Translations under genes and position numbers: made by a program
Assembly: GCF_002257585.1 (NCBI RefSeq)
Contig: NZ_CP022743.1
Span: forward strand, 2,914,001-2,978,000
Length of the DNA: 64,000 nucleotides
Direction of reading: 5' to 3'
DNA from: Mucilaginibacter xinganensis
Lineage (GTDB): Bacteria; Bacteroidota; Bacteroidia; Sphingobacteriales; Sphingobacteriaceae
Notes under the pieces: model-generated
Databases searched by the model: none
The model's input: the letters and a program-made list of their open reading frames with translations, nothing else
What the model was told of the DNA's origin: nothing
Shown here: positions 1 to 64,000 of the stretch, piece by piece
Numbering within the stretch: the first letter of the stretch is position 1
How the letters are laid out: the number at the start of each line of letters is the position of its first letter

Positions 1-417
1 CGGGTGTTATTGAAGAATTACTGGAAGGCAGACTACCAGATGGTTACAGAAGCGCCTGACTATACTACCTCAACCGATCCCAACACAGCATTTGTGCAAA
101 TAGGCGACCGTACTTTTGGCAAGAAGGAAAAACACACCTATGTATATGACCTGGCCGAAGAGTGGCAAAAATTCACAGGGTTACCATTTGTGTTTGCTGC
201 CTGGGTTGCTAACAAACCTGTTCCCGCCAATTTTATGCAGGAGTTCAATAAAGCGCTGAAACTGGGCCTTGACAGCCGCGCCGAACTATTAAAAACACTA
301 CCGCAAAGAGCAGACTTTGACCTGGAAGATTATTTGATGCATAAGCTTGATTTTGACCTTACTGAAGATAAGAAGAAAGCCTTGCATTTATTTCATGACT
401 ATATAAAGGCTTTGTAG
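1..417 (+). CDS. mqnA: Chorismate dehydratase MqnA, C-terminal part (cut by window start)
   Basis: This is the C-terminal 138 residues of a menaquinone biosynthesis MqnA-type protein, which dehydrates chorismate to 3-enolpyruvylbenzoate in the futalosine pathway. The frame is open from base 1, so the start lies outside the window. The stretch YDLAEEWQKFTGLPFVFA, followed by AAWV, is a hallmark of the periplasmic-binding-protein-like fold of MqnA/MqnD. The family is about 250-280 residues, so roughly half is missing. The gene ends in TAG. The MqnA call rests on this C-terminal half only; the related MqnD is less likely because of the conserved DLAEEW block. Confidence 0.8.
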   Translation, partial: RVLLKNYWKADYQMVTEAPDYTTSTDPNTAFVQIGDRTFGKKEKHTYVYDLAEEWQKFTGLPFVFAAWVANKPVPANFMQEFNKALKLGLDSRAELLKTLPQRADFDLEDYLMHKLDFDLTEDKKKALHLFHDYIKAL

Positions 418-481
418 TTCTTAGTCAAACATTATCTCCAAATTCACATTAGCTTTATATTAAAATTCTTAATTTACAGCT

Positions 482-1291
482 ATGAATTCATCTCCATCAT
501 TAAAAGGACAAGCGGCATTAGTTACCGGTGCCGATAGCGGCATTGGCAAAGGTGTGGCATTGGCGCTGGCACATGCAGGCGCAAGTGTGGTTATTAACTT
601 CGCCCACAACCACGATGCCGCCGAAGAAACCGTAAATGAAATTAAAGCCGCTGGAGGCATGGCATTTGCTTACCAGGCCGATGTGAGCCATGAAGAGGAG
701 GTACAGGCCATGTTTGCCGAAATGTTTAAGCAATATGGTACCATTGATATATTAGTGAATAACGCCGGTCTGCAAAAGGATTCAAAGTTTGTGGATATGA
801 CGCTCGACCAGTGGAATACGGTAATCAGCATAAACCTTACCGGGCAGTTTTTATGCTCGCGCGAGGCGGCCCGGGAATTCATCCGCAGGGGTGTGGTTGA
901 AGACAGGAGCAGGGCTGCCGGTAAAATTATTTGCATGAGCAGTGTACATGAAGTTATCCCCTGGGCGGGACATGTAAATTATGCCGCCAGTAAAGGCGGA
1001 ATCAGTATGTTTATGAAAAGCATAGCGCAGGAACTTGCCCCGCATAAAATACGGGTGGTTGGGATAGGGCCGGGTGCTATTCAAACACCTATTAACAAAG
1101 CGGCATGGGATACACCTGAAGCGTTGGATAAACTATTGACACTAATACCCTACAACCGCATAGGTAAACCGGAAGACATCGGCAAGCTGGCTGCCTGGCT
1201 TGTATCAGACGATGCCGATTATATTACCGGCACAACTATTTTTATGGATGGCGGTATGACCCTGTACCCGGGTTTTGCCGATAATGGCTAA
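482..1291 (+). CDS. SDR family oxidoreductase, glucose 1-dehydrogenase-like
   Basis: A classical short-chain dehydrogenase/reductase of 269 residues. It has the TGxxxGIG dinucleotide-binding motif at 15-22, NNAG at 93-96, and the catalytic Y167xxxK171 (YAASK). The C-terminal IxxDGGMTLYP pattern is typical of the glucose 1-dehydrogenase / 3-oxoacyl-ACP reductase-like branch. It probably acts in the cytoplasm as an NAD(P)-dependent oxidoreductase; the substrate cannot be read from sequence. There is a 64-base gap after mqnA and no obvious functional link to it. The ATG at 482 is the first in-frame start and places the Rossmann motif at the usual depth. Confidence 0.85.
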   Translation: MNSSPSLKGQAALVTGADSGIGKGVALALAHAGASVVINFAHNHDAAEETVNEIKAAGGMAFAYQADVSHEEEVQAMFAEMFKQYGTIDILVNNAGLQKDSKFVDMTLDQWNTVISINLTGQFLCSREAAREFIRRGVVEDRSRAAGKIICMSSVHEVIPWAGHVNYAASKGGISMFMKSIAQELAPHKIRVVGIGPGAIQTPINKAAWDTPEALDKLLTLIPYNRIGKPEDIGKLAAWLVSDDADYITGTTIFMDGGMTLYPGFADNG

Positions 1292-1427
1292 GGATTAGCT
1301 TTTTTGTTGTAAAAGTTGAAAGGGCTGCAGAAGTTAGCAGGCAGTTCTTTTTAGCTATTATACCGTTTGCGACAACTATGACCGCTACAACTTCCTCAAA
1401 ACCATAAATTTCACGTTAATTTTGTGT

Positions 1428-1463
1428 AAAAAAGCCGTTACCTCTTTAGGAAGGGCTTTTTTT
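1428..1463 (+). terminator. Rho-independent terminator-like hairpin
   Basis: The arm AAAAAAGCC (1428-1436) pairs with GGCTTTTTT (1454-1462), and an inner CCT/AGG pair closes a short loop. The 3' arm is a T run. It lies about 135 bases after the SDR stop and may end that transcript. Confidence 0.55.
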
Positions 1464-1600
1464 ATTGCTTTTTTGATTGACATATTGTAAAAAATACACT
1501 AAGTAGTTTACGATAATTTAAATTAATAGTGTTAAAAGGACATTAATTATTAAATATTCATAAAAATTCAATTATAGTTATATAATTAGCAATTTTAAGT

Positions 1601-1608
1601 TATTTTTG
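1601..1608 (+). promoter_or_regulatory. Putative -7 promoter box
   Basis: TATTTTTG matches the Bacteroidota -7 consensus TAnnTTTG, 25 bases before the ATG at 1634. The -33 slot nineteen bases upstream reads TTAT, a poor match to TTTG, so the call is tentative. Confidence 0.4.
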
Positions 1609-1633
1609 TTGCGGATTTAAAATTTAACATATC

Positions 1634-2110
1634 ATGAAAAAAATATTTTTAACTATCGCAACTGCTGCTTTGTTCAGCGTTAGTGTATTTGCTGCTGATG
1701 GCGGTAAAAAAATTGAAGGTGCTACAGTTTCTTATTCTGTACAACAGGCATTTACTGCGGATTTTGCAAATGCAACCAACACAGTATGGACTGTAACTAA
1801 AAATTGCCAAAAAGCTGATTTCTTTATCGATGGCGTTAAGAAAACTGCTTTCTACAATTTATCAGGTGATTTTTTAGGTACCACACAAACTACTGTTTAT
1901 AAAGCTATCCCTGCAAAATCACAAAAAATGATTGCTGATAACTATAAAGGTTATACTGCAAGCGAAGTTATTGTTTACCAGGCTAACGAAGCCTTAAACA
2001 ACGATATCGAAGCAACATCATATTTTGTTGATTTAAAAAGTGCCAACCACGAAATATTGGTTAGGGTTGCAAACTCAGGAAACGTTGAGTTTTTTAAACA
2101 GGTAAAGTAA
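1634..2110 (+). CDS. Small secreted protein, PepSY-like/DUF2874-type fold likely
   Basis: 158 residues with a clear Sec signal peptide (MKKIFLTIATAALFSVSVFA, cleaved before ADGG). The mature part carries the pattern W-x-V-(N)C-x-K-A-D-F-x-I-D-G-V-K-K-x-A-F-Y-x-L-S-G-x-F-L-G, which resembles the small periplasmic PepSY-like (DUF2874) proteins common in Sphingobacteria. The function is unknown; a periplasmic binding or inhibitor role is only a family-level guess. It is a single gene with its own promoter box at 1601 and a strong terminator at 2132. AT-rich codon use and the isolated unit suggest high expression. There is one Cys in the mature chain and no disulfide partner. Confidence 0.6.
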   Translation: MKKIFLTIATAALFSVSVFAADGGKKIEGATVSYSVQQAFTADFANATNTVWTVTKNCQKADFFIDGVKKTAFYNLSGDFLGTTQTTVYKAIPAKSQKMIADNYKGYTASEVIVYQANEALNNDIEATSYFVDLKSANHEILVRVANSGNVEFFKQVK

Positions 2111-2131
2111 TTCCAAATTAACTATTATTAT

Positions 2132-2163
2132 AAAGCCGCCTGCCATTTGCAGGTGGCTTTTTT
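2132..2163 (+). terminator. Rho-independent terminator
   Basis: AAAGCCGCCTGC (2132-2143) pairs with GCAGGTGGCTTT (2149-2160), followed by TTT. It ends the secreted-protein gene. Confidence 0.8.
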
Positions 2164-2391
2164 GTGTTCTTAAACCCCTGATCCGATTAACTAAGGCTTC
2201 AACCTTTTAGCAGGTTATTTCATTGATCCCAATATCTCATTTCAGTCAAAAACCGCCTAAATAGCACAAAAAAAGCATTTTTTTAAAACAACTTGAGGCT
2301 ATAAACCTTATTAAAGCAGCATGTAACCGGAGTTTGTAATTGGCAACAATTTACTTCAGTTATTTGATACTGCGAATTAGGTTTATGTTCT

Positions 2392-4584
2392 ATGTCAAAA
2401 ACAATAATAGTTTCAAACAGGTTACCGGTTAAAATTTCAAAAACAGGGGAGGAATATACCCTGTCTCCAAGCGAAGGTGGGCTGGCCACAGGCTTGGGTT
2501 CGATTTATAAAAAAGGGGATAATAAATGGATAGGATGGCCCGGAGTTGAAATAACTGACGATGGTGACCGTCAGGCAATAACCGGGCAACTGGCCGATCT
2601 TAGCCTGGTGCCTATATTTTTAGAACAGGAAGAAATCAATCAATATTATGAAGGTTTTAGTAACGAGGTGCTGTGGCCCATATTTCATTACTACACATCA
2701 ACTTACGCGGTTTATCGCCAGTCGAACTGGGATTACTATAATGCCGTAAACCATAAATTTAAAGATGCTGTTTTAGCCATTGCCGAACCAGGCGATGTGA
2801 TATGGATCCATGATTACCAGCTATTGCTTTTAGCACAGCTGATCAGGAACGAAATGCCCGATGTTTCTATCGGTTTTTTTCTGCACATCCCATTCCCGTC
2901 GCATGAAATGTTCAGGCTTATTCCCTGGCGAAAGGAATTATTGCAGGGAATGCTGGGTGCCGATTTAATTGGCTTTCACACTTTTGATGATGTGAGGCAC
3001 TTTTTAGATGCGTCAACCCGGATCCTGCCTGTATCTTCGTCTGCAAATGTTATCACAACCGGTGACAGATCGGTAGTTGTAGAATCCTTCCCAATGGGTA
3101 TTGATGAGAAAAAATATTCATCACTACCCCTTGAAAAAGAAGTTATTGAACAGGTTGCTTTAATAAAAGAAACATTTAAAAATACCAAACTGATCCTGTC
3201 TGTCGACAGGCTTGATTACAGTAAGGGGATTCTGCAGCGTTTACAGGCTTTTGAACTGTTGCTGCAACTGTATCCTGAATATTGCGAAAAAGTAACTATG
3301 CACATGATCGTAGTGCCGTCCCGCGACACAGTGCCGCAGTATGCACACCTGCGTGACGAAATTGATAAACGCGTAGGAAATATCAATGCCATGTACCGAA
3401 ACATGGAATGGACACCGATTCATTATTACTACCGTTCGTTCCCGGTAGAAACACTGTCTGCATTATACTATGCCGCTGATGTATGTTTGGTTAGCCCCAT
3501 GCGCGATGGCATGAACCTGGTGAGCAAAGAATATGTTGCCAGCCGTATCAACAACGATGGTGTGCTGATACTAAGCGAAATGGCAGGCGCATCTAAAGAG
3601 TTGATTGACGCACTGATTGTAAATCCAAACGACACGCGGGAGGTCTGCAATGCAATTATAACGGCTATCAATATGCCGTTAAGCGAACAGAAAAGGCGGA
3701 TGAAGCAAATGAGGCAGCTGGTTGCAAAATTTAATATCACGCACTGGGTGAAAATATTTATGGACAGGTTAAAGGAGGTGAAGCAAATGCAGCGTTCTAT
3801 GCAAACGCGGCATGTAAGCTTATCAACAGAGCAGTCAATAATAAACCGCTACCATAAAACAAAAAAGCGAATCATATTTTTGGATTATGATGGCACGCTG
3901 GTTGATTTTAAACCGAACATTAACCAGGCCTCACCAGACAAGCAGCTTTATAGCATTATTGAGAAATTGAGTGAAGACCCGGCTAATATGCTGGTAATAA
4001 TAAGCGGCCGCAAGCACGAAAACCTGGGTGAATGGTTTGGTGATAAAGATGTTTACCTGATTGCTGAGCATGGTTCATGGTTTAAGCAGCAAAATACTTC
4101 ATGGCATAAAATTTCAGGGTTATCTGACAGCTGGAAGCATGATATTTATCCAATATTGGAAACTTACGTTGACCGTACCCCGGGGTCATTTATTGAGGAG
4201 AAGACCTATTCGCTGGTGTGGCATTACCGCAATACCCAGGGGGGATTAGGGGAGCTCCGCGCCAATGAACTGATAAATAATTTGAAATATTTAGCAAGCG
4301 ACAAAGGCCTCCAGTTGTTGCCTGGTGATAAGGTACTGGAAGTGAAAAACATAGAAATAAATAAGGGGAGAGCGGCCTTGATGCTGGTTGAGAAATTTGA
4401 TTATGATTTTGTGATTGCCTTTGGCGATGATTATACAGATGAAGACATTTTTAAAGCCTTACCGGAGTCGGCCGTTACTATAAAAGTGGGTAGTAATGTA
4501 TCTGCAGCCAAGTTTTACCTTCGTAACCCAACAGAAGTGAGAAATTTCCTGTTAAGTTTAACCGAGCAAATTCCGGTTCAATAA
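2392..4584 (+). CDS. otsAB: Fused trehalose-6-phosphate synthase / trehalose-6-phosphatase
   Basis: A 730-residue two-domain enzyme that makes trehalose from UDP-glucose and glucose-6-phosphate. The N-terminal GT20 synthase (about 1-470) shows SNRLPV at 8-13, SEGGLATGL at 27-35, [10 protein letters not shown], and the nucleotide-sugar region with [14 protein letters not shown]. The C-terminal HAD phosphatase (about 495-725) has DYDGT at 498-502 and the late [11 protein letters not shown] motif. Fusion of both steps in one chain is common in Bacteroidota. The gene converges with a GH15 glycosidase across a shared terminator; together with the peroxiredoxin and cold shock genes downstream this looks like an osmotic/general stress block. 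The ATG at 2392 lacks a Shine-Dalgarno, as usual in this phylum. Confidence 0.95.
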
Positions 4585-4590
4585 AAATAA

Positions 4591-4622
4591 AAAGACCAAA
4601 GCTAGACAGCTTTGGTCTTTTT
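4591..4622. terminator. Bidirectional terminator between convergent genes
   Basis: A perfect 13-bp stem, AAAGACCAAAGCT (4591-4603) with AGCTTTGGTCTTT (4608-4620), loop AGAC. A and T tracts on the two sides allow it to serve both the otsAB fusion and the minus-strand GH15 gene. Confidence 0.85.
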
Positions 4623-4634
4623 ATTTGCCGGTAG

Positions 4635-6419
4635 TTACAGGAATATCGGCCTGTCTAATTTCATAGCAATGCGATAAGCGGCATTCATTAAGCCCACATG
4701 GCTGTAAGCCTGGGGGAAATTTCCCCATTGGCTGCCGTCTGTTTCATCAACATCTTCACTAAACAGCAACAGGTGATTTGAATATTTAAGCAGACTTTCA
4801 AATTCACGCATCGCATCTTCAATCCTTCCTACGCTGGCAAGTGCCTCCACATACCAAAATGCACAAATCAGGAAGGTAGTTTTTGGTTTGCCAAAATCAT
4901 CTTTATATAAATACCTGTAAAATAAACCGTTAGAGGCTTTTAGCTCTTTCTCCAATGCAATTAGGTGGTCTTTAGCACGATCTGAGGCAGGGTCAAGATA
5001 GTTCATCATGATCAGCTGCAATGTACTTGCGTCAAGGTTTGAGCTGCCGGCGGAGTTGGTATAAACTTTCCTCACCGGGTCATAACAGCTTTCAATATGC
5101 TCGGCGGCGCGCGCTTTAACTTTAAGGGCTCTGTCCACAAGATCCTGGTTATCTATTGTTCGCGCCATTTTTTCGGCAGCAGAAGCGCCGGCCCATTGAA
5201 AAAGATTACTGTAGCAATGGATGTTGGCCATATTCCTGAATTCCCAGATCCCGGCGTCCTTTTCGTCAATAGTGCGTTCTATCTTGCTTAATAAAAACTC
5301 TATCCACCTAACGGAGTCTTTACGCTCAGAAAATACAAAACGGTGATCGGTATAAAGCGGGAGCAGCGAGATCATTACCTGTCCATAAATATCGTTTTGA
5401 ATATGTTCTGACGCCTGGTTACCTACTCTTACGGGCTGGTTACCCATATATCCGTCAAGACCGGTCATTATTTCTTCAACAAGGTCTTTTCTGCCGGTAA
5501 TGCCGTACAATGGCTGATAGCGTTCATCTTCATTAAATGATATATCTGTAACATAGCTAAAATACTTTTCCATTTCCTCGAAATGCCCTATGTGGTTAAG
5601 CGAGGTAAGCACGTAATATGTGTCGCGAAGCCAGCAATACCGGTAGTCCCAATTACGCCCGCTGCCGGGAGATTCGGGTAAGCTGGTGGTGCTTGCTGCA
5701 ATAATTGCCCCGGTGTCTTCATATTGGTGAATTTTTAAAGCCAGTGCGGATCGGATGACGAAGGGTTGAAAATAAGTGGCTATTGATGAATGTTTGATCC
5801 AGGTGCGCCAATATTGGGTAGTCTCGCGCAAAAAGCGTTCGGCTGTGCTAATCAGCGGGGCCTCGAGCGGTTCACCGTATGTTAGCACCAGGTATTTACT
5901 TTCATTAATAACAAAAGGCTGCTCGTCAAACACATAACTTATAGGGATATTTGTAGTAAGCCGGATGTTTTCATCGCCACCTAAAAACTGGATATGGTTG
6001 CTGCCCCGGTTAACATCAAGCTTTACTTTGCCATAATCAGAAACAGGCTCGCATTTTACAACTATCTGCGAGGTACCCTCAAGTGCTTCAATTTTACGGA
6101 TAAGCATTAATGGTTTATAGTAACGCTGATGCTCATAAAACCGTGGTGCGAAATCCGTGATCCGGTAACTAGCGCCCTTTACCGTCGTAATTTCAGTAAT
6201 AAGCACATTGGTATTCTCAAGGTAATATTGGTGCGATGTATATTCCTCGGTGGGTAAAATAGAAAAAGTTCCCCCGCGCTTTTTATCAAGCAGCCCTCCA
6301 AAAATGAAAGTGCTGTCAAAACGGGGCCAGCAAAGCCAATCGATATTTGTATTTTTATTAACGTGTGCAAGGTAAGCGCAGTTACCAATTATTCCGGTGT
6401 TATAGGTGTGTCTCTCCAT
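4635..6419 (-). CDS. Glycoside hydrolase family 15 (glucoamylase/trehalase-like)
   Basis: 594 residues from the ATG at 6419. An upstream in-frame ATG at 6497 would add 26 hydrophobic residues not seen in the family; the 6419 start gives the usual N-terminus MERHTYNTGIIGN, preceded by an AGGGTT stretch. It shows the GH15 motifs RNWDYRYCWLRD (about 255-266), GIWE with the probable acid Glu393, and SEDVDE near Glu555 followed by GNFPQAYSH. GH15 enzymes cleave alpha-glucosidic bonds; relatives include bacterial trehalases, and convergence with the trehalose synthase suggests a trehalose or maltooligosaccharide substrate. No signal peptide is seen, so it is probably cytoplasmic. The substrate is inferred from context only. 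Confidence 0.88.
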   Translation of the reverse strand: MERHTYNTGIIGNCAYLAHVNKNTNIDWLCWPRFDSTFIFGGLLDKKRGGTFSILPTEEYTSHQYYLENTNVLITEITTVKGASYRITDFAPRFYEHQRYYKPLMLIRKIEALEGTSQIVVKCEPVSDYGKVKLDVNRGSNHIQFLGGDENIRLTTNIPISYVFDEQPFVINESKYLVLTYGEPLEAPLISTAERFLRETTQYWRTWIKHSSIATYFQPFVIRSALALKIHQYEDTGAIIAASTTSLPESPGSGRNWDYRYCWLRDTYYVLTSLNHIGHFEEMEKYFSYVTDISFNEDERYQPLYGITGRKDLVEEIMTGLDGYMGNQPVRVGNQASEHIQNDIYGQVMISLLPLYTDHRFVFSERKDSVRWIEFLLSKIERTIDEKDAGIWEFRNMANIHCYSNLFQWAGASAAEKMARTIDNQDLVDRALKVKARAAEHIESCYDPVRKVYTNSAGSSNLDASTLQLIMMNYLDPASDRAKDHLIALEKELKASNGLFYRYLYKDDFGKPKTTFLICAFWYVEALASVGRIEDAMREFESLLKYSNHLLLFSEDVDETDGSQWGNFPQAYSHVGLMNAAYRIAMKLDRPIFL

Positions 6420-6647
6420 GTTTAACCCTAACAATCGTATGTAAAATAAGTTTAGCAGGATTTGTGATAAGGCATACAACCATATCATCTCATCCAAAAT
6501 AGTTTAACTTGAGCAGCAGGCGTAGCGGATGATCTAAAAAAACTATAATCCCTATGTTAATAGTAGATTATTTTAAAAACGCTATTGATTAATTGAACAA
6601 TCAGCTTATCTTAGTACATTATTTTAAAACAGATAAAATAGCATATT

Positions 6648-7283
6648 ATGAGTTTACGATTGGGAGATTTAGCTCCAAACTTCAAGGCAAAAACTTCAAA
6701 AGGAGACATTGATTTTTACGAATACCTGGGCGATAGCTGGGGCGTTCTTTTTTCGCATCCAGCAGATTATACGCCGGTATGTACCACTGAACTGGGCAAA
6801 ACAGCTTCGTTAAAAGGCGAGTTTGATAAACGTAATGTTAAGGTAGTTGCATTAAGCGTTGATTCGGTTGAATCACATACAGGCTGGATAAATGATATCA
6901 ATGAAACGCAGGGTGTTGAGGTTAATTTCCCGATAATAGGGGATGAGAGCCGCGAAATTTCACTAGCTTACGATATGATCCACCCCAATGCTTCTTTAAC
7001 GGCAACCGTACGGTCGTTATTTATTATTGCACCGGATAAAACCATAAAACTGATTATTACCTACCCGGCATCAACGGGCAGAAACTTCCAGGAAATTTTG
7101 AGGGTAATAGATTCATTACAATTAACAGCAAAATACAGTGTGGCAACGCCTGCCGACTGGAAAGACGGTGAAGACGTTGTTGTAGTGCCTGCAATTAAAA
7201 CAGAAGACATTCCTGCCAAATTTCCGAAAGGTTTTACACAGGTTAAACCTTATTTAAGGCTGACTCCGCAACCTAATAAATAA
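6648..7283 (+). CDS. 1-Cys peroxiredoxin (Prx6 subfamily)
   Basis: 211 residues, matching the Prx6-type length. The peroxidatic Cys45 sits in HPADYTPVCTTELG. It is the only cysteine in the protein, so there is no internal resolving cysteine and an outside reductant is needed. The long C-terminal part after residue 150 (ending PYLRLTPQPNK) is the Prx6-specific dimerisation extension. It reduces hydrogen peroxide and alkyl hydroperoxides in the cytoplasm. It is transcribed divergently from the GH15 gene over 228 bases and precedes a cold shock gene with its own promoter, so it fits the local stress theme. Confidence 0.92.
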   Translation: MSLRLGDLAPNFKAKTSKGDIDFYEYLGDSWGVLFSHPADYTPVCTTELGKTASLKGEFDKRNVKVVALSVDSVESHTGWINDINETQGVEVNFPIIGDESREISLAYDMIHPNASLTATVRSLFIIAPDKTIKLIITYPASTGRNFQEILRVIDSLQLTAKYSVATPADWKDGEDVVVVPAIKTEDIPAKFPKGFTQVKPYLRLTPQPNK

Positions 7284-7307
7284 TTTTATTTGGTTATTAA
7301 TAATTTA

Positions 7308-7315
7308 TATATTTG
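7308..7315 (+). promoter_or_regulatory. Putative -7 box and structured 5' leader of the cold shock gene
   Basis: TATATTTG matches TAnnTTTG. A start just after it would give a leader of about 100 bases. GAAGGG (7315-7320) can pair with CCCTTC (7335-7340) near the 5' end of that leader. The -33 slot (TTTA) is imperfect. Confidence 0.4.
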
Positions 7316-7422
7316 AAGGGACGGTTTTTCTATACCCTTCTATTAATAAATACCATTTTATTAAGTTTGGGTCTGGTTTTTAAGTCTTTAACACAATTTT
7401 TTAATACACAATTATATTATTT

Positions 7423-7620
7423 ATGAAAACTGGAAAAGTAAAATGGTTTAACACACAAAAAGGTTATGGTTTTATTGTTACTGATGACGGTAAAGATCTT
7501 TTTGTTCACTTTAAAGATGTACAGGGCGGCGTAAACGCCATTAAAGATAATGATAGTGTTACATACGAGGTGGAAGAAGGACGAAAAGGATTACAGGCAG
7601 TAAATGTAAAGAAAGCATAA
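7423..7620 (+). CDS. Cold shock protein, CspA family
   Basis: A 65-residue single cold-shock domain. RNP1 (KGYGFI) and RNP2 (DLFVHF) are both present with the usual start MKTGKVKWFN. It binds single-stranded RNA/DNA and acts as an RNA chaperone in the cytoplasm. The length is standard. It has a separate -7 box about 108 bases upstream, so the mRNA probably has a long 5' leader, the arrangement by which csp genes in other bacteria sense temperature. A terminator follows at 7640. Confidence 0.95.
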   Translation: MKTGKVKWFNTQKGYGFIVTDDGKDLFVHFKDVQGGVNAIKDNDSVTYEVEEGRKGLQAVNVKKA

Positions 7621-7639
7621 TTATCAAACTGATGTACCA

Positions 7640-7668
7640 AAAGCCTCTGCTCCACAGGGGTTTTTTTT
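7640..7668 (+). terminator. Rho-independent terminator of the cold shock gene
   Basis: AAAGCCTCTG (7640-7649) pairs, with two G-T wobbles, with CAGGGGTTTT (7655-7664), inside a run of eight T. Confidence 0.8.
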
Positions 7669-7732
7669 GTGCTTAAATTTTTAAGAAATTGTTAATATTT
7701 CTGTTACTTTAGCTAAACCAACTGTTGCAATT

Positions 7733-8965
7733 ATGACCGATCTGACTGCTGCCAAAGCAAAAAGAAATATTATTTTTTTAGTACTTGTAGCCTCCCTGGG
7801 CTATTTTGTTGATATCTACGACCTTTTAACCTTTTCGATAGTACGGAAAGCCAGTCTTTTAGATATTGGTGTTAGTCCGGCCGAGGTGCTACCTAAAGGT
7901 GTTTTCATTATTAATGTACAAATGTTTGGCTTATTATTAGGCGGTATATTGTGGGGAGTTGTTGGCGATAAACTCGGTCGCATCAAAGTGCTGTTTGGCT
8001 CTATCCTGCTTTATTCGTTAGCCAACTTTGCAAATGCTTACGTGCACGATGTAAACACCTACGCGATTATACGTTTTATTGCCGGTGTGGGCCTTGCCGG
8101 CGAGTTAGGCGCCGGTATTACACTGGTTAGTGAAACGCTGAGCAAAGAGAACAGGGGATACGGTACCATGATAGTTGCTGTTATTGGCCTTTTTGGGGCA
8201 GCCGCAGCGGTAATGGTAGCAAAACATGGCTGGCAAAATGCCTATAAAGTAGGCGGAGGCTTAGGCATACTTTTACTACTGTTAAGGATAGGAACCTTTG
8301 AATCAGGAATGTTTAAAAATATTGAACAAACCAATATTTCGAAAGGGAATTTCCTGATGCTTTTTACTAACTGGGATAGATTTAAAAAATACATTTACTG
8401 TATTTTAATAGGTGCGCCATTGTGGTACGTTGTTGGCGTACTGGTTACGCTTTCTCCGGAGTTCGGTAAAGCTATGGGCGCTAAAGATGTATTAAGCGCA
8501 GCAGATGGCGTTTTATACACCTATATTGGTATTGCCGTGGGCGATATTTTTGCAGGCCTCCTGGCGCAGGTTACCAAATCAAGGAAGCTAACGATGGCTG
8601 TTTTTCTGTTAATATCAGTGGTAAGTGTTGTGGTTTATTTAAGCTCCAAAGGATTGACAGCAGGGCATTTTGTGTGGATTTGTTTCTTTATGGGATGCTC
8701 CGTAGGTTACTGGGCTACATTTGTAACCATTGCTTCCGAGCAATTCGGCACAAACATTCGTTCAACGGTAACTACTACCGTTCCAAACTTTGTAAGAGGC
8801 TCTTTAATTCCAATTAACTTAGCTTTTACCGCGTTGGTTACACATTACGGGATGATAACGAGCGGGTATATCATGATGGGGATTCTAACTGTAATTGCCT
8901 TGTTTTCATTAAGCCAGTTAAAGGAAACCTTTGGAAAAGATTTGGATTACCTGGAAATTTCTTAG
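7733..8965 (+). CDS. MFS transporter, metabolite:proton symporter type
   Basis: 410 residues, about 12 predicted membrane segments starting at residue 13. The loop 2-3 motif GVVGDKLGRIKVL fits the MFS signature GxxxDxxGRR/K. The motif with acidic residues in segment 4 (RFIAGVGLAGELGAGITLVSE, split by the membrane) is typical of the sugar/organic acid:H+ symporters. It sits in the inner membrane. The substrate cannot be assigned; neighbours are a cold shock gene and hemF, which do not help. The start at 7733 follows 112 bases after the csp stop. Confidence 0.85.
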   Translation: MTDLTAAKAKRNIIFLVLVASLGYFVDIYDLLTFSIVRKASLLDIGVSPAEVLPKGVFIINVQMFGLLLGGILWGVVGDKLGRIKVLFGSILLYSLANFANAYVHDVNTYAIIRFIAGVGLAGELGAGITLVSETLSKENRGYGTMIVAVIGLFGAAAAVMVAKHGWQNAYKVGGGLGILLLLLRIGTFESGMFKNIEQTNISKGNFLMLFTNWDRFKKYIYCILIGAPLWYVVGVLVTLSPEFGKAMGAKDVLSAADGVLYTYIGIAVGDIFAGLLAQVTKSRKLTMAVFLLISVVSVVVYLSSKGLTAGHFVWICFFMGCSVGYWATFVTIASEQFGTNIRSTVTTTVPNFVRGSLIPINLAFTALVTHYGMITSGYIMMGILTVIALFSLSQLKETFGKDLDYLEIS

Positions 8966-9021
8966 CGACGATTTTTCATGCCTTTCCTTTTCTGATACTA
9001 ATTATTTCAACCGATATTTTG

Positions 9022-9130
9022 TATATTTGTAGTACGTTGAAACTAAGTTTTCGACGGCCTTACCATTTTCTTTGGTTGACACCAAAAGCATCTCGCAAAT
9101 CGACTTAGCAATCGAATAGGTTAATTTTTT
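9022..9130 (+). ncRNA. Candidate structured small RNA (unverified)
   Basis: A perfect -7 type box TATATTTG (9022-9029) is followed by a segment without a reading frame but with nested pairing: CTAAGT (9043-9048) with ACTTAG (9103-9108), and TTTGGT (9071-9076) with ACCAAA (9081-9086) over a TGAC loop. A T tract follows at 9125-9130. No good -33 element is seen. This could equally be an untranslated leftover; no known RNA family was recognised. Confidence 0.3.
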
Positions 9131-9236
9131 GTAATGGATAAATTTGATACAAAGTGATTGCTTTAAAATAATGATTTAAGGCTTTAAACAGTGGGGTTTA
9201 TCGCCCTGTATTTGCTGCTGGCGGTTTTCATACCAA

Positions 9237-9388
9237 ATGACCTAAATGGTTTTTGCCCGTTTTGTGACGTCTATAGAAAATGACCTAAATGCACTTTGCC
9301 CGTTTTTGGCCATTTTGAGACATGACCAAAATGCGTTTTGCCCGTTTCCGGGGTGTTTTAGACACGACCTAAACGCATTTTTTTCATA
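9237..9388. repeat. Degenerate tandem repeat, 42-43 bp period, about 3.5 copies
   Basis: Unit starts are at 9237, 9280, 9322 and 9364. Each begins ATGACCTAAATGC (with variants) and, in the first three, continues into TTTTGCCCGTTTT about 14 bases later; the fourth copy is partial and reads ACGACCTAAACGC. The 43-base first step breaks any constant reading frame. It lies in the gap between the MFS gene and hemF, ending about 100 bases before the hemF start. Confidence 0.85.
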
Positions 9389-9485
9389 GCCAGGGTTGAT
9401 TCTGGTAATTTCAAGGACCAGTTTATCTAATATGTGAGATGTAAATTATTGCGTGTGTCCCAAAAAAATCACCAACTTTACCCCC

Positions 9486-10400
9486 ATGATAAGCAAGGAA
9501 CAGATAGCGGCTGAATACCAGCTGATACAGGACGAAATTTGTGCAGCGCTTGAACAATGTGATGGCCTGGCGTATTTTGAAGAGGAAAAATGGGAGCGTG
9601 ACGGCGGGGGCGGCGGGCGTACACGGGTAATTCAAAATGGGAACATATTTGAAAAGGGCGGTGTTAATTTCTCCGCAGTACACGGCCAGCTACCGCATAC
9701 CATGCAAAAGGCATTAAATATTGACCATGATGACTTTTTTGCAACGGGCGTATCTATCGTTATCCACCCCAATCATCCGATGGTACCTATCATTCACATG
9801 AATATCAGGTATTTTGAAATACCATCGTCATTTGCCGATGGGCGCGAGCCTATACGCTGGTTTGGTGGCGGAATTGATCTTACACCGCATTATGTGATTG
9901 ATGCCGACGCGCAATACTTTCATGCTTATCTAAAATCCGTTTGCGATAAATTCAACCATGATTTTTATCATCGTTTTAAAACATGGGCCGATGATTACTT
10001 TTTTATTAAACACCGGAATGAAACGCGCGGGGTTGGAGGGATCTTTTATGATCGGCTAACGGCTAACAGTGAGCTAACCTGGGAAAATATTTTCGAGTTT
10101 TCAAAGGGCGTGGGGCGTTCTTTCATCCCGATTTACACAGAGCTGGTTAACAGAAACCGCAATTCAACGTTTAACGAAGCGCAACAGTTTTGGCAATACC
10201 AGCGACGCAGCCGCTACACCGAATTTAACCTTGTTTATGACGCCGGAACCAAGTTTGGCCTTGAAACCAATGGCCGAATCGAATCTATTTTAATGAGCTT
10301 GCCGCCAACTGCCAAATGGGTTTATAATTACCAGCCTGTACCCGGTAGCGAGGAGGAAAAAACGCTATCGCTATTGAAAAAAGGCATTAACTGGGTTTAA
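9486..10400 (+). CDS. hemF: Oxygen-dependent coproporphyrinogen III oxidase
   Basis: 304 residues from the ATG at 9486. An in-frame ATG at 9453 would add 11 residues, but the sequence ACTTTACCCCC just before 9486 looks like a degenerate -7 box, so the downstream start is preferred. HemF decarboxylates coproporphyrinogen III to protoporphyrinogen IX with oxygen, in haem synthesis. The family signatures WFGGGIDLTPHY and KHRNETRGVGGIFYD are intact, as are EEKWERDGGGGG(R) and QYQRRSRYTEFN. The length is normal and it acts in the cytoplasm. Using the aerobic enzyme shows that the organism respires oxygen. Confidence 0.96.
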   Translation: MISKEQIAAEYQLIQDEICAALEQCDGLAYFEEEKWERDGGGGGRTRVIQNGNIFEKGGVNFSAVHGQLPHTMQKALNIDHDDFFATGVSIVIHPNHPMVPIIHMNIRYFEIPSSFADGREPIRWFGGGIDLTPHYVIDADAQYFHAYLKSVCDKFNHDFYHRFKTWADDYFFIKHRNETRGVGGIFYDRLTANSELTWENIFEFSKGVGRSFIPIYTELVNRNRNSTFNEAQQFWQYQRRSRYTEFNLVYDAGTKFGLETNGRIESILMSLPPTAKWVYNYQPVPGSEEEKTLSLLKKGINWV

Positions 10401-10450
10401 CCGAATGTAATGATTGATAATATTTGACCGAAAAATGGGTTTTATACTTT

Positions 10451-10876
10451 ATGAGTAATTTTTTTAGCAAATGGCTACCCGGGTGGCTGATCGTTTTCGG
10501 GTTTATTATCACTTCCTTCAGTTATTCAAACCCGTTAAAGGGGAGTTGGGAATATTGCGGTGATGAATTTAACGGGAAGGTTGAGGGCGCTCCAACAGAT
10601 TATAGTTTACAGCGGATATATTCGTCAAAAAAATACGAGTCGTTTTTATTGGAGAAAGGTGAGAAGCCGCGGAAATATGAAGCGGGGGACTACAGTTTAA
10701 GCGCCGATACCTGCATTGAAACACAAACCTTTAGCGAACAGGAATCAAAATTAATAGGAGTGGGGCTTAGGTATATTTACAGCATACGGAATGACACTCT
10801 GACACTTTCCGGAACCTTGCCAAATGGCAATAAAATAAAGGAATATTGGAAGAGGCGCGTAAAATCTGATAGATAA
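10451..10876 (+). CDS. Hypothetical secreted small protein
   Basis: 141 residues from the ATG at 10451; an earlier TTG (10424) is in frame but would put nine polar residues before the hydrophobic segment. Residues about 8-27 (WLPGWLIVFGFIITSFSYS) form a signal peptide or anchor. The remainder is beta-rich, beginning NPLKGSWEYCGDEFNG and ending EYWKRR, a pattern seen in small lipocalin-like proteins of Bacteroidota (W-x-Y near the start, alternating strands). I do not recognise a specific family. It follows hemF by 50 bases and may share its transcript. Confidence 0.5.
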   Translation: MSNFFSKWLPGWLIVFGFIITSFSYSNPLKGSWEYCGDEFNGKVEGAPTDYSLQRIYSSKKYESFLLEKGEKPRKYEAGDYSLSADTCIETQTFSEQESKLIGVGLRYIYSIRNDTLTLSGTLPNGNKIKEYWKRRVKSDR

Positions 10877-11132
10877 TTAAATTAAAAAAAAGGCGAACAT
10901 TTTGCAGTGAAAAAAGCATCAGCGGATGTCTTTTCAGAAGACTCCAGCAATTTTCGAATCTTATTTTTTTGCATTATCTTTCAACTGAATTTCCAAAGTT
11001 TTATACCGTCCACATGTATATTTGTTACTAAAATTGACATGGTTAAACCATTAATTTTCTTAACTTCGCGGGTGGTTTAGAAACCTTTTTTTAAACAAAC
11101 CAAACAGAGAAGAATCTACACAGAAATAAAAA

Positions 11133-13676
11133 ATGGCCGAAGAAACAGAAAACGGAAGTACACCACCAGAAGATAGAATAATTTCGATAAATATTGATGA
11201 AGAGATGCGTGCAGCCTACATTGATTATTCAATGTCGGTTATCGTATCACGGGCTCTGCCTGATGTGCGTGACGGTTTAAAACCGGTACACAGGCGCGTT
11301 TTATACGGGATGCTTGATTTGGGTTTAGCTAACAATAAACCTTATAAAAAATCGGCCCGTATTGTAGGGGAGGTATTGGGTAAATATCACCCGCATGGCG
11401 ATACCTCGGTATATGACGCCATGGTGCGTATGGCCCAGGAGTGGAGCCTTCGTTACCCTTTTGTTGAAGGGCAGGGCAACTATGGGTCAATTGATGGTGA
11501 CCAGCCTGCGGCAATGCGTTACACAGAAGCTAGGCTTGAAAAGATAGCTGAAGAAATGCTCGCCGATATCAACAAAGATACTATTGATTTCCAACTAAAC
11601 TTTGACGACTCGTTACAGGAACCAACTGTTTTACCGGCCAAATTTCCTAATTTGCTTGTTAACGGGGCATCAGGCATTGCGGTTGGTATGGCCACTAACA
11701 TGGCGCCACACAATTTAACAGAAGTAGTAAATGCAACGTTAGCGCTAATTGATAACCGCGACATTACTATTGATGAATTAATGGTGCATATTAAGGGGCC
11801 TGACTTTCCAACAGGGGCCATCATATATGGATTTGAAGGGGCACGCCAGGCTTTTGAAACAGGCCGCGGCAGGATAGTGATTCGCTCAAGAGCCGAAATT
11901 GAAGTATATAACGGGGATCGTGAACGTATTATCGTATCTGAAATTCCTTACCAGATCAACAAGGCGCTCATGATTGAGCGCACCGCCGAACTGGTGAATG
12001 AAAAGAAGATTGATGGCATTTCAGCCATCAGGGACGAGTCTAACAGGGAGGGTATCCGCGTTGTTTACGAAATAAAACGGGATGCTAATGCGGCTATTGT
12101 ATTGAATAACCTGTACAAACACACTGCCCTTCAAACATCATTCAGTATAAACAATATTGCTTTGGTACACGGCAGGCCTATGCTGCTGACGCTAAAAGAC
12201 CTGATTCATCATTTTGTTGAGCACAGGCACGAGGTGGTCATCCGTCGTGCTAAATTTGAACTTTCAGAAGCCGAGAAACGCGCGCATATACTGGAAGGAT
12301 TACTGATTGCGTTAGATCATTTAGACGAGGTAATTAAGCTGATCAGAGCATCAAATACGCCTGACGATGCAAGGGAAGGATTAATAACCCAGTTTGGCCT
12401 GAGCGATTTACAGGCACGCGCTATATTGGATATGACGTTAAGGCGTTTAACCGGACTTGAGCGTGATAAGATTAAAGATGAGTATGAAGGCCTGATGAAA
12501 CTGATTGATTATTTGAAATCTATTTTGGCTGATGAAGGCCTGCGGATGCAGATAATTAAAGATGAGCTGATCGAGATCCGCGATAAATACGGCGATGAGC
12601 GCAGAACACAAATGGTTCATTCATCTGCGGAGATGAATACCGAAGATTTTATTGAGGATGAAGATGTTGTGATTACCATATCACGCGAGGGGTATATTAA
12701 ACGCACACCTTTAACTGAATATCGCAGGCAGGGCAGGGGCGGTAAAGGTGCTATTGGCAGCAACAGCCGTGATGCCGATTTTATTGAGCATCTATTGATT
12801 GCATCAAATCACAATTACATGCTGTTCTTTACCGAATCAGGTCAGTGTTTCTGGTTACGGGTATTTGAAATTCCGGAAGGGACACGTACCTCAAAAGGCA
12901 GGGCGATTCAGAATATCATTAATATCCCTAAAGAACAAAACATTAAGGCGTACATTAAGCTGATAAGCCTAAAGGATACAGAATACCTGGAGAATAACTT
13001 CATCATTATGTGTACCAAAAAAGGTACCATTAAAAAGACCTCGCTCGAAGCATATTCACGTCCGCGTGCTAATGGTATAAATGCCATTAATATTAATGAA
13101 GGCGATTCATTGTTGGAAGCAACGTTAACTACAGGTACCAGCGAAATTGTAATGGCATTAAGATCAGGCCGTGCAATTCGATTTAATGAATCGACAGTTA
13201 GGCCGATGGGGCGTACCGCAACCGGTGTGCGCGGGATATCGCTTGAAAATGCCGAAGATGAAGTTGTTGGCATGATTAGTATTGATAACCCTGAAACAAC
13301 TGTATTGGTAGTTTCAGAAAAAGGTTATGGAAAGCGTACTGATATTGACGATTACAGGGTAACCAACCGCGGTGGTAAAGGCGTGAAAACTTTAAGCATT
13401 ACTGAAAAAACAGGAAAACTTGTTGCCATAAAAGGCGTTACAGATAATGAGGATTTGATGATCATCAATAAGTCGGGTGTTATCATAAGGATAGCAGTAA
13501 GTGAGTTAAGAACCATGGGTAGAGCTACCCAGGGCGTGAGGCTCATTACACTGAAAGGAAATGACGAGATAGCATCGGTGGCTAAAATTGAGCATGATGA
13601 CGAGGAGGATAAAGAGTTAGATGAAAATGCTGAAAACCCGGGTATAGCGCCTGCTGCTGATGATATAAATGAATAA
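11133..13676 (+). CDS. gyrA: DNA gyrase subunit A
   Basis: 847 residues. The winged-helix breakage-reunion domain carries the catalytic Tyr130 in [10 protein letters not shown]. The quinolone-resistance region reads [12 protein letters not shown], so the position of E. coli Ser83 is Thr91 and Asp87 is Asp95. The C-terminal beta-pinwheel contains the GyrA box as QGRGGKG (E. coli QRRGGKG), which marks GyrA rather than ParC, and an acidic tail follows. It introduces negative supercoils with GyrB. A TATATTTG box at 11017-11024 suggests a leader of about 105 bases. Two secreted TPR genes follow within 10 bases each, probably in the same transcript. Confidence 0.96.
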
Positions 13677-13679
13677 TGA

Positions 13680-14798
13680 ATGATTTGCCGTAAAATTATA
13701 TTACCAGTTTTAATTATGTCTTTTAGTGCTTCTGTAGCATTTTGCCAAACAGAAGTACTTAAAGGCGTGGTTAACAGTTTGGCCTTTTACAAACAAAAAA
13801 AGGACCTTAAGTATTTAGCAAATGCCAAAAAGTCTGTGGATAGCCTGATAACTACCCGGGCCGACTCGATGGACGTACAGAAGACCGTTTATCGAATTGT
13901 TGTAAATTCGAGCATTTTGTATATAGATACGTTAAATAAGCTCAACCAACCTGCCAACTTTTTTTTACAGACAACAGACCTGCTCGATAAGTTATCATTA
14001 AAAAGAAAATCTTACAAATATCCAGCTGAGTTGGATTATTCAAGACGATGTCTGGCTAATGTTTACATGCGTAAGGCTTTTGCATATATGAATAAATCTG
14101 ATTTTCATAATGCTTTGCAACTGTTTGAAAGTGCAAAAAAGTACGCACCGTCATTTAAACAGCTTGATGCGTACATAGCTTATTCAAATAATAAATTGGG
14201 TAACATGCAAACTGCCGCAAAATACTATTCAGATTTGATCAATAGCGACAGTGTTAAGGCGGAGTATGTGCAGGCTGCGTCAAATAATTACAAGTTACTT
14301 GGTGATACGTTAAGCGCTCTGAACGTTATAAAGAAAGGTCGTAAACATTTACCAAATGATAAGACATTGCTGCTTGATGAGGCAAATATCTATAGTAATA
14401 GGAAGGATTACCGGTCATTGGCACCATTATTACCAGCGCTATTGGATGTTAATTCAAATAACGCAGATATTGCATTTGTGGCAGCGGTATGTTATGATCA
14501 TCTAAACCAAACTGAGAAAGCAGAATCACTGTATCTGCGTTCGATAGAGTTGAATAGTTCATCTTACGATCCGATATATAACCTTGGGTTATTATATTTA
14601 AAGGAAAGTGTTATCAAACAGGAGAAGGGCGATTCTCCCGATAATAGCCGGGCGGCGCAATGGCTTGAAAAAGCAAATGAAATATCGCCAAATAATGCAA
14701 ATTGTCTTAAAGCATTGCAACTGGTTTATGCACAATCAGGAAACGAAGACCAAATAAACAGGATAAACAATAAACTAAAACAGTTAACTAATCAATAA
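13680..14798 (+). CDS. Secreted tetratricopeptide-repeat protein
   Basis: 372 residues, with a signal peptide (MICRKIILPVLIMSFSASVA, then FCQ). Helical repeats of TPR type are visible, for example around YMRKAFAYMNKSDFHNALQLF, split over two helices, and DIAFVAAVCYDHLNQTEKAESLYLRSIEL. It starts three bases after the gyrA stop (TAA TGA ATG arrangement), so it is probably translationally coupled to gyrA. It is predicted periplasmic and likely a protein-interaction scaffold. The partner is unknown, but a second TPR gene follows six bases later. Confidence 0.7.
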   Translation: MICRKIILPVLIMSFSASVAFCQTEVLKGVVNSLAFYKQKKDLKYLANAKKSVDSLITTRADSMDVQKTVYRIVVNSSILYIDTLNKLNQPANFFLQTTDLLDKLSLKRKSYKYPAELDYSRRCLANVYMRKAFAYMNKSDFHNALQLFESAKKYAPSFKQLDAYIAYSNNKLGNMQTAAKYYSDLINSDSVKAEYVQAASNNYKLLGDTLSALNVIKKGRKHLPNDKTLLLDEANIYSNRKDYRSLAPLLPALLDVNSNNADIAFVAAVCYDHLNQTEKAESLYLRSIELNSSSYDPIYNLGLLYLKESVIKQEKGDSPDNSRAAQWLEKANEISPNNANCLKALQLVYAQSGNEDQINRINNKLKQLTNQ

Positions 14799-14804
14799 TA
14801 AACC

Positions 14805-16118
14805 ATGAAAATCAAAATTTTGATGACATGCCTTTTAGGCCTGGCTTCGGCAGCCACCTTTGCACAAAAAGGAGAATTAAATAATGCGCAAAGCGAATAT
14901 GACACCTATGCATCTTTAAGGGGGCAAAAGGTAGCTGCGCTTGCTTCTAAGGCTAATGCTAGTATCCAAAATGCCAAAACATCTATTGACAAGGCATCCA
15001 CAAACGAGAAAACGGCTAACCTGCCTGCTACATCAGCTCTAAAAGCAGCCATTTATTCATCGTTAGCTGTTGATGATACGGTAGCTACAACATCTGCACC
15101 GTTATTTGCAGCAGCTGATGATGCTGTCAAAAAAGCGAAAGAACTTGACATCAAAGGCGAAAATAAAAAACTAATAGAGGCCGCAAATCTTAATTTAGCC
15201 CAATATAAACTGACTGCTGGTGTTAAGGATTATCAGAACAAAAAGTACGAAGACGCCTATAAGGAATTTGATTATTATCGGACAGTTTTACCTGAAGATA
15301 CCAACGCTATCTACTACACAGCACTATCTGCGGCAAATGCGGGCGATAAGGATCCTAAATATTATCCTTTAGCTATCTCAAACTACACCAAGCTGTTAAC
15401 AACAAAATACTCAGGAAATGCAAGGGTATATCTTGATATGACCAGTATTTATTTACTTGCAAAAGATACTACTAATGCGCTTAAAATAGCAGGCGAGGGT
15501 GTAGCCAAATATCCCGCATTTTCCGATCTTCGTAAAAGGGAAATTGAAATGGCTTTGCAAAGCGGCAAACAAACTGAAGTTTTAGGTAAAATACAAAGCG
15601 CAATTGCAAATGATCCTAAGAATAAAGAACTTCAGTATTACCTTGCTTTGACTTATTCACAAGTGGCTGATGCTGCGAATTCAAGAGCAGAGAAAGCCAA
15701 AGACGATGCGACTAAAACCAAGGAACATGCTGTGGCACTTGAAAATTATGGTAAAGCTGCCGACGCCTATAAAAAAGCAATTGAAATTGACCCTGCTTAT
15801 TTTGAAGCAAACATGAACCTGGGTTATGTTTTAATGCGCCCGGCACTTGATATATTTAATGCTGCAAACAAATTGCCTGCAAGTAAACAAAAGGAATATG
15901 ATGTTGCTATTGCAAAATCAAATGCACAGCTTGATTTAGCAAAACCATACTTGCAAAAAGCAGTGGATTTGAACGCGAAATCGATAGACGCTTTGACAAA
16001 CCTTAGAAATTATTACCGAGCAAAACTAGACCCTCCACATGCTGCCGAAAATAAAGCGAAAGCTAATGAACTAAAGCAACAGATTGATGCGCTTGGTACA
16101 GGCGCCCCGGTTAAATAA
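14805..16118 (+). CDS. Secreted tetratricopeptide-repeat protein
   Basis: 437 residues with signal peptide MKIKILMTCLLGLASAATFA. TPR helices are spread over about 150-400, for example ALENYGKAADAYKKAIEIDP and AYFEANMNLGYVLMRPALDIF. The N-terminal part is rich in Ala, Lys and Asn. It lies six bases after the previous TPR gene and closes the gyrA transcript, with a strong terminator at 16156. The two TPR proteins probably work together in the periplasm or at the outer membrane; no enzyme motif is seen. Confidence 0.72.
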   Translation: MKIKILMTCLLGLASAATFAQKGELNNAQSEYDTYASLRGQKVAALASKANASIQNAKTSIDKASTNEKTANLPATSALKAAIYSSLAVDDTVATTSAPLFAAADDAVKKAKELDIKGENKKLIEAANLNLAQYKLTAGVKDYQNKKYEDAYKEFDYYRTVLPEDTNAIYYTALSAANAGDKDPKYYPLAISNYTKLLTTKYSGNARVYLDMTSIYLLAKDTTNALKIAGEGVAKYPAFSDLRKREIEMALQSGKQTEVLGKIQSAIANDPKNKELQYYLALTYSQVADAANSRAEKAKDDATKTKEHAVALENYGKAADAYKKAIEIDPAYFEANMNLGYVLMRPALDIFNAANKLPASKQKEYDVAIAKSNAQLDLAKPYLQKAVDLNAKSIDALTNLRNYYRAKLDPPHAAENKAKANELKQQIDALGTGAPVK

Positions 16119-16155
16119 TTTAGAAAAGTAAATGTAGCGGTAGTCGCTTTGTAAA

Positions 16156-16190
16156 AAGAAAACGGGAGGGTATAAGCCTCCCGTTTTCTT
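16156..16190 (+). terminator. Rho-independent terminator of the gyrA-TPR operon
   Basis: A perfect 14-bp stem: AAGAAAACGGGAGG (16156-16169) with CCTCCCGTTTTCTT (16177-16190), loop GTATAAG. Confidence 0.85.
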
Positions 16191-16375
16191 ATATATAGTA
16201 ATTTACGCGGACTAGCTTCCACTAACCGAATTTATTACTTAACATAATGTTAATTATGTGATAAATAAAAGATATTTCCAATAACTCCAATTGTCACTCT
16301 CAAACAATCTTTTTCAAAATAACTTTACTATCCAAAAAACATACTTAAACTTGTTTGTGAAAATTAATAGTTATC

Positions 16376-17170
16376 ATGGATCTTAAAATAAAAAATAAAA
16401 TAGCGCTGGTTACCGGTTCAACTGCTGGTATTGGATATGCTATTGCAAAAGCCCTGGCTATTGAAGGCGTTAAAGTAGTTATAAACGGACGCACTAATGC
16501 GCGTGTCGAACATGCTGTTAGAAATTTAATTAATGAAACCAGTAATGCGAACATCCGGGGAATTGCCGCAGACTTTTCAGATAAAGACCAAATAGAGAAG
16601 CTTATTACAGCATTACCGGAAGTAGATATATTAATAAACAATGTAGGGATTTTTGAACCAAAAGAATTTAGAAATATTACAGATGAAGATTGGTTGAAAT
16701 TTTATGAGGTAAATGTTCTAAGCGGCGTTCGTTTATCAAGAGCTTACTTTGATAAAATGCTCCAAAAAAATTGGGGCCGCATTATCTTTATCTCAAGTGA
16801 GTCTGCTTTACAAATTCCTGAAGAAATGATCCATTATGGTATGACAAAAACCGCTCAAATAGCTGTTGCACGCGGTTTAGCTGAATTAACAAAAGGCACT
16901 AAGGTAACTGTAAATGCCGTTTTGCCTGGCCCAACCTGGTCTGAAGGTGCCGGTACATTTGTGAAGGATCTGGCGGTTCAAAAAGGCTTGACAATTGAGG
17001 GAATGGAAAAGGAGTTTTTTAAAACGGCAAGACCAACGTCAATTCTGCAGCGGTTTATTGATCCTGACGAAATTGCAAGTACGGTAGCTTACTTAGCCAG
17101 TGATTTATCAATTGCGACCAATGGCGCTGCTGTACGTGCTGATGGCGGGTTGGTAAAAAGTCCATTTTAA
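16376..17170 (+). CDS. SDR family oxidoreductase
   Basis: 264 residues with TGSTAGIG at 14-21, NNVG in place of NNAG, and the active-site pattern S-S-E-S followed by YGMTK (Y-xxx-K). The C-terminus has the usual ADGGLVKSPF end. It resembles the 3-oxoacyl-ACP reductase-like SDRs that use NADP(H). It is a stand-alone gene with its own upstream region of 257 bases, convergent with a small lipoprotein gene. The substrate is unknown. Confidence 0.85.
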   Translation: MDLKIKNKIALVTGSTAGIGYAIAKALAIEGVKVVINGRTNARVEHAVRNLINETSNANIRGIAADFSDKDQIEKLITALPEVDILINNVGIFEPKEFRNITDEDWLKFYEVNVLSGVRLSRAYFDKMLQKNWGRIIFISSESALQIPEEMIHYGMTKTAQIAVARGLAELTKGTKVTVNAVLPGPTWSEGAGTFVKDLAVQKGLTIEGMEKEFFKTARPTSILQRFIDPDEIASTVAYLASDLSIATNGAAVRADGGLVKSPF

Positions 17171-17176
17171 TGAAAC

Positions 17177-17204
17177 AACGCCCGGGCTTCTGAATCCGGG
17201 CGTT
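17177..17204. terminator. Hairpin between convergent genes
   Basis: AACGCCCGG (17177-17185) pairs with CCGGGCGTT (17196-17204). There is no long T run, so it is a weak or bidirectional terminator for the SDR gene and the minus-strand lipoprotein gene. Confidence 0.5.
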
Positions 17205-17224
17205 AGCAATGCAACAGCTACAAA

Positions 17225-17404
17225 TTAGTGATGCGTTGTATCCTTTTTCATTGTATCAGGCTTGGCTGCCGGTGGTACGGTCATCTTTGCAGTATCTTTT
17301 TTAGTAGTATCACTTGTACCTGCATTTTTTGAAGAGCTGCAGCCTGATGCTATTGAGCCGATCATCGCTGCGATCAGCGCAAAATTTAAAATTTGCTTTT
17401 TCAT
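17225..17404 (-). CDS. Small lipoprotein, 59 residues
   Basis: A short gene read on the minus strand from the ATG at 17404 to TAA at 17225. The N-terminus MKKQILNFALIAAMIGSIAS is a lipoprotein signal peptide, followed by GCSSS with the probable lipidated Cys22. The mature part is only about 38 residues, with repeated D-T and K-K pairs and two Pro, ending KPDTMKKDTTHH. Low-complexity, Lys/Asp/Thr-rich lipoproteins of this size are frequent in Sphingobacteria; no function is known. The signal peptide and lipobox make it a real gene rather than chance. It converges with the SDR gene. Confidence 0.7.
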   Translation of the reverse strand: MKKQILNFALIAAMIGSIASGCSSSKNAGTSDTTKKDTAKMTVPPAAKPDTMKKDTTHH

Positions 17405-17657
17405 AGGTGTTACGTGTTTGTATAACCTATAACGGGAACACTTCCTAACTGTTTGCTTTATTTACTTAATAGTTAAATAAATACAATATTTCAAGAAATA
17501 CAAATTTAATTTTATGGTGTCAGAAGAGGAACTAAGTAGTAAATCTTTTCTGCTTCAGTTGCTTTTACGGGGAATTTTCAGATATTTAGCAATAAGGGGT
17601 GTTATTGAAATTTTAAGCACTTCCCCTACCCGCTTTACCTCAAATCTTTAATAAATT

Positions 17658-18110
17658 ATGAGTGTGATAATGAACGACAGTGCTTTTATTAAGAAAGGCT
17701 TCCATATTTCTACCGATAAAAGCCTGCTTAATTTTGAAATGATCTTTAAATACCTTGACCAGGAATCCTATTGGGCAGGTGGGATCCCTGAAAATACGCT
17801 GAGGAGAGCTATTGAAAACTCTTTATGCTTTGGTATCTATTTTAGAAATGAACAAGCGGGCTTCGCCCGTGTAATAACTGATAAGGCTACATTTGCATAC
17901 ATTTGCGACGTCTTTGTGTTAACAGAATACAAAAGAATTGGTTTATCTAAATGGCTGGTGCAAACTATTCTCAAACACAATGATTTACAAGGGTTAAGAC
18001 GTTGGTCGCTGGCTACTGCTGATGCACAAGGCTTATACACCCAGTTTGGGTTTAAACAAATTAATAAACCTGAAAGATGGATGGAGATATTTACACCTTA
18101 CCGACCGTAA
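17658..18110 (+). CDS. GNAT family N-acetyltransferase
   Basis: 150 residues. The acetyl-CoA binding region is visible as VFVLTEYKRIGLSKWLVQTIL, a relaxed form of the R/Q-x-x-G-x-G/A loop, followed by the C-terminal strand-helix LYTQFGFKQI. The short type with GFARVITDKATFAYICDV is common in bacteria. The substrate is unknown. It is followed 18 bases later by an AlbA_2 protein gene, so the two may be co-transcribed. Confidence 0.82.
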   Translation: MSVIMNDSAFIKKGFHISTDKSLLNFEMIFKYLDQESYWAGGIPENTLRRAIENSLCFGIYFRNEQAGFARVITDKATFAYICDVFVLTEYKRIGLSKWLVQTILKHNDLQGLRRWSLATADAQGLYTQFGFKQINKPERWMEIFTPYRP

Positions 18111-18128
18111 AACAGAGAAGGATCAACA

Positions 18129-18752
18129 ATGAATTTGAAAAGGCTGATTTTTGAGGGAGAAGGTGTTACGCTTGACTTTAAGAAAACCATTACCAGCTGC
18201 GAAAAAATAGCCCGCACAATGGTATCGTATGCAAATAATAAAGGCGGCAAACTTTTAATAGGTGTTGCTGATGACGGTACCATAAAGGGTGTAAAATCGG
18301 AGGATGAGGAGCGTTATATGATAACAAAAGCAGCTCATTTGTACTCCAGGCCGGCACTGGAGCCCATATTTGAGGAGGTTTATGTTGATGATAAGCTGGT
18401 GCTGATTGTTGATATAGAAGAAAGCGCCTTAAAGCCACATTATGCACTTGCGGAAGATGGAAAATGGTGGGTGTATGTGCGGGTAAAGGACAAAAGCATT
18501 CTTGCTAGTAAAATTGTGGTTGATGTGCTTAAGCGTTCATCCGGTAATGAGGGAGTATTAATTGAATATTCAAATAACGAAAAAGCATTGCTTGAATATT
18601 TGGAAAAAACAGCGCGTATTAATATTAACGAGTGCTGTGACCTCCTGAAAATTGGCCGGCGTAAAGCGCAAAAATTATTGGTTGACCTTATTCTATCCGG
18701 TATCATCAGGATTAATACAACAGAAAAAGAAGAGTTTTATACCGCTATATAG
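18129..18752 (+). CDS. AlbA_2 (Schlafen-like) domain protein with C-terminal winged helix
   Basis: 207 residues. The N-terminal half (about 8-125) matches the AlbA_2/divergent AAA-4 domain: LDFKKTI, then ARTMVSYANNKGGKLLIGVADDG and a following G-V-K. The C-terminal 60 residues look like a winged helix-turn-helix (DLLKIGRRKAQKLLVDLILSG, split at the turn). Such proteins are usually called putative DNA-binding or transcriptional regulators. It follows a GNAT gene by 18 bases. The ATG at 18129 is the first suitable start. The target is unknown. Confidence 0.72.
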   Translation: MNLKRLIFEGEGVTLDFKKTITSCEKIARTMVSYANNKGGKLLIGVADDGTIKGVKSEDEERYMITKAAHLYSRPALEPIFEEVYVDDKLVLIVDIEESALKPHYALAEDGKWWVYVRVKDKSILASKIVVDVLKRSSGNEGVLIEYSNNEKALLEYLEKTARININECCDLLKIGRRKAQKLLVDLILSGIIRINTTEKEEFYTAI

Positions 18753-18865
18753 TCCATTTACAAACTGTTCTAAGTGTTTAATTGGCTGCAAGGCTTACAA
18801 TAAAATACAAATGATCCAATTTACCAATTTATGGATAATAGCGAAGTTAATGCCGTAGCGCCAAT

Positions 18866-20245
18866 ATGACCATCTATCAAAAATATAAAAATCATTACCG
18901 CGACAACCTGCACCTTGCCATTCCTGTCGTTATTTCACAGGTTGGACATACCCTGGTTCAAACTTCGGATAGTATCATCGTAGGGCATTTTGCAGGTACC
19001 GTATCATTGGCAGCTGTGTCCTTAGCAAACAGTGTATTTATTATTGTATTGGTGATAGGTATCGGGATTTCATACGGTTCCACACCGCTGATAGCCCAAC
19101 TTAACGGGCGAAATGATTATGATGAATGCGGAAAACTGCTTTCAAACAGTCTTTTTTTAAATGTAGTTACAGGAATTGTACTTTTTTTACTTACCATTCT
19201 GGCCTCGACATTGGTATTGGGTCATCTGGATCAAACACCCGAGGTTGCCAGGCAAGCCAGGCCGTTTTTAATATTACTTGGCTTATCAATTATCCCTATG
19301 CTGATTTTTAACACATTTAAGCAATTTGCCGAGGGCCTGGGTTTTACAAAACAAGCTATGTTAATTTCCATATGGGGCAACCTTTTAAATATTTGCCTGG
19401 GAATAACTTTTGTGAAAGGCTTCTTCGGTATTACCCCTATGGGAATCCAGGGTGTTGGTTACAGCACTCTTATTGACCGTTGCGTAATGGCAATTGTTAT
19501 GGGCGTATATCTTTTTAAATCAGCGCGGTTTGAAAAATATATAAAAAGTTTTGTACTAAGCCGTATCAGCCGTTCACGCTGCTTTCAAATTTTAAAAATA
19601 GGTGCCCCGGTTGCCCTGCAATATACATTTGAAATTGGCGCATTTAGCGGTGCTGCAATTTTGATTGGCACTATAGGGTACAATGAACAGGCTGCCCACC
19701 AGGTAGCTATCAATCTTGCATCAATCACTTACATGATGTCAAGCGGGTTGTCAGCCGCGGCAGCAATAAAGTCAGGAAATCATTTTGGCGCGAAAGAACA
19801 CGAAAACCTCAGGTATTCAGCTATATCAAGCTACCACATCGTTTTGGTATTTATGTTCGCAACAGCTTGTGTTTTTATGTTGGGGAATCATATTCTTCCA
19901 TGGATGTACACTTCAGATAAAATAGTTATAAGCATTGCAGCACAGCTACTTATTATAGCTGCATTGTTTCAGTTATTTGATGGAACACAGGTAGTGGGCC
20001 TTGGGATATTGCGTGGCATGGGCGATGTTAATATTCCTACGGTTATCACTTTTATAGCCTACTGGGTTATTGGGTTGCCGGTCGGTTATATCCTGGGGAT
20101 CATTTTTCACCTTGGTGTTAACGGTATTTGGTATGGGTTAACTTTAGGCTTAATGACTTCAGCAATCCTATTGTTTTTTCGCTTTCAATATATCAGCAGA
20201 AAACACAGGCAGGACAAAGCGATTCTAATTATAGCGCAGGATTAG
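18866..20245 (+). CDS. MATE family efflux transporter
   Basis: 459 residues with 12 predicted membrane segments, in the two six-helix halves of the MATE fold. The start LAIPVVISQVGHTLVQTSDS and the following VGHFAGTVSLAAVSLANS are typical of NorM-like members. It exports cationic drugs or metabolites from the cytoplasm in exchange for Na+ or H+. It converges with the minus-strand histone deacetylase-family pseudogene at a gap of four bases, with no terminator between them. The substrate is not predictable. Confidence 0.9.
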   Translation: MTIYQKYKNHYRDNLHLAIPVVISQVGHTLVQTSDSIIVGHFAGTVSLAAVSLANSVFIIVLVIGIGISYGSTPLIAQLNGRNDYDECGKLLSNSLFLNVVTGIVLFLLTILASTLVLGHLDQTPEVARQARPFLILLGLSIIPMLIFNTFKQFAEGLGFTKQAMLISIWGNLLNICLGITFVKGFFGITPMGIQGVGYSTLIDRCVMAIVMGVYLFKSARFEKYIKSFVLSRISRSRCFQILKIGAPVALQYTFEIGAFSGAAILIGTIGYNEQAAHQVAINLASITYMMSSGLSAAAAIKSGNHFGAKEHENLRYSAISSYHIVLVFMFATACVFMLGNHILPWMYTSDKIVISIAAQLLIIAALFQLFDGTQVVGLGILRGMGDVNIPTVITFIAYWVIGLPVGYILGIIFHLGVNGIWYGLTLGLMTSAILLFFRFQYISRKHRQDKAILIIAQD

Positions 20246-20249
20246 CTTT

Positions 20250-21152
20250 TTAAAAATACAAGTCGCCGGCAGCGCGAAAAGTATTGCAATGTGCTTTGAC
20301 AATATCTTTAATGTCGGGTGAGTATCCACCACCCATACTAACTTGTACTGGTATATTGTTGCCGATACATTGCTCAAATACAAACTGATCACGTTGCTTA
20401 CAGGCTGATTTACTCAACGCCAGTTTGCCCAGCTTATCCGACGCCAACACATCAACGCCTGCGAGGTAAAATATAAAATCAGGTTTTTGCCGCGCTATCA
20501 AAACAGGCAGCGTTTGTTTTAGCAGGTCGAGGTATTCGCCATCACTGACTCCGTCAGGAAGCGGCAAGTCCAGATCCGAATGTTCTTTCCTGAACGGGAA
20601 ATTATTTGCACCATGTATAGAGAAGGTGAATACTTTTGAATTCCCGTCGAAGATCTGAGCCGTGCCATTACCCTAGTGAACATCTAAATCTATTATTAAG
20701 ATAGATGATGCCAAATCATTGTTTAGTAAGTAATTAGCGGCAATAGCCTGGTCATTTAACAAACAAAAGCCTTCGCCCCAATTTGTCCCGGCGTGATGTG
20801 TTCCCCCGGCAACATTAAAGGCTACGCCAAACTGTCTAGCGTAATGGCAACCGTCTATTGTTCCCTGCGCAATCCTTATCTCGCGTTCAACAAGCTGAGC
20901 GGAGAGCGGAAAACCTGTGCGTCTTTGTTCGCGCGGCGGCAGGGTTAAATCGCGCAATTGTTCCCAATATAATTTATCGTGTGTCCGTGTGATAGTTTCT
21001 TCAGCAGGAATTCCCGGCGAAAATAGATTCGCCCCGTTAATAAGTCCCTCGTGAAGCAGTTGCGCCGGGATCAGCTCGTATTTAAGCATCGGGAAACGGT
21101 GCCCCTCTGGCAATGGATGCGCGTATATAGGATCGTAAGCTATTTTTAACAT
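20250..21152 (-). pseudogene. Histone deacetylase-family gene interrupted by one in-frame TAG
   Basis: A 301-codon frame that would encode a normal-length bacterial histone deacetylase/acetoin utilisation-type metal hydrolase. The first 159 residues include NVAGGTHHAGTNWGEGF and the zinc-ligand motif DLDVH. Codon 160 is TAG (plus-strand 20673-20675), and the frame then continues as GNGTA. Family members read H-Q-G-N-G-T-A here, so one C to T change turned CAG (Gln) into TAG. The rest (IFDGNSKVFTFSIH, VDVLASDKLGKL) is intact and in frame. TAG is used as a normal stop elsewhere in the window (mqnA, the AlbA_2 gene). It is last in the operon, 42 bases after kynU. A sequencing error is possible. 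Confidence 0.88.
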
Positions 21153-21194
21153 TTGAGATTACCGGTAATTAAAAGGCTGACTTTTCAAGCTGAT

Positions 21195-22472
21195 TTAAAC
21201 CACAGCGGCAGCTAGTATCTGTCCAAGTTCAAAAACCTGCATGAAGCTATTATAAAGCGGTACCGGACTTAAACGAATTACGTTTGGTTCCCGCCAATCG
21301 CCCATTACGCCGTTTTCCATTAAAAAATTAAAGGTTTGCCTGGCATTTTTCTTGCAGACCAGAGAAAGCTGGCAGCCGCGTTCAACTTTATTTTTCGGAG
21401 TGATGATCCTAAATAACTCATCATTATTATTTGTGTTGATATCGTTGATTAAAAACTCCAAATAAGCGGTTAGGAGCTCACTTTTTATGCGGAGCGGCTC
21501 AATGCCGCCCGCCTCTTCAAAAATGTCCAGGGCGGCCTTATGAAGGGCTAATAACACAACCGGGCTGGTACTTAACTGCCACCCAGCCGCACCAACTTCC
21601 GGTTTGAAATCATGCGGCATTAAAAAACGTTCGTCCTGTTTAAATCCCCACCATCCTTCAAACCGGCTTAAATAGGGGTTAGCAAAGTGTTTTTCATTAA
21701 CAAAAATCCCGCTAATCCCACCCGGGCCTGAATTCATATACTTATAAGCGCACCAGCAGGCAAAATCAACATCCCAATCATGCAGCTTTAAAACTACATT
21801 ACCTGCAGCATGGGCAAGATCAAAGCCGGCATAAGCGCCAGCTTTATGCGCTGCCGCGGTTATTGACAGCATGTCAAAACACTGGCCTGTATAATAATTT
21901 ATACCGCCAAACAGTACCAGTGCGAGGTCAGACGCATGCTGATCTATAACTTCCAGGATATCTTCCGTACGTAGCGTAAATTCACCATCGCGCGGAAAGA
22001 TTTCGATAATTGAGTCTTTTGGATCATATCCGTGGAACTTTACCTGGCTTGCCAGTGCATATTGATCTGAGGGAAACGCACTGCCTTCCATGATTATTTT
22101 ATACCTTTTACCTGTTGGTTTATAGAAACTTACCATCAGTAAATGAAGATTTACTGTAAGAGAGTTCATAATGGTAACCTCTTCACTTTTAGCACCCACA
22201 ATTGACGAAAGCGTATGTGTTAATTTTTTGTGATAACCCAGCCAAGGATCTTCCCCCGCAAAAAAACCTTCAATAGCAAGGTTTTGCCAGGTCTGTAATA
22301 TTCCATTTATGTTGTGCTGAGCTGTTACCGGCTGTAAGCCCAATGAGTTACCACAAAAGTACAACGTATCTTTTCCTTTATGCTGTGGCACCAGGAACTT
22401 TGACCGGAAGTTTTTTAACGGATCCTGTTCATCGAGCAAGTCGGCAAATTGTGAAGTGTTCTGAAAAATCAT
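21195..22472 (-). CDS. kynU: Kynureninase
   Basis: 425 residues, the usual size. It is a PLP enzyme that splits kynurenine into anthranilate and alanine (or 3-hydroxykynurenine into 3-hydroxyanthranilate). The PLP lysine is Lys244 in CAYKYMNSGPGG; FCGNSLGLQP near the N-terminus and FDLAHAAGNV before the lysine are family signatures. It acts in the cytoplasm in tryptophan breakdown or NAD synthesis. No other kynurenine-pathway gene is seen nearby. It follows the glycosylase gene by 45 bases and precedes the broken deacetylase gene, so the five minus-strand genes probably form one transcript. Confidence 0.95.
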   Translation of the reverse strand: MIFQNTSQFADLLDEQDPLKNFRSKFLVPQHKGKDTLYFCGNSLGLQPVTAQHNINGILQTWQNLAIEGFFAGEDPWLGYHKKLTHTLSSIVGAKSEEVTIMNSLTVNLHLLMVSFYKPTGKRYKIIMEGSAFPSDQYALASQVKFHGYDPKDSIIEIFPRDGEFTLRTEDILEVIDQHASDLALVLFGGINYYTGQCFDMLSITAAAHKAGAYAGFDLAHAAGNVVLKLHDWDVDFACWCAYKYMNSGPGGISGIFVNEKHFANPYLSRFEGWWGFKQDERFLMPHDFKPEVGAAGWQLSTSPVVLLALHKAALDIFEEAGGIEPLRIKSELLTAYLEFLINDINTNNNDELFRIITPKNKVERGCQLSLVCKKNARQTFNFLMENGVMGDWREPNVIRLSPVPLYNSFMQVFELGQILAAAVV

Positions 22473-22517
22473 AGAATTATTGAATTAAAACGCTCGAAGT
22501 ATTGCGGATAAAATTAA

Positions 22518-23120
22518 TTATTTATTTGGTTTGCTCACGTAAGGGTTCCCTTTTACATAAAAACGATAAGGAAGTAATGCGTCCGATCCTGCGTATCCGA
22601 CACCTACCCTTGGCACAGCGGAAATACTTTCATCCGGAAAGGTTAAGCCCCTGTCTTCTATCCAGATTGTGTCACTTAGCAAACTAAAAGCGTTAATTGC
22701 GCGGGAAATCCCCAGCGCTTTAGCTACGGAGCCCGGACCCATAGTAATTGCCGGTTTTAATAAGGGCAGATTACGACGCAAGAGCATGGTCTTCAGGCCT
22801 TCGGTTGGATCAATTGCCCGTACCAGTATAGCATGCGGCTGCCCCTCAACAGAAGTTACAATATTAAACATCTCATGAATACCATAGCACAGATACACAT
22901 AGGCAACGCCACCCTGCATAAACATAGTTTTAGTACGCGGTGTCAGTTTGTTGCCATAAGCATGCGAGGCGCGATCGATGGCTCCATTATACGCCTCTGT
23001 TTCAACAATATATCCACCTGTTTTTACACCGTCAATGCAAGTAAATAAATACTTCCCTAAAAGATTTTTACTGACTGCAACAACGTCCTGGTTATGGTAA
23101 TATGCTTCCGGTAATTTCAT
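22518..23120 (-). CDS. DNA-3-methyladenine glycosylase (AAG/MPG type)
   Basis: 200 residues, the standard length for the bacterial relatives of human AAG. It removes alkylated bases such as 3-methyladenine from DNA. VETEAY at 39-44 contains the catalytic glutamate and base-intercalating tyrosine region; DRASHAYG, AYVYLCYGIHEMFN and GPGSVAKALGI are conserved. The start ATG overlaps the stop of the upstream hydrolase by four bases (23117-23120), so translation is coupled. It is the third gene of the minus-strand operon. Confidence 0.94.
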   Translation of the reverse strand: MKLPEAYYHNQDVVAVSKNLLGKYLFTCIDGVKTGGYIVETEAYNGAIDRASHAYGNKLTPRTKTMFMQGGVAYVYLCYGIHEMFNIVTSVEGQPHAILVRAIDPTEGLKTMLLRRNLPLLKPAITMGPGSVAKALGISRAINAFSLLSDTIWIEDRGLTFPDESISAVPRVGVGYAGSDALLPYRFYVKGNPYVSKPNK

Positions 23121-23761
23121 TTCAAAATACCTTTCAGTAACTCATTTATTTCTTTTGCCCTATTAAATATCATGATATGTGTGCCGCCCTTTATAATTAC
23201 AGCATCGTTGATCAGTTTATAATTAAAAATCAGGTCCCTGTCGCCGGTTATGTGATAAATATTGGGTGGTATGACTTTATTGTTCCAGTGCAATATCGCT
23301 TGCATGGCCCATTTAACAAAAGTTGGCGATGAGTTTTTCAGCATGTCGTTAAATAGCCAACTATCCGTTTTTACCATTTTTCCGAACATGAATTCTATCA
23401 TGAATCCCATAGCGGTAAACAGGTTACCGGGGATAAGCTTATAAACCGGCAATTTTCTAAAAAGCGAAAAATACCAGGGAGCTTCGTTAATAGTTTTGAT
23501 AGTTGAGATAAGAATAACTTTTTTCAACGGGATGATCTTTGCGATCTCAACAGCAATCATTCCGCCCAGTGAGTTGCCAATAACAATTGATCCTGGTTCT
23601 ATATTATATTGAATAATAAGCTTTTGTGAATAGCTTTTTAAAGTATCAGAACCCGCCGGTTCTACCCATTCTATACTGGTAACTTCACTTCCCTCCAGGT
23701 CGATATTTTTATAAACGCGGGTGTCTGCACCGAGCCCGGCTATCAGGAAGATTTTACTCAT
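23117..23761 (-). CDS. Alpha/beta hydrolase
   Basis: 214 residues of alpha/beta-hydrolase fold. The nucleophile elbow is GNSLGG (IVIGNSLGGMIA), the acid is probably in TGDRDLIF, and the His in KGGTHIMIF. It is rather short, without a large lid, and has no signal peptide, so it is cytoplasmic. The substrate is unknown. It overlaps both neighbours by four bases (23117-23120 and 23758-23761), which shows tight translational coupling with the Met-sulfoxide reductase and the glycosylase. Confidence 0.82.
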   Translation of the reverse strand: MSKIFLIAGLGADTRVYKNIDLEGSEVTSIEWVEPAGSDTLKSYSQKLIIQYNIEPGSIVIGNSLGGMIAVEIAKIIPLKKVILISTIKTINEAPWYFSLFRKLPVYKLIPGNLFTAMGFMIEFMFGKMVKTDSWLFNDMLKNSSPTFVKWAMQAILHWNNKVIPPNIYHITGDRDLIFNYKLINDAVIIKGGTHIMIFNRAKEINELLKGILK

Positions 23762-24237
23762 TTAAATTTGATCAGCTCTACAACTTGTTTAAGATATTGC
23801 GCATCGGTTTCATCAAATTCATCCAGTTTGTCACTATCCACATCAAGCACTGCGAAAACGTTTCCATAGCTAAATAGCGGCAAAACAATTTCTGAGCGTG
23901 AAGCTGAAGCGCAGGCTATATGGCCGGGAAAAGCATCAACGTCCGGAACGATGATAGTTTGTTTTTGTTGCCAGGCAGTTCCGCAAACCCCTTTTCCCAG
24001 GTCAATCCGTGTACAAGCCACTGGACCCTGGAACGGCCCGAGCACCAACACATCGTTTTTTACCAAATAAAACCCTACCCAAAACCATTTAAATTGCTCC
24101 TTTAAAGCAGCACTTACATTAGCCATATTTGCTACCAGGTCCGTTTCCCCTGTTAACAAAGCTGCTATCTGTGGGATTAATGAGCGGTATTGCTCCGCTT
24201 TGTCGGTAGATGTTATTAATTTTAAATCTTCTGCCAT
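23758..24237 (-). CDS. msrC: Free methionine-(R)-sulfoxide reductase (GAF domain)
   Basis: 159 residues from the ATG at 24237; an upstream in-frame ATG (24261) would add eight unusual residues (two Cys) not seen in the family. The single GAF domain carries Cys75, Cys85 and Cys109, with spacings of 10 and 24 that match Cys84, Cys94 and Cys118 of E. coli fRMsr exactly; KGVCGTAW and HIACASASRSEIVLPL surround them. It reduces free Met-(R)-sulfoxide. A TATTTTTG box on the minus strand (24242-24249) sits just before the chosen ATG. It is the first gene of the minus-strand operon. Confidence 0.9.
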   Translation of the reverse strand: MAEDLKLITSTDKAEQYRSLIPQIAALLTGETDLVANMANVSAALKEQFKWFWVGFYLVKNDVLVLGPFQGPVACTRIDLGKGVCGTAWQQKQTIIVPDVDAFPGHIACASASRSEIVLPLFSYGNVFAVLDVDSDKLDEFDETDAQYLKQVVELIKFK

Positions 24238-24354
24238 ATCACAAAAATAGTTACATCGCACTTAAAGTTAATAAGGTTAATCTCATATTTAATCTTTTAT
24301 TTGGCGATCTAAAAACATAATAATTTCTTTACAGCAACGAATAGAGTATAAATT

Positions 24355-24360
24355 AAGGAG
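24355..24360 (+). promoter_or_regulatory. Strong Shine-Dalgarno AAGGAG
   Basis: AAGGAG lies eight bases before the ATG at 24369. Strong Shine-Dalgarno sites are uncommon in Bacteroidota and this one supports the small gene behind it. An ATG at 24361 is followed by an early TGA and is not used. Confidence 0.7.
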
Positions 24361-24368
24361 ATGACCCC

Positions 24369-24617
24369 ATGAGAATTATTGCAGAATTACCTCACCCGGA
24401 ATTTAAGATTTCTATCCTTAACATGAACAGAAAGTTTATTGTGAAGATAGAGCAAGGAAACCTGGAGCAAACCTATAAAATTGCTGAAGCTGATTTACTC
24501 GATGGCGTAAACAGCGTATTTGAATTACTTGACGAAGCGTTTTTAAAGACCATATCAGTTCGTTTTGAGGAGATGAGAAAAGATTTTAAAGAATCCTATT
24601 CAAGGTACAACTATTGA
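24369..24617 (+). CDS. Hypothetical 82-residue protein
   Basis: A small, soluble, mixed-charge protein (start MRIIAELPHPEFKISIL, end KESYSRYNY). The first half is predicted as beta strands (HPEFKISILNMNRKFIVKIE), the second as an amphipathic helix (FELLDEAFLKTISVRFEEM). No Cys, no signal peptide, no recognised domain. Its unusually strong ribosome binding site and own upstream region of 107 bases indicate a translated gene that may be highly expressed. Beyond this I cannot assign a function. Confidence 0.6.
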   Translation: MRIIAELPHPEFKISILNMNRKFIVKIEQGNLEQTYKIAEADLLDGVNSVFELLDEAFLKTISVRFEEMRKDFKESYSRYNY

Positions 24618-24847
24618 TTTATATAAATAATACAATTAATTGAAAATTAAGTATTTATATTTAATTAAAAGTAATAACAAAATTAAATTTGGCAAAATAC
24701 ACAAAAACGAACGCTGTTAAATGTGTCTGGCTTTATTAAAACTCATAGAATATTTAATTAAATAATTGATAATTAGTTTTTTATAATAAAATAATCTACC
24801 AAGCCAAATATAATTTTGTTGCCATAATTAGCCAAATAAATGGGAGG

Positions 24848-25567
24848 TTAAGCCGGAATCAGGTCGATGTACCAAAATCCGGATACTTCGTTTTTAATTG
24901 CAGTACCAGAAGAAGTACCGATGCTTTTTGGATTATTATATTCCTTAAAAACCTTCTCGCCGGTTTTATATTTTACGTCGTTCTTAAAGATCGGCCCTTT
25001 GAAAGCAAAGGTATGAAACTCTCCATTTTCCCCGCAGGCGTCAATATCTGCAGGTAAAGAATGTATGAGTTCGGGGCTGATCTCCTTCCCTACTATATTT
25101 TCCAAATGCTGTTGTGCGCAGGCAATAACCGTTCCGAAGCCCAGGGATAAAAATTCACTTATCAACTGGCTGGTATCGCGTTGCCATAACGGATAAATGC
25201 CCTTCAGCCCAATTTCGGCAAGGCGGTCGTCACGGTACTTTTTTAAGTCTTCCAAAAATATATCACCGAAAATAGAATGTGTTATTCCCTCCTCCTTAAA
25301 ATAATTAAGATGCTTTCGCATAGCATTGTCATAGGTGTCCATATCCGGCATTTCCGGCAATCGAATTTGATACAGAGGAATTCCAATGCTTTCAGCTTGT
25401 TTAATCAGCAGTTCAACGCGTACTCCATGCATCGAGATACGGTCGGCAGCATCGTTAACAGAGGTTACCAGGTATTTTATCTCTATTTCCGGATCCCGGA
25501 GACAATGATATAAAGCCAGGCTACTGTCTTTGCCGCCGCTCCAGTTAAAAATGCATTTTTTTAGCAT
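24848..25567 (-). CDS. Dph6-related ATP pyrophosphatase
   Basis: 239 residues. It has the PP-loop SGGKDSS at 10-16 and the family hallmark DACGENGEFHTF, as in diphthine-ammonia ligase (Dph6). Bacteria lack diphthamide, so the bacterial members amidate or adenylate another, unknown, substrate. It acts in the cytoplasm. It lies 51 bases after the sirtuin gene on the same strand and may be co-transcribed. The identity of the family is secure; the reaction is not. Confidence 0.88.
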   Translation of the reverse strand: MLKKCIFNWSGGKDSSLALYHCLRDPEIEIKYLVTSVNDAADRISMHGVRVELLIKQAESIGIPLYQIRLPEMPDMDTYDNAMRKHLNYFKEEGITHSIFGDIFLEDLKKYRDDRLAEIGLKGIYPLWQRDTSQLISEFLSLGFGTVIACAQQHLENIVGKEISPELIHSLPADIDACGENGEFHTFAFKGPIFKNDVKYKTGEKVFKEYNNPKSIGTSSGTAIKNEVSGFWYIDLIPA

Positions 25568-25618
25568 TGCGAAAGATATTGCGATAATTTTATTTGAAAG
25601 TATATTGGGTAACGTTGT

Positions 25619-26314
25619 TTAATTGCTGATACCTGCTAACAGGCTTTCCACTAAGGTTACTACACCGGTTGTAGCCTTATCTTTAATTTTGACAAATGAA
25701 CCGTTCTGGCTGATGTAAGGGATGTTAGGATCAACAATATACCGGGTTGTATTACGCGGCACATAATCAATAAGGCCGGCGGCAGGGTAAACGGCCAGGG
25801 AGGAGCCCACCAGGATAAAAATATCAGCCTGCATACAAATCCGGGCTGCCTTTTCAATCATCGGTACATCCTCGCCAAACCACACTACGTGAGCGCGCAA
25901 CTGCGAGCCGAGTTCGCAGAGGTCACCCATTTTTATTTCCCAACCATCAATAGGATAAGTCAACGCTGCATTTTTACCGGACTGCGAACGGGTTATAATA
26001 CCATGCAGGTGTACTACGTTGGTTGAGCCACCGCGTTCATGCAGGTCATCTATATTTTGTGTGATGATGGTTACATCGTATTTTTCTTCCAGCTTCGCCA
26101 ATGCATAATGTGCTGCGTTGGGCTTGGCTTCAATTACCGATTTACGGCGCTCATTGTAAAATTGCTGCACCATGGCAGGGTTGCGCCGCCAGGCTTCGGG
26201 CGTGGCTACGTCTTCAATGTTATACCCCTCCCATAGGCCATCGCTGTCCCTGAAGGTTTTCAAGCCACTCTCAGCGCTTATTCCGGCCCCGGTAAGTACT
26301 ACTATCTTTTTCAT
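25619..26314 (-). CDS. cobB: Sir2-family NAD-dependent protein deacylase, zinc-ribbon-less type
   Basis: 231 residues from the ATG at 26314 (a second in-frame ATG lies four codons upstream). It removes acyl groups from lysine, using NAD+. GAGISAESG at 10-17, TQNIDDLHERGG and HLHG with the catalytic His are present. Tyr53 and Arg56 (FYNERR) match the pair that selects succinyl/malonyl groups in SIRT5-type enzymes. The four zinc cysteines of most sirtuins are missing: after HLHG there is only GDLCELGSQLR. This variant is, to my knowledge, common in Bacteroidota. Confidence 0.88.
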   Translation of the reverse strand: MKKIVVLTGAGISAESGLKTFRDSDGLWEGYNIEDVATPEAWRRNPAMVQQFYNERRKSVIEAKPNAAHYALAKLEEKYDVTIITQNIDDLHERGGSTNVVHLHGIITRSQSGKNAALTYPIDGWEIKMGDLCELGSQLRAHVVWFGEDVPMIEKAARICMQADIFILVGSSLAVYPAAGLIDYVPRNTTRYIVDPNIPYISQNGSFVKIKDKATTGVVTLVESLLAGISN

Positions 26315-26372
26315 ATTATCTATCATGGAAACGCAATGCAGGTACTACCCTGATCAATTAACAGCCCACAAA

Positions 26373-26403
26373 AAAAGCGATTCTTTTAAAAAGAATCGCT
26401 TTT
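26373..26403 (-). terminator. Rho-independent terminator of the B12 uptake operon
   Basis: AAAAGCGATTCTTTT (26373-26387) pairs with AAAAGAATCGCTTTT (26389-26403). On the minus strand the hairpin is followed by a T run (26370-26376), 21 bases after the DUF6580-like gene. Confidence 0.8.
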
Positions 26404-26423
26404 CATTAATAAACTATGTTAAA

Positions 26424-26996
26424 TTAAACAGCGAGTTCTTTTTTACTGCGTAAAACTGTGAATTTACTCTTAGCCAGCTCAAAACCACCGAACAGGATCC
26501 CGCAAAATACCACGTCAGCAAAAAGCATATTGATCTCAAATGGTATTGCCGCTGTCAATGATAATCCATAACCGGCTAAATTATGCGGGTACATAGTTCC
26601 GTAAAACCATGGCAAATCACTAACTAACCAATGTACACCAACTGCAGCTATTGAGGAAAGACCAACATTTGCAATGTTTGGCTTTTTAATAAATGTGCCA
26701 ATAAATACCATTATTAAGAACGGCAGGTAAATCCATATAAAGCCGCTGTAATATAAAACCCATTTTGATGTGTACAGGTAATTGATAAATATGTCGCTTA
26801 CAAACAGCGTTACTAAAACCGATAAATAAGCTTTCCACTTATCTGCAAAATAAGCCCCTCCAAATAGCGCTATCGCACCCATTGGGGTAAAATTACTTAA
26901 AGAAGGAAATTTATAACTGATCAGCCTAAAAACGGAAGCTGCCAAAATTATCAGTACAAGTACTACGGTACGGATGTTAATTTTCTTAAGTGACAT
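26424..26996 (-). CDS. DUF6580-like integral membrane protein, probably in vitamin B12 uptake
   Basis: 190 residues with about five or six membrane segments and no large soluble part. The motif SNFTPMGAIALFGGAYF is characteristic of the DUF6580 family, whose size and topology recall the substrate-binding S components of ECF transporters. It lies 49 bases after the BtuB-type receptor gene, behind the same cobalamin riboswitch, with a terminator right after it. From this I infer an inner-membrane step in cobalamin (or precursor) uptake. No ATPase gene of an ECF transporter is seen in the window. Confidence 0.68.
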   Translation of the reverse strand: MSLKKINIRTVVLVLIILAASVFRLISYKFPSLSNFTPMGAIALFGGAYFADKWKAYLSVLVTLFVSDIFINYLYTSKWVLYYSGFIWIYLPFLIMVFIGTFIKKPNIANVGLSSIAAVGVHWLVSDLPWFYGTMYPHNLAGYGLSLTAAIPFEINMLFADVVFCGILFGGFELAKSKFTVLRSKKELAV

Positions 26997-27045
26997 ATTT
27001 AAAATTATGCAGTAAAATTACGTATTATCCTGTTAAATAAAAATG

Positions 27046-28968
27046 TTAGTTTACCCTGTATCTGATACCCGCCATAAAGTTAAACCCGCGGGTGTTGTAG
27101 CCCACCCAATCGGTATATTTTGCATTAAACAGGTTTTTAAGATCAGCGAAGAGACCAAGATGCTTATCCACATCATACTGAAGGTGCGCGTCAACCAAAT
27201 TGTAATGTTTTAAAGTAACAATGCTGCTTGAGTAGTCGGCATTAAATTTTGTATCACTTCTGTCACCGGTATATTTATAATTCAACCCAGCTGAAAAGCT
27301 TTTAATGAATTGATAGTACACGTTTGCTCCGAAAGTATTCTTCGGCCTGCGATACAAATTATTGGTTTCTTTTCCCGTTACATCTGTCTGTTTACCTGTT
27401 ACATAGGCAGCATAAGCAGATGCAGTGAATTTATCTAAATTTAACTTAAGCTCACTTTCAAAACCCTTATCTTTTTGAAATGAGCCATTTTCATAAATAC
27501 CATAAGGAGCATCTGCCAGGTTTTTGAAGTAAATCACATCCTTTGTGTCGTACTTATAAAATACGGTATTGAATGATAGGGTGTTTTTAATCAGTTCCCA
27601 ATCAAACCCGGCTTCGTACGAGGTTGTGGTCTCGGGCCTTAAGGCATCATTACCATATTGTGAAAATAGTTGGTATAACGATGGTGTCTTAAATGCCGAA
27701 GCAATTGTTCCAAATACCTTAAACTGGTCTGCCAGGTATAACGACGGATTAACCGTGTAAGTAAAATTAGTCCCGTACTTACTATCCAGGTTGTACCGGC
27801 CACCAAGTTCCATGTGAAAGATTCCTGCTTTAAAAAAAAGTGAAGTATAAATGCTATTTATGCTATTCCGTAAGTTTTTTAATGTGTCGTAGGTGCTTAG
27901 CTGTGTGCTGCTGTAATACCTAAAGCTTTCGCCGCTGGTTATATCCAGGTATTTATTAATGTTGTAATTAAGCAATACATCGAAATTGGTTATACTACCG
28001 CTGTTCTTTTGATACGAAGCTGTATTGAAGTTAGATGCTCCGGCCAAATCGTTGTAATTATTTTTTACGCTATTTTGGCTGATGTTAAATTTGAGGTCGC
28101 CTTTATCTAACTGAAGCTTACCGCCTATGCCGCCAAAAATAAACGTGTTGTTATAAGTATAGCCCTGATCATCGGTAAAAGCACCGGCCGGCAAATTACC
28201 TTTGTTGTAGCTGGCTTGCAGGTTCCCGTTGATCATAAATTTTTCTGACACCTGTTGGGTCAAATTTAAACTCGCCGACCTTTGGTGAAAACCATCTTTC
28301 TTAAAGTTCCCTGTACCCAGGGTGTCGGTAGCTGCGGCAAAACCTTTTGAATCTGTATTTGACAAATTTAGCGCGATCCCAGTCTTGTTAATTTTGCCAT
28401 TTAAACCAGCTGCCTGGTTAAAGGTATTGTATGTGCCCCCGCTTGCCTGCAAATTAGTTTTCAATCCTTGTTCTTTCGGATGTTTTGTAATGATGTTGAT
28501 CACGCCGGCAACAGCATCTGATCCATATAAGGTTGATCCGCTGCCTTTCAAGATCTCTATCCTTTCAATTTGATCTAACGGAAATGCATTTAGATCGTAA
28601 GCACCTTCAATTGATGATGAATTATTAACCGCAAAACCATCAACCAGTATCAATGTATTGCCTGTTGAAGCGCCCCTCAGATATACAGATGAACTGATCC
28701 CCGGCGCGTTTTCTGATCCTGAAAAAGTAATTCCCGGGACAGTATTCAATAGCTGCGGTAAGGTTTTCCCGGCCGACCTGTTAATCTGTTCACTGGTAAT
28801 AACGGTGACTACCCGGCCAATTTCCGATTGTTTTTTTGCCGACCGCGTAGCAGTTACTACTACATCATTAAGAACCCTGGTTGAGTCCTGGGCATAGGCC
28901 GCTTTACTAAAAAGCAGCGACTGTGCAAGCCCGAGGCCCGCAATAATAAAAAAGTAATTTTTTTTCAT
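27046..28968 (-). CDS. btuB: TonB-dependent vitamin B12 receptor (BtuB-like)
   Basis: 640 residues. Signal peptide MKKNYFFIIAGLGLAQSLLF... ending AYAQ, TonB box region VLNDVVVTATR, plug domain to about 170 (DGFAVNNSSSIEGAYDLN, KGSGSTLYGSDAVAGVINI), then a beta-barrel ending in GIRYRVN. It brings cobalamin across the outer membrane with energy from TonB. The length fits BtuB (about 600-650) and not SusC. The leader holds a cobalamin riboswitch on the same strand, which strongly supports the substrate. The next gene is a membrane protein likely acting in the same path. Confidence 0.9.
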   Translation of the reverse strand: MKKNYFFIIAGLGLAQSLLFSKAAYAQDSTRVLNDVVVTATRSAKKQSEIGRVVTVITSEQINRSAGKTLPQLLNTVPGITFSGSENAPGISSSVYLRGASTGNTLILVDGFAVNNSSSIEGAYDLNAFPLDQIERIEILKGSGSTLYGSDAVAGVINIITKHPKEQGLKTNLQASGGTYNTFNQAAGLNGKINKTGIALNLSNTDSKGFAAATDTLGTGNFKKDGFHQRSASLNLTQQVSEKFMINGNLQASYNKGNLPAGAFTDDQGYTYNNTFIFGGIGGKLQLDKGDLKFNISQNSVKNNYNDLAGASNFNTASYQKNSGSITNFDVLLNYNINKYLDITSGESFRYYSSTQLSTYDTLKNLRNSINSIYTSLFFKAGIFHMELGGRYNLDSKYGTNFTYTVNPSLYLADQFKVFGTIASAFKTPSLYQLFSQYGNDALRPETTTSYEAGFDWELIKNTLSFNTVFYKYDTKDVIYFKNLADAPYGIYENGSFQKDKGFESELKLNLDKFTASAYAAYVTGKQTDVTGKETNNLYRRPKNTFGANVYYQFIKSFSAGLNYKYTGDRSDTKFNADYSSSIVTLKHYNLVDAHLQYDVDKHLGLFADLKNLFNAKYTDWVGYNTRGFNFMAGIRYRVN

Positions 28969-29084
28969 GTTGTTGTGAGTTTAAACCCGCAGCATACAGA
29001 AATGGAAAGTTTGGAATGGAAATACACCTCCGGATGGGCATTCACATTCAAGCTTCAATCCCCGAAAGCTTTGAATAATATTTA

Positions 29085-29262
29085 TGCCTGGGCAGGTATT
29101 CTGACTTACTCCCCTTTACCCGGTCTTCCCATCCTGATCAAAATCAAAACAGTGACCCCATTTGATTGGGTATTGGTTATGGAGCTTACAGCTGCGGGAC
29201 AGTTACGGATTTACACCATATTCCCTTTTAATCCCGGTAGTTAACCGGGAACCTAAAGCGAT
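29085..29262 (-). promoter_or_regulatory. Cobalamin riboswitch
   Basis: Read on the minus strand, the segment has the landmarks of the B12 aptamer: GGTTCCCGG pairing with CCGGGA near the 5' end, GGTGTAAATCCGTAACTGTCC (split here over the internal loop), the adjoining CGCAGCTGTAAG block, GAAGACCGGGTAAAG, and the 3' box AGTCAGAATACCTGCC. The region between it and the BtuB start (28969-29084) would be the expression platform. It lowers btuB expression when adenosylcobalamin is plentiful. Borders are approximate. Confidence 0.92.
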
Positions 29263-29263
29263 G

Positions 29264-29294
29264 CAAATGTAGAATAAGAATTTATAAACTCAAA
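29264..29294 (-). promoter_or_regulatory. Perfect Bacteroidota promoter of the btuB operon
   Basis: On the minus strand, TTTG (29294-29291) is separated by exactly 19 bases from TACATTTG (29271-29264), an exact fit to TTTG-N19-TAnnTTTG. Transcription would start just before the riboswitch. Confidence 0.85.
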
Positions 29295-29363
29295 TTATGT
29301 TATTGACTAAGTTGACCAGTTTAATTGAGTTGTTTAAGTTTGAAATATTAACGTGCTGGTAAT

Positions 29364-30611
29364 ATGCTAAAGAACATTTTATTTCTTTTTTTATTGATGG
29401 TAAATATTCCTGCTTTTGCGCAACATCCGGATACGGTATTCCTGGAGCGCTTATTAAAATCACACCCGGAACTTTTTAGCGGGATCCTGAACCACCCTGC
29501 ACACAACGAGGTCCAGATTTTATATACCCGGATTGATCGCGATAAAAATAACGTACCGCATTTCACCTCATATAGCTACCGGCTTAATGCCAGGCACTAT
29601 TTTTACCCGGCCAGTACCGTAAAACTGCCAACTGCCATATTCGCGCTTGAAAAACTTAATGAATTAAATCTCCCAGGCCTGAATATGCGCTCAGTGATGA
29701 AAACCGACAGCTCTTTTAAAGGTGAAACTAAAATGCTTGAAGATACTTCAGCAGCTAATGGCTTACCAAGCATCGAAAATTACATTAAAAAAATCCTTCT
29801 CGTAAGTGACAATTACGCCTATAACAGGCTTTATGAGTTTGTCGGCCGCAAGGAGATCAACGATAAATTAAAAAAATATGGGTTAAATAATACCCGGATT
29901 ATTGGCCGCCTTTCTGTTTACGATGGTTGTGAAGCCGCCCGGCATACCAACGCCATTGATTTTTACCAGGACAACAAACTGATTTATCATCAGCCGGCGC
30001 AATATGATACAAATAGTTATCCCATGCACCTGGACAATATGATACAAGGTAAGGGCTACCTCGACAAAAACGACAAACTGGTTATGCAGCCATTTGATTT
30101 TACAGATAAGAATGTTTATGCCATTGCAGATATGCAATCTGTTTTAAAGAGGTTATTATTTCCCGGTTCATTCCCCAGGCGACAACAGTTTAATTTAAAA
30201 CCAAATGATTATCAATTCATTTATCGTTACATGAGCATGTTTCCCGGCGAAAGTAAAAAACCATCTTACAACCAGCCCGGCTACTATCCCGCTTTTTGCA
30301 AATTCCTGCTTTATGGTGCGGATAGCACTGCGGCGATAAACCCGGATATAAGGATCTTTAATAAAGTGGGCGACTCTTATGGCTATGATATTGACAATGC
30401 ATATATCGTTGATTTTAAACATAATGTGGAATTTATTTTAACTGCTGTTGTGCAGTCAAATGAAGATGGGATCTATAATGATAATAAATATGAATACGAC
30501 ACCGTTTGCCTGCCATTTATGAAAAACCTCGGGCGGGTTATTTACGAATATGAGTTAAACCGGACGAAAAAATTCACGCCTGATCTCTCCAAGTTTAAAT
30601 TCAAATATTAA
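29364..30611 (+). CDS. Secreted serine hydrolase, class A beta-lactamase-like
   Basis: 415 residues with signal peptide MLKNILFLFLLMVNIPAFA. The S84xxK87 motif (PASTVKLP) and S148-D149-N150 (LLVSDNYAYNRLYE) are in the order of the beta-lactamase2/penicillin-binding fold. The third motif is not a clean KTG: the likely place reads NKVGDSYGYDIDNAY, that is K-V-G. The C-terminal extension after this is longer than in classic beta-lactamases (about 290 residues). Periplasmic. It may be a peptidoglycan or amide hydrolase rather than a resistance enzyme. It diverges from the B12 operon. Confidence 0.78.
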   Translation: MLKNILFLFLLMVNIPAFAQHPDTVFLERLLKSHPELFSGILNHPAHNEVQILYTRIDRDKNNVPHFTSYSYRLNARHYFYPASTVKLPTAIFALEKLNELNLPGLNMRSVMKTDSSFKGETKMLEDTSAANGLPSIENYIKKILLVSDNYAYNRLYEFVGRKEINDKLKKYGLNNTRIIGRLSVYDGCEAARHTNAIDFYQDNKLIYHQPAQYDTNSYPMHLDNMIQGKGYLDKNDKLVMQPFDFTDKNVYAIADMQSVLKRLLFPGSFPRRQQFNLKPNDYQFIYRYMSMFPGESKKPSYNQPGYYPAFCKFLLYGADSTAAINPDIRIFNKVGDSYGYDIDNAYIVDFKHNVEFILTAVVQSNEDGIYNDNKYEYDTVCLPFMKNLGRVIYEYELNRTKKFTPDLSKFKFKY

Positions 30612-30726
30612 AATTATCGTTTGACTGAAAAAATACGTTTAAATCAAAAGGGAAATTAAATACACTTAAAGAAAACTGCCTTTCATATTTATTGTTTAAA
30701 AAGTACACCTATTTAAACAACATGAT

Positions 30727-31440
30727 ATGGCAATTACAGCATTACAGCGCATCCCCAACGATAATAAGGAAACCGCTACTATAAATTTGAATTGGCCCGA
30801 ACGTTATATTTCAATAGCTGCCGGAGTTAAACTAAGTTTTTCGGGCATCAGGAACATTTTCAAAAGCCCGTTTACCAGCCTGCTTAAACTGGGTGCCGGC
30901 GGTTACCTGGTAAACAGGGGCATCAGCGGTCATTGCGAACTTTATTCGCAGGCGGGAAAGGTTAGCACCTCCCCTGTTAATGTAAATATCCGGACGTCCT
31001 TCTCCGTTAACAGGTCAAGAATGGAAGTCTATGCCTTCTGGCGCAAACTGGATAACCTGCCCCTGTTTATGAATCACCTCGAAAGTGTAGATTTAATTGA
31101 CGACAAACGGTCGCATTGGGTATTAAAACTGCCTACAGGTGTGGCTAACGTTAGTTGGGACGCAGAAATTGTACATGATGATCCTGGTTACATGATTGGC
31201 TGGAGCTCGTTACCGGACTCTATAATCGATAATGCCGGAAAGGTTCGTTTTCGTGATACAGAAGATGGCGGTACATTGGTTGACGTAGTTATAAGCTATC
31301 AGCCTCCTGCTGGTGGTATTGGCGCAAGCCTGGCACACATATTTAATCCGGTATTTAAAAAGTTAGTTGACGATGATGTACAAAACTTTAAGCAATACAT
31401 GGATATAGTTGAAAAAGAAGGTGTTATAATTGTATTATAG
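30727..31440 (+). CDS. SRPBCC (cyclase/dehydrase) family protein with N-terminal membrane-like segment
   Basis: 237 residues. The first 75 (WPERYISIAAGVKLSFSGI... LGAGGYLVNRGI) resemble the YgaP-type DUF2892 membrane hairpin, though hydrophobicity is modest. From about 95 to 230 there is a START-like SRPBCC domain: VYAFWRKLDNLPLFMNHLESV, WVLKLPTGVANVSWDAEI, and NAGKVRFRDTEDGGTLVDV, typical of polyketide cyclase/dehydrase-like proteins that hold small hydrophobic ligands. The biological role is unknown. It is alone on its strand and ends in a shared terminator. Confidence 0.72.
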   Translation: MAITALQRIPNDNKETATINLNWPERYISIAAGVKLSFSGIRNIFKSPFTSLLKLGAGGYLVNRGISGHCELYSQAGKVSTSPVNVNIRTSFSVNRSRMEVYAFWRKLDNLPLFMNHLESVDLIDDKRSHWVLKLPTGVANVSWDAEIVHDDPGYMIGWSSLPDSIIDNAGKVRFRDTEDGGTLVDVVISYQPPAGGIGASLAHIFNPVFKKLVDDDVQNFKQYMDIVEKEGVIIVL

Positions 31441-31486
31441 TGAATTAGCATTGGTCTTAAATCAACAATCTAATTTTTGCCAATAA

Positions 31487-31512
31487 AAAAACCCGCATTT
31501 AGCGGGTTTTTT
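31487..31512. terminator. Bidirectional terminator
   Basis: AAAAACCCGC (31487-31496) with GCGGGTTTTT (31502-31511), flanked by A and T tracts. It ends the SRPBCC gene and the minus-strand rplT operon. Confidence 0.85.
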
Positions 31513-31543
31513 ATATTATCCTAAGATTCGTTGGAATCCATGT

Positions 31544-31888
31544 TTATTTTACTGCATCAATAACTGCTTTAAAAGCATCTGGGTGATTCATAGCCAAATC
31601 AGCTAACACCTTACGGTTTAAACCAATTTCACTTTTAGTTAATTTACCCATTAATTGAGAGTAAGAAATTCCGTGCTGACGGGCACCTGCGTTAATACGC
31701 TGGATCCATAAAGCTCTGAATTCTCTTTTCTTGGTCTTACGGTCACGGTACGCATACTGTAAACCTTTTTCAACTGTGTTTTTTGCAACGGTATAAACCT
31801 TGCTGCGTGAACCCCAATATCCTTTTGCAAGGATCATGATTCTTTTCCGGCGTCTTCTCGACGCTACTGCGTTAACTGAACGTGGCAT
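31544..31888 (-). CDS. rplT: 50S ribosomal protein L20
   Basis: 114 residues, usual length, rich in Arg/Lys. [18 protein letters not shown] at the start and [19 protein letters not shown] in the middle are diagnostic. It binds 23S rRNA early in 50S assembly. In E. coli L20 also represses the rpmI-rplT message; the gene order infC-rpmI-rplT is the same here, with 76 bases between rpmI and rplT. Confidence 0.98.
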
Positions 31889-31964
31889 GTTGTTGTTTTT
31901 TGGTAGTGAGTGTCAAATTAAAATTGAACTTAAAAACTCTAATACCTGGTTAAAAATTTGTTAA

Positions 31965-32165
31965 TTACTTACCTATGCAAAGCATACGTTTTACGTTACC
32001 CATGTCAGCATCAGATACTAAACTGGTGTGAGTAAGGTTACGCTTACGTTTTGTCGACATCTTGGTTAAGATGTGGCTTTTGTAGGCGTTCTTCCTGGTG
32101 ATTTTACCTGTTCCAGTAAGCTTAAAGCGCTTTTTGGCACTGGAATTGGTTTTCATTTTTGGCAT
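31965..32165 (-). CDS. rpmI: 50S ribosomal protein L35
   Basis: 66 residues, [20 protein letters not shown] at the start and ending MLCIGK. A small basic protein of the large subunit. It lies 91 bases after infC; that gap, with CAAGCTTTCAGCTTTCAC and purine-rich low-complexity sequence on the minus strand, is where the L20-responsive control element sits in E. coli. Confidence 0.98.
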
Positions 32166-32256
32166 AACCGTCTGTATATATATAATTTATTAATTAATTG
32201 CTTGTTTTGAGGTGAAAGCTGAAAGCTTGTTCTTCCTAACCTCCAGTCTCTAATCT

Positions 32257-32823
32257 CTATTTCTTAGCTGCTTTAGGTGTAACGGTTAAAAACATCCGTT
32301 TTCCTTCAAGCTTTGGCAATTGTTCAACCTTACCTACCTCTTCAAGTGCTTGTGCAAAGCGCAAAAGCAAAATTTCGCCCTGCTCTTTATAAACTATAGC
32401 ACGGCCTTTAAAGTGCACGTAAGCTCTAACTTTTTCGCCTGCTTCCAAAAACTTAATGGCATGTTTTAATTTAAATTCAAAATCATGATCATCAGTGTTC
32501 GGTCCAAACCTTATTTCTTTAATAACGGTTTGCTTGGCATTGCTTTTTATTTCCTTAAGCTTTTTCTTCTGCTCGTAAATAAACTTATTATAGTCCGTTA
32601 CTTTACAAACCGGAGGTACTGCGTTAGGCGATATTTCAACCAGGTCAAGCTCCTGCTCTTCAGCAATAGCCAACGCATCCCTTAATGAAAAAATGCCTTG
32701 CTCCACGTTGTCGCCTACAAGACGAACCTCCTGGGCCCTGATAAATTGATTGATGTTGTGCTCGGCTTCCTTTTTCTTAAATGGTAGCCTGGGTCCTCTG
32801 TTGAAAGGTTTGTTTAATGCCAA
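32257..32823 (-). CDS. infC: Translation initiation factor IF-3, TTG start
   Basis: 188 residues with IF-3 N-domain ([17 protein letters not shown]), the linker, and the C-domain ([37 protein letters not shown]). The first codon must be TTG at 32823: an in-frame TAA lies nine bases upstream (32833-32835) and the first downstream Met is near the C-terminus. It begins one base after the thrS stop, so translation is coupled. IF-3 itself checks start codons; in E. coli infC uses the rare AUU and is self-controlled, so a non-AUG start here may be the same trick. Confidence 0.95.
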
Positions 32824-32824
32824 G

Positions 32825-34750
32825 TTATACTGTTATTTCTTTAATTATTTGTTGTTTAAATTCTTCTATGCTCATACTTCCCATATCTCCCTGACCATGT
32901 TTACGTACAGATACCAAACCTTCGTTGGTTTCTTTTTCTCCCACAATCAGCATATAAGGGATTTTTTTGACTTCAGCATCACGGATTTTTCGCCCGATCT
33001 TCTCATCCCTGAAATCAATAAGCCCGCAAATATCGGAATCTTTTAACGATTCTGAAAGTTTTTTTGCATAATCTTCATATTTTTCCGAGATCGGCAAAAT
33101 AATAAATTGCTCGGGCGAAAGCCATAACGGGAAATTACCTGCACAATGCTCAATTAACACAGCCACAAAACGTTCCAGCGAACCAAAAGGTGCCCTGTGA
33201 ATCATTACCGGCCGGTGTTTTTGGTTATCACTACCGGTGTACTCCAATTCAAAACGCTCGGGCAAGTTATAATCAACCTGGATAGTTCCAAGCTGCCATT
33301 TTCTTCCCAGGGCATCTTTTACCATAAAGTCAAGCTTAGGCCCGTAAAAAGCAGCTTCGCCGTACTCAACTACTGTTGGCAGGCCTTTTTCTTCAGCTGC
33401 TTCAATAATTGCCGATTCTGCAAGAGCCCAGTTCTCGTCAGTGCCGATATATTTAGCTTTGTTGTTAGGATCGCGAAGCGATACCTGCGCTGTATAGTTG
33501 TCAAATCCCAAGGCATTAAATACATATAACACCAGGTCAATAACTTTTTTAAATTCATCTTTTACCTGGTCGGGCCTGCAAAACAAGTGTGCATCATCCT
33601 GTGTAAAACCGCGTACCCTGGTCAAACCATGCAATTCACCGCTTTGTTCATAACGATAAACAGTTCCAAACTCGGCATAGCGAACGGGAAGATCCTTGTA
33701 TGACCTGGGTTTTGTTTTGTAAATCTCGCAATGGTGCGGGCAGTTCATTGGTTTTAAAAAGAACTCTTCACCTTCCTGCGGTGTTTTTATTGGCTGGAAC
33801 GAATCGGCTCCATACTTTTCATAATGGCCAGATGTTACATACAGATTTTTATGACCGATATGCGGCGTAATAACCTGTTCGTAACCGGCTTTTACCTGTG
33901 CCTTTTGAAGAAAATTCGTCAACCTCTCCCGTAATGCAGCGCCTTTTGGCAACCACAATGGCAAGCCCATGCCTACTTTCTCTGAAAAGGCAAATAACTC
34001 CATTTCTTTACCAAGCTTGCGATGATCGCGTTTTTTTGCTTCTTCCAGCAAATGCAGGTAATCAGTAAGCTCGCTTGCTTTAGGGAAGGTAACACCGTAA
34101 ATACGGGTTAGCTGCTTGCGGCTTTCATCACCGCGCCAGTACGCACCAGCAACACTCATCAGCTTTACAGCCTTTATAAAACCAGTATTCGGGATGTGTG
34201 GCCCGCGGCATAAATCTGTAAAATTGCCTTGTGTATAAAAGGTAATCGAGCCATCTGGCAGGTCCTTTAATAAGTCGAGCTTGTACTCGTCGCCTTTTTC
34301 AGTAAAGTACTCAATAGCGTCGGCCTTGCTAACCGGCTTACGGATATATTCCTCTTTGGTTTTAGCCAGCTCAATTATCTTGTCTTCTATCAGCTTAAAT
34401 TCATCAGATGAGAATTCACGCTCGCCGAAATCCACATCGTAATAAAATCCTGTTTCAATCGCGGGTCCTATTCCAAATTTTGTTCCGGGATAAAGCGCTT
34501 CCAGCGCCTCGGCCATCAGGTGAGCTGATGAATGCCAAAACGTTGCCTTTGCCTGGGCATCATTCCAGGTTAAAAGTTTCACATGGGCGTCGGCTTCAAT
34601 TGGGCGGCTTGCGTCCCAAACCTGGCCATCAACTTCGGCTGCTAACACGTTTCTTGCTAATCCTTCGGAGATCGATTGTGCGATCTGCATGGACGAAATG
34701 CCCTTTTCATACTGACGAACAGAACCGTCAGGGAGTGTAATATTAATCAT
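32825..34750 (-). CDS. thrS: Threonyl-tRNA synthetase
   Basis: 641 residues with the full domain order: TGS (1-60), editing domain with [11 protein letters not shown] near 73 and the HGPLC-type site [10 protein letters not shown], catalytic core with the zinc-binding [11 protein letters not shown], motif 2 [19 protein letters not shown], and the C-terminal anticodon-binding domain ([16 protein letters not shown]). It charges tRNA-Thr. It leads the thrS-infC-rpmI-rplT operon, in the same order as in many bacteria. A TAAATTTG box about 75 bases upstream is the likely promoter. Confidence 0.97.
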
Positions 34751-34825
34751 CTACAACTATGATTTAAAGTTTATAAAAAAGAAAGTTTTAAATAATCACC
34801 TACAAAGTGATTTATTAGTTATAGG

Positions 34826-34833
34826 CAAATTTA
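34826..34833 (-). promoter_or_regulatory. Putative -7 box of the thrS operon
   Basis: The minus strand reads TAAATTTG, matching TAnnTTTG. No good TTTG is found at the -33 position. A leader of about 70 bases would result. Confidence 0.45.
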
Positions 34834-34895
34834 GCGTTTTTTAGTCGGTTTCACCGTTAAAATTTCAATTACTACCGCAAAATTGTTTTATTTCC

Positions 34896-34927
34896 AAAAA
34901 ACCGGTTACGACGCCATAACGGTTTTT
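34896..34927 (-). terminator. Terminator-like hairpin after the two-component gene group
   Basis: AAAAACC-GGTTA (34897-34908) faces TAAC-GGTTTTT (34917-34927) with one bulged base. On the minus strand a T run follows. It lies 20 bases after the receiver-DHp gene. Confidence 0.5.
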
Positions 34928-34946
34928 GTTCCTGATAAACTTCAAA

Positions 34947-35585
34947 CTATTTGATAATATCCCTTATTTCGCTGGTATTCTGTACTATTTCGTGGATGGT
35001 TTTATCAAGGTCTTCAGCTACCAGCTTTAACATTTGCAGCACTTTACCGTTCATAGGGTCCTCTGCGTTTTCAAAATTAAACAAACTGTACAATCCCAAA
35101 ATATTGGCTATGGGCACCCTTACCTGGTGCGATTGAAGGAACGCAACTTTAAGTAATTTTTCATACTGTTTTTTTAGTTCAGTATCTGTTTGCTTTTTTT
35201 CCTTCCTGATTGCGGCATCAGCTAATGCGCGGTTTATTTTGGGGCACAGTGAAAATAGCTTGTCTTTTAGCGCATAGTCAGTTACGCCGTCCCTGATCAG
35301 TTCAACAGAACGCTCTTCACCTATTGATCCCGACACTATAATAAATGGGGTATCAGGCGCCTTAATCTGCCTGATATTAAATGCTGAGATACCATCAAAT
35401 GCAGGGAGTGTAAAATCTGATAATATAATATCGGGGAAATAATTATCAAGCGCATTTTCAAATGATTCCCGGGTTTGCACCACCTCGCACACAAAATACA
35501 ATCCATTTCTTTTAAGTTCACGTTGCAGCAGATCAACATCGCTTTGGTTATCTTCCAGTATCAAAATTTTAAAAGCAGTTCTCAT
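34947..35585 (-). CDS. Receiver domain fused to a His-bearing dimerisation (HisKA-like) domain, no ATPase
   Basis: 212 residues. A CheY-like receiver fills 1-125 with the phospho-acceptor Asp57 (IILSDFTLP) and Lys107. A charged linker leads to an H-box-like helix with His153 in FLQSHQVRVPIANILGLYSLF (split before the end helix), which has the pattern of the DHp/HisKA dimerisation domain of histidine kinases. The protein ends after that helix pair: there is no N, G1 or G2 box. It may work as a phosphotransfer (Spo0B-like) or docking module. It is third in the group, 72 bases after a single-domain response regulator and behind the repeat kinase. Confidence 0.75.
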   Translation of the reverse strand: MRTAFKILILEDNQSDVDLLQRELKRNGLYFVCEVVQTRESFENALDNYFPDIILSDFTLPAFDGISAFNIRQIKAPDTPFIIVSGSIGEERSVELIRDGVTDYALKDKLFSLCPKINRALADAAIRKEKKQTDTELKKQYEKLLKVAFLQSHQVRVPIANILGLYSLFNFENAEDPMNGKVLQMLKLVAEDLDKTIHEIVQNTSEIRDIIK

Positions 35586-35657
35586 TGTATCAATTTTAGG
35601 TGATCGAACTCAAGTATTGTCATCTTCAAACTGATTACAATTAGGGATATAATTTGA

Positions 35658-36101
35658 TCAATTATTGGGCAACTGGCTTAATACCATCCAATAAAGCCCT
35701 ATTTCTTTAATCGCATTAAAAAAATTATCGCTCTCAACTGGCTTGGTAATATAGCTATTAGCACCAAGTGCGTAACACTTTTGAATATCGGGATCTTCTT
35801 TTGAGGAAGTAAGGATCACCACTGGTATAAAACGGTTGTTCGGGTCGGCTTTTATTGTCGCCAGAACCTCCAATCCCGTTATTTTAGGCATTTTCAAATC
35901 GAGTAAAATCAGCTTAGGCTTATCGTTAACGTTCCTTAACCCATACATCCCCCTGCAATAAATAAAATCAAGTGCCTCCGCCCCGTCAGTTACATGATGC
36001 AGGCTATTTGAAAATCCACTCTTTCTAAGCGCTCTTATGGTTAACATTGCGTCGTCGGTGCTGTCTTCAACAAATAAAATTTCAACGTTGTTATAATTCA
36101 T
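35658..36101 (-). CDS. Single-domain response regulator (Rcp1-like)
   Basis: 147 residues from the ATG at 36101; a longer frame from 36158 would overlap the kinase gene and add 19 residues before the first receiver strand (VEILFVEDS). Asp68 (KLILLDLKMP) is the phospho-acceptor, with Ser/Thr at 98-99 (ILTSS) and Lys120 (YITKPV). The insert FIYCRGMYGLRNVNDKPK is typical of the Rcp1 type that serves phytochrome-like kinases. There is no output domain. It starts 10 bases after the stop of the repeat-bearing kinase, so the kinase is its probable partner. Confidence 0.9.
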   Translation of the reverse strand: MNYNNVEILFVEDSTDDAMLTIRALRKSGFSNSLHHVTDGAEALDFIYCRGMYGLRNVNDKPKLILLDLKMPKITGLEVLATIKADPNNRFIPVVILTSSKEDPDIQKCYALGANSYITKPVESDNFFNAIKEIGLYWMVLSQLPNN

Positions 36102-36111
36102 TTTTGTTATT

Positions 36112-38247
36112 TTAGGAATTAAGGCATGGGAGACTGAAATAAAATTGCGACCCTTCATTTACCTGGGATGTCGCCCAAACCGTACCGCCATGCCTGTTTA
36201 TAATTTTTTGCACTATTGCCAGCCCGATGCCGGTGCCTTCAAATTCTTCCTGCAGGTGCAATCGCTGAAAAACCCCAAAAAGCTTATCGTAATATTGCAT
36301 GTTAAAACCGGCGCCGTTATCTTTTACAAAATAACAAACCAGGTCATCCTTTTCGTACGCGCCTATCTCAATACATGTTTTTGGCTTGTATTTTGAATAT
36401 TTTATAGCATTTGAAACAAGGTTTATCCAAACCTGCTTAATTAGGGATTGGTCTCCTTTTGCCGGTGGCATCTTACCTATTTTAAATTCGATCCTGCTCT
36501 TATCATTGTCAATTAATAAGTCGTCTTTCACTGCATTTACAAGTGCACCCATATTAATGTCCATAAACGCTACCTGCTTGCGTCCTAGTTTTGAAAATGC
36601 CAGCAGGTCATCTATCAACTCCCCCATCTTTTTCGAGTTACGCATAATAGAATGCAATACTTTTGACCCTTCTTCGTCAAATTTGTCGCAATAATCTTCC
36701 TCCAGTATCCTGGCGTAACCATTAATTGCTCTTATCGGCGCTCTCAGGTCATGTGACACAGAATAGGAAAACGAGCCCAATTCCTTATTTGCTATTTCCA
36801 GTTGAGCTGTTCGTTCAATTACCTTTTGTTCCAGCTTTTCGTTGAATTTGCGCACATCTTCTTCTGCTTTTTTAAGCTCCGTGTTGGCAATTACCAATTC
36901 GCCAGCCCGCTTTTCTTTTTCCTGGTTTTGAAATACCAGTTCTTTGTTAGCGATGAACAGTTCCGCAGCCCTATTCTCTTTTTCCTGGTTTTGAAAGGCC
37001 AGTTCTTTATTTGCTATGATGAGCTCTGCTGCCCGCTTCTCTTTTTCCTGGTTTTGAAAAACGAGTTCTTTGTTTGCGATAATCAGCTCTGCCGCACGAT
37101 TTTCTTTCTCTGTATTTTGAAAGGCCAGTTCCTTGTTGGCAATATGCAGTTCTGCGGCCCGCTTTTCTTTTTCCTCGTTTTGAAAAACAAGTTCTTTGTT
37201 TGCGATAATAAGTTCCGCCGCCCGGTTTTCTTTTTCCTGGTTTTGAAAAGCCAGTTCTTTATTTGCTATGATGAGCTCTGCTGCCCGGCGTTCTTTTTCC
37301 CCGTTTTGGAAAACAAGTTCCTTATTAGCGATAATCAGCTCTGCGGCCCGATTTTCTTTCTCCGTATTTTGAAATGCCAGCTCCTTGTTGGCAATATGAA
37401 GTTCTGCGGCCCGCTTTTCCTTTTCTTTGTTTTGAAAAACAAGCTCTTTATTGGCGATGATCAGCTCTGCGGCCCGATTTTTCTTTTCTTTATTTTGAAA
37501 AGCCAGTTCTTTATTTGCAACTACCAGTTCTTCAGCCCGTTTCCCCTTTTCCTTAGTTTGGAAGGCAAGCTCTTTATCTGCAATAATTAGTTCTTCAGCC
37601 CGTTTTCCTTTTTCTTCAGTTTGATAAGCTAACTCTTTGTTGGCAATGAGTAATTCTTCAGCCCGTTTCCTCTTTTCCTTTGTTTGAAATGCAAGCTCCT
37701 TATCGGCAATAACCAATTCTTCGGCCCTTTTGCCTTTTTCCTCGGTTTGATAAGCTAACTCTTTATTGGCAATCAACAATTCTTCGGCGCGCTTCCCCTT
37801 TTCCTTAGTCTGATACGCCAGTTCTTTGTCAGCAATGATCAGCTCTGCTGCCCGATTTTTCTTTTCTTTATTTTGAAAAGCCAGTTCTTTATTGGCGACT
37901 ATCAGTTCTTCGGCCCGTTTCCCCTTTTCCTCAGTTTGGAAGGCAAGCTCTTTATCTGCAATAAGTAGTTCTTCAGCCCGTTTTCCTTTTTCTTCAGTTT
38001 GATAAGCTAACTCTTTGTTGGCAATGAGTAATTCTTCAGCGCGCTTCCCCTTTTCCTTAGTCTGATACGCCAGTTCTTTGTCAGCAATGATCAGTTCTTT
38101 TGCCCGTTTGCCTTTTTCTTTAGTTTGAAAAGCCAGCTCTTTATTTGCGATCACAAGTTCCTGCGCCCGCTTTCCTTTCTCTTCATTTTGGAGTGCAAGC
38201 CGGAGATTAGCTATGATTAATTCATTTGAAGTAGTTCTTTCACCCAT
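36112..38247 (-). CDS. Soluble histidine kinase with 21 tandem 21-residue repeats
   Basis: 711 residues with no signal peptide or membrane segment. Residues 9-449 are 21 consecutive units of exactly 21 residues; a typical unit reads ELIIANKELAFQ then NxEKExRAA. Next is a short coiled coil (450-490), the HisKA domain with His499 in SYSVSHDLRAP, and the ATPase domain with the N box (NLVSNAIKYS), G1 (DNGAGF) and G2 (GTGIGLAI). No PAS, GAF or other sensor is present, so the repeat rod may itself sense or position a partner. It is followed in the operon by two receiver proteins. Kinase motifs are complete, so it should be active. Confidence 0.92.
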   Translation of the reverse strand: MGERTTSNELIIANLRLALQNEEKGKRAQELVIANKELAFQTKEKGKRAKELIIADKELAYQTKEKGKRAEELLIANKELAYQTEEKGKRAEELLIADKELAFQTEEKGKRAEELIVANKELAFQNKEKKNRAAELIIADKELAYQTKEKGKRAEELLIANKELAYQTEEKGKRAEELVIADKELAFQTKEKRKRAEELLIANKELAYQTEEKGKRAEELIIADKELAFQTKEKGKRAEELVVANKELAFQNKEKKNRAAELIIANKELVFQNKEKEKRAAELHIANKELAFQNTEKENRAAELIIANKELVFQNGEKERRAAELIIANKELAFQNQEKENRAAELIIANKELVFQNEEKEKRAAELHIANKELAFQNTEKENRAAELIIANKELVFQNQEKEKRAAELIIANKELAFQNQEKENRAAELFIANKELVFQNQEKEKRAGELVIANTELKKAEEDVRKFNEKLEQKVIERTAQLEIANKELGSFSYSVSHDLRAPIRAINGYARILEEDYCDKFDEEGSKVLHSIMRNSKKMGELIDDLLAFSKLGRKQVAFMDINMGALVNAVKDDLLIDNDKSRIEFKIGKMPPAKGDQSLIKQVWINLVSNAIKYSKYKPKTCIEIGAYEKDDLVCYFVKDNGAGFNMQYYDKLFGVFQRLHLQEEFEGTGIGLAIVQKIINRHGGTVWATSQVNEGSQFYFSLPCLNS
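36901..38223 (-). repeat. Coding tandem repeat, 21 copies of 63 bp
   Basis: 21 units of 63 bases encode the 441-residue repeat part of the histidine kinase. There are two subtypes: units 1-12 mostly contain FQT/YQT and GKRAE, with alternating IANKEL and IADKEL; units 13-21 contain FQN and KRAA/NRAA, with alternating ELAFQ and ELVFQ. Several units are identical in protein (3 and 7; 4, 8 and 10; 14 and 18), which points to recent copying of blocks of two or more units. Confidence 0.95.
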
Positions 38248-38496
38248 ATCATCGTAAACCGCGGAATTATATTTATTGTAGATTAAACAATAAAAAATAA
38301 AATTTTGTTTTATCGTTATTAAATAAAATAAAATTTCAGATATAGAAAATTTACGAAATATTATTTAATTATTAATCATTACGATATCGGGAATGGAAAT
38401 ATTTTTCCATATGAGTTGACGGGCATTATCTAAATGCGAAACAAATAGACGGAGCTACGACTAAAAGGTATGGGTTGAACCCAATAAAATAGCTAA

Positions 38497-39225
38497 TCAA
38501 ACATTTCCCCATCCCATCGCCAGCACATCGGCTATATGATAGGTTTTCAACGGGAGACTGTTCTTGTCGATATAACTTTGCAGGTGCATCAGGCAACTGG
38601 TATCAGTAGAGATAATATAATCGGCCTGGGCAGCCAGGGCGTAATCAACTTTTTGCTGAGCCATAGCTGTTGATATAGCGTCGAACTTAACCGCGAAAGT
38701 ACCTCCAAAACCGCAGCACGTTTCACCATCTTTAAGTTCAACTACCTCAAGGCCAAGTACTTTTGATAGTAATTGCCGGGGCTCGGCCTTTATCTTACAT
38801 TCGCGTAAGCCGGCACAACTGTCATGATAAACAGCGCGGCCATCAAGTTCGGCGCCGAAGTAATCAAACTGCAATACATTTACCAAAAAATCAGAAAGTT
38901 CAAAAATGTTGGCCTGGATAGCCCGACACTTATTGTGCGAAGTTGTGTTGGTAAACAGGTCGTTGTAATAATTCTTAACCATGCCCGTGCATGATGCCGA
39001 TGGCGATACAATTACCGTATCAGCTGAAAAGTCATTTAAAAACTTGCTTCCCACCGTTTTTGCATCATCCCAAAAACCGGCATTAAAAGCAGGTTGGCCA
39101 CAGCAGGTTTGTGCGGGATTATATTCAACGGTACAACCCGCTTTTTCAAGAACCTTTATGGTATTGAAGGCCGTTTCAGGAAATAACTGATCAATAAAAC
39201 ACGGAATAAATAACTCAACCTTCAT
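38497..39225 (-). CDS. lutA: LutA/LldE-like iron-sulfur protein (two CCG domains)
   Basis: 242 residues. Two cysteine-rich CCG domains are seen, with C41-C42-G (TCCGQPA) and C170-C171-G (TCCGFGGTF), plus further cysteines at 31, 79, 137 and 143 that complete the sites. It matches LutA of the LutABC L-lactate oxidation complex, which ligates Fe-S clusters in the cytoplasm. LutB and LutC, usually adjacent, are not in the window. It lies 10 bases after an MFS gene on the same strand, so the two are probably co-transcribed. Identity to glycolate oxidase subunit-type proteins is also possible. Confidence 0.85.
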   Translation of the reverse strand: MKVELFIPCFIDQLFPETAFNTIKVLEKAGCTVEYNPAQTCCGQPAFNAGFWDDAKTVGSKFLNDFSADTVIVSPSASCTGMVKNYYNDLFTNTTSHNKCRAIQANIFELSDFLVNVLQFDYFGAELDGRAVYHDSCAGLRECKIKAEPRQLLSKVLGLEVVELKDGETCCGFGGTFAVKFDAISTAMAQQKVDYALAAQADYIISTDTSCLMHLQSYIDKNSLPLKTYHIADVLAMGWGNV

Positions 39226-39235
39226 CTGCTCTGAA

Positions 39236-40555
39236 TTAAGAACCGCTAAATTCAGAATTTTTATTAAGTTTCTTATCCTGTGCCTGTAAAGAAAATAATA
39301 AAACTAAGCCGATAATAAAGAAAACACATAAGGCCAGCGCCGAATTGCGCATGCTGCCGGTTAATTCTTCAATAAAAGCAAAACTGGCCATCCCGCCAAC
39401 GATTGCCAGTTTTTCGGTAACGTCATAAAAGCTAAAAAACGATGCGCTGTCAGGGATGTCCTGTGGAAGGTATTTGGAATAAGTAGATCTTGACAACGAT
39501 TGGATGCCGCCCATAATCAGCCCCACAACAATGGCTAATCCATAAAACTGGAATACAGTTGTTGTAAAATAAGCGGCTATACAAGCGCCTATCCATATAA
39601 CTACCACCCCTGCCAGTACCCGTACATTACCGTAAATACCGGAAAGCCGCGACATTAAAGTTGCCCCTCCGATTGCTACCAGCTGGATGATAAGAATGAT
39701 CTCTATCAGTCCGCTGGTTTCCATGTGCAGCACTTTAGCGCCAAATCCGGCGGCCACCAGCATAATGGTTTGTACCCCCATGGAGTAGAAGAAAAATGCC
39801 GGTAAAAAGCGTTTAAGCAACGGCATTGCCTTCACTTTATTCCAAACATGTCCAAGCTCAATAAATCCGCCTTTTATAATATTGTTATGGCGGGGCTCGG
39901 CATTAGGACTTCCCTTTGGCAATACACTGAAAGGGATATGCGCAAAAGCTATCCACCACAAGCCAACCAGTAAAAACGACAGTTGAGCCGCTCCGCCCGC
40001 AGTTAAATGAAACGTTTTAGGCATAAGTACAAACACAAGGCAAACGATTTGCAAAATTACGCTGCCAATGTAGCCGTAGGTAAATCCCTTTGCGCTTACA
40101 TTGTCCTGCATATCAAGTGTGGCAATTTCAGGGAGGTAAGAGTTATAAAAAACAAAACCACCGCTGTACCCAATTGCAGCAAGCGCGAAACATATAATAC
40201 CAAACTCAAGGTTGCTTTTATCAAAAATGAACAAACCACAGCAGGCAAGCGCACCAAGCCACGTAAAAAAACGCATAAACACCTTTTTGTTTCCCCGGTA
40301 ATCGGCAATTGAAGTAAGAATAGGCAACAACAGAACCATTATTAAATATGCGGCGGCAAGCGCGTAATTGGATAAAGCCGTATTGATAAAGCTATGTCCG
40401 AAAAAGGTAACCCGGTCGCCGTTTGCAGCATTTGCCGTAATAGCGACATAATAGGCGGGGAAAATAGTTGAGGTTATTACCAGGTTATAAGCCGAGTTGG
40501 CCCAATCAAAAAAGGCCCTGGCCCGGATGATTTTTTTATCGTTTTTAGGTTGCAT
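39236..40555 (-). CDS. MFS transporter, UMF1 (Atg22-like) family
   Basis: 439 residues with 12 predicted membrane segments. RAFFDWANSAYNLVITSTIFP at the N-terminus (split at the membrane start) and GYSGGFVFYNSYLPEIA later are signatures of the UMF1/Atg22-like branch, whose yeast member exports amino acids from the vacuole. It sits in the inner membrane. The next gene, 10 bases on, is lutA-like; this suggests, without proof, transport of a small organic acid or amino acid for that oxidation step. Confidence 0.88.
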   Translation of the reverse strand: MQPKNDKKIIRARAFFDWANSAYNLVITSTIFPAYYVAITANAANGDRVTFFGHSFINTALSNYALAAAYLIMVLLLPILTSIADYRGNKKVFMRFFTWLGALACCGLFIFDKSNLEFGIICFALAAIGYSGGFVFYNSYLPEIATLDMQDNVSAKGFTYGYIGSVILQIVCLVFVLMPKTFHLTAGGAAQLSFLLVGLWWIAFAHIPFSVLPKGSPNAEPRHNNIIKGGFIELGHVWNKVKAMPLLKRFLPAFFFYSMGVQTIMLVAAGFGAKVLHMETSGLIEIILIIQLVAIGGATLMSRLSGIYGNVRVLAGVVVIWIGACIAAYFTTTVFQFYGLAIVVGLIMGGIQSLSRSTYSKYLPQDIPDSASFFSFYDVTEKLAIVGGMASFAFIEELTGSMRNSALALCVFFIIGLVLLFSLQAQDKKLNKNSEFSGS

Positions 40556-40676
40556 TGCGTGTTAAAAGTAGGGAAAATTATAAAGATTTATTAAATTTAA
40601 AAAAGTAGATAAATCTATCACCGGCAACAAAACATTGTAACCGCAACGCTGTATTAACTAATACATTCCCCACGCT

Positions 40677-41591
40677 ATGAAATACAAAGGCCTCCAAGTA
40701 ACAGCTTTACTACTGGCTGTAATAATTGTCATCAGCTGTAAAACGCATTTTGAAACGGCCAAAAGTGACTATCAGGCAAGTTTTTCGAACGTTAATTTGG
40801 AACACGGAAAAAACCTTGCCTTCAGTATTTGCGCGGGTTGCCATTACAATCAGGGGCTTAAAAAATTTGCAGGAAATCCAATTCATGATGTGCCTTCTAT
40901 TGCAGGAACGGTATATTCAGCAAATCTTACCCACTCAAAAACAAACGGACTAACTGTTAAATATACAGATGCCCAGCTACGATATTTACTTAAAACGGGC
41001 ATCGCCAAAGATGGTAGATTTATGTCTTACATGCTTCGTCCTAACATGGCCGATGAGGATATCGATAATATTATTGTTTACCTGCGTTCAAACGATGCCG
41101 CAGTGCGTTCAGCAGATACTACAATAGGATTAACGCGCTACAGTTTAATAGGAAAAATATACTTAGGTTTTAAAGCGGCACCTGCACCTTACAAGGAAGG
41201 GATAAAGAGACCGTCGGATAATGTACCTCTTGCATTGGGGAGGTATTTAGTTGACAATATTGGTTGTTACCATTGCCATTCAAAAAGTCTTAAGTCGTTA
41301 AATTCAATCTCCCCTGAACAAACCAAAGGATATCTTGCCGGCGGTGCAATATTTAAAGGCGAACAGGGAACTGATATCGCGGCTTCAAACATCACCCCCG
41401 ATAAAAATACAGGTATTGGCAACTATAGTAAGGAGGAATTTAGCCGTGCTTTAAAAGATGGACAGGCACCCAACAGAAAACTTAAAGCACCAATGGAAAA
41501 GTTTGAATATTTAAGCGACAAAGAGGTGAACGCAATTTATGCCTATTTAATGACAGTACCCGCCAAATACCATGTGGTAAAGCATTTGTAA
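40677..41591 (+). CDS. Di-haem cytochrome c lipoprotein
   Basis: 304 residues. The signal peptide ends in VIISC-like IVISC with the probable lipidated Cys21. Two c-type haem sites are seen: C52-AGC-H56 and C197-YHC-H201. Met residues suited as second iron ligands occur in MSYMLRPNM and APMEKF. Two cytochrome c domains of about 100 residues are joined by a linker (150-185). It is probably an electron carrier on the periplasmic side of the inner membrane or the outer membrane. The partner dehydrogenase is not in the window. Confidence 0.88.
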   Translation: MKYKGLQVTALLLAVIIVISCKTHFETAKSDYQASFSNVNLEHGKNLAFSICAGCHYNQGLKKFAGNPIHDVPSIAGTVYSANLTHSKTNGLTVKYTDAQLRYLLKTGIAKDGRFMSYMLRPNMADEDIDNIIVYLRSNDAAVRSADTTIGLTRYSLIGKIYLGFKAAPAPYKEGIKRPSDNVPLALGRYLVDNIGCYHCHSKSLKSLNSISPEQTKGYLAGGAIFKGEQGTDIAASNITPDKNTGIGNYSKEEFSRALKDGQAPNRKLKAPMEKFEYLSDKEVNAIYAYLMTVPAKYHVVKHL

Positions 41592-41712
41592 CAACTTGAT
41601 ATTAACCTTTTCCTGCTCCAGTTGTTCAGCTCCAGCAGCGTGACAAATAATTTAGCCTCTAATAGCGTTGGCGGATACTAAAGATAGTAATCATCTTATT
41701 TGAATCAGGGGT

Positions 41713-42969
41713 TCAAAACGCCTTAAACACCGTTTTATCTTGCCCTTTTAGCTCAATATTCCTGACTGCCCCTGTTCCCTGGAAGCCAAACCATATCCCT
41801 ACAATTTTTACATTATTGGCGGGTAATTGAAATTCAAAAACCTGTTTATCATTAACATAGTACCTGATGGTTTTAGCGGTGCTTTTACAGGAAACCTTAA
41901 CCCAATTGGAAAGTTCAACCCCAAAACCTGATAAATTAGCCGTTTTACCCGATATGATCCTGTCAACATTAAATAAGGTGAGCTCGGATACGCAGCCTTT
42001 TATAGAAAGAGGAATGATGATAGGTCCGCTGTCAGTAATAAGTGCTACAGCAGCAAACTGGCAGGCTGCCTCTCCTTCCTTATACCCGCTTTTTATTTCG
42101 GCGCAATAGTTAAAATCATTAAGCGGCACAGGCCTAAAATTACCAACGTTATAATATTTTACATAGGTAGGCTTGGGCTGCATGCTCATGTTTTTTTGCT
42201 TTATCACAGCTACCGGCAGGTTAAGCATGTCTTTTTCAATAAAATCCTGCGTATTAAGGTAAACCGGTACGGGTTTGTCTTCAATAAGGCCCAGCCAGCC
42301 TTCGGTGGGGATTATCAGCTTGTGCTGTTTTACAACTTTTTTACCGACTAGTAATTTTGCCTGGTAAAAGCCCGGCTCATAATAAACAGAAGTGTGCTGG
42401 TGCATTTTCTTATCCACCAGCGTTTTTGTATGCGGATCCCACGATTGTTGAACGTAAACAGAATCGTCAGGGGCATTTTTAGCATTATAATCAAATATTA
42501 CAGAATTAGGGATAGCATTGGTAAGCCGCTGGCTGCTGAATTTATAATCCGCAGCGTTTATCTGCGGATCAGATCTTTTAATAATAAAAAAAGATACCAC
42601 CCCCGTTGCTATCAGAACAACGGTCAATATGAGGTACGTCACATTAATACCGAGCTTTTCACTCTGCTTAACCGGCAATATGTTTGTCTTTATCAGGGGT
42701 GCTTTATCGGTATTTTGCTTAATAAATGTACGCCAGCTTTCAAATCCAGCAAACTGAGCCAGGGTATCTAATGTGGTGGCGCTTGGCAGGTGTTTATATT
42801 CAACCCTCCCCCATATTCGCCTGAGTGTACTCTCACTTAACGAAACCTTGGTTTTGTCATAAATGAGCTGGCTCAAAATTTCAAAATCACGGCTTTGCCA
42901 GGCTGACGAATCTCCCCAGTCGAGTTGTTGTTCAATAATTGCAATAAGTTTTTTAATATCAGAAGTCAT
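41713..42969 (-). CDS. Membrane-anchored putative DNA-binding protein with a periplasmic domain
   Basis: 418 residues. The N-terminal 90 residues look like a DNA-binding helix-turn-helix unit (KVSLSESTLRRIWGRVEYKH, then LPSATTLDTLAQFAGFESW), a domain widespread in Bacteroidota. One membrane segment follows at about 109-127 (VTYLILTVVLIATGVVSFFI). The rest (130-418) is a beta-rich outer domain with WLGLIEDKPVPVYL and, near the end, a concanavalin-like stretch (RYYVNDKQVFEFQLP). This layout suggests a one-component sensor that reads a periplasmic signal. It is divergent from a truncated beta-helix gene and a beta-propeller lipoprotein. Confidence 0.62.
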   Translation of the reverse strand: MTSDIKKLIAIIEQQLDWGDSSAWQSRDFEILSQLIYDKTKVSLSESTLRRIWGRVEYKHLPSATTLDTLAQFAGFESWRTFIKQNTDKAPLIKTNILPVKQSEKLGINVTYLILTVVLIATGVVSFFIIKRSDPQINAADYKFSSQRLTNAIPNSVIFDYNAKNAPDDSVYVQQSWDPHTKTLVDKKMHQHTSVYYEPGFYQAKLLVGKKVVKQHKLIIPTEGWLGLIEDKPVPVYLNTQDFIEKDMLNLPVAVIKQKNMSMQPKPTYVKYYNVGNFRPVPLNDFNYCAEIKSGYKEGEAACQFAAVALITDSGPIIIPLSIKGCVSELTLFNVDRIISGKTANLSGFGVELSNWVKVSCKSTAKTIRYYVNDKQVFEFQLPANNVKIVGIWFGFQGTGAVRNIELKGQDKTVFKAF

Positions 42970-43102
42970 TGAATATCAAAATGATAAAACTTGAAAAAAA
43001 TTGAACTTTAAATGAAATTGGTATAAATAACCACCTCCTGTAAGTTTATATCGCAAAGCAAAAATCACTTGCCATTAATTATGGCAAATTAAACCTAAAG
43101 AA

Positions 43103-43363
43103 ATGAACTACCTGAAATTTTTATTGATAATCGCCCTGATGACACTAAGCCTGCACCTAAATGCCCAAACCCTGTACGTTGACGCTTTAAAAGGCAAAGG
43201 CGTTGCAAAAGGAACCCAAACCGATCCATTATTAAGCATTGAAAAGGCTGTTACTATAGTCAACACCTTCAGTAGCAATGAACCGGTTACTATTAAACTG
43301 TCGCCCGATCAGCCGGCTACAAACTGCATTTCAGCATCTTTAAGCATAAACAATCATGAATAA
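43103..43363 (+). CDS. Short secreted protein, probable N-terminal remnant of a beta-helix protein
   Basis: 86 residues with signal peptide MNYLKFLLIIALMTLSLHLNA. The mature start TLYVDALKGKGVAKGTQTDPLLSIEKA matches the usual opening of right-handed parallel beta-helix proteins (YVD...G-x-x-x-A/G-T...P-x-x-S-L-E-K-A, split into parts here), and VTIKLSP follows as in those proteins, but the helix repeats are missing and the frame ends after NCISASLSINNHE. The stop overlaps the start of the next gene (ATGAATAA, 43356-43363). I read it as a truncated gene; it could still be translated and couple to the downstream start. Confidence 0.55.
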   Translation: MNYLKFLLIIALMTLSLHLNAQTLYVDALKGKGVAKGTQTDPLLSIEKAVTIVNTFSSNEPVTIKLSPDQPATNCISASLSINNHE

Positions 43364-44546
43364 ATTAACTTTTATACTACTTTTCATATTATTTGCATTT
43401 TTCGCCTGCCAACAGGAACCTGCTAAACTGTGGGATAGCCCCGATGCATATTTAGGGCAAACCCCTCCTTCCGATACGCCGAAGGTTTTCGCTCCGGGCA
43501 TACTGGCTGAAAAAGGCGCCTGGGCAGGCGACAGGGTTGCATTCTCAGACGATGGGAAGGAGTTTTACTACAGCCACAATAACACTTGGTTTGATGGCAA
43601 AAACCTGAAGGTGAAATACTTAAAATATGCCAACGGTAAATGGAACGGGCCTTATGTGCTAACTGAAAAGTATTATGCGCCCACTTTTTCGCCGGATGGG
43701 AAAACAATGTATTTTATTGGCGGACCTGATAAAGTACCGGGGAAAGACTTTGTTTGGCAGGCACACAGAACAGATACGGGCTGGACGGCACCCGTTGAAT
43801 ACATGCATAAACCTTACAGGCTTTATGACTTTATGCCAACCATTAGCGGTAATATGTACGCAGGCAGCAATGGCAACTGGGGTACCAGGGACTGGCGAAA
43901 CTGTAAATTTTCAAGAATTGATGCTTCAAAAGGCGATACTGCTATTAGAAGCCTTGGCGTGCCATTAAATTCACCCGGTTTTAATGGTGATTTCTTTGTG
44001 GCAAAAGATGAGTCATACATGATTATCAGCGCAAAAGAACATCCTGATTTTGAATGCGAACTCTACATTAGCTATCATAAGCAGGATGACACCTGGACAA
44101 ATCCCAAAAGCCTGGGCCCGCTAATTAATAACGGCCTGGCCCACCGCTGGGGTGAATATGTTAGTCCGGATGGTAAATACCTCTTTTACACGCATGGACA
44201 CAGCGAAAAAGATTGTTTTATTTTCTGGGTAAGATTTGATACCCTGTTTGAAAAATTAAAGCATACCAATTTTGAACCGTATGTTAAAAACCCGATAAAG
44301 GACCAGAGTGCAAAGGCAGGCAGTTCTTTTTCATTTCAAATCCCCGGTGATACATTTTTTGATGATGACGGAATTAATAGGTTAACCTTTTCTGTTGGTC
44401 AATTGCCTGAGGGGTTAAAGTTTGATACCATAACTAAAACAATAACCGGCAACCCTGTAAAACCCGGAAAGTATGAAGTTGAGATTACAGCGACCGATAC
44501 AGCAATGGCAACGGTTAGCGCTAAATTAAAGGTATCTGTTAATTAA
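43356..44546 (+). CDS. Lipoprotein with PD40-type beta-propeller and C-terminal Ig-like domain
   Basis: 396 residues. Lipoprotein signal ending AFFAC with Cys18. Blades with the PD40 (TolB-like) motif are visible: PTFSPDGKTMYF and YVSPDGKYLFYT, with other blades between 45 and 300. The last 90 residues (IKDQSAKAGSSFSFQIPGDTF, DGLKFD-type LPEGLKFDTITKTITGNP) form a cadherin/He_PIG-like domain often joined to sugar- or surface-binding proteins. Probably outer-membrane bound or periplasmic. Its start overlaps the preceding remnant gene by eight bases. Confidence 0.75.
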   Translation: MNKLTFILLFILFAFFACQQEPAKLWDSPDAYLGQTPPSDTPKVFAPGILAEKGAWAGDRVAFSDDGKEFYYSHNNTWFDGKNLKVKYLKYANGKWNGPYVLTEKYYAPTFSPDGKTMYFIGGPDKVPGKDFVWQAHRTDTGWTAPVEYMHKPYRLYDFMPTISGNMYAGSNGNWGTRDWRNCKFSRIDASKGDTAIRSLGVPLNSPGFNGDFFVAKDESYMIISAKEHPDFECELYISYHKQDDTWTNPKSLGPLINNGLAHRWGEYVSPDGKYLFYTHGHSEKDCFIFWVRFDTLFEKLKHTNFEPYVKNPIKDQSAKAGSSFSFQIPGDTFFDDDGINRLTFSVGQLPEGLKFDTITKTITGNPVKPGKYEVEITATDTAMATVSAKLKVSVN

Positions 44547-44591
44547 ATAAATCTATTTCAGCCTTGGCGGTTCAAAAAGCCGGCAAGGGTC

Positions 44592-45107
44592 TTATCTGGC
44601 ATTTTCCAGCACAAAATTATAAAATGTTCTTACCCTTTCTTCCGTTGAAGTAAGTTGAAACCCCAGTTTTTCTAATACCCTTACCGATGCATTATTACCG
44701 GCCTGTACCATGGTTACTATGCGGTTAAGTCCGAGCTTATTAAACCCCATCTCAATAAAACCTTCGCCGGCTTCGGTTGCAAAACCATTGCCCCAATAAG
44801 GTTTTGCAATGTATAATCCAAGGGATGCTTCGCCTTCAATGGGATTACTTGCGGCATCAAAGTGCGGATAAATGCCGCAGCGGCCAATATATTTCTGTTC
44901 ATTCTTTAAAATGGTTGCCCACATTCCGAGGCTGCTATCCGAGGGTTTTGTTGTAGCGCCAAATCTCTTTTCAGCTTCTTCACGCGTCCGCGGATAGCCG
45001 CCAACAAAGCGGCGAACATCCGAGTCCATTTCCATTGCACAATAGGATTCCTTGTCGGCTAAGCTATGTTTGCGGAACAATAATCTTTCTGTTTCAAGGA
45101 TGTTCAT
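44592..45107 (-). CDS. GNAT acetyltransferase, RimJ/RimL type
   Basis: 171 residues. Start MNILETERLLFRKHSLAD, then LGLYIAKPYWGNGFATEAGEG (the acetyl-CoA loop, split at G) and the end NNASVRVLEKLGFQ are the pattern of the RimJ/RimL family that acetylates protein N-termini, spermidine or antibiotics. The substrate is unknown. It follows the Nudix-type regulator gene by nine bases on the same strand, so both are likely in one transcript. Confidence 0.9.
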   Translation of the reverse strand: MNILETERLLFRKHSLADKESYCAMEMDSDVRRFVGGYPRTREEAEKRFGATTKPSDSSLGMWATILKNEQKYIGRCGIYPHFDAASNPIEGEASLGLYIAKPYWGNGFATEAGEGFIEMGFNKLGLNRIVTMVQAGNNASVRVLEKLGFQLTSTEERVRTFYNFVLENAR

Positions 45108-45116
45108 GCGTCTAAC

Positions 45117-45869
45117 TTACTGTTTTGATGAAAAACCAATCGTTTCATTTATAAATTTATACAGATACGGCGCTTTGTGTGCACCACCTGTCCATTTTTT
45201 TGCTACCCGTTCCAATATCCCAAGGGCAAGCATTTTTCGTTGAAATGCAGGGCGCAACAGCTTTTTCCCTAATATAGTTTCATAAAGCTTTTGCAGATCG
45301 CCCATTGTAAATTCACCAGGCAGCAGGTTAAAACCAATAACCTTATGGTCAAGGTTCGCGCGGAGGGTGTTCAGCGCTTTATCAACAATTAAAGAATGAT
45401 CCTGTATTAGCGTCGGCATGCTGCCAAGGTCATACCAATCACAGCTATCAAATATTGCGGCAGGGGTTGGTTTGGCGCGGGTAAAATCTACCAGTGCGTA
45501 ATAACCTATCGAAATAAATCTCTTTAATAACCAATGGTCATCTGGCGGAGCTGCCCCACCGGCACTAATAATAATTTTAAACTGTGCAGGGTTGTAGCGC
45601 GAATAATCGCCAAATACATAAAATTGTTCAAGGAAAATATCGTCCAGGCCTGTGCGGTCATTTACTACCCTTGTGGCGGCGCTATTTACATCTTCATCAT
45701 CTTTTATAAATCCCCCCGGTAAAGCAAACAAGCCTGTTCGTTTATACTCTATCAGCAAAACTTTTAGCTGGTTGTTATGAAAGCCAAATATTACCGCATC
45801 AATAGCGATGCTTTTTAAAAAGCCCTCCCCTTTTTCATCTGTTTCCCTGGGTGAATTTATTTTGGTCAT
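45117..45869 (-). CDS. Nudix-derived transcriptional regulator (NrtR/AraR-like)
   Basis: 250 residues. The N-terminal Nudix-like domain (20-160) keeps the fold (ALPGGFIKDDEDVNSAATRVV) but its Nudix box is degenerate: where hydrolases have REUxEE it reads RVVNDR, so metal-binding glutamates are lost. The C-terminal part (from about 175, GFNLLPGEFTMGDLQKLYE and RPAFQRKMLALGIL) is the winged-helix DNA-binding domain of the NrtR family; a Bacteroides member, AraR, controls arabinose use. It diverges from a carboxylesterase gene over 133 bases, the likely target region. A following GNAT gene may be in the same transcript. Confidence 0.85.
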   Translation of the reverse strand: MTKINSPRETDEKGEGFLKSIAIDAVIFGFHNNQLKVLLIEYKRTGLFALPGGFIKDDEDVNSAATRVVNDRTGLDDIFLEQFYVFGDYSRYNPAQFKIIISAGGAAPPDDHWLLKRFISIGYYALVDFTRAKPTPAAIFDSCDWYDLGSMPTLIQDHSLIVDKALNTLRANLDHKVIGFNLLPGEFTMGDLQKLYETILGKKLLRPAFQRKMLALGILERVAKKWTGGAHKAPYLYKFINETIGFSSKQ

Positions 45870-46002
45870 CTACAAAGGAATTAATTTAAAAATGGAATGT
45901 GTTGATAATATCAAAATAAGGGATTATTATTGTAACATAATGATACAATAGAAATTTATTTTTCGATCTCAAAACAAAATCATTTTACCAATTAAACTTT
46001 TT

Positions 46003-47592
46003 ATGATGAAAACTCCTTTTTCGCTGCTGTGTGCACTGCTGTTTTTTACCTCAGCCTTTTCACAGTCCGTTACTAACCAGCTTAAAATAAGCAATGGCGA
46101 GTTGGCAGGAACATTTAACCAGGCAACGCAGGTACGTAGTTTTAAGGGTATTCCTTATGCCCTGCCCCCTATTGGCGACCTGCGGTGGAAAGAACCTCAG
46201 CCCCCGGCTAACTGGACGGGTGTACTTAAGGCTGATCATTTTAGCCACATGCCGATGCAAAAGCACTTTTTTAGCGACATGATCTTCCGTGCTGATACCA
46301 TGAGCGAGGATTGCCTTTATTTAAATGTTTGGACGCCCGCTAAGACGGGAAAAGATAAATTGCCGGTACTGGTTTATTTTTACGGCGGTGGCTTCGTCGG
46401 AGGTGATGGTTCCGAGTCTCGTTACGATGGCGAAAGCATGGCACAAAAAGGAATTGTTACTGTCACTATAAATTACCGTTTAGGGATCTTTGGTTTTTTC
46501 TCTCATCCCGAACTTACCCAGGAATCACCCCATCACGCTTCGGGAAACTATGGCTTGCTTGATCAAAACGCTGCTTTGAAATGGGTGCAGGCTAATATTG
46601 CTGCTTTTGGAGGTGATTCAAAAAGGGTAACTATCGCCGGTGAATCTGCAGGTTCTATATCTGTGTCCGCGCAAATGGTATCTCCATTGTCAAAAGATCT
46701 TATTGCAGGTGCCATTGGCGAGAGCGGCGCTATGATAAAACCTACTCTGCCGGCCACACCGCTTGCCAACGGCGAAAAGAATGGCGTTAGTTTTGCCGAA
46801 AAGAACGGAACCAAAACACTGGCAGAATTACGAGCTATACCTGCTGCTCAATTGCTTGACGCTGCGTCAAAACCCGGTGCATGGACATTATCAGCGACTA
46901 TTGACGGCTATTTTCTTCCAAAATCTCCGCTGGAAATATTGGAAGCGGGCGAACAGGCACATGTTCCACTATTGGTAGGCTGGAATTCTGCTGAGATTTC
47001 CTACCAGGCGTTTATGGGTGGCGATGTGCCTAGTCCCGAAAATTATGTAAAAAAGGTAAAGGCGCAATTTGCTGATAATGCTAATGAGGTTTTAAGTTTA
47101 TATCCAGGTAAAACACAAGAAGAAGTTATTAAATCTGCAACTGCTCTTGCCAGCGACCGGTTTATTGTTTACAGCACCTGGAAATGGGCCGACCTGCAAG
47201 CCAAAACAGCTAATAAACCTGTCTATCGTTATATCTTTTCTACTCCAAGGCCAAATGAAGTAAAGCCTGCAGATGATGCAAAAGTTAATAAAATGCCAAA
47301 AGCAATGATAGGTGCATCGCATGCGTCTGAAATTGAATTTGCCATGGGTAATCTTCCATACAATAAAGTTTATGCGTGGACAGAAGACGACTATAATGTA
47401 TCGGCAATTATAGAAAATTACTTTGCCAACTTTATAAAAACAGGTAACCCCAATGGCAAGGGATTACCCAAATGGGATCCAAATACAAATGGAAGTCCTG
47501 TTAAGTTTATGAATATTGATGTTACCTCAAAACTTGAAGCTGAGGCAAATAAAGGAAGGTATTTGTTTCTGGATAAATTATATACGAAATAA
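46003..47592 (+). CDS. Secreted type-B carboxylesterase
   Basis: 529 residues with signal peptide MMKTPFSLLCALLFFTSAFS. The nucleophile is Ser215 in GESAG (213-217), and the oxyanion region YFYGGGFVGGDG, the SEDCLYLNVWTP motif and the catalytic His in GASHASEIEF are all present, so the enzyme should be active. It cleaves esters such as carbohydrate acetates or aryl esters in the periplasm. The divergent Nudix-type regulator, a family that responds to sugars, suggests a plant-material ester as the natural substrate (inference). A terminator follows at 47610. Confidence 0.92.
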   Translation: MMKTPFSLLCALLFFTSAFSQSVTNQLKISNGELAGTFNQATQVRSFKGIPYALPPIGDLRWKEPQPPANWTGVLKADHFSHMPMQKHFFSDMIFRADTMSEDCLYLNVWTPAKTGKDKLPVLVYFYGGGFVGGDGSESRYDGESMAQKGIVTVTINYRLGIFGFFSHPELTQESPHHASGNYGLLDQNAALKWVQANIAAFGGDSKRVTIAGESAGSISVSAQMVSPLSKDLIAGAIGESGAMIKPTLPATPLANGEKNGVSFAEKNGTKTLAELRAIPAAQLLDAASKPGAWTLSATIDGYFLPKSPLEILEAGEQAHVPLLVGWNSAEISYQAFMGGDVPSPENYVKKVKAQFADNANEVLSLYPGKTQEEVIKSATALASDRFIVYSTWKWADLQAKTANKPVYRYIFSTPRPNEVKPADDAKVNKMPKAMIGASHASEIEFAMGNLPYNKVYAWTEDDYNVSAIIENYFANFIKTGNPNGKGLPKWDPNTNGSPVKFMNIDVTSKLEAEANKGRYLFLDKLYTK

Positions 47593-47609
47593 CAGGACGC
47601 TTTAAATAG

Positions 47610-47647
47610 AAAAAGGAACCGCCATACTACTAAGAGGGTTCCTTTTT
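47610..47647. terminator. Rho-independent terminator
   Basis: AAAAAGGAACC (47610-47620) pairs with GGTTCCTTTTT (47637-47647) across a 16-base loop. It lies between the convergent carboxylesterase and beta-barrel genes. Confidence 0.75.
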
Positions 47648-47662
47648 TTGTGAAGATTGTTT

Positions 47663-48421
47663 TTACTTTTTAACCTTGTAGCCTAAACCAACGTTAAAAG
47701 TTAAGAACACTGCACTTTGCTTTTGATTAGGGCTATTTTGTAGCTTATAGCCGTCAATTTTCCAGTCACCGGCGTAGGTGTTAATATAGTAACCCGCTCT
47801 AACGCCTATCGGGATGTTTCTTTCAACCGTAAAGCAATCTGTTTTCTTAGGTTTCAGTTTAATTACGTAGTCGAAACCAGCTCCAAGTTCAATACCGAAG
47901 TTTGGCTGCCACAAAGTTTTGCTCGATGTGCTGTTTAACAGTTCATCCTGCAGGCTTGTTGTATTTTGCTCACGCGCTTTATCCTGAACATTTAAAACCG
48001 CTGCAGAAAAGTTAACGCCTACAAATGGATAAACCCTTACGTTGGTATTTGTTGACACGTTGTAGCCTGCCCTCCAAAATAACTGGTACTGGTTATATTT
48101 AACTTTAAGGTCATTCACCGATGAGCTTTCAATAGGTGTAAAACCTATCCCGTCTTCAAACATCCATTTATCACAGATATGGCTCATAGATGCGTTTATC
48201 CATATATCCGATTGTTTTATAGAAGGGATTCCGTTCGCATTCAGCGCATTATTAAGCTGGCTGATGTGGCCCTGGCGATAGGTAACCTGTATCTGCATCG
48301 CGCCGGCGGGCTGGTGTTTCATCCAGCCATGCATTTTAACTGTATCTGTTTTTTGTGCCATTACAGCAGCCGAACTAAATAAAGTTAACGCTAAGAATAG
48401 CGGGTAAGTAAATTTTTTCAT
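47663..48421 (-). CDS. Outer-membrane beta-barrel-like protein, unknown
   Basis: 252 residues with signal peptide MKKFTYPLFLALTLFSSAAV ending VMAQ. The mature part alternates strands (GMQIQVTYRQGHISQLNNAL, NTNVRVYPFVGVNFSAAVLN) and ends in FLTFNVGLGYKVKK, an aromatic/Lys C-terminus usual for outer-membrane barrels of this phylum. No functional motif was recognised. It converges with the esterase gene. GxGYK-type ends and length would fit an eight- to ten-stranded barrel (inference). Confidence 0.55.
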   Translation of the reverse strand: MKKFTYPLFLALTLFSSAAVMAQKTDTVKMHGWMKHQPAGAMQIQVTYRQGHISQLNNALNANGIPSIKQSDIWINASMSHICDKWMFEDGIGFTPIESSSVNDLKVKYNQYQLFWRAGYNVSTNTNVRVYPFVGVNFSAAVLNVQDKAREQNTTSLQDELLNSTSSKTLWQPNFGIELGAGFDYVIKLKPKKTDCFTVERNIPIGVRAGYYINTYAGDWKIDGYKLQNSPNQKQSAVFLTFNVGLGYKVKK

Positions 48422-48529
48422 GAGATTTTGATGAGTTAGAACAATTGTATTTAATTAAAATAAAAAAATCCAATTGTTGTTTTAAAAAATGTACGAACTA
48501 AACCAGCTAATAGTTTTTGGTGTGACGAA

Positions 48530-49525
48530 TTAAAATTCGTCTGAGGAATACCGGATGCCCGCAATACTCCTTATTTTATCCAGTGTTTCCATCAATAACA
48601 AAGTATCAGCAAACGGGATCACGTCACTTTCAATAAGTCCGCGTTTTAAACAATCGTTTACATGACGGGCTTCATACTGGTAACCAAAACCTGCTTCCTT
48701 TTCAACCGGGATCACCTCTCTGCTATCCGCATATTGTTTGTAATATTCAATAGTTGCCGAAGGTTCAAAAAAACGCGTGGTAAGCCTGATCCGCCCTTCA
48801 GTTCCTGCAATATCGGCTTCGGTTGCCAGGTTTGATGTAAAGCTGGAGAACAACTGTGCTATTGCACCATTATTATACTTAAACAGTATGGCGCATTGTT
48901 CATCAACTCCGGTTGCGGCAGGTGTCATTGTTGCTTCAATAGCATCAGGCGCACCCAAAATACTCATCGCCATAAATACGTTGTAAATACCTATATCCAT
49001 TAACGTGCCGCCGCCAAGCGCCGGATCAAAAAGCCGTGCCGGTATTGGTGCGACAGGTTTAAAACCAAAGTTGATCAGTACCGAACGGATATTGCCCAGC
49101 AGCCCCTGCCCTATCATTTCCTGCATTTTGATGTAATGAGGGTGAAATTTTGTCCAGAGCGCTTCCATCAGAAAAACTTTCTTTTCCCGCGCCATCGCAA
49201 TCATGGCCCGGGTTTGGGCAGCATTCATGGCAAATGGCTTTTCGCACAGTACCGCTTTGTTATGTTGCAGGCAAAGCAGCGCATGTTCATAATGAAAACT
49301 ATGCGGTGTTGCTATATAGATTACGTCCACATCAGGGTCACTAACCAGTGCTTCATATCCCGCGTGGCGGTTCTTTATACCAAATTCATCAGCAAACCGG
49401 TCTGCTGACTCCTGTGATCGCGAACCAACGGCAATTAGCTCGGCATCAGCAACCTGTTTTAAGTCGCCCGCAAACTTTCCGGCAATTTTACCGGCACCTA
49501 AAATTCCCCACCTTATAGTTTTCAT
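48530..49525 (-). CDS. Gfo/Idh/MocA family oxidoreductase
   Basis: 331 residues. The N-terminal Rossmann domain has GILGAGKIAGKFAGDL at 7-22 and the CEKPFAMN motif with the conserved Lys at about 96; the C-terminal alpha/beta domain follows (GGTLMDIGIYNV). Members oxidise sugars or sugar-like molecules, using NAD(P). It is cytoplasmic, without signal peptide. A single gene; no sugar pathway genes are adjacent apart from the esterase and its regulator 1-3 kb away. Substrate unknown. Confidence 0.92.
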   Translation of the reverse strand: MKTIRWGILGAGKIAGKFAGDLKQVADAELIAVGSRSQESADRFADEFGIKNRHAGYEALVSDPDVDVIYIATPHSFHYEHALLCLQHNKAVLCEKPFAMNAAQTRAMIAMAREKKVFLMEALWTKFHPHYIKMQEMIGQGLLGNIRSVLINFGFKPVAPIPARLFDPALGGGTLMDIGIYNVFMAMSILGAPDAIEATMTPAATGVDEQCAILFKYNNGAIAQLFSSFTSNLATEADIAGTEGRIRLTTRFFEPSATIEYYKQYADSREVIPVEKEAGFGYQYEARHVNDCLKRGLIESDVIPFADTLLLMETLDKIRSIAGIRYSSDEF

Positions 49526-49677
49526 GATACGAAGATAGCGCCGGGAAGCAATAACGCGGCAAAAAAATAAACACTATTAATGTAAACTTTAACGCCTGCT
49601 CGGTAACTTTAAATTTTATCATAAATACGCTTTAAGTTAATTAGATTTCCAGTTCAATATTCCTTTAACACCCATAT

Positions 49678-50250
49678 ATGTATCCGGAATTACTCAATCA
49701 TATCAAAAGATACACTTCCCTTAGCCCGGCAGAGGAACAACTGCTTTGTGAAAAGCTGGAACCGCTGCAACTAAAAAAGAAAGATTTTTTATTGGAGCAG
49801 GGTAAGCATTGCCGCGGTAATTATTTTGTTATTAAAGGTTGCCTTCGACTGTACTTTGTAAATAAAAAGCTGAATGAGCAAATTATACAATTCGGCATTG
49901 AAAACTGGTGGATAACCGACTACGATGGGCTGATGAACAAACAGCCGTCCAGCTGTTATATCCAGGCCGTGGAAGCCTCCTATGTTTTGTTTTTAAGCGA
50001 GAAGGAACAGGCGGTACTGTTTGAGCGCATCCCCCGTTTGGAAAGTTATTTCAGGATAATGATGCAAAAAGCCTACGTGGCCTCTCAGCGGCGGATAGGC
50101 TTTATTTTTAACCAAACCGAAGAAGAACGCTATCGCCACTTTTCGAGCCGGTTCCCGGAGTTTATGCAGCGGGTGCCGCAATACATGCTCGCATCTTACC
50201 TTGGCTTTACACCCCAGTTTATGAGCAGGATAAGGGCCAAAAAACTTTAA
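49678..50250 (+). CDS. Crp/Fnr family transcriptional regulator
   Basis: 190 residues. The N-terminal cyclic-nucleotide-binding-like barrel (20-115: EPLQLKKKDFLLEQGKHCRG) is followed by the dimer helix and a C-terminal winged helix (VPQYMLASYLGFTPQFMSRIR, a recognition helix with S-R-I-R). It lacks the Arg/Ser pattern for cAMP and the Cys set of Fnr, so its signal is unknown. It is just upstream (70 bases) of an AhpD-like gene, which has its own -7 box, and it may control that gene. Confidence 0.87.
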   Translation: MYPELLNHIKRYTSLSPAEEQLLCEKLEPLQLKKKDFLLEQGKHCRGNYFVIKGCLRLYFVNKKLNEQIIQFGIENWWITDYDGLMNKQPSSCYIQAVEASYVLFLSEKEQAVLFERIPRLESYFRIMMQKAYVASQRRIGFIFNQTEEERYRHFSSRFPEFMQRVPQYMLASYLGFTPQFMSRIRAKKL

Positions 50251-50291
50251 TTTCTTAACTGTGGTTCATTTTTCTGAAGGTGTTTGATCTG

Positions 50292-50299
50292 CAACTTTG
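50292..50299 (+). promoter_or_regulatory. Putative -7 box of the AhpD-like gene
   Basis: CAACTTTG differs from TAnnTTTG at one base; the -33 slot reads TTTT at 50269-50272. It lies 21 bases before the ATG at 50321 and argues against a longer frame from a TTG at 50297. Confidence 0.4.
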
Positions 50300-50320
50300 C
50301 CTTATCAAAACAACAAGATC

Positions 50321-50761
50321 ATGAGCAACAGAACAAAAATTAACGTGGCCGAACCTGCAGCTTACAAAGCGATGCTGGCCCTGGAACATTACGTGGAAAG
50401 CACCGGTTTAACTACCCGTCACAAGGACCTGATCAAGATCCGCGCATCACAACTAAATGGCTGTACGTATTGCATCGATATCCATACCCGCGATGCACGC
50501 AAAGCCGGGGAAACCGAACAGCGCATTTACGGACTGACCTCCTGGCGCGAAACTTCCTTTTTTGACGAGCAGGAACGCGCTATCCTGGCCCTTACCGAAG
50601 AAGTAACGCTGATCAGCAACAAGGTTTCCGATGAAACCTACAACAGGGCAGCTGCGTTGTTTGACCATACGTATCTTGCCCAAGTCATTATGGCAATCAT
50701 CACCATCAACGCCTGGAACCGGATCGGGGTTACCACCAAACTGGAACCGGTTTTATTATAA
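50321..50761 (+). CDS. Carboxymuconolactone decarboxylase family protein (AhpD-like)
   Basis: 146 residues from the ATG at 50321. The motif C-T-Y-C (ASQLNGCTYCIDIHTRDARKA, broken here as QLNGCTYC and IDIHTRDA) with the following His is the redox site of the AhpD-like peroxidase branch. It gives alkylhydroperoxidase-like or disulfide reductase activity in the cytoplasm, against peroxides or reactive carbonyls. Upstream is a Crp-type regulator on the same strand. The protein has the normal length for the short AhpD core family. A hairpin terminator is seen at 50790. Confidence 0.92.
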   Translation: MSNRTKINVAEPAAYKAMLALEHYVESTGLTTRHKDLIKIRASQLNGCTYCIDIHTRDARKAGETEQRIYGLTSWRETSFFDEQERAILALTEEVTLISNKVSDETYNRAAALFDHTYLAQVIMAIITINAWNRIGVTTKLEPVLL

Positions 50762-50789
50762 GCAGGTTACCCTCTTAATATTTTAACAG

Positions 50790-50831
50790 TTAGCCGGACT
50801 TACGCATTATTTACTGCTCAGGTCCGGCTAA
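50790..50831 (+). terminator. Terminator-like hairpin
   Basis: TTAGCCGGAC (50790-50799) pairs perfectly with GTCCGGCTAA (50822-50831), followed by ATTTTCATTT. The 22-base loop is long. Confidence 0.6.
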
Positions 50832-50958
50832 ATTTTCATTTAAAAACTACGCTCAACACCGTATTTTCTGAATAACAGTGCCATTTTTATCGCAGCAAAC
50901 GGGAGATTAAAAAATAAACCGTTGTGTAATAGCCTGATACAAGTAAAAGCAAAAAACA

Positions 50959-50989
50959 TTTTAGAATTTACATTTTTAGGCTATCTTTG
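50959..50989 (+). promoter_or_regulatory. Promoter of the tRNA-Leu gene
   Basis: TTTT (50959-50962), 19 bases, then TATCTTTG (50982-50989), a perfect -7 box and a near-perfect -33. The tRNA starts 22 bases further on. Confidence 0.75.
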
Positions 50990-51011
50990 CAACCTCATAA
51001 AAATCCTAACT

Positions 51012-51093
51012 GCGGAAGTGGCGTAATTGGTAGCCGCACCAGACTTAGGATCTGGCGCTTCACGGCGTGGGGGTTCGAGTCCCTTCTTCCGCA
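51012..51093 (+). tRNA. tRNA-Leu (anticodon UAG)
   Basis: A full cloverleaf can be drawn. Acceptor GCGGAAG (51012-51018) pairs with CTTCCGC (51086-51092). The anticodon stem CCAGA/TCTGG encloses CTTAGGA, giving anticodon TAG. A long variable arm (CGCTTCACGGCG) marks a class II tRNA, and the T arm is GGGGG-TTCGAGT-CCCTT. The 3' CCA is not encoded (ACA follows). A strong terminator lies right after. Confidence 0.96.
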
Positions 51094-51094
51094 C

Positions 51095-51128
51095 AAAAAG
51101 CCGTTAACTGAAAAGTTAACGGCTTTTT
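51095..51128 (+). terminator. Rho-independent terminator of tRNA-Leu
   Basis: AAAAGCCGTTAACT (51096-51109) pairs with AGTTAACGGCTTTT (51114-51127) around a GAAA loop. Confidence 0.88.
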
Positions 51129-51198
51129 ACTTTATACCGGGCGCGCTAAATGCCGCGCTGGCAAAGCGTTCCACTTTTCAAGCGGAACGGAGTGGAAC

Positions 51199-51341
51199 AA
51201 AGTGAAACATGCTGATTGTTAGATACTTACTCCTTAAATAGTAGGTCTGATAAATGCAATTATCTGATAATCAGTATGTTTAAAAATTACCGCTTTTTAA
51301 TGAAATGCTTTAATTAATTCATAATCAGCATGTTTCACTTT
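51199..51341. repeat. 19-bp perfect inverted repeat pair with 105-bp centre, downstream of tRNA-Leu
   Basis: AAAGTGAAACATGCTGATT (51199-51217) and its exact reverse complement (51323-51341) flank a 105-base AT-rich centre. An extra near-copy of the right arm (ATAATCAGTATGTTT, 51267-51281) lies in the centre, and GTTCCACT (51168-51175) pairs with AGTGGAAC (51191-51198) just before. No reading frame. It has the shape of a small non-autonomous element (MITE-like), or a recombination site remnant beside a tRNA. No target duplication was identified. Confidence 0.6.
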
Positions 51342-51398
51342 TTTGAATTGGGTAAAATTGCTGTTTCGTTTTATCTGTTGCCTTAGCGTTTAAACCCC

Positions 51399-51436
51399 AC
51401 TGGTTTAAGTTACACTGCGCGACAACTTAAACCAGT
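51399..51436. repeat. Palindromic element with GCGC core, copy A (possible terminator)
   Basis: ACTGGTTTAAGTT (51399-51411) pairs perfectly with AACTTAAACCAGT (51424-51436); loop ACACTGCGCGAC. It lies eight bases from the end of the VIT transporter gene, so it may also end that transcript. Shorter relatives occur at 52311-52335, 52469-52494 and 53413-53436. Confidence 0.7.
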
Positions 51437-51443
51437 TTTATAT

Positions 51444-52133
51444 TTATGCAGTTTTTACCCCGAATAAATAGCCGACCAGCGCAGTAATGCCCATAGCTAT
51501 AGTACCCCAAAAGCAAATCCTTATGATCCCTTTTGTCACATTTGATCCGCCTGCCTTTGCTGCAACACCGCCGGAAATAGCAAGAAATATCGTTGCTGAT
51601 CCGTACAAAAGGTAAACCATAGAACTAACCGGCGCAAATAAAGCCACTAAAAATGGTAAAATCCCGCCGGAGATAAAAGATGCTCCAGATGCCAGGGCGG
51701 CTTGCAAAGGTTTTGGCTTCGAGAACTCATTAATGCCTAATTCGTCTTTGGCATGGGCCTCCAGCGCATTATATTTAGTAAGTTGCTCAGCTACCTGCAA
51801 TGACAGTTTAGGGTCGAGGCCCCTGTTCTGGTAGATCATTGCAAGTTCTTTCAACTCCTCCTCCGGCATCGTTTCCAGTTCTTTTTTCTCTCTTTCGAGG
51901 TCTGAAGTTTCGATATCGGACTGCGAACTTACAGAAACGTATTCTCCTGCAGCCATGGATAGTGCACCCGCTACTAATCCTGCCAATGCTGCCAGGATGA
52001 TCGGGCTTCTTGTAGTACTGGCCGCCGCAACGCCTATCGCTATACTTGTTGTTGATAGGATGCCATCGTTGGCGCCTAAAACCGCTGCCCGCAACCACCC
52101 GCTTCTATTGGTATAATGTTCTTCTGATTTCAT
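51444..52133 (-). CDS. VIT1/CCC1-family iron/manganese transporter
   Basis: 229 residues with five membrane segments: AAVLGANDGILSTTSIAIGVA at 16-36 (split), then AALAGLVAGALSMAAGEYVSVSSQSD with the conserved Glu and the cytoplasmic helical metal-binding domain rich in Glu (about 75-130: DLEREKKELETMPEEEL), and three more segments after 145. It moves Fe2+ or Mn2+ out of the cytoplasm. Length and order are normal for bacterial members. No ferritin-like fusion is present. It stands alone between the tRNA region and a gene-free gap. Confidence 0.9.
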   Translation of the reverse strand: MKSEEHYTNRSGWLRAAVLGANDGILSTTSIAIGVAAASTTRSPIILAALAGLVAGALSMAAGEYVSVSSQSDIETSDLEREKKELETMPEEELKELAMIYQNRGLDPKLSLQVAEQLTKYNALEAHAKDELGINEFSKPKPLQAALASGASFISGGILPFLVALFAPVSSMVYLLYGSATIFLAISGGVAAKAGGSNVTKGIIRICFWGTIAMGITALVGYLFGVKTA

Positions 52134-52529
52134 TTAAATAATTTGAACTAATTACGTGATCAGGAAGAAAATGTTTGCATTATAAATCATTGATAAATAG
52201 ACCACTTATAAATAGTAAATAAATAGTTGATTTTTGTAAAACTTCAAATTTCAAACAGAATCATTTTGTAGAAGTTGGGATTATGATCATGTAGAATCTT
52301 TCTTTGTGGCCTAAGTATAACGCGACCTTACTTAGCCCCACAATGCTTAAAGCTTTCAGCTTAATAAATAACCCGTAATAAATATATCTTTTTCAATATA
52401 ATAATATTGGGGATGCTACATAAATAATCCGGTTGGTTTCGCAAGCAGAATGCTTCTGTGTTTTAATGCTAAGTTATGCTGCGCTAAAACTTAGACAATT
52501 GGTGACTATTCGAAAAATAGTGTTAACTG
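52134..52529. other. Gene-free stretch with two short palindromes
   Basis: No reading frame worth calling. CTAAGTA (52311-52317) pairs with TACTTAG (52329-52335) around an ACGCGAC-containing loop, and CTAAGTT (52469-52475) pairs with AACTTAG (52488-52494) around a GCTGCGC loop. Both resemble the palindrome at 51399-51436. Confidence 0.65.
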
Positions 52530-53117
52530 TTAATCCTCAATTTTATTAGCAACTGTAATGGTTTTTTGCCAAATACGATTATTGGCACATTTTATTTCCG
52601 CTACGTACGTCACCGCCCAGGTTGCTAAATCGAATTCCTTCCAGTACATAAAATGCGCTTTTTCACCCGGATTGATAATAAAATTACGATCTCCCACCTC
52701 ATTATGGTAATTAACTTTATCAAACCCTTCAACAACAGCTTCTTTGTATTTCTCGTCATTATTATTAAAATCACGAACAGCTACCTTAGCTATGGGATTC
52801 CAAATTGAAAGCGTACCAATGTTTATGATCGAAACCGTTAAAGCATGCATTATTTTATCGCCTGGCTTAGCTATTAATGTTACCTCAATTTCGATTTCAG
52901 CTTTTGCAGAGAATGTCCTTCCATTAAAGAACCTGTAGTAAGAAAATATTGCACCTAAAACTATAGTTAAGAGTGTGATAACGTCTTTGGTTACTGAAAT
53001 AAATTCCTTTTGTTTGATAATCCTATCAACGGTGAAAAAATGATATTTAAACAGATTGCCTATTAATAATGACAGTATGACTATCATAAGTATAAGCATA
53101 ACAATTGGCCTTTTCAT
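52530..53117 (-). CDS. Hypothetical membrane protein with beta-rich soluble domain
   Basis: 195 residues. Two N-terminal membrane segments (about 4-24, IVMLILMIVILSLLIGNLF, and about 46-64, VITLLTIVLGAIFSYYRFF) are followed by a beta-sandwich-like domain (75-190: AEIEIEVTLIAKPGDKIMHA, INIGTLSIWNPIAKVAVRD), which may lie in the cytoplasm or periplasm depending on topology. No family recognised. Its ATG follows directly on the stop codon of a 33-codon membrane protein gene, so the two are translated as a unit. Confidence 0.65.
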   Translation of the reverse strand: MKRPIVMLILMIVILSLLIGNLFKYHFFTVDRIIKQKEFISVTKDVITLLTIVLGAIFSYYRFFNGRTFSAKAEIEIEVTLIAKPGDKIMHALTVSIINIGTLSIWNPIAKVAVRDFNNNDEKYKEAVVEGFDKVNYHNEVGDRNFIINPGEKAHFMYWKEFDLATWAVTYVAEIKCANNRIWQKTITVANKIED

Positions 53118-53219
53118 TTACCTGAAAAAGAAATAAGCCAAAACTGCTACAACTATAACTAATATGGATATATATAAGTTATTTAAATTTTTCCTGGATT
53201 TCTCGGATGGTATATTCAT
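53118..53219 (-). CDS. Tiny single-span membrane protein, 33 residues
   Basis: A short frame from ATG at 53219 to TAA at 53118. The product has a polar, basic N-terminus (MNIPSEKSRKNLNN) and one 19-residue hydrophobic span (LYISILVIVVAVLAYFFFR), the shape of known bacterial small membrane proteins. The stop is directly followed by the ATG of the next gene, so translational coupling is likely. The clean charge pattern and the zero-gap position support it; there is no homology evidence. Confidence 0.5.
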   Translation of the reverse strand: MNIPSEKSRKNLNNLYISILVIVVAVLAYFFFR

Positions 53220-53556
53220 AATAAAGTTAGGTTGATAAAATATATTATAAATATAAACAAATATATTAGTTGGAAAATAATATTGTACCAAAAAACCGCA
53301 TGTTCAAGTGGCCCCTCTTTAATTATAAGCATCTTACAACTATCCCAACAGCATTCAGGCTGAAATTGACTATTGATCACTGGTAACTTAAGCTCCCCGT
53401 CGTAACCGGCAGCAGTAACGCTGCGCTAAACTTAGACCACTGGGTAGAAATGAATTGGCGAAATGCAATTATTCCTTCTTCAATCCTCCCCTGCTGACAT
53501 AGGGTTGTCATTACCCCATCTTTTCTTTGTAATGAAATCAACTTAAGCAAACAACA
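53220..53556. other. Gene-free stretch upstream of the DinB-family gene
   Basis: No convincing gene. It contains a degenerate copy of the GCGC-core palindrome (53413-53436: GTAACGCTGCGCTAAACTTAG-like, imperfect pairing) and a TTTCTTTG sequence near 53522, one base off the -7 consensus, before the DinB-type gene. Confidence 0.6.
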
Positions 53557-54081
53557 ATGGAAAACAATCAGATCAAACAACAGGTAAACCATGCGGTTGA
53601 AGGATTTACTTCATCCGCTTCCATATTGAACCACTGGCAGGGCCACCGCCGGTTAACAAGGCTGGTTATAGAAGCTTTCCCGGAAGAAGAACTGTTCAAC
53701 TATGCCATCGGCGGAATGCGCCCCTTTGCAGTGATGGTGCATGAAATGATAAGTATTGCAGATGCAGGCATCCAGGACCTGTTCCATAACACCTCCACAC
53801 CCCTTGCAGAACTCAGCCACCATTCGGGAAAGTGTTTCGCCTGCACAAAGGAAGAGGTTTTAAATTTGTGGGACGATGTAACGCATAAAATCGACACCCT
53901 TTGGCCCCTGGTTCCACAGCAGCGCTTTCATGAAATGATGCTGGCTTTCGGAAAATTTGAAGGGATAACTTCAGACCTGGTGTTATATTGGATTGATAAC
54001 GAGATCCATCACCGGGGGCAGGGTTATGTTTACCTCCGTTCCTTGGAAATTGAGCCCCCTGCTTTTTGGGCCCGGTATTAA
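53557..54081 (+). CDS. DinB family (four-helix, metal-binding) protein
   Basis: 174 residues. The four-helix DinB/YfiT-like fold is suggested by HWQGHRRLTRLVIEAFPEE at the start, RPFAVMVHEMISI in helix 2 and EIHHRGQGYVYLR in the last helix; the His residues in VHEM and IHHRGQ are the expected metal ligands. Members act as thiol S-transferases (bacillithiol, mycothiol) or remain undefined. The function is unknown here. Single gene with a strong terminator (54137) behind it. Confidence 0.85.
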   Translation: MENNQIKQQVNHAVEGFTSSASILNHWQGHRRLTRLVIEAFPEEELFNYAIGGMRPFAVMVHEMISIADAGIQDLFHNTSTPLAELSHHSGKCFACTKEEVLNLWDDVTHKIDTLWPLVPQQRFHEMMLAFGKFEGITSDLVLYWIDNEIHHRGQGYVYLRSLEIEPPAFWARY

Positions 54082-54389
54082 TAGCCCGTGAATATTTATC
54101 CAGCCACAAACCATCCCGCATTTTATAGTTAATGAAAAAGCCGGCAGCTTAATTGCTTGCCGGCTTTCTATATTTACCTAAACCTACCATAGTTATCCTG
54201 TAAATTTAACATTAAGGAAATGTTTATTGCGCTGCATCACACTTTTAAGCGTCAAATTTCCCCCATTCCATTTTTCTTTTTTGTATCAAAGCTAATTTTT
54301 AATTGATGATTTGATAACAATGGCATGTTTTCTTTGCACAAATAAGGGATAGCCCCTTAGTTTATTGCATGTCTGTTTAATTAATCCTC
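54082..54389. other. Intergenic region before the SusC gene
   Basis: It holds the terminator at 54137-54167 and then about 220 bases of AT-rich leader without a frame. A TTTCTTTG sequence near 54330, one base off the -7 consensus, may belong to the SusC promoter. Confidence 0.6.
54137..54167 (+). terminator. Rho-independent terminator of the DinB-family gene
   Basis: AAAGCCGGCA (54137-54146) pairs perfectly with TGCCGGCTTT (54158-54167). Confidence 0.75.
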
Positions 54390-57300
54390 ATGAAAAAAAA
54401 TTACCATTATTTTTTTAAGCAATTGAGTTATCTCAAAAAGCAAAGTTTCTTTTTGATTTTTGCGCTGCTGTTTTCGGCGTATGCGGCTCACGCACAATCA
54501 GCAAAAACGGTAACAGGAACCGTTACCGACGAAAAAAACGAACCCCTTCCCGGTGTTTCGGTTTCCGTTATTGGCACTGGCCGCGGAACCAATACCGATG
54601 TAAAAGGGCACTATTCCATCAGCGTCAGTAACGGCGAAGTGCTCAGGTTTACCTTCGTTGGTTACCTTAAAAACGAAGTTGCCATTGGCGCATCTGCCAC
54701 CATTAACGTTAACTTAACACCTGATGCCAAACAACTGAAAGATGTGGTAGTGATAGGATACGGCACATCCAGCAAAAAGGATGTAACCGGCTCAATTACC
54801 TCTATCAAAGCCGAAGATTTTAACGTTGGCGTTACCACTACCCCGGCCGAATTACTGCAGGGTAAGGTACCCGGGCTAAACGTAACCAAAAGCGGCGACC
54901 CTAACCAGGCACCGTCCGTAGTATTGCGCGGCCCGTCAACCATCCGTACTACAGGCGGTGCACAGGAACCGTTTTATGTGATAGACGGCATCCCCGGCGC
55001 TTCAATTGATGTGCTGGCACCTGCTGATATTGAAAGTATAGATGTGTTAAAGGATGCATCGTCAACAGCTATCTACGGTTCAAGGGCTGCTAACGGGGTA
55101 ATTATAGTTACCACCAAAAAAGCAAAGTCCGGCCAAAACCGCTTGTCGTACAGCGCTTATGCATCGCTCGAAAATGTATCAAAAAAAATAGATATGCTGA
55201 GCGGCGATGAACTGCGCAAGTACCTTGCCGATAACGGGCAGAAACCGCTTACTACGCCTATTGATGATGACGGCTCAAACACCAACTGGCAAAACCTGAT
55301 CGAAAGAACAGGTTATTCCCAAAACCACAACCTGTCATACGGCGGCGCTTCCAACAATGCGGAATACGGCGCCAGCGTAAACTACTTTAAAAACGACGGG
55401 ATCCTGAAACGCACGTCGCTGGAGCGCACCATTTACAGGGGCTACATTAACCAGCGTTTTTTTGACAATCATTTAAAACTCAACCTTAATTTAACCAACA
55501 GTAATTCAAACAGCAACGATATTTTCCAGCAAAATATCCTGCCCGCCATGCTGTTCTATTTGCCAACTGTGGGCCCTTTTAATCCGGACGGCAGTTATAA
55601 GGAAAATTACACGCGTACCGGCAGCGGAACGCTAAACCCGCTGTCACTTTTAAATAACAACACCATAAAAAGCAACGACAATAAAACGCTGATAAACGGC
55701 GTGGTGCAGGTGGATATCTTAAGCGGGTTAAAATTTACCTTAAGCGGATCAACCCAGCGCGACCAGTACAACTACAACAGTTACCTGAACAGCCTTTCGG
55801 GCCTGGCCGTTAATTTAAACGGCGTGGCGCACCGCACCTCCACGCTAAACACCAACACCATTGTAGAGTCGTACTTTAACTATGATAAAGAATTTGGCCA
55901 GCACACGCTTAAGTTTTTAGCAGGTTACTCCTACCAGCAAAACCGTACCAATGATGGCTTTGGCGTACAAACCCAAAACTTCTCGAACGATAACCTGGCC
56001 TACAACAACCTGTTTTTATCAAACCCGTCTTCGGTATCGCAAATAGCGTTTGATAATAACCCGATCTCAACACTAAGGCTCATCTCCTACTATGGCCGTG
56101 TTCAATACCAGTTTGCCGATAAATATTTGTTCCAGGCCTCGTTGCGCGATGACGGTTCATCAGCATTTGGTGCCAATCATCGTTACGGTTTGTTCCCCGC
56201 GGTTTCGGCCGGATGGCGCATCATCAACGAAGATTTTATGAAGAACATGCCTGTTTTCAGCGATCTTAAATTAAGGGTTGGTTACGGTGTATCAGGTAAC
56301 AGCGTAGGCTTTGATGCATTCTCGTCTATCCTTATTTACGGAACACAATCAGTAAACGGTACCAGCAGTAAGTTTTTATACAACGGTAACGTTACAAACG
56401 CCATTGGCGCCGTGCGGAATGAAAACCCCGACCTGAAGTGGGAAAGCACCGCAACAACCAACATTGGTTTGGATTTCGGGTTGTTTAAAAACCGCATTAC
56501 CGGTTCAATTGATTATTATATCAAGAAAACGTCAGACTTGATCTATGACCAGTACCCGGTGTCGTTAACCCAGTACTTTACCCCTACCATTACAGCTAAT
56601 GCCGGTAAAATTAAAAACTCCGGTATCGAGGTGGTGTTAAATTCAACCATTGTAAAAACATCTGATTTCAGTTGGAGAACATCTGTGAACGTTTCGCACA
56701 ATAAAAACGTGATCGAAAGCTTGTCGAACGGTAAATTCAACCTGCCGCAATTCTATACTGCGCAACTGGGCGGTAAAGGGCAATCGGGTAACTACAGCCA
56801 GATCGTTCAGCCGGGTTACGCATTAGGTACCTTCTACTTATGGCACTACATGGGTAAAAACGACCAGGGCGTTAGTACCTATCAAAATGCCGCGGGCAAT
56901 GTAATAGCAACCCAGCCGCTTACTACCGACCAGCGCATTGCAGGTAATGCACAGCCAAATATCATTTACGGCTGGACAAATACCTTTGTTTACAAAAACT
57001 TTGATTTCAACTTCCTTATCCGTGGTGTAACCGGCAATAAGATCCTGAATGCCACGCTGGCCAACCTGAATAACCCGGCCGACTCCCGTTTACAGAATAT
57101 CCCAAGATTTACCTTAGGCGAATCTTTCAAAGATATCAACGGCTACCTGATCTCAGATCGTTTCCTGGAAAGCGGTTCATACCTGCGCCTGGATAACGCT
57201 ACTTTAGGCTATACCATTAAACCGAAGATCCCGGCAATAAAAAGCATACGCTTATATGTGTCAGGTAATAACTTGTTCCTGATCACCAAATACAAGGGTA

Positions 57301-57404
57301 TTGATCCGGAAGTAAACATCGGCGGTTTAACACCGGGTATTGATAATAATAACTTTTATCCTAAAACACGCACATTCTTAATGGGCTTAAACGCATCATT
57401 TTAA
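54390..57404 (+). CDS. SusC/RagA-type TonB-linked outer membrane protein
   Basis: 1004 residues. After a signal peptide (ending AYAAHAQ) comes a carboxypeptidase-regulatory-like domain (about 40-120: VTGTVTDEKNEPLPGVSVSV and onward), the SusC motif DVVVIGYGTSSKKDVTGSI near 128, the plug with AIYGSRAANGVIIVTTK, and a 22-strand barrel. It forms the channel of a SusCD nutrient importer and takes energy from TonB. Only 19 bases separate it from the SusD gene. There is no N-terminal STN domain, so anti-sigma signalling is unlikely. The substrate is probably linked to the phospholipase C-type enzyme downstream. Confidence 0.96.
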   Translation: MKKNYHYFFKQLSYLKKQSFFLIFALLFSAYAAHAQSAKTVTGTVTDEKNEPLPGVSVSVIGTGRGTNTDVKGHYSISVSNGEVLRFTFVGYLKNEVAIGASATINVNLTPDAKQLKDVVVIGYGTSSKKDVTGSITSIKAEDFNVGVTTTPAELLQGKVPGLNVTKSGDPNQAPSVVLRGPSTIRTTGGAQEPFYVIDGIPGASIDVLAPADIESIDVLKDASSTAIYGSRAANGVIIVTTKKAKSGQNRLSYSAYASLENVSKKIDMLSGDELRKYLADNGQKPLTTPIDDDGSNTNWQNLIERTGYSQNHNLSYGGASNNAEYGASVNYFKNDGILKRTSLERTIYRGYINQRFFDNHLKLNLNLTNSNSNSNDIFQQNILPAMLFYLPTVGPFNPDGSYKENYTRTGSGTLNPLSLLNNNTIKSNDNKTLINGVVQVDILSGLKFTLSGSTQRDQYNYNSYLNSLSGLAVNLNGVAHRTSTLNTNTIVESYFNYDKEFGQHTLKFLAGYSYQQNRTNDGFGVQTQNFSNDNLAYNNLFLSNPSSVSQIAFDNNPISTLRLISYYGRVQYQFADKYLFQASLRDDGSSAFGANHRYGLFPAVSAGWRIINEDFMKNMPVFSDLKLRVGYGVSGNSVGFDAFSSILIYGTQSVNGTSSKFLYNGNVTNAIGAVRNENPDLKWESTATTNIGLDFGLFKNRITGSIDYYIKKTSDLIYDQYPVSLTQYFTPTITANAGKIKNSGIEVVLNSTIVKTSDFSWRTSVNVSHNKNVIESLSNGKFNLPQFYTAQLGGKGQSGNYSQIVQPGYALGTFYLWHYMGKNDQGVSTYQNAAGNVIATQPLTTDQRIAGNAQPNIIYGWTNTFVYKNFDFNFLIRGVTGNKILNATLANLNNPADSRLQNIPRFTLGESFKDINGYLISDRFLESGSYLRLDNATLGYTIKPKIPAIKSIRLYVSGNNLFLITKYKGIDPEVNIGGLTPGIDNNNFYPKTRTFLMGLNASF

Positions 57405-57423
57405 TAGCAATAAATAAAGCATC

Positions 57424-59013
57424 ATGAAAAAGATCTATATATTTTTGGCAGCCGTTGCAGCAATTACTGCAAGCTCCTGTAAAAAGTTAGATGTGCCTGT
57501 AGAGTCACAATATGTAAAAGCTAACTTTCCAAGTACCCCTGCGGATTATACCGCACTGGTGGGTACCATATATTCAAACCTGTCATCAAACTTTGCGGTA
57601 AACTACTGGCGCATGCAGGAACTGTCAACAGACGAGGCAATATTGCCGGCGCGTGATGGTAACTTTGACGATGGCGGGCAATACAGGCAGCTGCATTACC
57701 ACACCTGGACTTTTGACCATCCGAACGTTATCGGCATCTGGCAATGGGGTTTTAGCGGTATCAATACCTGTAACCGTTTGTTAACCGTTATTGCCGCATC
57801 CAACTCATCGGCTGCTTTAAAAACATCATACACAGCCGAGATAAAAGCCATGCGTGCGCTGTATTATTATTTTATGATGGATACTTACGGTAACGTGCCC
57901 ATCATCACCACTTTCCCGGTAGCTACGCCGCCTGCAACACAGCCAAGGGCAAAAGTGTTCCAGTTTATTGAAAGCGAACTACAGGCCGTATTACCGCTGC
58001 TGCCATCAAAATCAAGTAATTTGGCAACCAACACCTTACAGTACGGCCGCCCAACTAAAGGGATGGTATTTGCGCTGCTGGCAAAAATGTATCTGAACGC
58101 GGGCGTTTATACCGGTGCCACCCGTTACCAGGATGTGGTTACCATGGCCGACAGTGTTCAGAATAACCAGAATTATAACCTGGATGCCCGTTTCAGGGAT
58201 ATATTTTTACCAAACAACGGCCCGCAGATTAACGAAACCATATTTGCTATTCCTTATGATCAGCAGATACCGGGCAACCAGTTTACCCGTTTTGGTTTCT
58301 TTTATTACCTGGCACAGGCTTATGGTTTTAACGTAGGCCTAAGTATTGCCATGAGTACCGCACCGGAGTTTTACAACCGTTTTAACATCCCCGGCGATGC
58401 GCGTACTAAAACCTGGCTTGTTGGCCCGCAGTTTTATCCCGACGGTAACGGCGGTTTTACAACCCAGCCCGTCTATTATCCAAACACAACTACGCAAATT
58501 GTAATTACGCCTAATCTTATCCTGGTACCACCAAAACCTATGGATTTGGGCAATACCATTGCTACCCAGTCAGAAGGTGTCAGGTCCATCAAATATTATC
58601 CTGATCCAACTATGATCCAGGCTACACGTTTAAACAGTAATGATGTGCCAGTATTCCGTTTGTCTGATGTTTACCTGATGAAGGCAGAAGCCATACTGCG
58701 TGGCGCTACGGCTACCACTGCAAGGGGCGAATTGCAGACACCGCTTTTACTGGTAAACAAACTGCGTGCCCGCGCCGGCGCACAGGCTGCAGGATCAATT
58801 GATCTGGACGGACTTTTAGACGAACGTGCACGTGAGCTTTCATGGGAAGCATGGCGCCGTAACGACCTGATCCGTTATGGACTGTTCGAAAAAGAATACC
58901 CGCTGCCAAATGATAACTTAAAAATGAATACCGATCCAAGCCGCAGGCTGTATCCTATTCCATCTACCGAGCTTAAAACAAACCCTAACCTGGTTCAAAA
59001 CCCCGGTTATTAA
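57424..59013 (+). CDS. SusD/RagB family nutrient-binding lipoprotein
   Basis: 529 residues with lipobox ITASSC, lipidated Cys19. Helical TPR-like segments in the first half (IKAMRALYYYFMMDTYGNVP, KGMVFALLAKMYLNAG) and the C-terminal RagB/SusD signature (VFRLSDVYLMKAEAILRG, ARELSWEAWRRNDLIRYG) are clear. It forms the lid over the SusC channel at the cell surface. It lies 19 bases after SusC and is followed by a hairpin before the phospholipase gene. The ligand is unknown. Confidence 0.96.
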   Translation: MKKIYIFLAAVAAITASSCKKLDVPVESQYVKANFPSTPADYTALVGTIYSNLSSNFAVNYWRMQELSTDEAILPARDGNFDDGGQYRQLHYHTWTFDHPNVIGIWQWGFSGINTCNRLLTVIAASNSSAALKTSYTAEIKAMRALYYYFMMDTYGNVPIITTFPVATPPATQPRAKVFQFIESELQAVLPLLPSKSSNLATNTLQYGRPTKGMVFALLAKMYLNAGVYTGATRYQDVVTMADSVQNNQNYNLDARFRDIFLPNNGPQINETIFAIPYDQQIPGNQFTRFGFFYYLAQAYGFNVGLSIAMSTAPEFYNRFNIPGDARTKTWLVGPQFYPDGNGGFTTQPVYYPNTTTQIVITPNLILVPPKPMDLGNTIATQSEGVRSIKYYPDPTMIQATRLNSNDVPVFRLSDVYLMKAEAILRGATATTARGELQTPLLLVNKLRARAGAQAAGSIDLDGLLDERARELSWEAWRRNDLIRYGLFEKEYPLPNDNLKMNTDPSRRLYPIPSTELKTNPNLVQNPGY

Positions 59014-59031
59014 TTGGTGTTAAAACAAAGC

Positions 59032-59056
59032 AGGCCGGCATTAAACCGGCCTCTTT
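59032..59056 (+). terminator. Hairpin between SusD and phospholipase genes (attenuator or terminator)
   Basis: AGGCCGG (59032-59038) pairs with CCGGCCT (59046-59052), followed by CTTTTAAT. With a weak T run it may allow partial read-through into the enzyme gene. Confidence 0.6.
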
Positions 59057-59068
59057 TAATATTTTACG

Positions 59069-60136
59069 ATGATGAAAGCTATTTTTGGACTACTAATAAT
59101 TGCACTGCTGCCGGCTTTTAACCCCGGTAACGGAAATGATAATGTGCCTATCAACCACATCCAGGTAATAGGTTCGCACAACAGTTACAAACAGGCTATT
59201 GACCCTAAATTGTTCCGCTTTTTACAGCAGCGGGATTCTGTTGAAATGAGTAAGATTGACTACAGTCATATCAGCCTTACCGACCAGCTTAACCTTGGAT
59301 TACTCGACCTTGAAATTGATGTATATGCCGATACCAAAGGCGGCCGTTATGCGCATCCCAAAGGCCTGACATGGGTGCCGGGACAGCCGGCATACGACCC
59401 GCAGGGGCTAATGAATGAACCCGGCTTTAAGGTTTTCCATATCCAGGATATTGACTTCAGAAGCAACTGCCCTACTTTTAAACAATGCCTGCAGGAGCTT
59501 AAAAAATGGTCGGACGCGCACCCCGATCATAACCCTGTTTTCATCACCGTGAACGCGAAGGATGAAAAGATGAAAAAACCAGGCTTTACCATACCCGAGA
59601 AATTTACGCCACGCGTTTTTGATGACCTGGATAAAGCCATTGCAACAAATTTGGGCACGGGCTACCTGATAACGCCGGATGTGGTGCGCGGAAAATATAA
59701 AACTTTAAACAGCGCCGTACTTCACGGTAACTGGCCGAAGCTAAAAGATGCCAGGGGTAAATTTATTTTTATATTGGACGAGAATGGCCCTAAACGCAGC
59801 ATGTATATAGCCGGGCACCCATCATTAAAGGGCCGGATGCTTTTTGCAGATGCTGAGCCCGGTACAGCCGAAGCGGCTATTCATATTATGAATGATGCTA
59901 TAAAACAAAAGGATTTAATAAAGTCCCTTGTTAAAAAGGGATACATCATCCGTACCCGGGCCGATAGCGGTACTGTTGAAGCACGCAATAATGATAAAAG
60001 CAGCTTCACCGCAGCTATGCAGTCAGATGCACAGATCATCTCAACAGATTACTACCAAAAGAGCACTCATTTTAAATCGGATTACGTGGTAAGTTTCGAC
60101 GACAATAAATACTTCCGTTTAAATCCGCTTTTTTAA
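59069..60136 (+). CDS. Secreted Ca2+-dependent phosphatidylinositol-specific phospholipase C-like protein
   Basis: 355 residues. The signal peptide is MMKAIFGLLIIALLPAF. The catalytic His37 is in QVIGSHNSYK, the calcium ligands Glu82 and Asp84 in LLDLEIDVY, and the second His124 in KVFHIQDIDF; this order fits the PI-PLC fold, Ca2+-dependent subtype (PI-PLC-C1-like). It would cleave phosphoinositide head groups, or GPI-type anchors, outside the cell or in the periplasm. It follows the SusC/SusD pair on the same strand, so the importer may take up the released product. Its family call is good; the natural substrate is inferred. Confidence 0.85.
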   Translation: MMKAIFGLLIIALLPAFNPGNGNDNVPINHIQVIGSHNSYKQAIDPKLFRFLQQRDSVEMSKIDYSHISLTDQLNLGLLDLEIDVYADTKGGRYAHPKGLTWVPGQPAYDPQGLMNEPGFKVFHIQDIDFRSNCPTFKQCLQELKKWSDAHPDHNPVFITVNAKDEKMKKPGFTIPEKFTPRVFDDLDKAIATNLGTGYLITPDVVRGKYKTLNSAVLHGNWPKLKDARGKFIFILDENGPKRSMYIAGHPSLKGRMLFADAEPGTAEAAIHIMNDAIKQKDLIKSLVKKGYIIRTRADSGTVEARNNDKSSFTAAMQSDAQIISTDYYQKSTHFKSDYVVSFDDNKYFRLNPLF

Positions 60137-60163
60137 AAATTACAAAATAAGTGAACCCAGGAT

Positions 60164-60195
60164 AAAAGCCGTCTCTCCAAAAAGAGGCGGCTTTT
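60164..60195. terminator. Rho-independent terminator
   Basis: AAAAGCCGTCTCT (60164-60176) pairs, with one G-T wobble, with AGAGGCGGCTTTT (60183-60195). Usable on both strands by the convergent phospholipase and SDR genes. Confidence 0.8.
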
Positions 60196-60214
60196 GTATG
60201 ATATACAGCGGTAT

Positions 60215-60817
60215 TTAATATACTTCAATCACCTGCCCGGTAAGAGCGCCCAATACACTTTTGATGTACGCCTGCGTCACCCTGTCCATTTTAACAGGGA
60301 TATGACCGGCGAAATAGGGAAAGTAATCCGGTGATTCTTCAAAAACACCTGGACTTACCGCATTAATACGCACCCCATTGTCAATTTCAACAGCAACAGA
60401 TTTTACAAAGGAATTGATTGCCCCGTTAACGGCACTTAAATTGGCACCAAGTACGATGGGATCCTCGCTCAATATTCCCGATGTTAGCGTAAACGAACCT
60501 TTGTGATTAACATAGTGCTGACCGGTTAATACCAGGTTTACCTGACCCATCAGCTTGCTGTTGATCCCAACCCTGAAGTCCGAATCTTTCATGGTATTCA
60601 ACGGGCCAAAGTACGCACTGCCGGTTGCGCTAACCAGTGCATCAAATTTTCCTGCCTGTTCGTAAAATCGCTCAATAGATTCAGGCGAGGTTATATCTAC
60701 CTGTAAATCGCCGCTTTTCGAGCCAGCTGTTATTACTTCATGCTCTTTTTGCAATGCCGCGGTAATGTGTTTACCAATAGTACCTGTGGCACCAACTACA
60801 ATAATTTTCATAGGCAT
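60215..60817 (-). CDS. Short SDR-family protein lacking the usual Tyr-x-x-x-Lys
   Basis: 200 residues, shorter than typical SDRs. The Rossmann motif VVGATGTIGKH is at 7-17. Where classical SDRs have Tyr-xxx-Lys, the segment reads LSAVNGAINSFVKSVAVE, without Tyr; the helix keeps a Lys five residues after Phe. SDRs of this short, Tyr-less type occur as annotated short chain dehydrogenases of unknown role. It ends IEVY. Active-site loss could mean an altered reaction or a non-catalytic NAD(P)-binding role. It is convergent with the phospholipase gene. Confidence 0.72.
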   Translation of the reverse strand: MPMKIIVVGATGTIGKHITAALQKEHEVITAGSKSGDLQVDITSPESIERFYEQAGKFDALVSATGSAYFGPLNTMKDSDFRVGINSKLMGQVNLVLTGQHYVNHKGSFTLTSGILSEDPIVLGANLSAVNGAINSFVKSVAVEIDNGVRINAVSPGVFEESPDYFPYFAGHIPVKMDRVTQAYIKSVLGALTGQVIEVY

Positions 60818-60977
60818 AAGGATTGATTTTTTTGCTATTCAGTAAATCACCGGCTTTTTAGCCAAACTTTGGCTGCCACAAAAGCCTTTGTTATAAACAT
60901 TAAAGATAAATCAACCTGCACAATAAAATTGTTTTTCTATTTAAAGTTTCATTAAAAGTACGAGATGCGTTTTTTTA

Positions 60978-61763
60978 TTATCGGTGCAGGCTGTTGATTA
61001 AATCTTGAAAATAGCCCGGCGCTTTTAGTAATCTGCTGCCGTACCATGAAAACATTTCGCCGTCAACCAGTTTAATAATCGCAGCGGGCGCCGCGGCACT
61101 AAGTTCTGCAATATGCTTTTCTTTGAATGGATAAGGCTCTGAAGAAAGCAGTATCACATCCGGCCTGGCTTCGGTTATCTCCGATAAGGAAACTTCGGGA
61201 TACCTTTCAGCTGCAAATACATTCACCAGTCCGCACTTTTGCAGCATATTGTCTATAAAAGTATTTTTACCGGCCACCATATACGGTTTTCGCCATATAA
61301 AGTACGCAGTTTTAAGGGCTGACAGGGATGGTACCAGAGTTGAGAAGTTTTCCTTGACGGCGTTGCAGAGCGCTGTCGCTTCGCTGCTTTTCCCGGTTAA
61401 AGCGCCCAGATGCTCAATCATATCCAGCGCATCTTCCAGGTTGTATATATCACTGATCCAAACCGGGAAGTGCTGCATCAGTTCTTCCAGCTGACTGCGG
61501 TCATTCTCTTCTTTATTAGCGATGATAAGATCAGGTCTAAGCGCTTTTATATGAGCGAGGTCCAGCTGCTTGGTGCCGCCAATTTTTGTGGCCGCTTTAA
61601 ATTTACCGGCAGGATGGATACAAAATTTAGTTATCCCGATCACCTCTTTATCCAGCCCCAGATAAAACAGCAGCTCTGTTTGCGAGGGCACTACCGAAAT
61701 TATCCGTTGAGGCACTGAGGGCAGGTTTATTTGCCTGTTGAGCTGATCATAAAATAACGGCAT
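60978..61763 (-). CDS. BtuF-like cobalamin/metal chelate-binding protein without signal peptide
   Basis: 261 residues. The helical-backbone metal receptor fold is seen in RIISVVPSQTELLFYLGLD, then GGTKQLDLAHIKALRPDLI and SLSEITEARPDVILLSSEPYPF, as in BtuF and FhuD. A Sec signal or lipobox is missing: the protein starts MPLFYDQLNRQINLP, so it should stay in the cytoplasm unless a different start exists, which I do not see. No permease or ATPase gene is adjacent. It may carry cobalamin or act in its salvage. The ligand is inferred from the family. Confidence 0.78.
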   Translation of the reverse strand: MPLFYDQLNRQINLPSVPQRIISVVPSQTELLFYLGLDKEVIGITKFCIHPAGKFKAATKIGGTKQLDLAHIKALRPDLIIANKEENDRSQLEELMQHFPVWISDIYNLEDALDMIEHLGALTGKSSEATALCNAVKENFSTLVPSLSALKTAYFIWRKPYMVAGKNTFIDNMLQKCGLVNVFAAERYPEVSLSEITEARPDVILLSSEPYPFKEKHIAELSAAAPAAIIKLVDGEMFSWYGSRLLKAPGYFQDLINSLHR

Positions 61764-61845
61764 TTTTTTAACTGAATTAGTTAGCTTAACCTATCAAAAA
61801 ACGAAACCAAATCTAAGTCCGCCTGAATCAACCGGGTCCATTCAA

Positions 61846-62781
61846 CTAATGATTATAGATCTGGTAGATGCCGCTTACCCTGCCCTCGTCAGATGATCCC
61901 ACCAATACCGTGGTGATCTTCTTTTCAATCATTAACTGCTCTGCCTGGTTAATAAATTCATTTTCACTGATATACACAGGCGTTTTGGTCATCATGCCTT
62001 CAATGGTCAATTGCGTGGTATCCGGGTTTTTAAACAACGCCCGTCTCAAATCACCGTCGGTAACTATCCCTTTCACGTTGTCCTTGTCGCCCGCTATAAC
62101 CATTCCTAAACGCCCTTCTGACATTTTGAGCAATAGTTCGGTAAAAGATGCATTCACATCTATAAAAGGCAGCTTGTCGGTGCGCATCAGGTCTTTAACC
62201 CTGATCAGCAGTTTACGGCCCAGGCTTCCCCCGGGGTGAAAACGCGCAAAATCCTCATGCTGAAACTGGCGCGATTCCATCAAAGCCACAGCAAGCGCAT
62301 CGCCCATCACCAGCGCCGCAGTTGTTGACGATGTAGGCGCAAGCGCTAAGGGACAAGCCTCCTGTTTAATGCAAATATTAAGATGATAATGGCTGTTTTT
62401 AGCAACGGTTGACTTGGGGTTCCCTGTTATGGCAATTATGGTATTCTTATTCCACTCCAAAAAAGGGATCAGCTTAAGCACCTCATCCGTTTCGCCGGAA
62501 TAGGAGATCAGTATCACCATATCATTGGTGCCAACCATTCCAAGGTCGCCATGAAATGCCTCGCCGGGGTGTAAAAAAAAGCTGGGGGTGCCAGTGCTGG
62601 CAAAAGTGGCAGCTATTTTTTTACCAATAATGCCCGATTTACCTATGCCTATAACAATCAGCTTGCCGGTATTATTTAATATCGCCTCTACTACACGGGT
62701 AAATTCATCGTCAATTGCATCGGCAACAAATTGCAGCGAAGCAATTTCGGTATCGAAAACTCTTTTAGCAATATCTTTCAT
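61846..62781 (-). CDS. kdsD: Arabinose-5-phosphate isomerase (KpsF/GutQ type)
   Basis: 311 residues. SIS domain (30-165) with GIGKSGIIGKKIAATF and SYSGETDEVLKL, then two CBS domains (200-311: KLPFIDVNASFTELLLKMS, EGMMTKTPVYIS). It converts ribulose-5-phosphate to arabinose-5-phosphate, the first Kdo step. It lies one base after the kdsA stop (62782 between), so the two Kdo genes are translated together. Kdo is part of lipopolysaccharide inner core in Gram-negative cells. Confidence 0.95.
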   Translation of the reverse strand: MKDIAKRVFDTEIASLQFVADAIDDEFTRVVEAILNNTGKLIVIGIGKSGIIGKKIAATFASTGTPSFFLHPGEAFHGDLGMVGTNDMVILISYSGETDEVLKLIPFLEWNKNTIIAITGNPKSTVAKNSHYHLNICIKQEACPLALAPTSSTTAALVMGDALAVALMESRQFQHEDFARFHPGGSLGRKLLIRVKDLMRTDKLPFIDVNASFTELLLKMSEGRLGMVIAGDKDNVKGIVTDGDLRRALFKNPDTTQLTIEGMMTKTPVYISENEFINQAEQLMIEKKITTVLVGSSDEGRVSGIYQIYNH

Positions 62782-62782
62782 A

Positions 62783-63559
62783 TTAGCTTACAAGCGGTGC
62801 CATTACTTTATCCAGGTCCTGCAATTTAACCATGTTTGGACCGTCGCTTAAAGCATTATCAGGGTCAGGATGAATTTCCATAAAATAGCCATCCGCCCCA
62901 AAAGCTTTCGCTGCCAGCGCCATCATGGGTACAAAAGTTCGGTCGCCGCCGGTTTTTCCACCTGCGCCGCCCGGGCGCTGTACGGAGTGCGTACAATCCA
63001 TACAAACCGGGTACCCAAATTGCTTCATATCATGAATATTCCTAAAATCCACAGCCAGGTTATTATAGCCGTACATGTTGCCGCGTTCGGTTAATATAAC
63101 CTGGGTATTCCCGGCTTCAACAACTTTTTGTGCCGGGTAAAACATGTCCTGGCCCGACAGGAACTGTGCCTTTTTAATATTGACGATCTTGCCGGTTTTA
63201 GCAGCGGCAACCAGCAGATCGGTCTGGCGGCATAAAAACGCCGGGATCTGTAAGATATCAAACACCTCGCCGGCAATGGCAGCCTGGTAACTCTCGTGGA
63301 TATCGGTTATCAGCGGCAATCCGAAACGTTCCTTTATTTTCAGCATCATTTCCATGCCTTTTTCCAATCCGGGCCCCCGGTACGAGTGGATTGAGGTACG
63401 GTTAGCCTTATCAAACGACGATTTAAAAACTACAGGTACATTATATTTCTGCCCGGCTTCGGCAACCTTCTCGGCTACAGTGTATAAAAGTTCCTGGTTT
63501 TCCATTACGCAGGGGCCCAGTATAAAGAACGGCTTCTGCCGCATTTGGTCAAATAACAT
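62783..63559 (-). CDS. kdsA: 3-deoxy-8-phosphooctulonate (Kdo-8-P) synthase, metal-dependent type
   Basis: 258 residues, full length. It condenses PEP and arabinose-5-phosphate to Kdo-8-phosphate. PYRGPG-type SYRGPGLEKGM, FKSSFDKANRTS and the end MEIHPDPDNALSDGP are diagnostic. Cys17 in FILGPCVMEN occupies the place of Asn26 of the E. coli enzyme; a Cys there marks the metal-dependent class, as in Aquifex. It heads the kdsA-kdsD unit. A TATCTTTG box lies 20-27 bases before its ATG. Confidence 0.96.
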   Translation of the reverse strand: MLFDQMRQKPFFILGPCVMENQELLYTVAEKVAEAGQKYNVPVVFKSSFDKANRTSIHSYRGPGLEKGMEMMLKIKERFGLPLITDIHESYQAAIAGEVFDILQIPAFLCRQTDLLVAAAKTGKIVNIKKAQFLSGQDMFYPAQKVVEAGNTQVILTERGNMYGYNNLAVDFRNIHDMKQFGYPVCMDCTHSVQRPGGAGGKTGGDRTFVPMMALAAKAFGADGYFMEIHPDPDNALSDGPNMVKLQDLDKVMAPLVS

Positions 63560-63578
63560 AGTGATGGGATATAATATG

Positions 63579-63586
63579 CAAAGATA
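63579..63586 (-). promoter_or_regulatory. -7 box of kdsA
   Basis: The minus strand reads TATCTTTG, a perfect TAnnTTTG, 19 bases upstream of the kdsA ATG. The expected -33 position falls inside the left 8-bp repeat array (63601-63632). Confidence 0.65.
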
Positions 63587-63600
63587 ATTCTTTTTTTTAG

Positions 63601-63717
63601 TCCGAAAGTCGGAAAGTCAGGAAGTCTGAAAGGCGCTGCAATTAGTTCTGCGGGATCTAAAATTCACATAAAAATTCCATTTTTGCTTCCTGACTTTCCG
63701 ACTTCCGGACTTTCGGA
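63601..63717. repeat. Inverted pair of 8-bp tandem arrays between kdsA and hscB
   Basis: Left array: four units, TCCGAAAG, TCGGAAAG, TCAGGAAG, TCTGAAAG (63601-63632). Right array, read as reverse complement: TCCGAAAG, TCCGGAAG, TCGGAAAG, TCAGGAAG (63686-63717). The arms can pair over most of their length around a 53-base spacer. They lie between divergent genes and cover both -33 regions. Confidence 0.9.
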
Positions 63718-63718
63718 C

Positions 63719-63726
63719 TACCTTTG
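63719..63726 (+). promoter_or_regulatory. -7 box of hscB
   Basis: TACCTTTG matches TAnnTTTG and ends four bases before the ATG at 63731, so the hscB mRNA would be nearly leaderless. The -33 position is within the right repeat array. Confidence 0.55.
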
Positions 63727-63730
63727 CCGC

Positions 63731-64000
63731 ATGAATTACTTTGAGTTTTACGGTATCCCTGAATCGTTTGCACCCGATACAGCATGGCTGAAGAAGAAAT
63801 TTTACGAGTTAAGCAAAAAATATCACCCGGATTTTCATGCTAACGAGGATGATGCCAAACAGCAGGAAATATTAGAGCTTTCTACGCTGAATAACAAGGC
63901 GCATCAAACCCTTTCCGACCCTTATAAGAGGCTGGAATACATTTTACGCACCCATAATTTGCTCGAAGAAGGGGCAAAACCACAACTTCCTTCAGATTTT
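63731..64000 (+). CDS. hscB: Fe-S cluster co-chaperone HscB, N-terminal part (cut by window end)
   Basis: The first 90 residues of an HscB-type J protein, MNYFEFYGIPESFAPDTAWL at the start. The HPD motif of the J domain is in KKYHPDFH, and LSTLNNKAHQTLSDPYKRLEYIL is the HscB-like helix after it. It delivers the scaffold IscU to the chaperone HscA in iron-sulfur cluster assembly. The frame is open to the last base of the window. A generic DnaJ is less likely because of the FYGIPESF start and early KRLEYIL. Confidence 0.88.
   Translation, partial: MNYFEFYGIPESFAPDTAWLKKKFYELSKKYHPDFHANEDDAKQQEILELSTLNNKAHQTLSDPYKRLEYILRTHNLLEEGAKPQLPSDF

Follow-up and report, generated by a model that had tools for sequence, protein, structure and literature searches.

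The STRR of cyanobacteria are short tandem heptamer repeats dispersed between genes and known only as tandem arrays; the arrays of 8-bp GTCNGRAA units described here for Mucilaginibacter resemble them in being dispersed and built of short units, and are set apart by their inverted pairing and by their phase relative to promoters. REPINs, in which RAYT transposases mobilise two REP sequences in inverted orientation (PMC3116915), share with the GTCNGRAA element two inverted short palindromic repeats round a spacer, extragenic dispersal, a predicted hairpin and a high copy number. Bacterial MITEs, especially Correia/NEMIS of Neisseria (PMC2229807), are like the copy situated between kdsA and hscB of Mucilaginibacter xinganensis in being shorter than 200 bp, with terminal inverted repeats, a stem-loop and putative divergent promoters, and the palindromic elements of Rickettsia (PMC2229807) likewise occur both at intergenic positions and as in-frame fusions within conserved proteins. 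As to the promoters themselves, those of Bacteroides have TAnnTTTG at -7 and TTTG near -33, the -33 motif being reported as not found in Flavobacterium johnsoniae (PMC7366714); GTCNGRAA arrays abut the TAnnTTTG of such sigma-ABfr promoters of Bacteroidota (PMC7366714), with TTYC at the usual -33 distance. No description of GTCNGRAA arrays in Mucilaginibacter was found in the open-access papers that were searched.

The kdsA–hscB copy lies at one end of the window (the whole 64-kb stretch of M. xinganensis DNA that was analysed, taken from a genome of 5.30 Mb in a single contig). The gene to its left, kdsA (62783–63559, minus strand), encodes 3-deoxy-8-phosphooctulonate synthase (KDO-8-P synthase; TIGR01362, 357 bits, over the cut-off), with up to 97% protein identity to Mucilaginibacter species. 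The N-terminal part of the Fe-S co-chaperone gene hscB (63731–64000, plus strand) lies to the right, its identity being taken from NCBIfam similarity of the first 90 amino acids, which falls below the curated cut-offs because the gene runs past the end of the window. Between these divergent genes the original prediction had seen four 8-bp units on each side, facing each other across 53 bases, and this is what we find. The left arm (63598–63632, plus strand) consists of TA, then four units in the order GTCCGAAA GTCGGAAA GTCAGGAA GTCTGAAA and a closing G (63600–63632), the N and R states of the four units being CA, GA, AG and TA. The right arm (63686–63720, minus strand) has four inverted units, reading TTYCNGAC on the plus strand (CTTCCTGA CTTTCCGA CTTCCGGA CTTTCGGA C, 63686–63718), and ends in TA, and the spacer (63633–63685, no strand) is 53 nt long. 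The pattern GTCNGRAAGTCNGRAAG, with up to two mismatches, has six matches in the window, all at this locus, far more than in shuffled sequence (mean 0.17, maximum 1).

The element as a whole resembles a MITE in its length of 123 bp, in having TA at both outer ends (TAGTCC...GGACTA), and in its extended 35-nt arms (63598–63632 and 63686–63720), which are 83% complementary; one register of pairing extends over 26 nt at 96%. A long hairpin is predicted for the paired arms (-51 kcal/mol with RNA and -30.5 with DNA parameters), and the left arm folds alone into two mini hairpins (TCCGA-AAG-TCGGA and TCAG-GAAGT-CTGA). A known structured RNA was rejected, a search of Rfam with the element having given only sub-threshold matches to microRNA hairpins, none of which reaches a curated threshold.

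The element is one copy of a dispersed, MITE-like, non-coding inverted repeat family of Mucilaginibacter. Exact triple units occur in the M. xinganensis genome at the kdsA–hscB locus only, and arrays of two units, one mismatch being allowed, are found at about 25 places (33 matches, vs four in a backwards control). Of 111 Mucilaginibacter genomes, 91 have exact doublets (0 to 158 copies depending on the species, with a reversed-pattern control near zero), and triple units were found in 76 of 401 family genomes sampled, mostly those of Mucilaginibacter. Among 2.9 million IMG/VR contigs, a single one (L285, 11889–11913) has a strict triple unit. At the loci inspected, the arms commonly point inward from the two margins of an intergenic region, in many cases 12–25 nt from a start codon or 3–20 nt from a stop codon, and the inter-arm spacers range from 23 to 126 nt; many loci have a single arm, serving one gene. 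The linked genes are unrelated housekeeping genes that differ between species. Arrays are located at promoters, just 3' of stop codons, and in frame within folC, bshC, murF and lysA (names given from reading the translations, without a family search). Arms at the 3' ends of genes point inward as well, which ties orientation to the gap edges, and promoter polarity was rejected as its cause. The original prediction had put forward control local to the two genes, and had allowed for a repeat that happened to land there: the many copies at unrelated places in the genome and genus, some of them after stop codons or inside genes, are what it had itself named as telling against purely local control, and they bear out the repeat.

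In folC, as read from the sequences rather than from a computed alignment, two arms appear to flank a segment resembling the native strand of relatives that have no GTCNGRAA array there. The corresponding loop (L195–L224) carries short-unit arrays that vary from species to species, placed in frame on either side of a conserved segment. Long, uninterrupted repeats of GTCCGAAA were also seen at L049, L059 and L044 (each at 1501; 22, 15 and eight units, respectively), directly following stop codons or predicted gene ends. Within the M. xinganensis genome, arrays of 7-bp units (such as GGTCCAT, CTAATCT, AGTTCAT and GGTCGAT) likewise form inverted pairs between genes (examples in G000 at about 2620915, 2622384, 2623368 and 2823609), and a close inverted partner was found for seven of the 19 intergenic arrays in genome positions 2514001–2978000 (L175–L194 plus the window).

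We turn now to the promoters. TAnnTTTG boxes are present at the predicted -7 position for both genes, and the two promoters are directed outward from the spacer. That of kdsA (TATCTTTG, 63579–63586, minus strand) is 13 nt outside the left arm, and that of hscB (TACCTTTG, 63719–63726, plus strand) begins with the TA directly after the last unit (gap 0), with the ATG 4 nt further on. Counting about 20 nt upstream from either box leads into an arm, in agreement with the earlier claim that the -33 regions lie inside the arms. For hscB the spacing is exact: the TTTC of one unit (63695–63698, plus strand), which would be the -33 element, is at N=20, the same distance as in native promoters (see below), although it reads TTTC and not TTTG. 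For kdsA it is loose, the closest TTTC (63604–63607, minus strand) being at N=17, off the usual phase of these arrays, and the next at N=25.

Across the 111 genomes, a -7 box (CAAANNTA) with an inward array beginning in the next 25 nt was matched 225 times, vs 27 times for the opposite array orientation, both counts including overlapping matches. The gap between the box and the first unit clusters at 7–9, with smaller groups at 0 and 15–17, and 89 of 100 distinct box-plus-gap sequences, each taken once, fall in three of the eight phases (p~1e-26, a value that overstates independence, many of the 100 being from related species). The usual phase puts the TTYC of a unit about 20 nt (19–21) upstream of TAnnTTTG, modulo 8, and in the M. 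xinganensis genome alone eight of nine box–array cases are in phase. A 7-bp array family shows no phase beside the same kind of box, so the phase lock belongs to the GTCNGRAA family. Among native promoters the 69 of M. xinganensis were too small a sample for a -33 search, and pooling 334 other promoters of the genus revealed a peak of TTG at N=19–21 (41, vs about 20 expected; z 4.6). The box lies 3–9 nt before the ATG in 53 of 72 array promoters, which suggests very short leaders, and most promoter-side copies, though not all, have TA before the first unit. The tie between arrays and promoters that had been proposed for kdsA and hscB is thus real as a phase lock to -7 boxes, and extends across the genus.

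The kdsA–hscB gap was compared between species. Eight species have a GTCNGRAA array in the gap (that of the window, with L095, L096, L098, L107, L108, L111 and L114); those with the same arrays align well across it (z-scores 12 to 26), while the fourfold-degenerate sites of kdsA are 42–50% identical. The hscB-proximal outer end CTTTCGGACTAnnTTTG is nearly invariant in the eight, and the left end of the spacer, GNNGCTGCAA, is common to related species with the same arrays. The bases beside the left arm (63633–63642 in the window), of the form GNNGCTG(C/T)(A/G), are common to all eight. One matched double change, in the third unit of the left arm and the fourth of the right, distinguishes the window from L095 and L098. 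Other close relatives (L097, L099, L100, L104, L113, L115 and L124) have a different inverted array, of the ACACGAATT/AATTCGTGT type and reaching the hscB start codon, and the whole gap differs between the array types.

In units flanked by two exact units, the motif is G98 T92 C95 N G99 R A97 A98 (percentages, with N and R variable). Neighbouring units are alike no more often than by chance (51 vs 50.2 expected), and the N bases of adjacent units are complementary in 113 cases vs 81 expected (perfect microsatellites removed), so that neighbouring units can form small hairpins; related loci are pooled in both counts, which are not independent. Slippage as the sole source of units was rejected on these two grounds. 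At the variable positions, the two arms of one locus agree slightly better with each other than do arms taken from separate loci (p=0.036), an excess too weak for arm pairing to be the main constraint. In a close species pair (85–97% identity), the alignable arrays are common to both species, and the differences between them amount to whole 8-bp units or to a few bases, for the most part N and R; no clean empty site or insertion was found in this pair, which shows vertical inheritance in which whole units are gained or lost. One of two close species has about 1.3 kb containing unrelated ORFs at the left arm of a copy (L235, 2833–4101, compared with L244, 9862–9876).

These properties distinguish the arrays from the described systems. 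Unlike REPINs, which have one REP per arm, GTCNGRAA arms consist of 8-bp units in a row, which keep phase with -7 boxes and are present also in frame inside genes, and they show no association with Y1 transposases at 33 loci. Y1 transposases are encoded in 102 of the 111 genus genomes, but no GTCNGRAA arrays were found near the three Y1_Tnp loci of M. xinganensis (about 1.5 kb searched) or near 30 others in the genus (350 nt searched; two or three of these 30 ORFs are not the transposase), and three genomes (G204, G168 and G198) have doublets with no Y1_Tnp match. Membership of the REPIN/RAYT system and mobilisation by RAYTs were therefore rejected. Two neighbouring Y1_Tnp genes of M. xinganensis (L233 and L234; G000 4212713 and 4214039) are accompanied by another palindrome, AATTTAAGCGGGACGCTTAAATT-like and CAAGCATTTTGCTTG. 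Unlike Correia/NEMIS, the arrays have a spacer that is not common between loci and arms that vary in length by whole units, and they would supply only the upstream half of a promoter; neither a target duplication nor a source of mobility was found, the alignable arrays of the close species pair being shared. They are unrelated in sequence to the Rickettsia elements, which are fused as one block, whereas the folC arms seem to flank a native beta-strand. From ordinary sigma-ABfr promoters they differ in having TTYC for TTTG, repeated every 8 bp within a dispersed repeat.

The reading that we prefer, to which we give a probability of roughly 0.6, is that of a dispersed inverted repeat whose unit serves as a putative -33 half beside sigma-ABfr-type promoters. 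The arms are rows of GTC-N-G-R-AA units pointing inward at intergenic edges; where an arm abuts such a promoter, the TTYC of one unit would replace the -33 element, and copies keeping that spacing would stay compatible with transcription and be retained. It is the spacing from which we infer the -33 role; the departure of TTYC from the consensus TTTG counts against it, as does the off-phase kdsA arm (N=17 or 25), so that in the window the model is an exact fit for hscB and a loose one for kdsA. Promoter function cannot explain the presence of arrays as such, since some are located where a promoter would serve no purpose. The preferred reading has to be set against the idea that the repeat is purely selfish, with a promoter spacing that is a by-product of harmless sites and plays no part in transcription. 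The copies that follow stop codons or sit in frame within genes, the wide variation in copy number between species (0 to 158), and the occupation of the same kdsA–hscB slot by other array families in relatives are all in keeping with such an idea, but avoidance of harm alone predicts an array edge near the box (as in the 7-bp family) and not an 8-bp lock at gaps 0, 8 and 16, nor units next to hscB that are nearly invariant across saturated divergence. We consider it unlikely, though it deserves more weight than the explanations that follow.

That the arrays bind a regulator or nucleoid protein reading a GTCNGRAA site every 8 bp, with mirrored arms that let it act on both divergent genes, would accommodate the constraint on each unit with free N and R, the conservation in the kdsA–hscB gap and the fixed spacing to -7 boxes; it is made improbable by linked genes that are unrelated and differ between species, by copies within coding sequences and after stop codons, and by the many single-armed loci. 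Slightly more improbable still is a hairpin or cruciform element in which pairing between or within arms is functional, or in which the arms template each other's sequence. The long hairpin and the mini hairpins inside arms, the excess of complementary N bases in neighbouring units and the matched double change would fit it, but same-locus arms match barely better than others, spacer length is variable (23 to 126 nt), one-armed loci are common, and the two promoters face outward from the spacer. The suggestion in the original prediction that one protein or cruciform acts on both genes gains no direct support from these comparisons, in view of the many single-arm copies and the slight same-locus matching; a cruciform or shared protein may nevertheless control the two genes together.

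Beyond the reading of the unit as a putative -33 half, we put forward only tentatively a broader scheme, somewhat doubtful as it is, in which several short-unit array families form inverted pairs where functional sequence begins or ends, at times enclosing native DNA (perhaps so in folC), and GTCNGRAA amounts to a stock of ready-made -33 halves that may be rewriting promoter upstream regions across the genus. The kdsA–hscB gap, filled by different array families in relatives, provides a test case for array turnover, and the arrays inside conserved proteins are natural insertions for study. Should the spacing reflect use, many unrelated genes within one genus would owe a portion of their main promoter to a dispersed repeat, and this would bear on the tolerance of Bacteroidota for weak or missing -33 elements.
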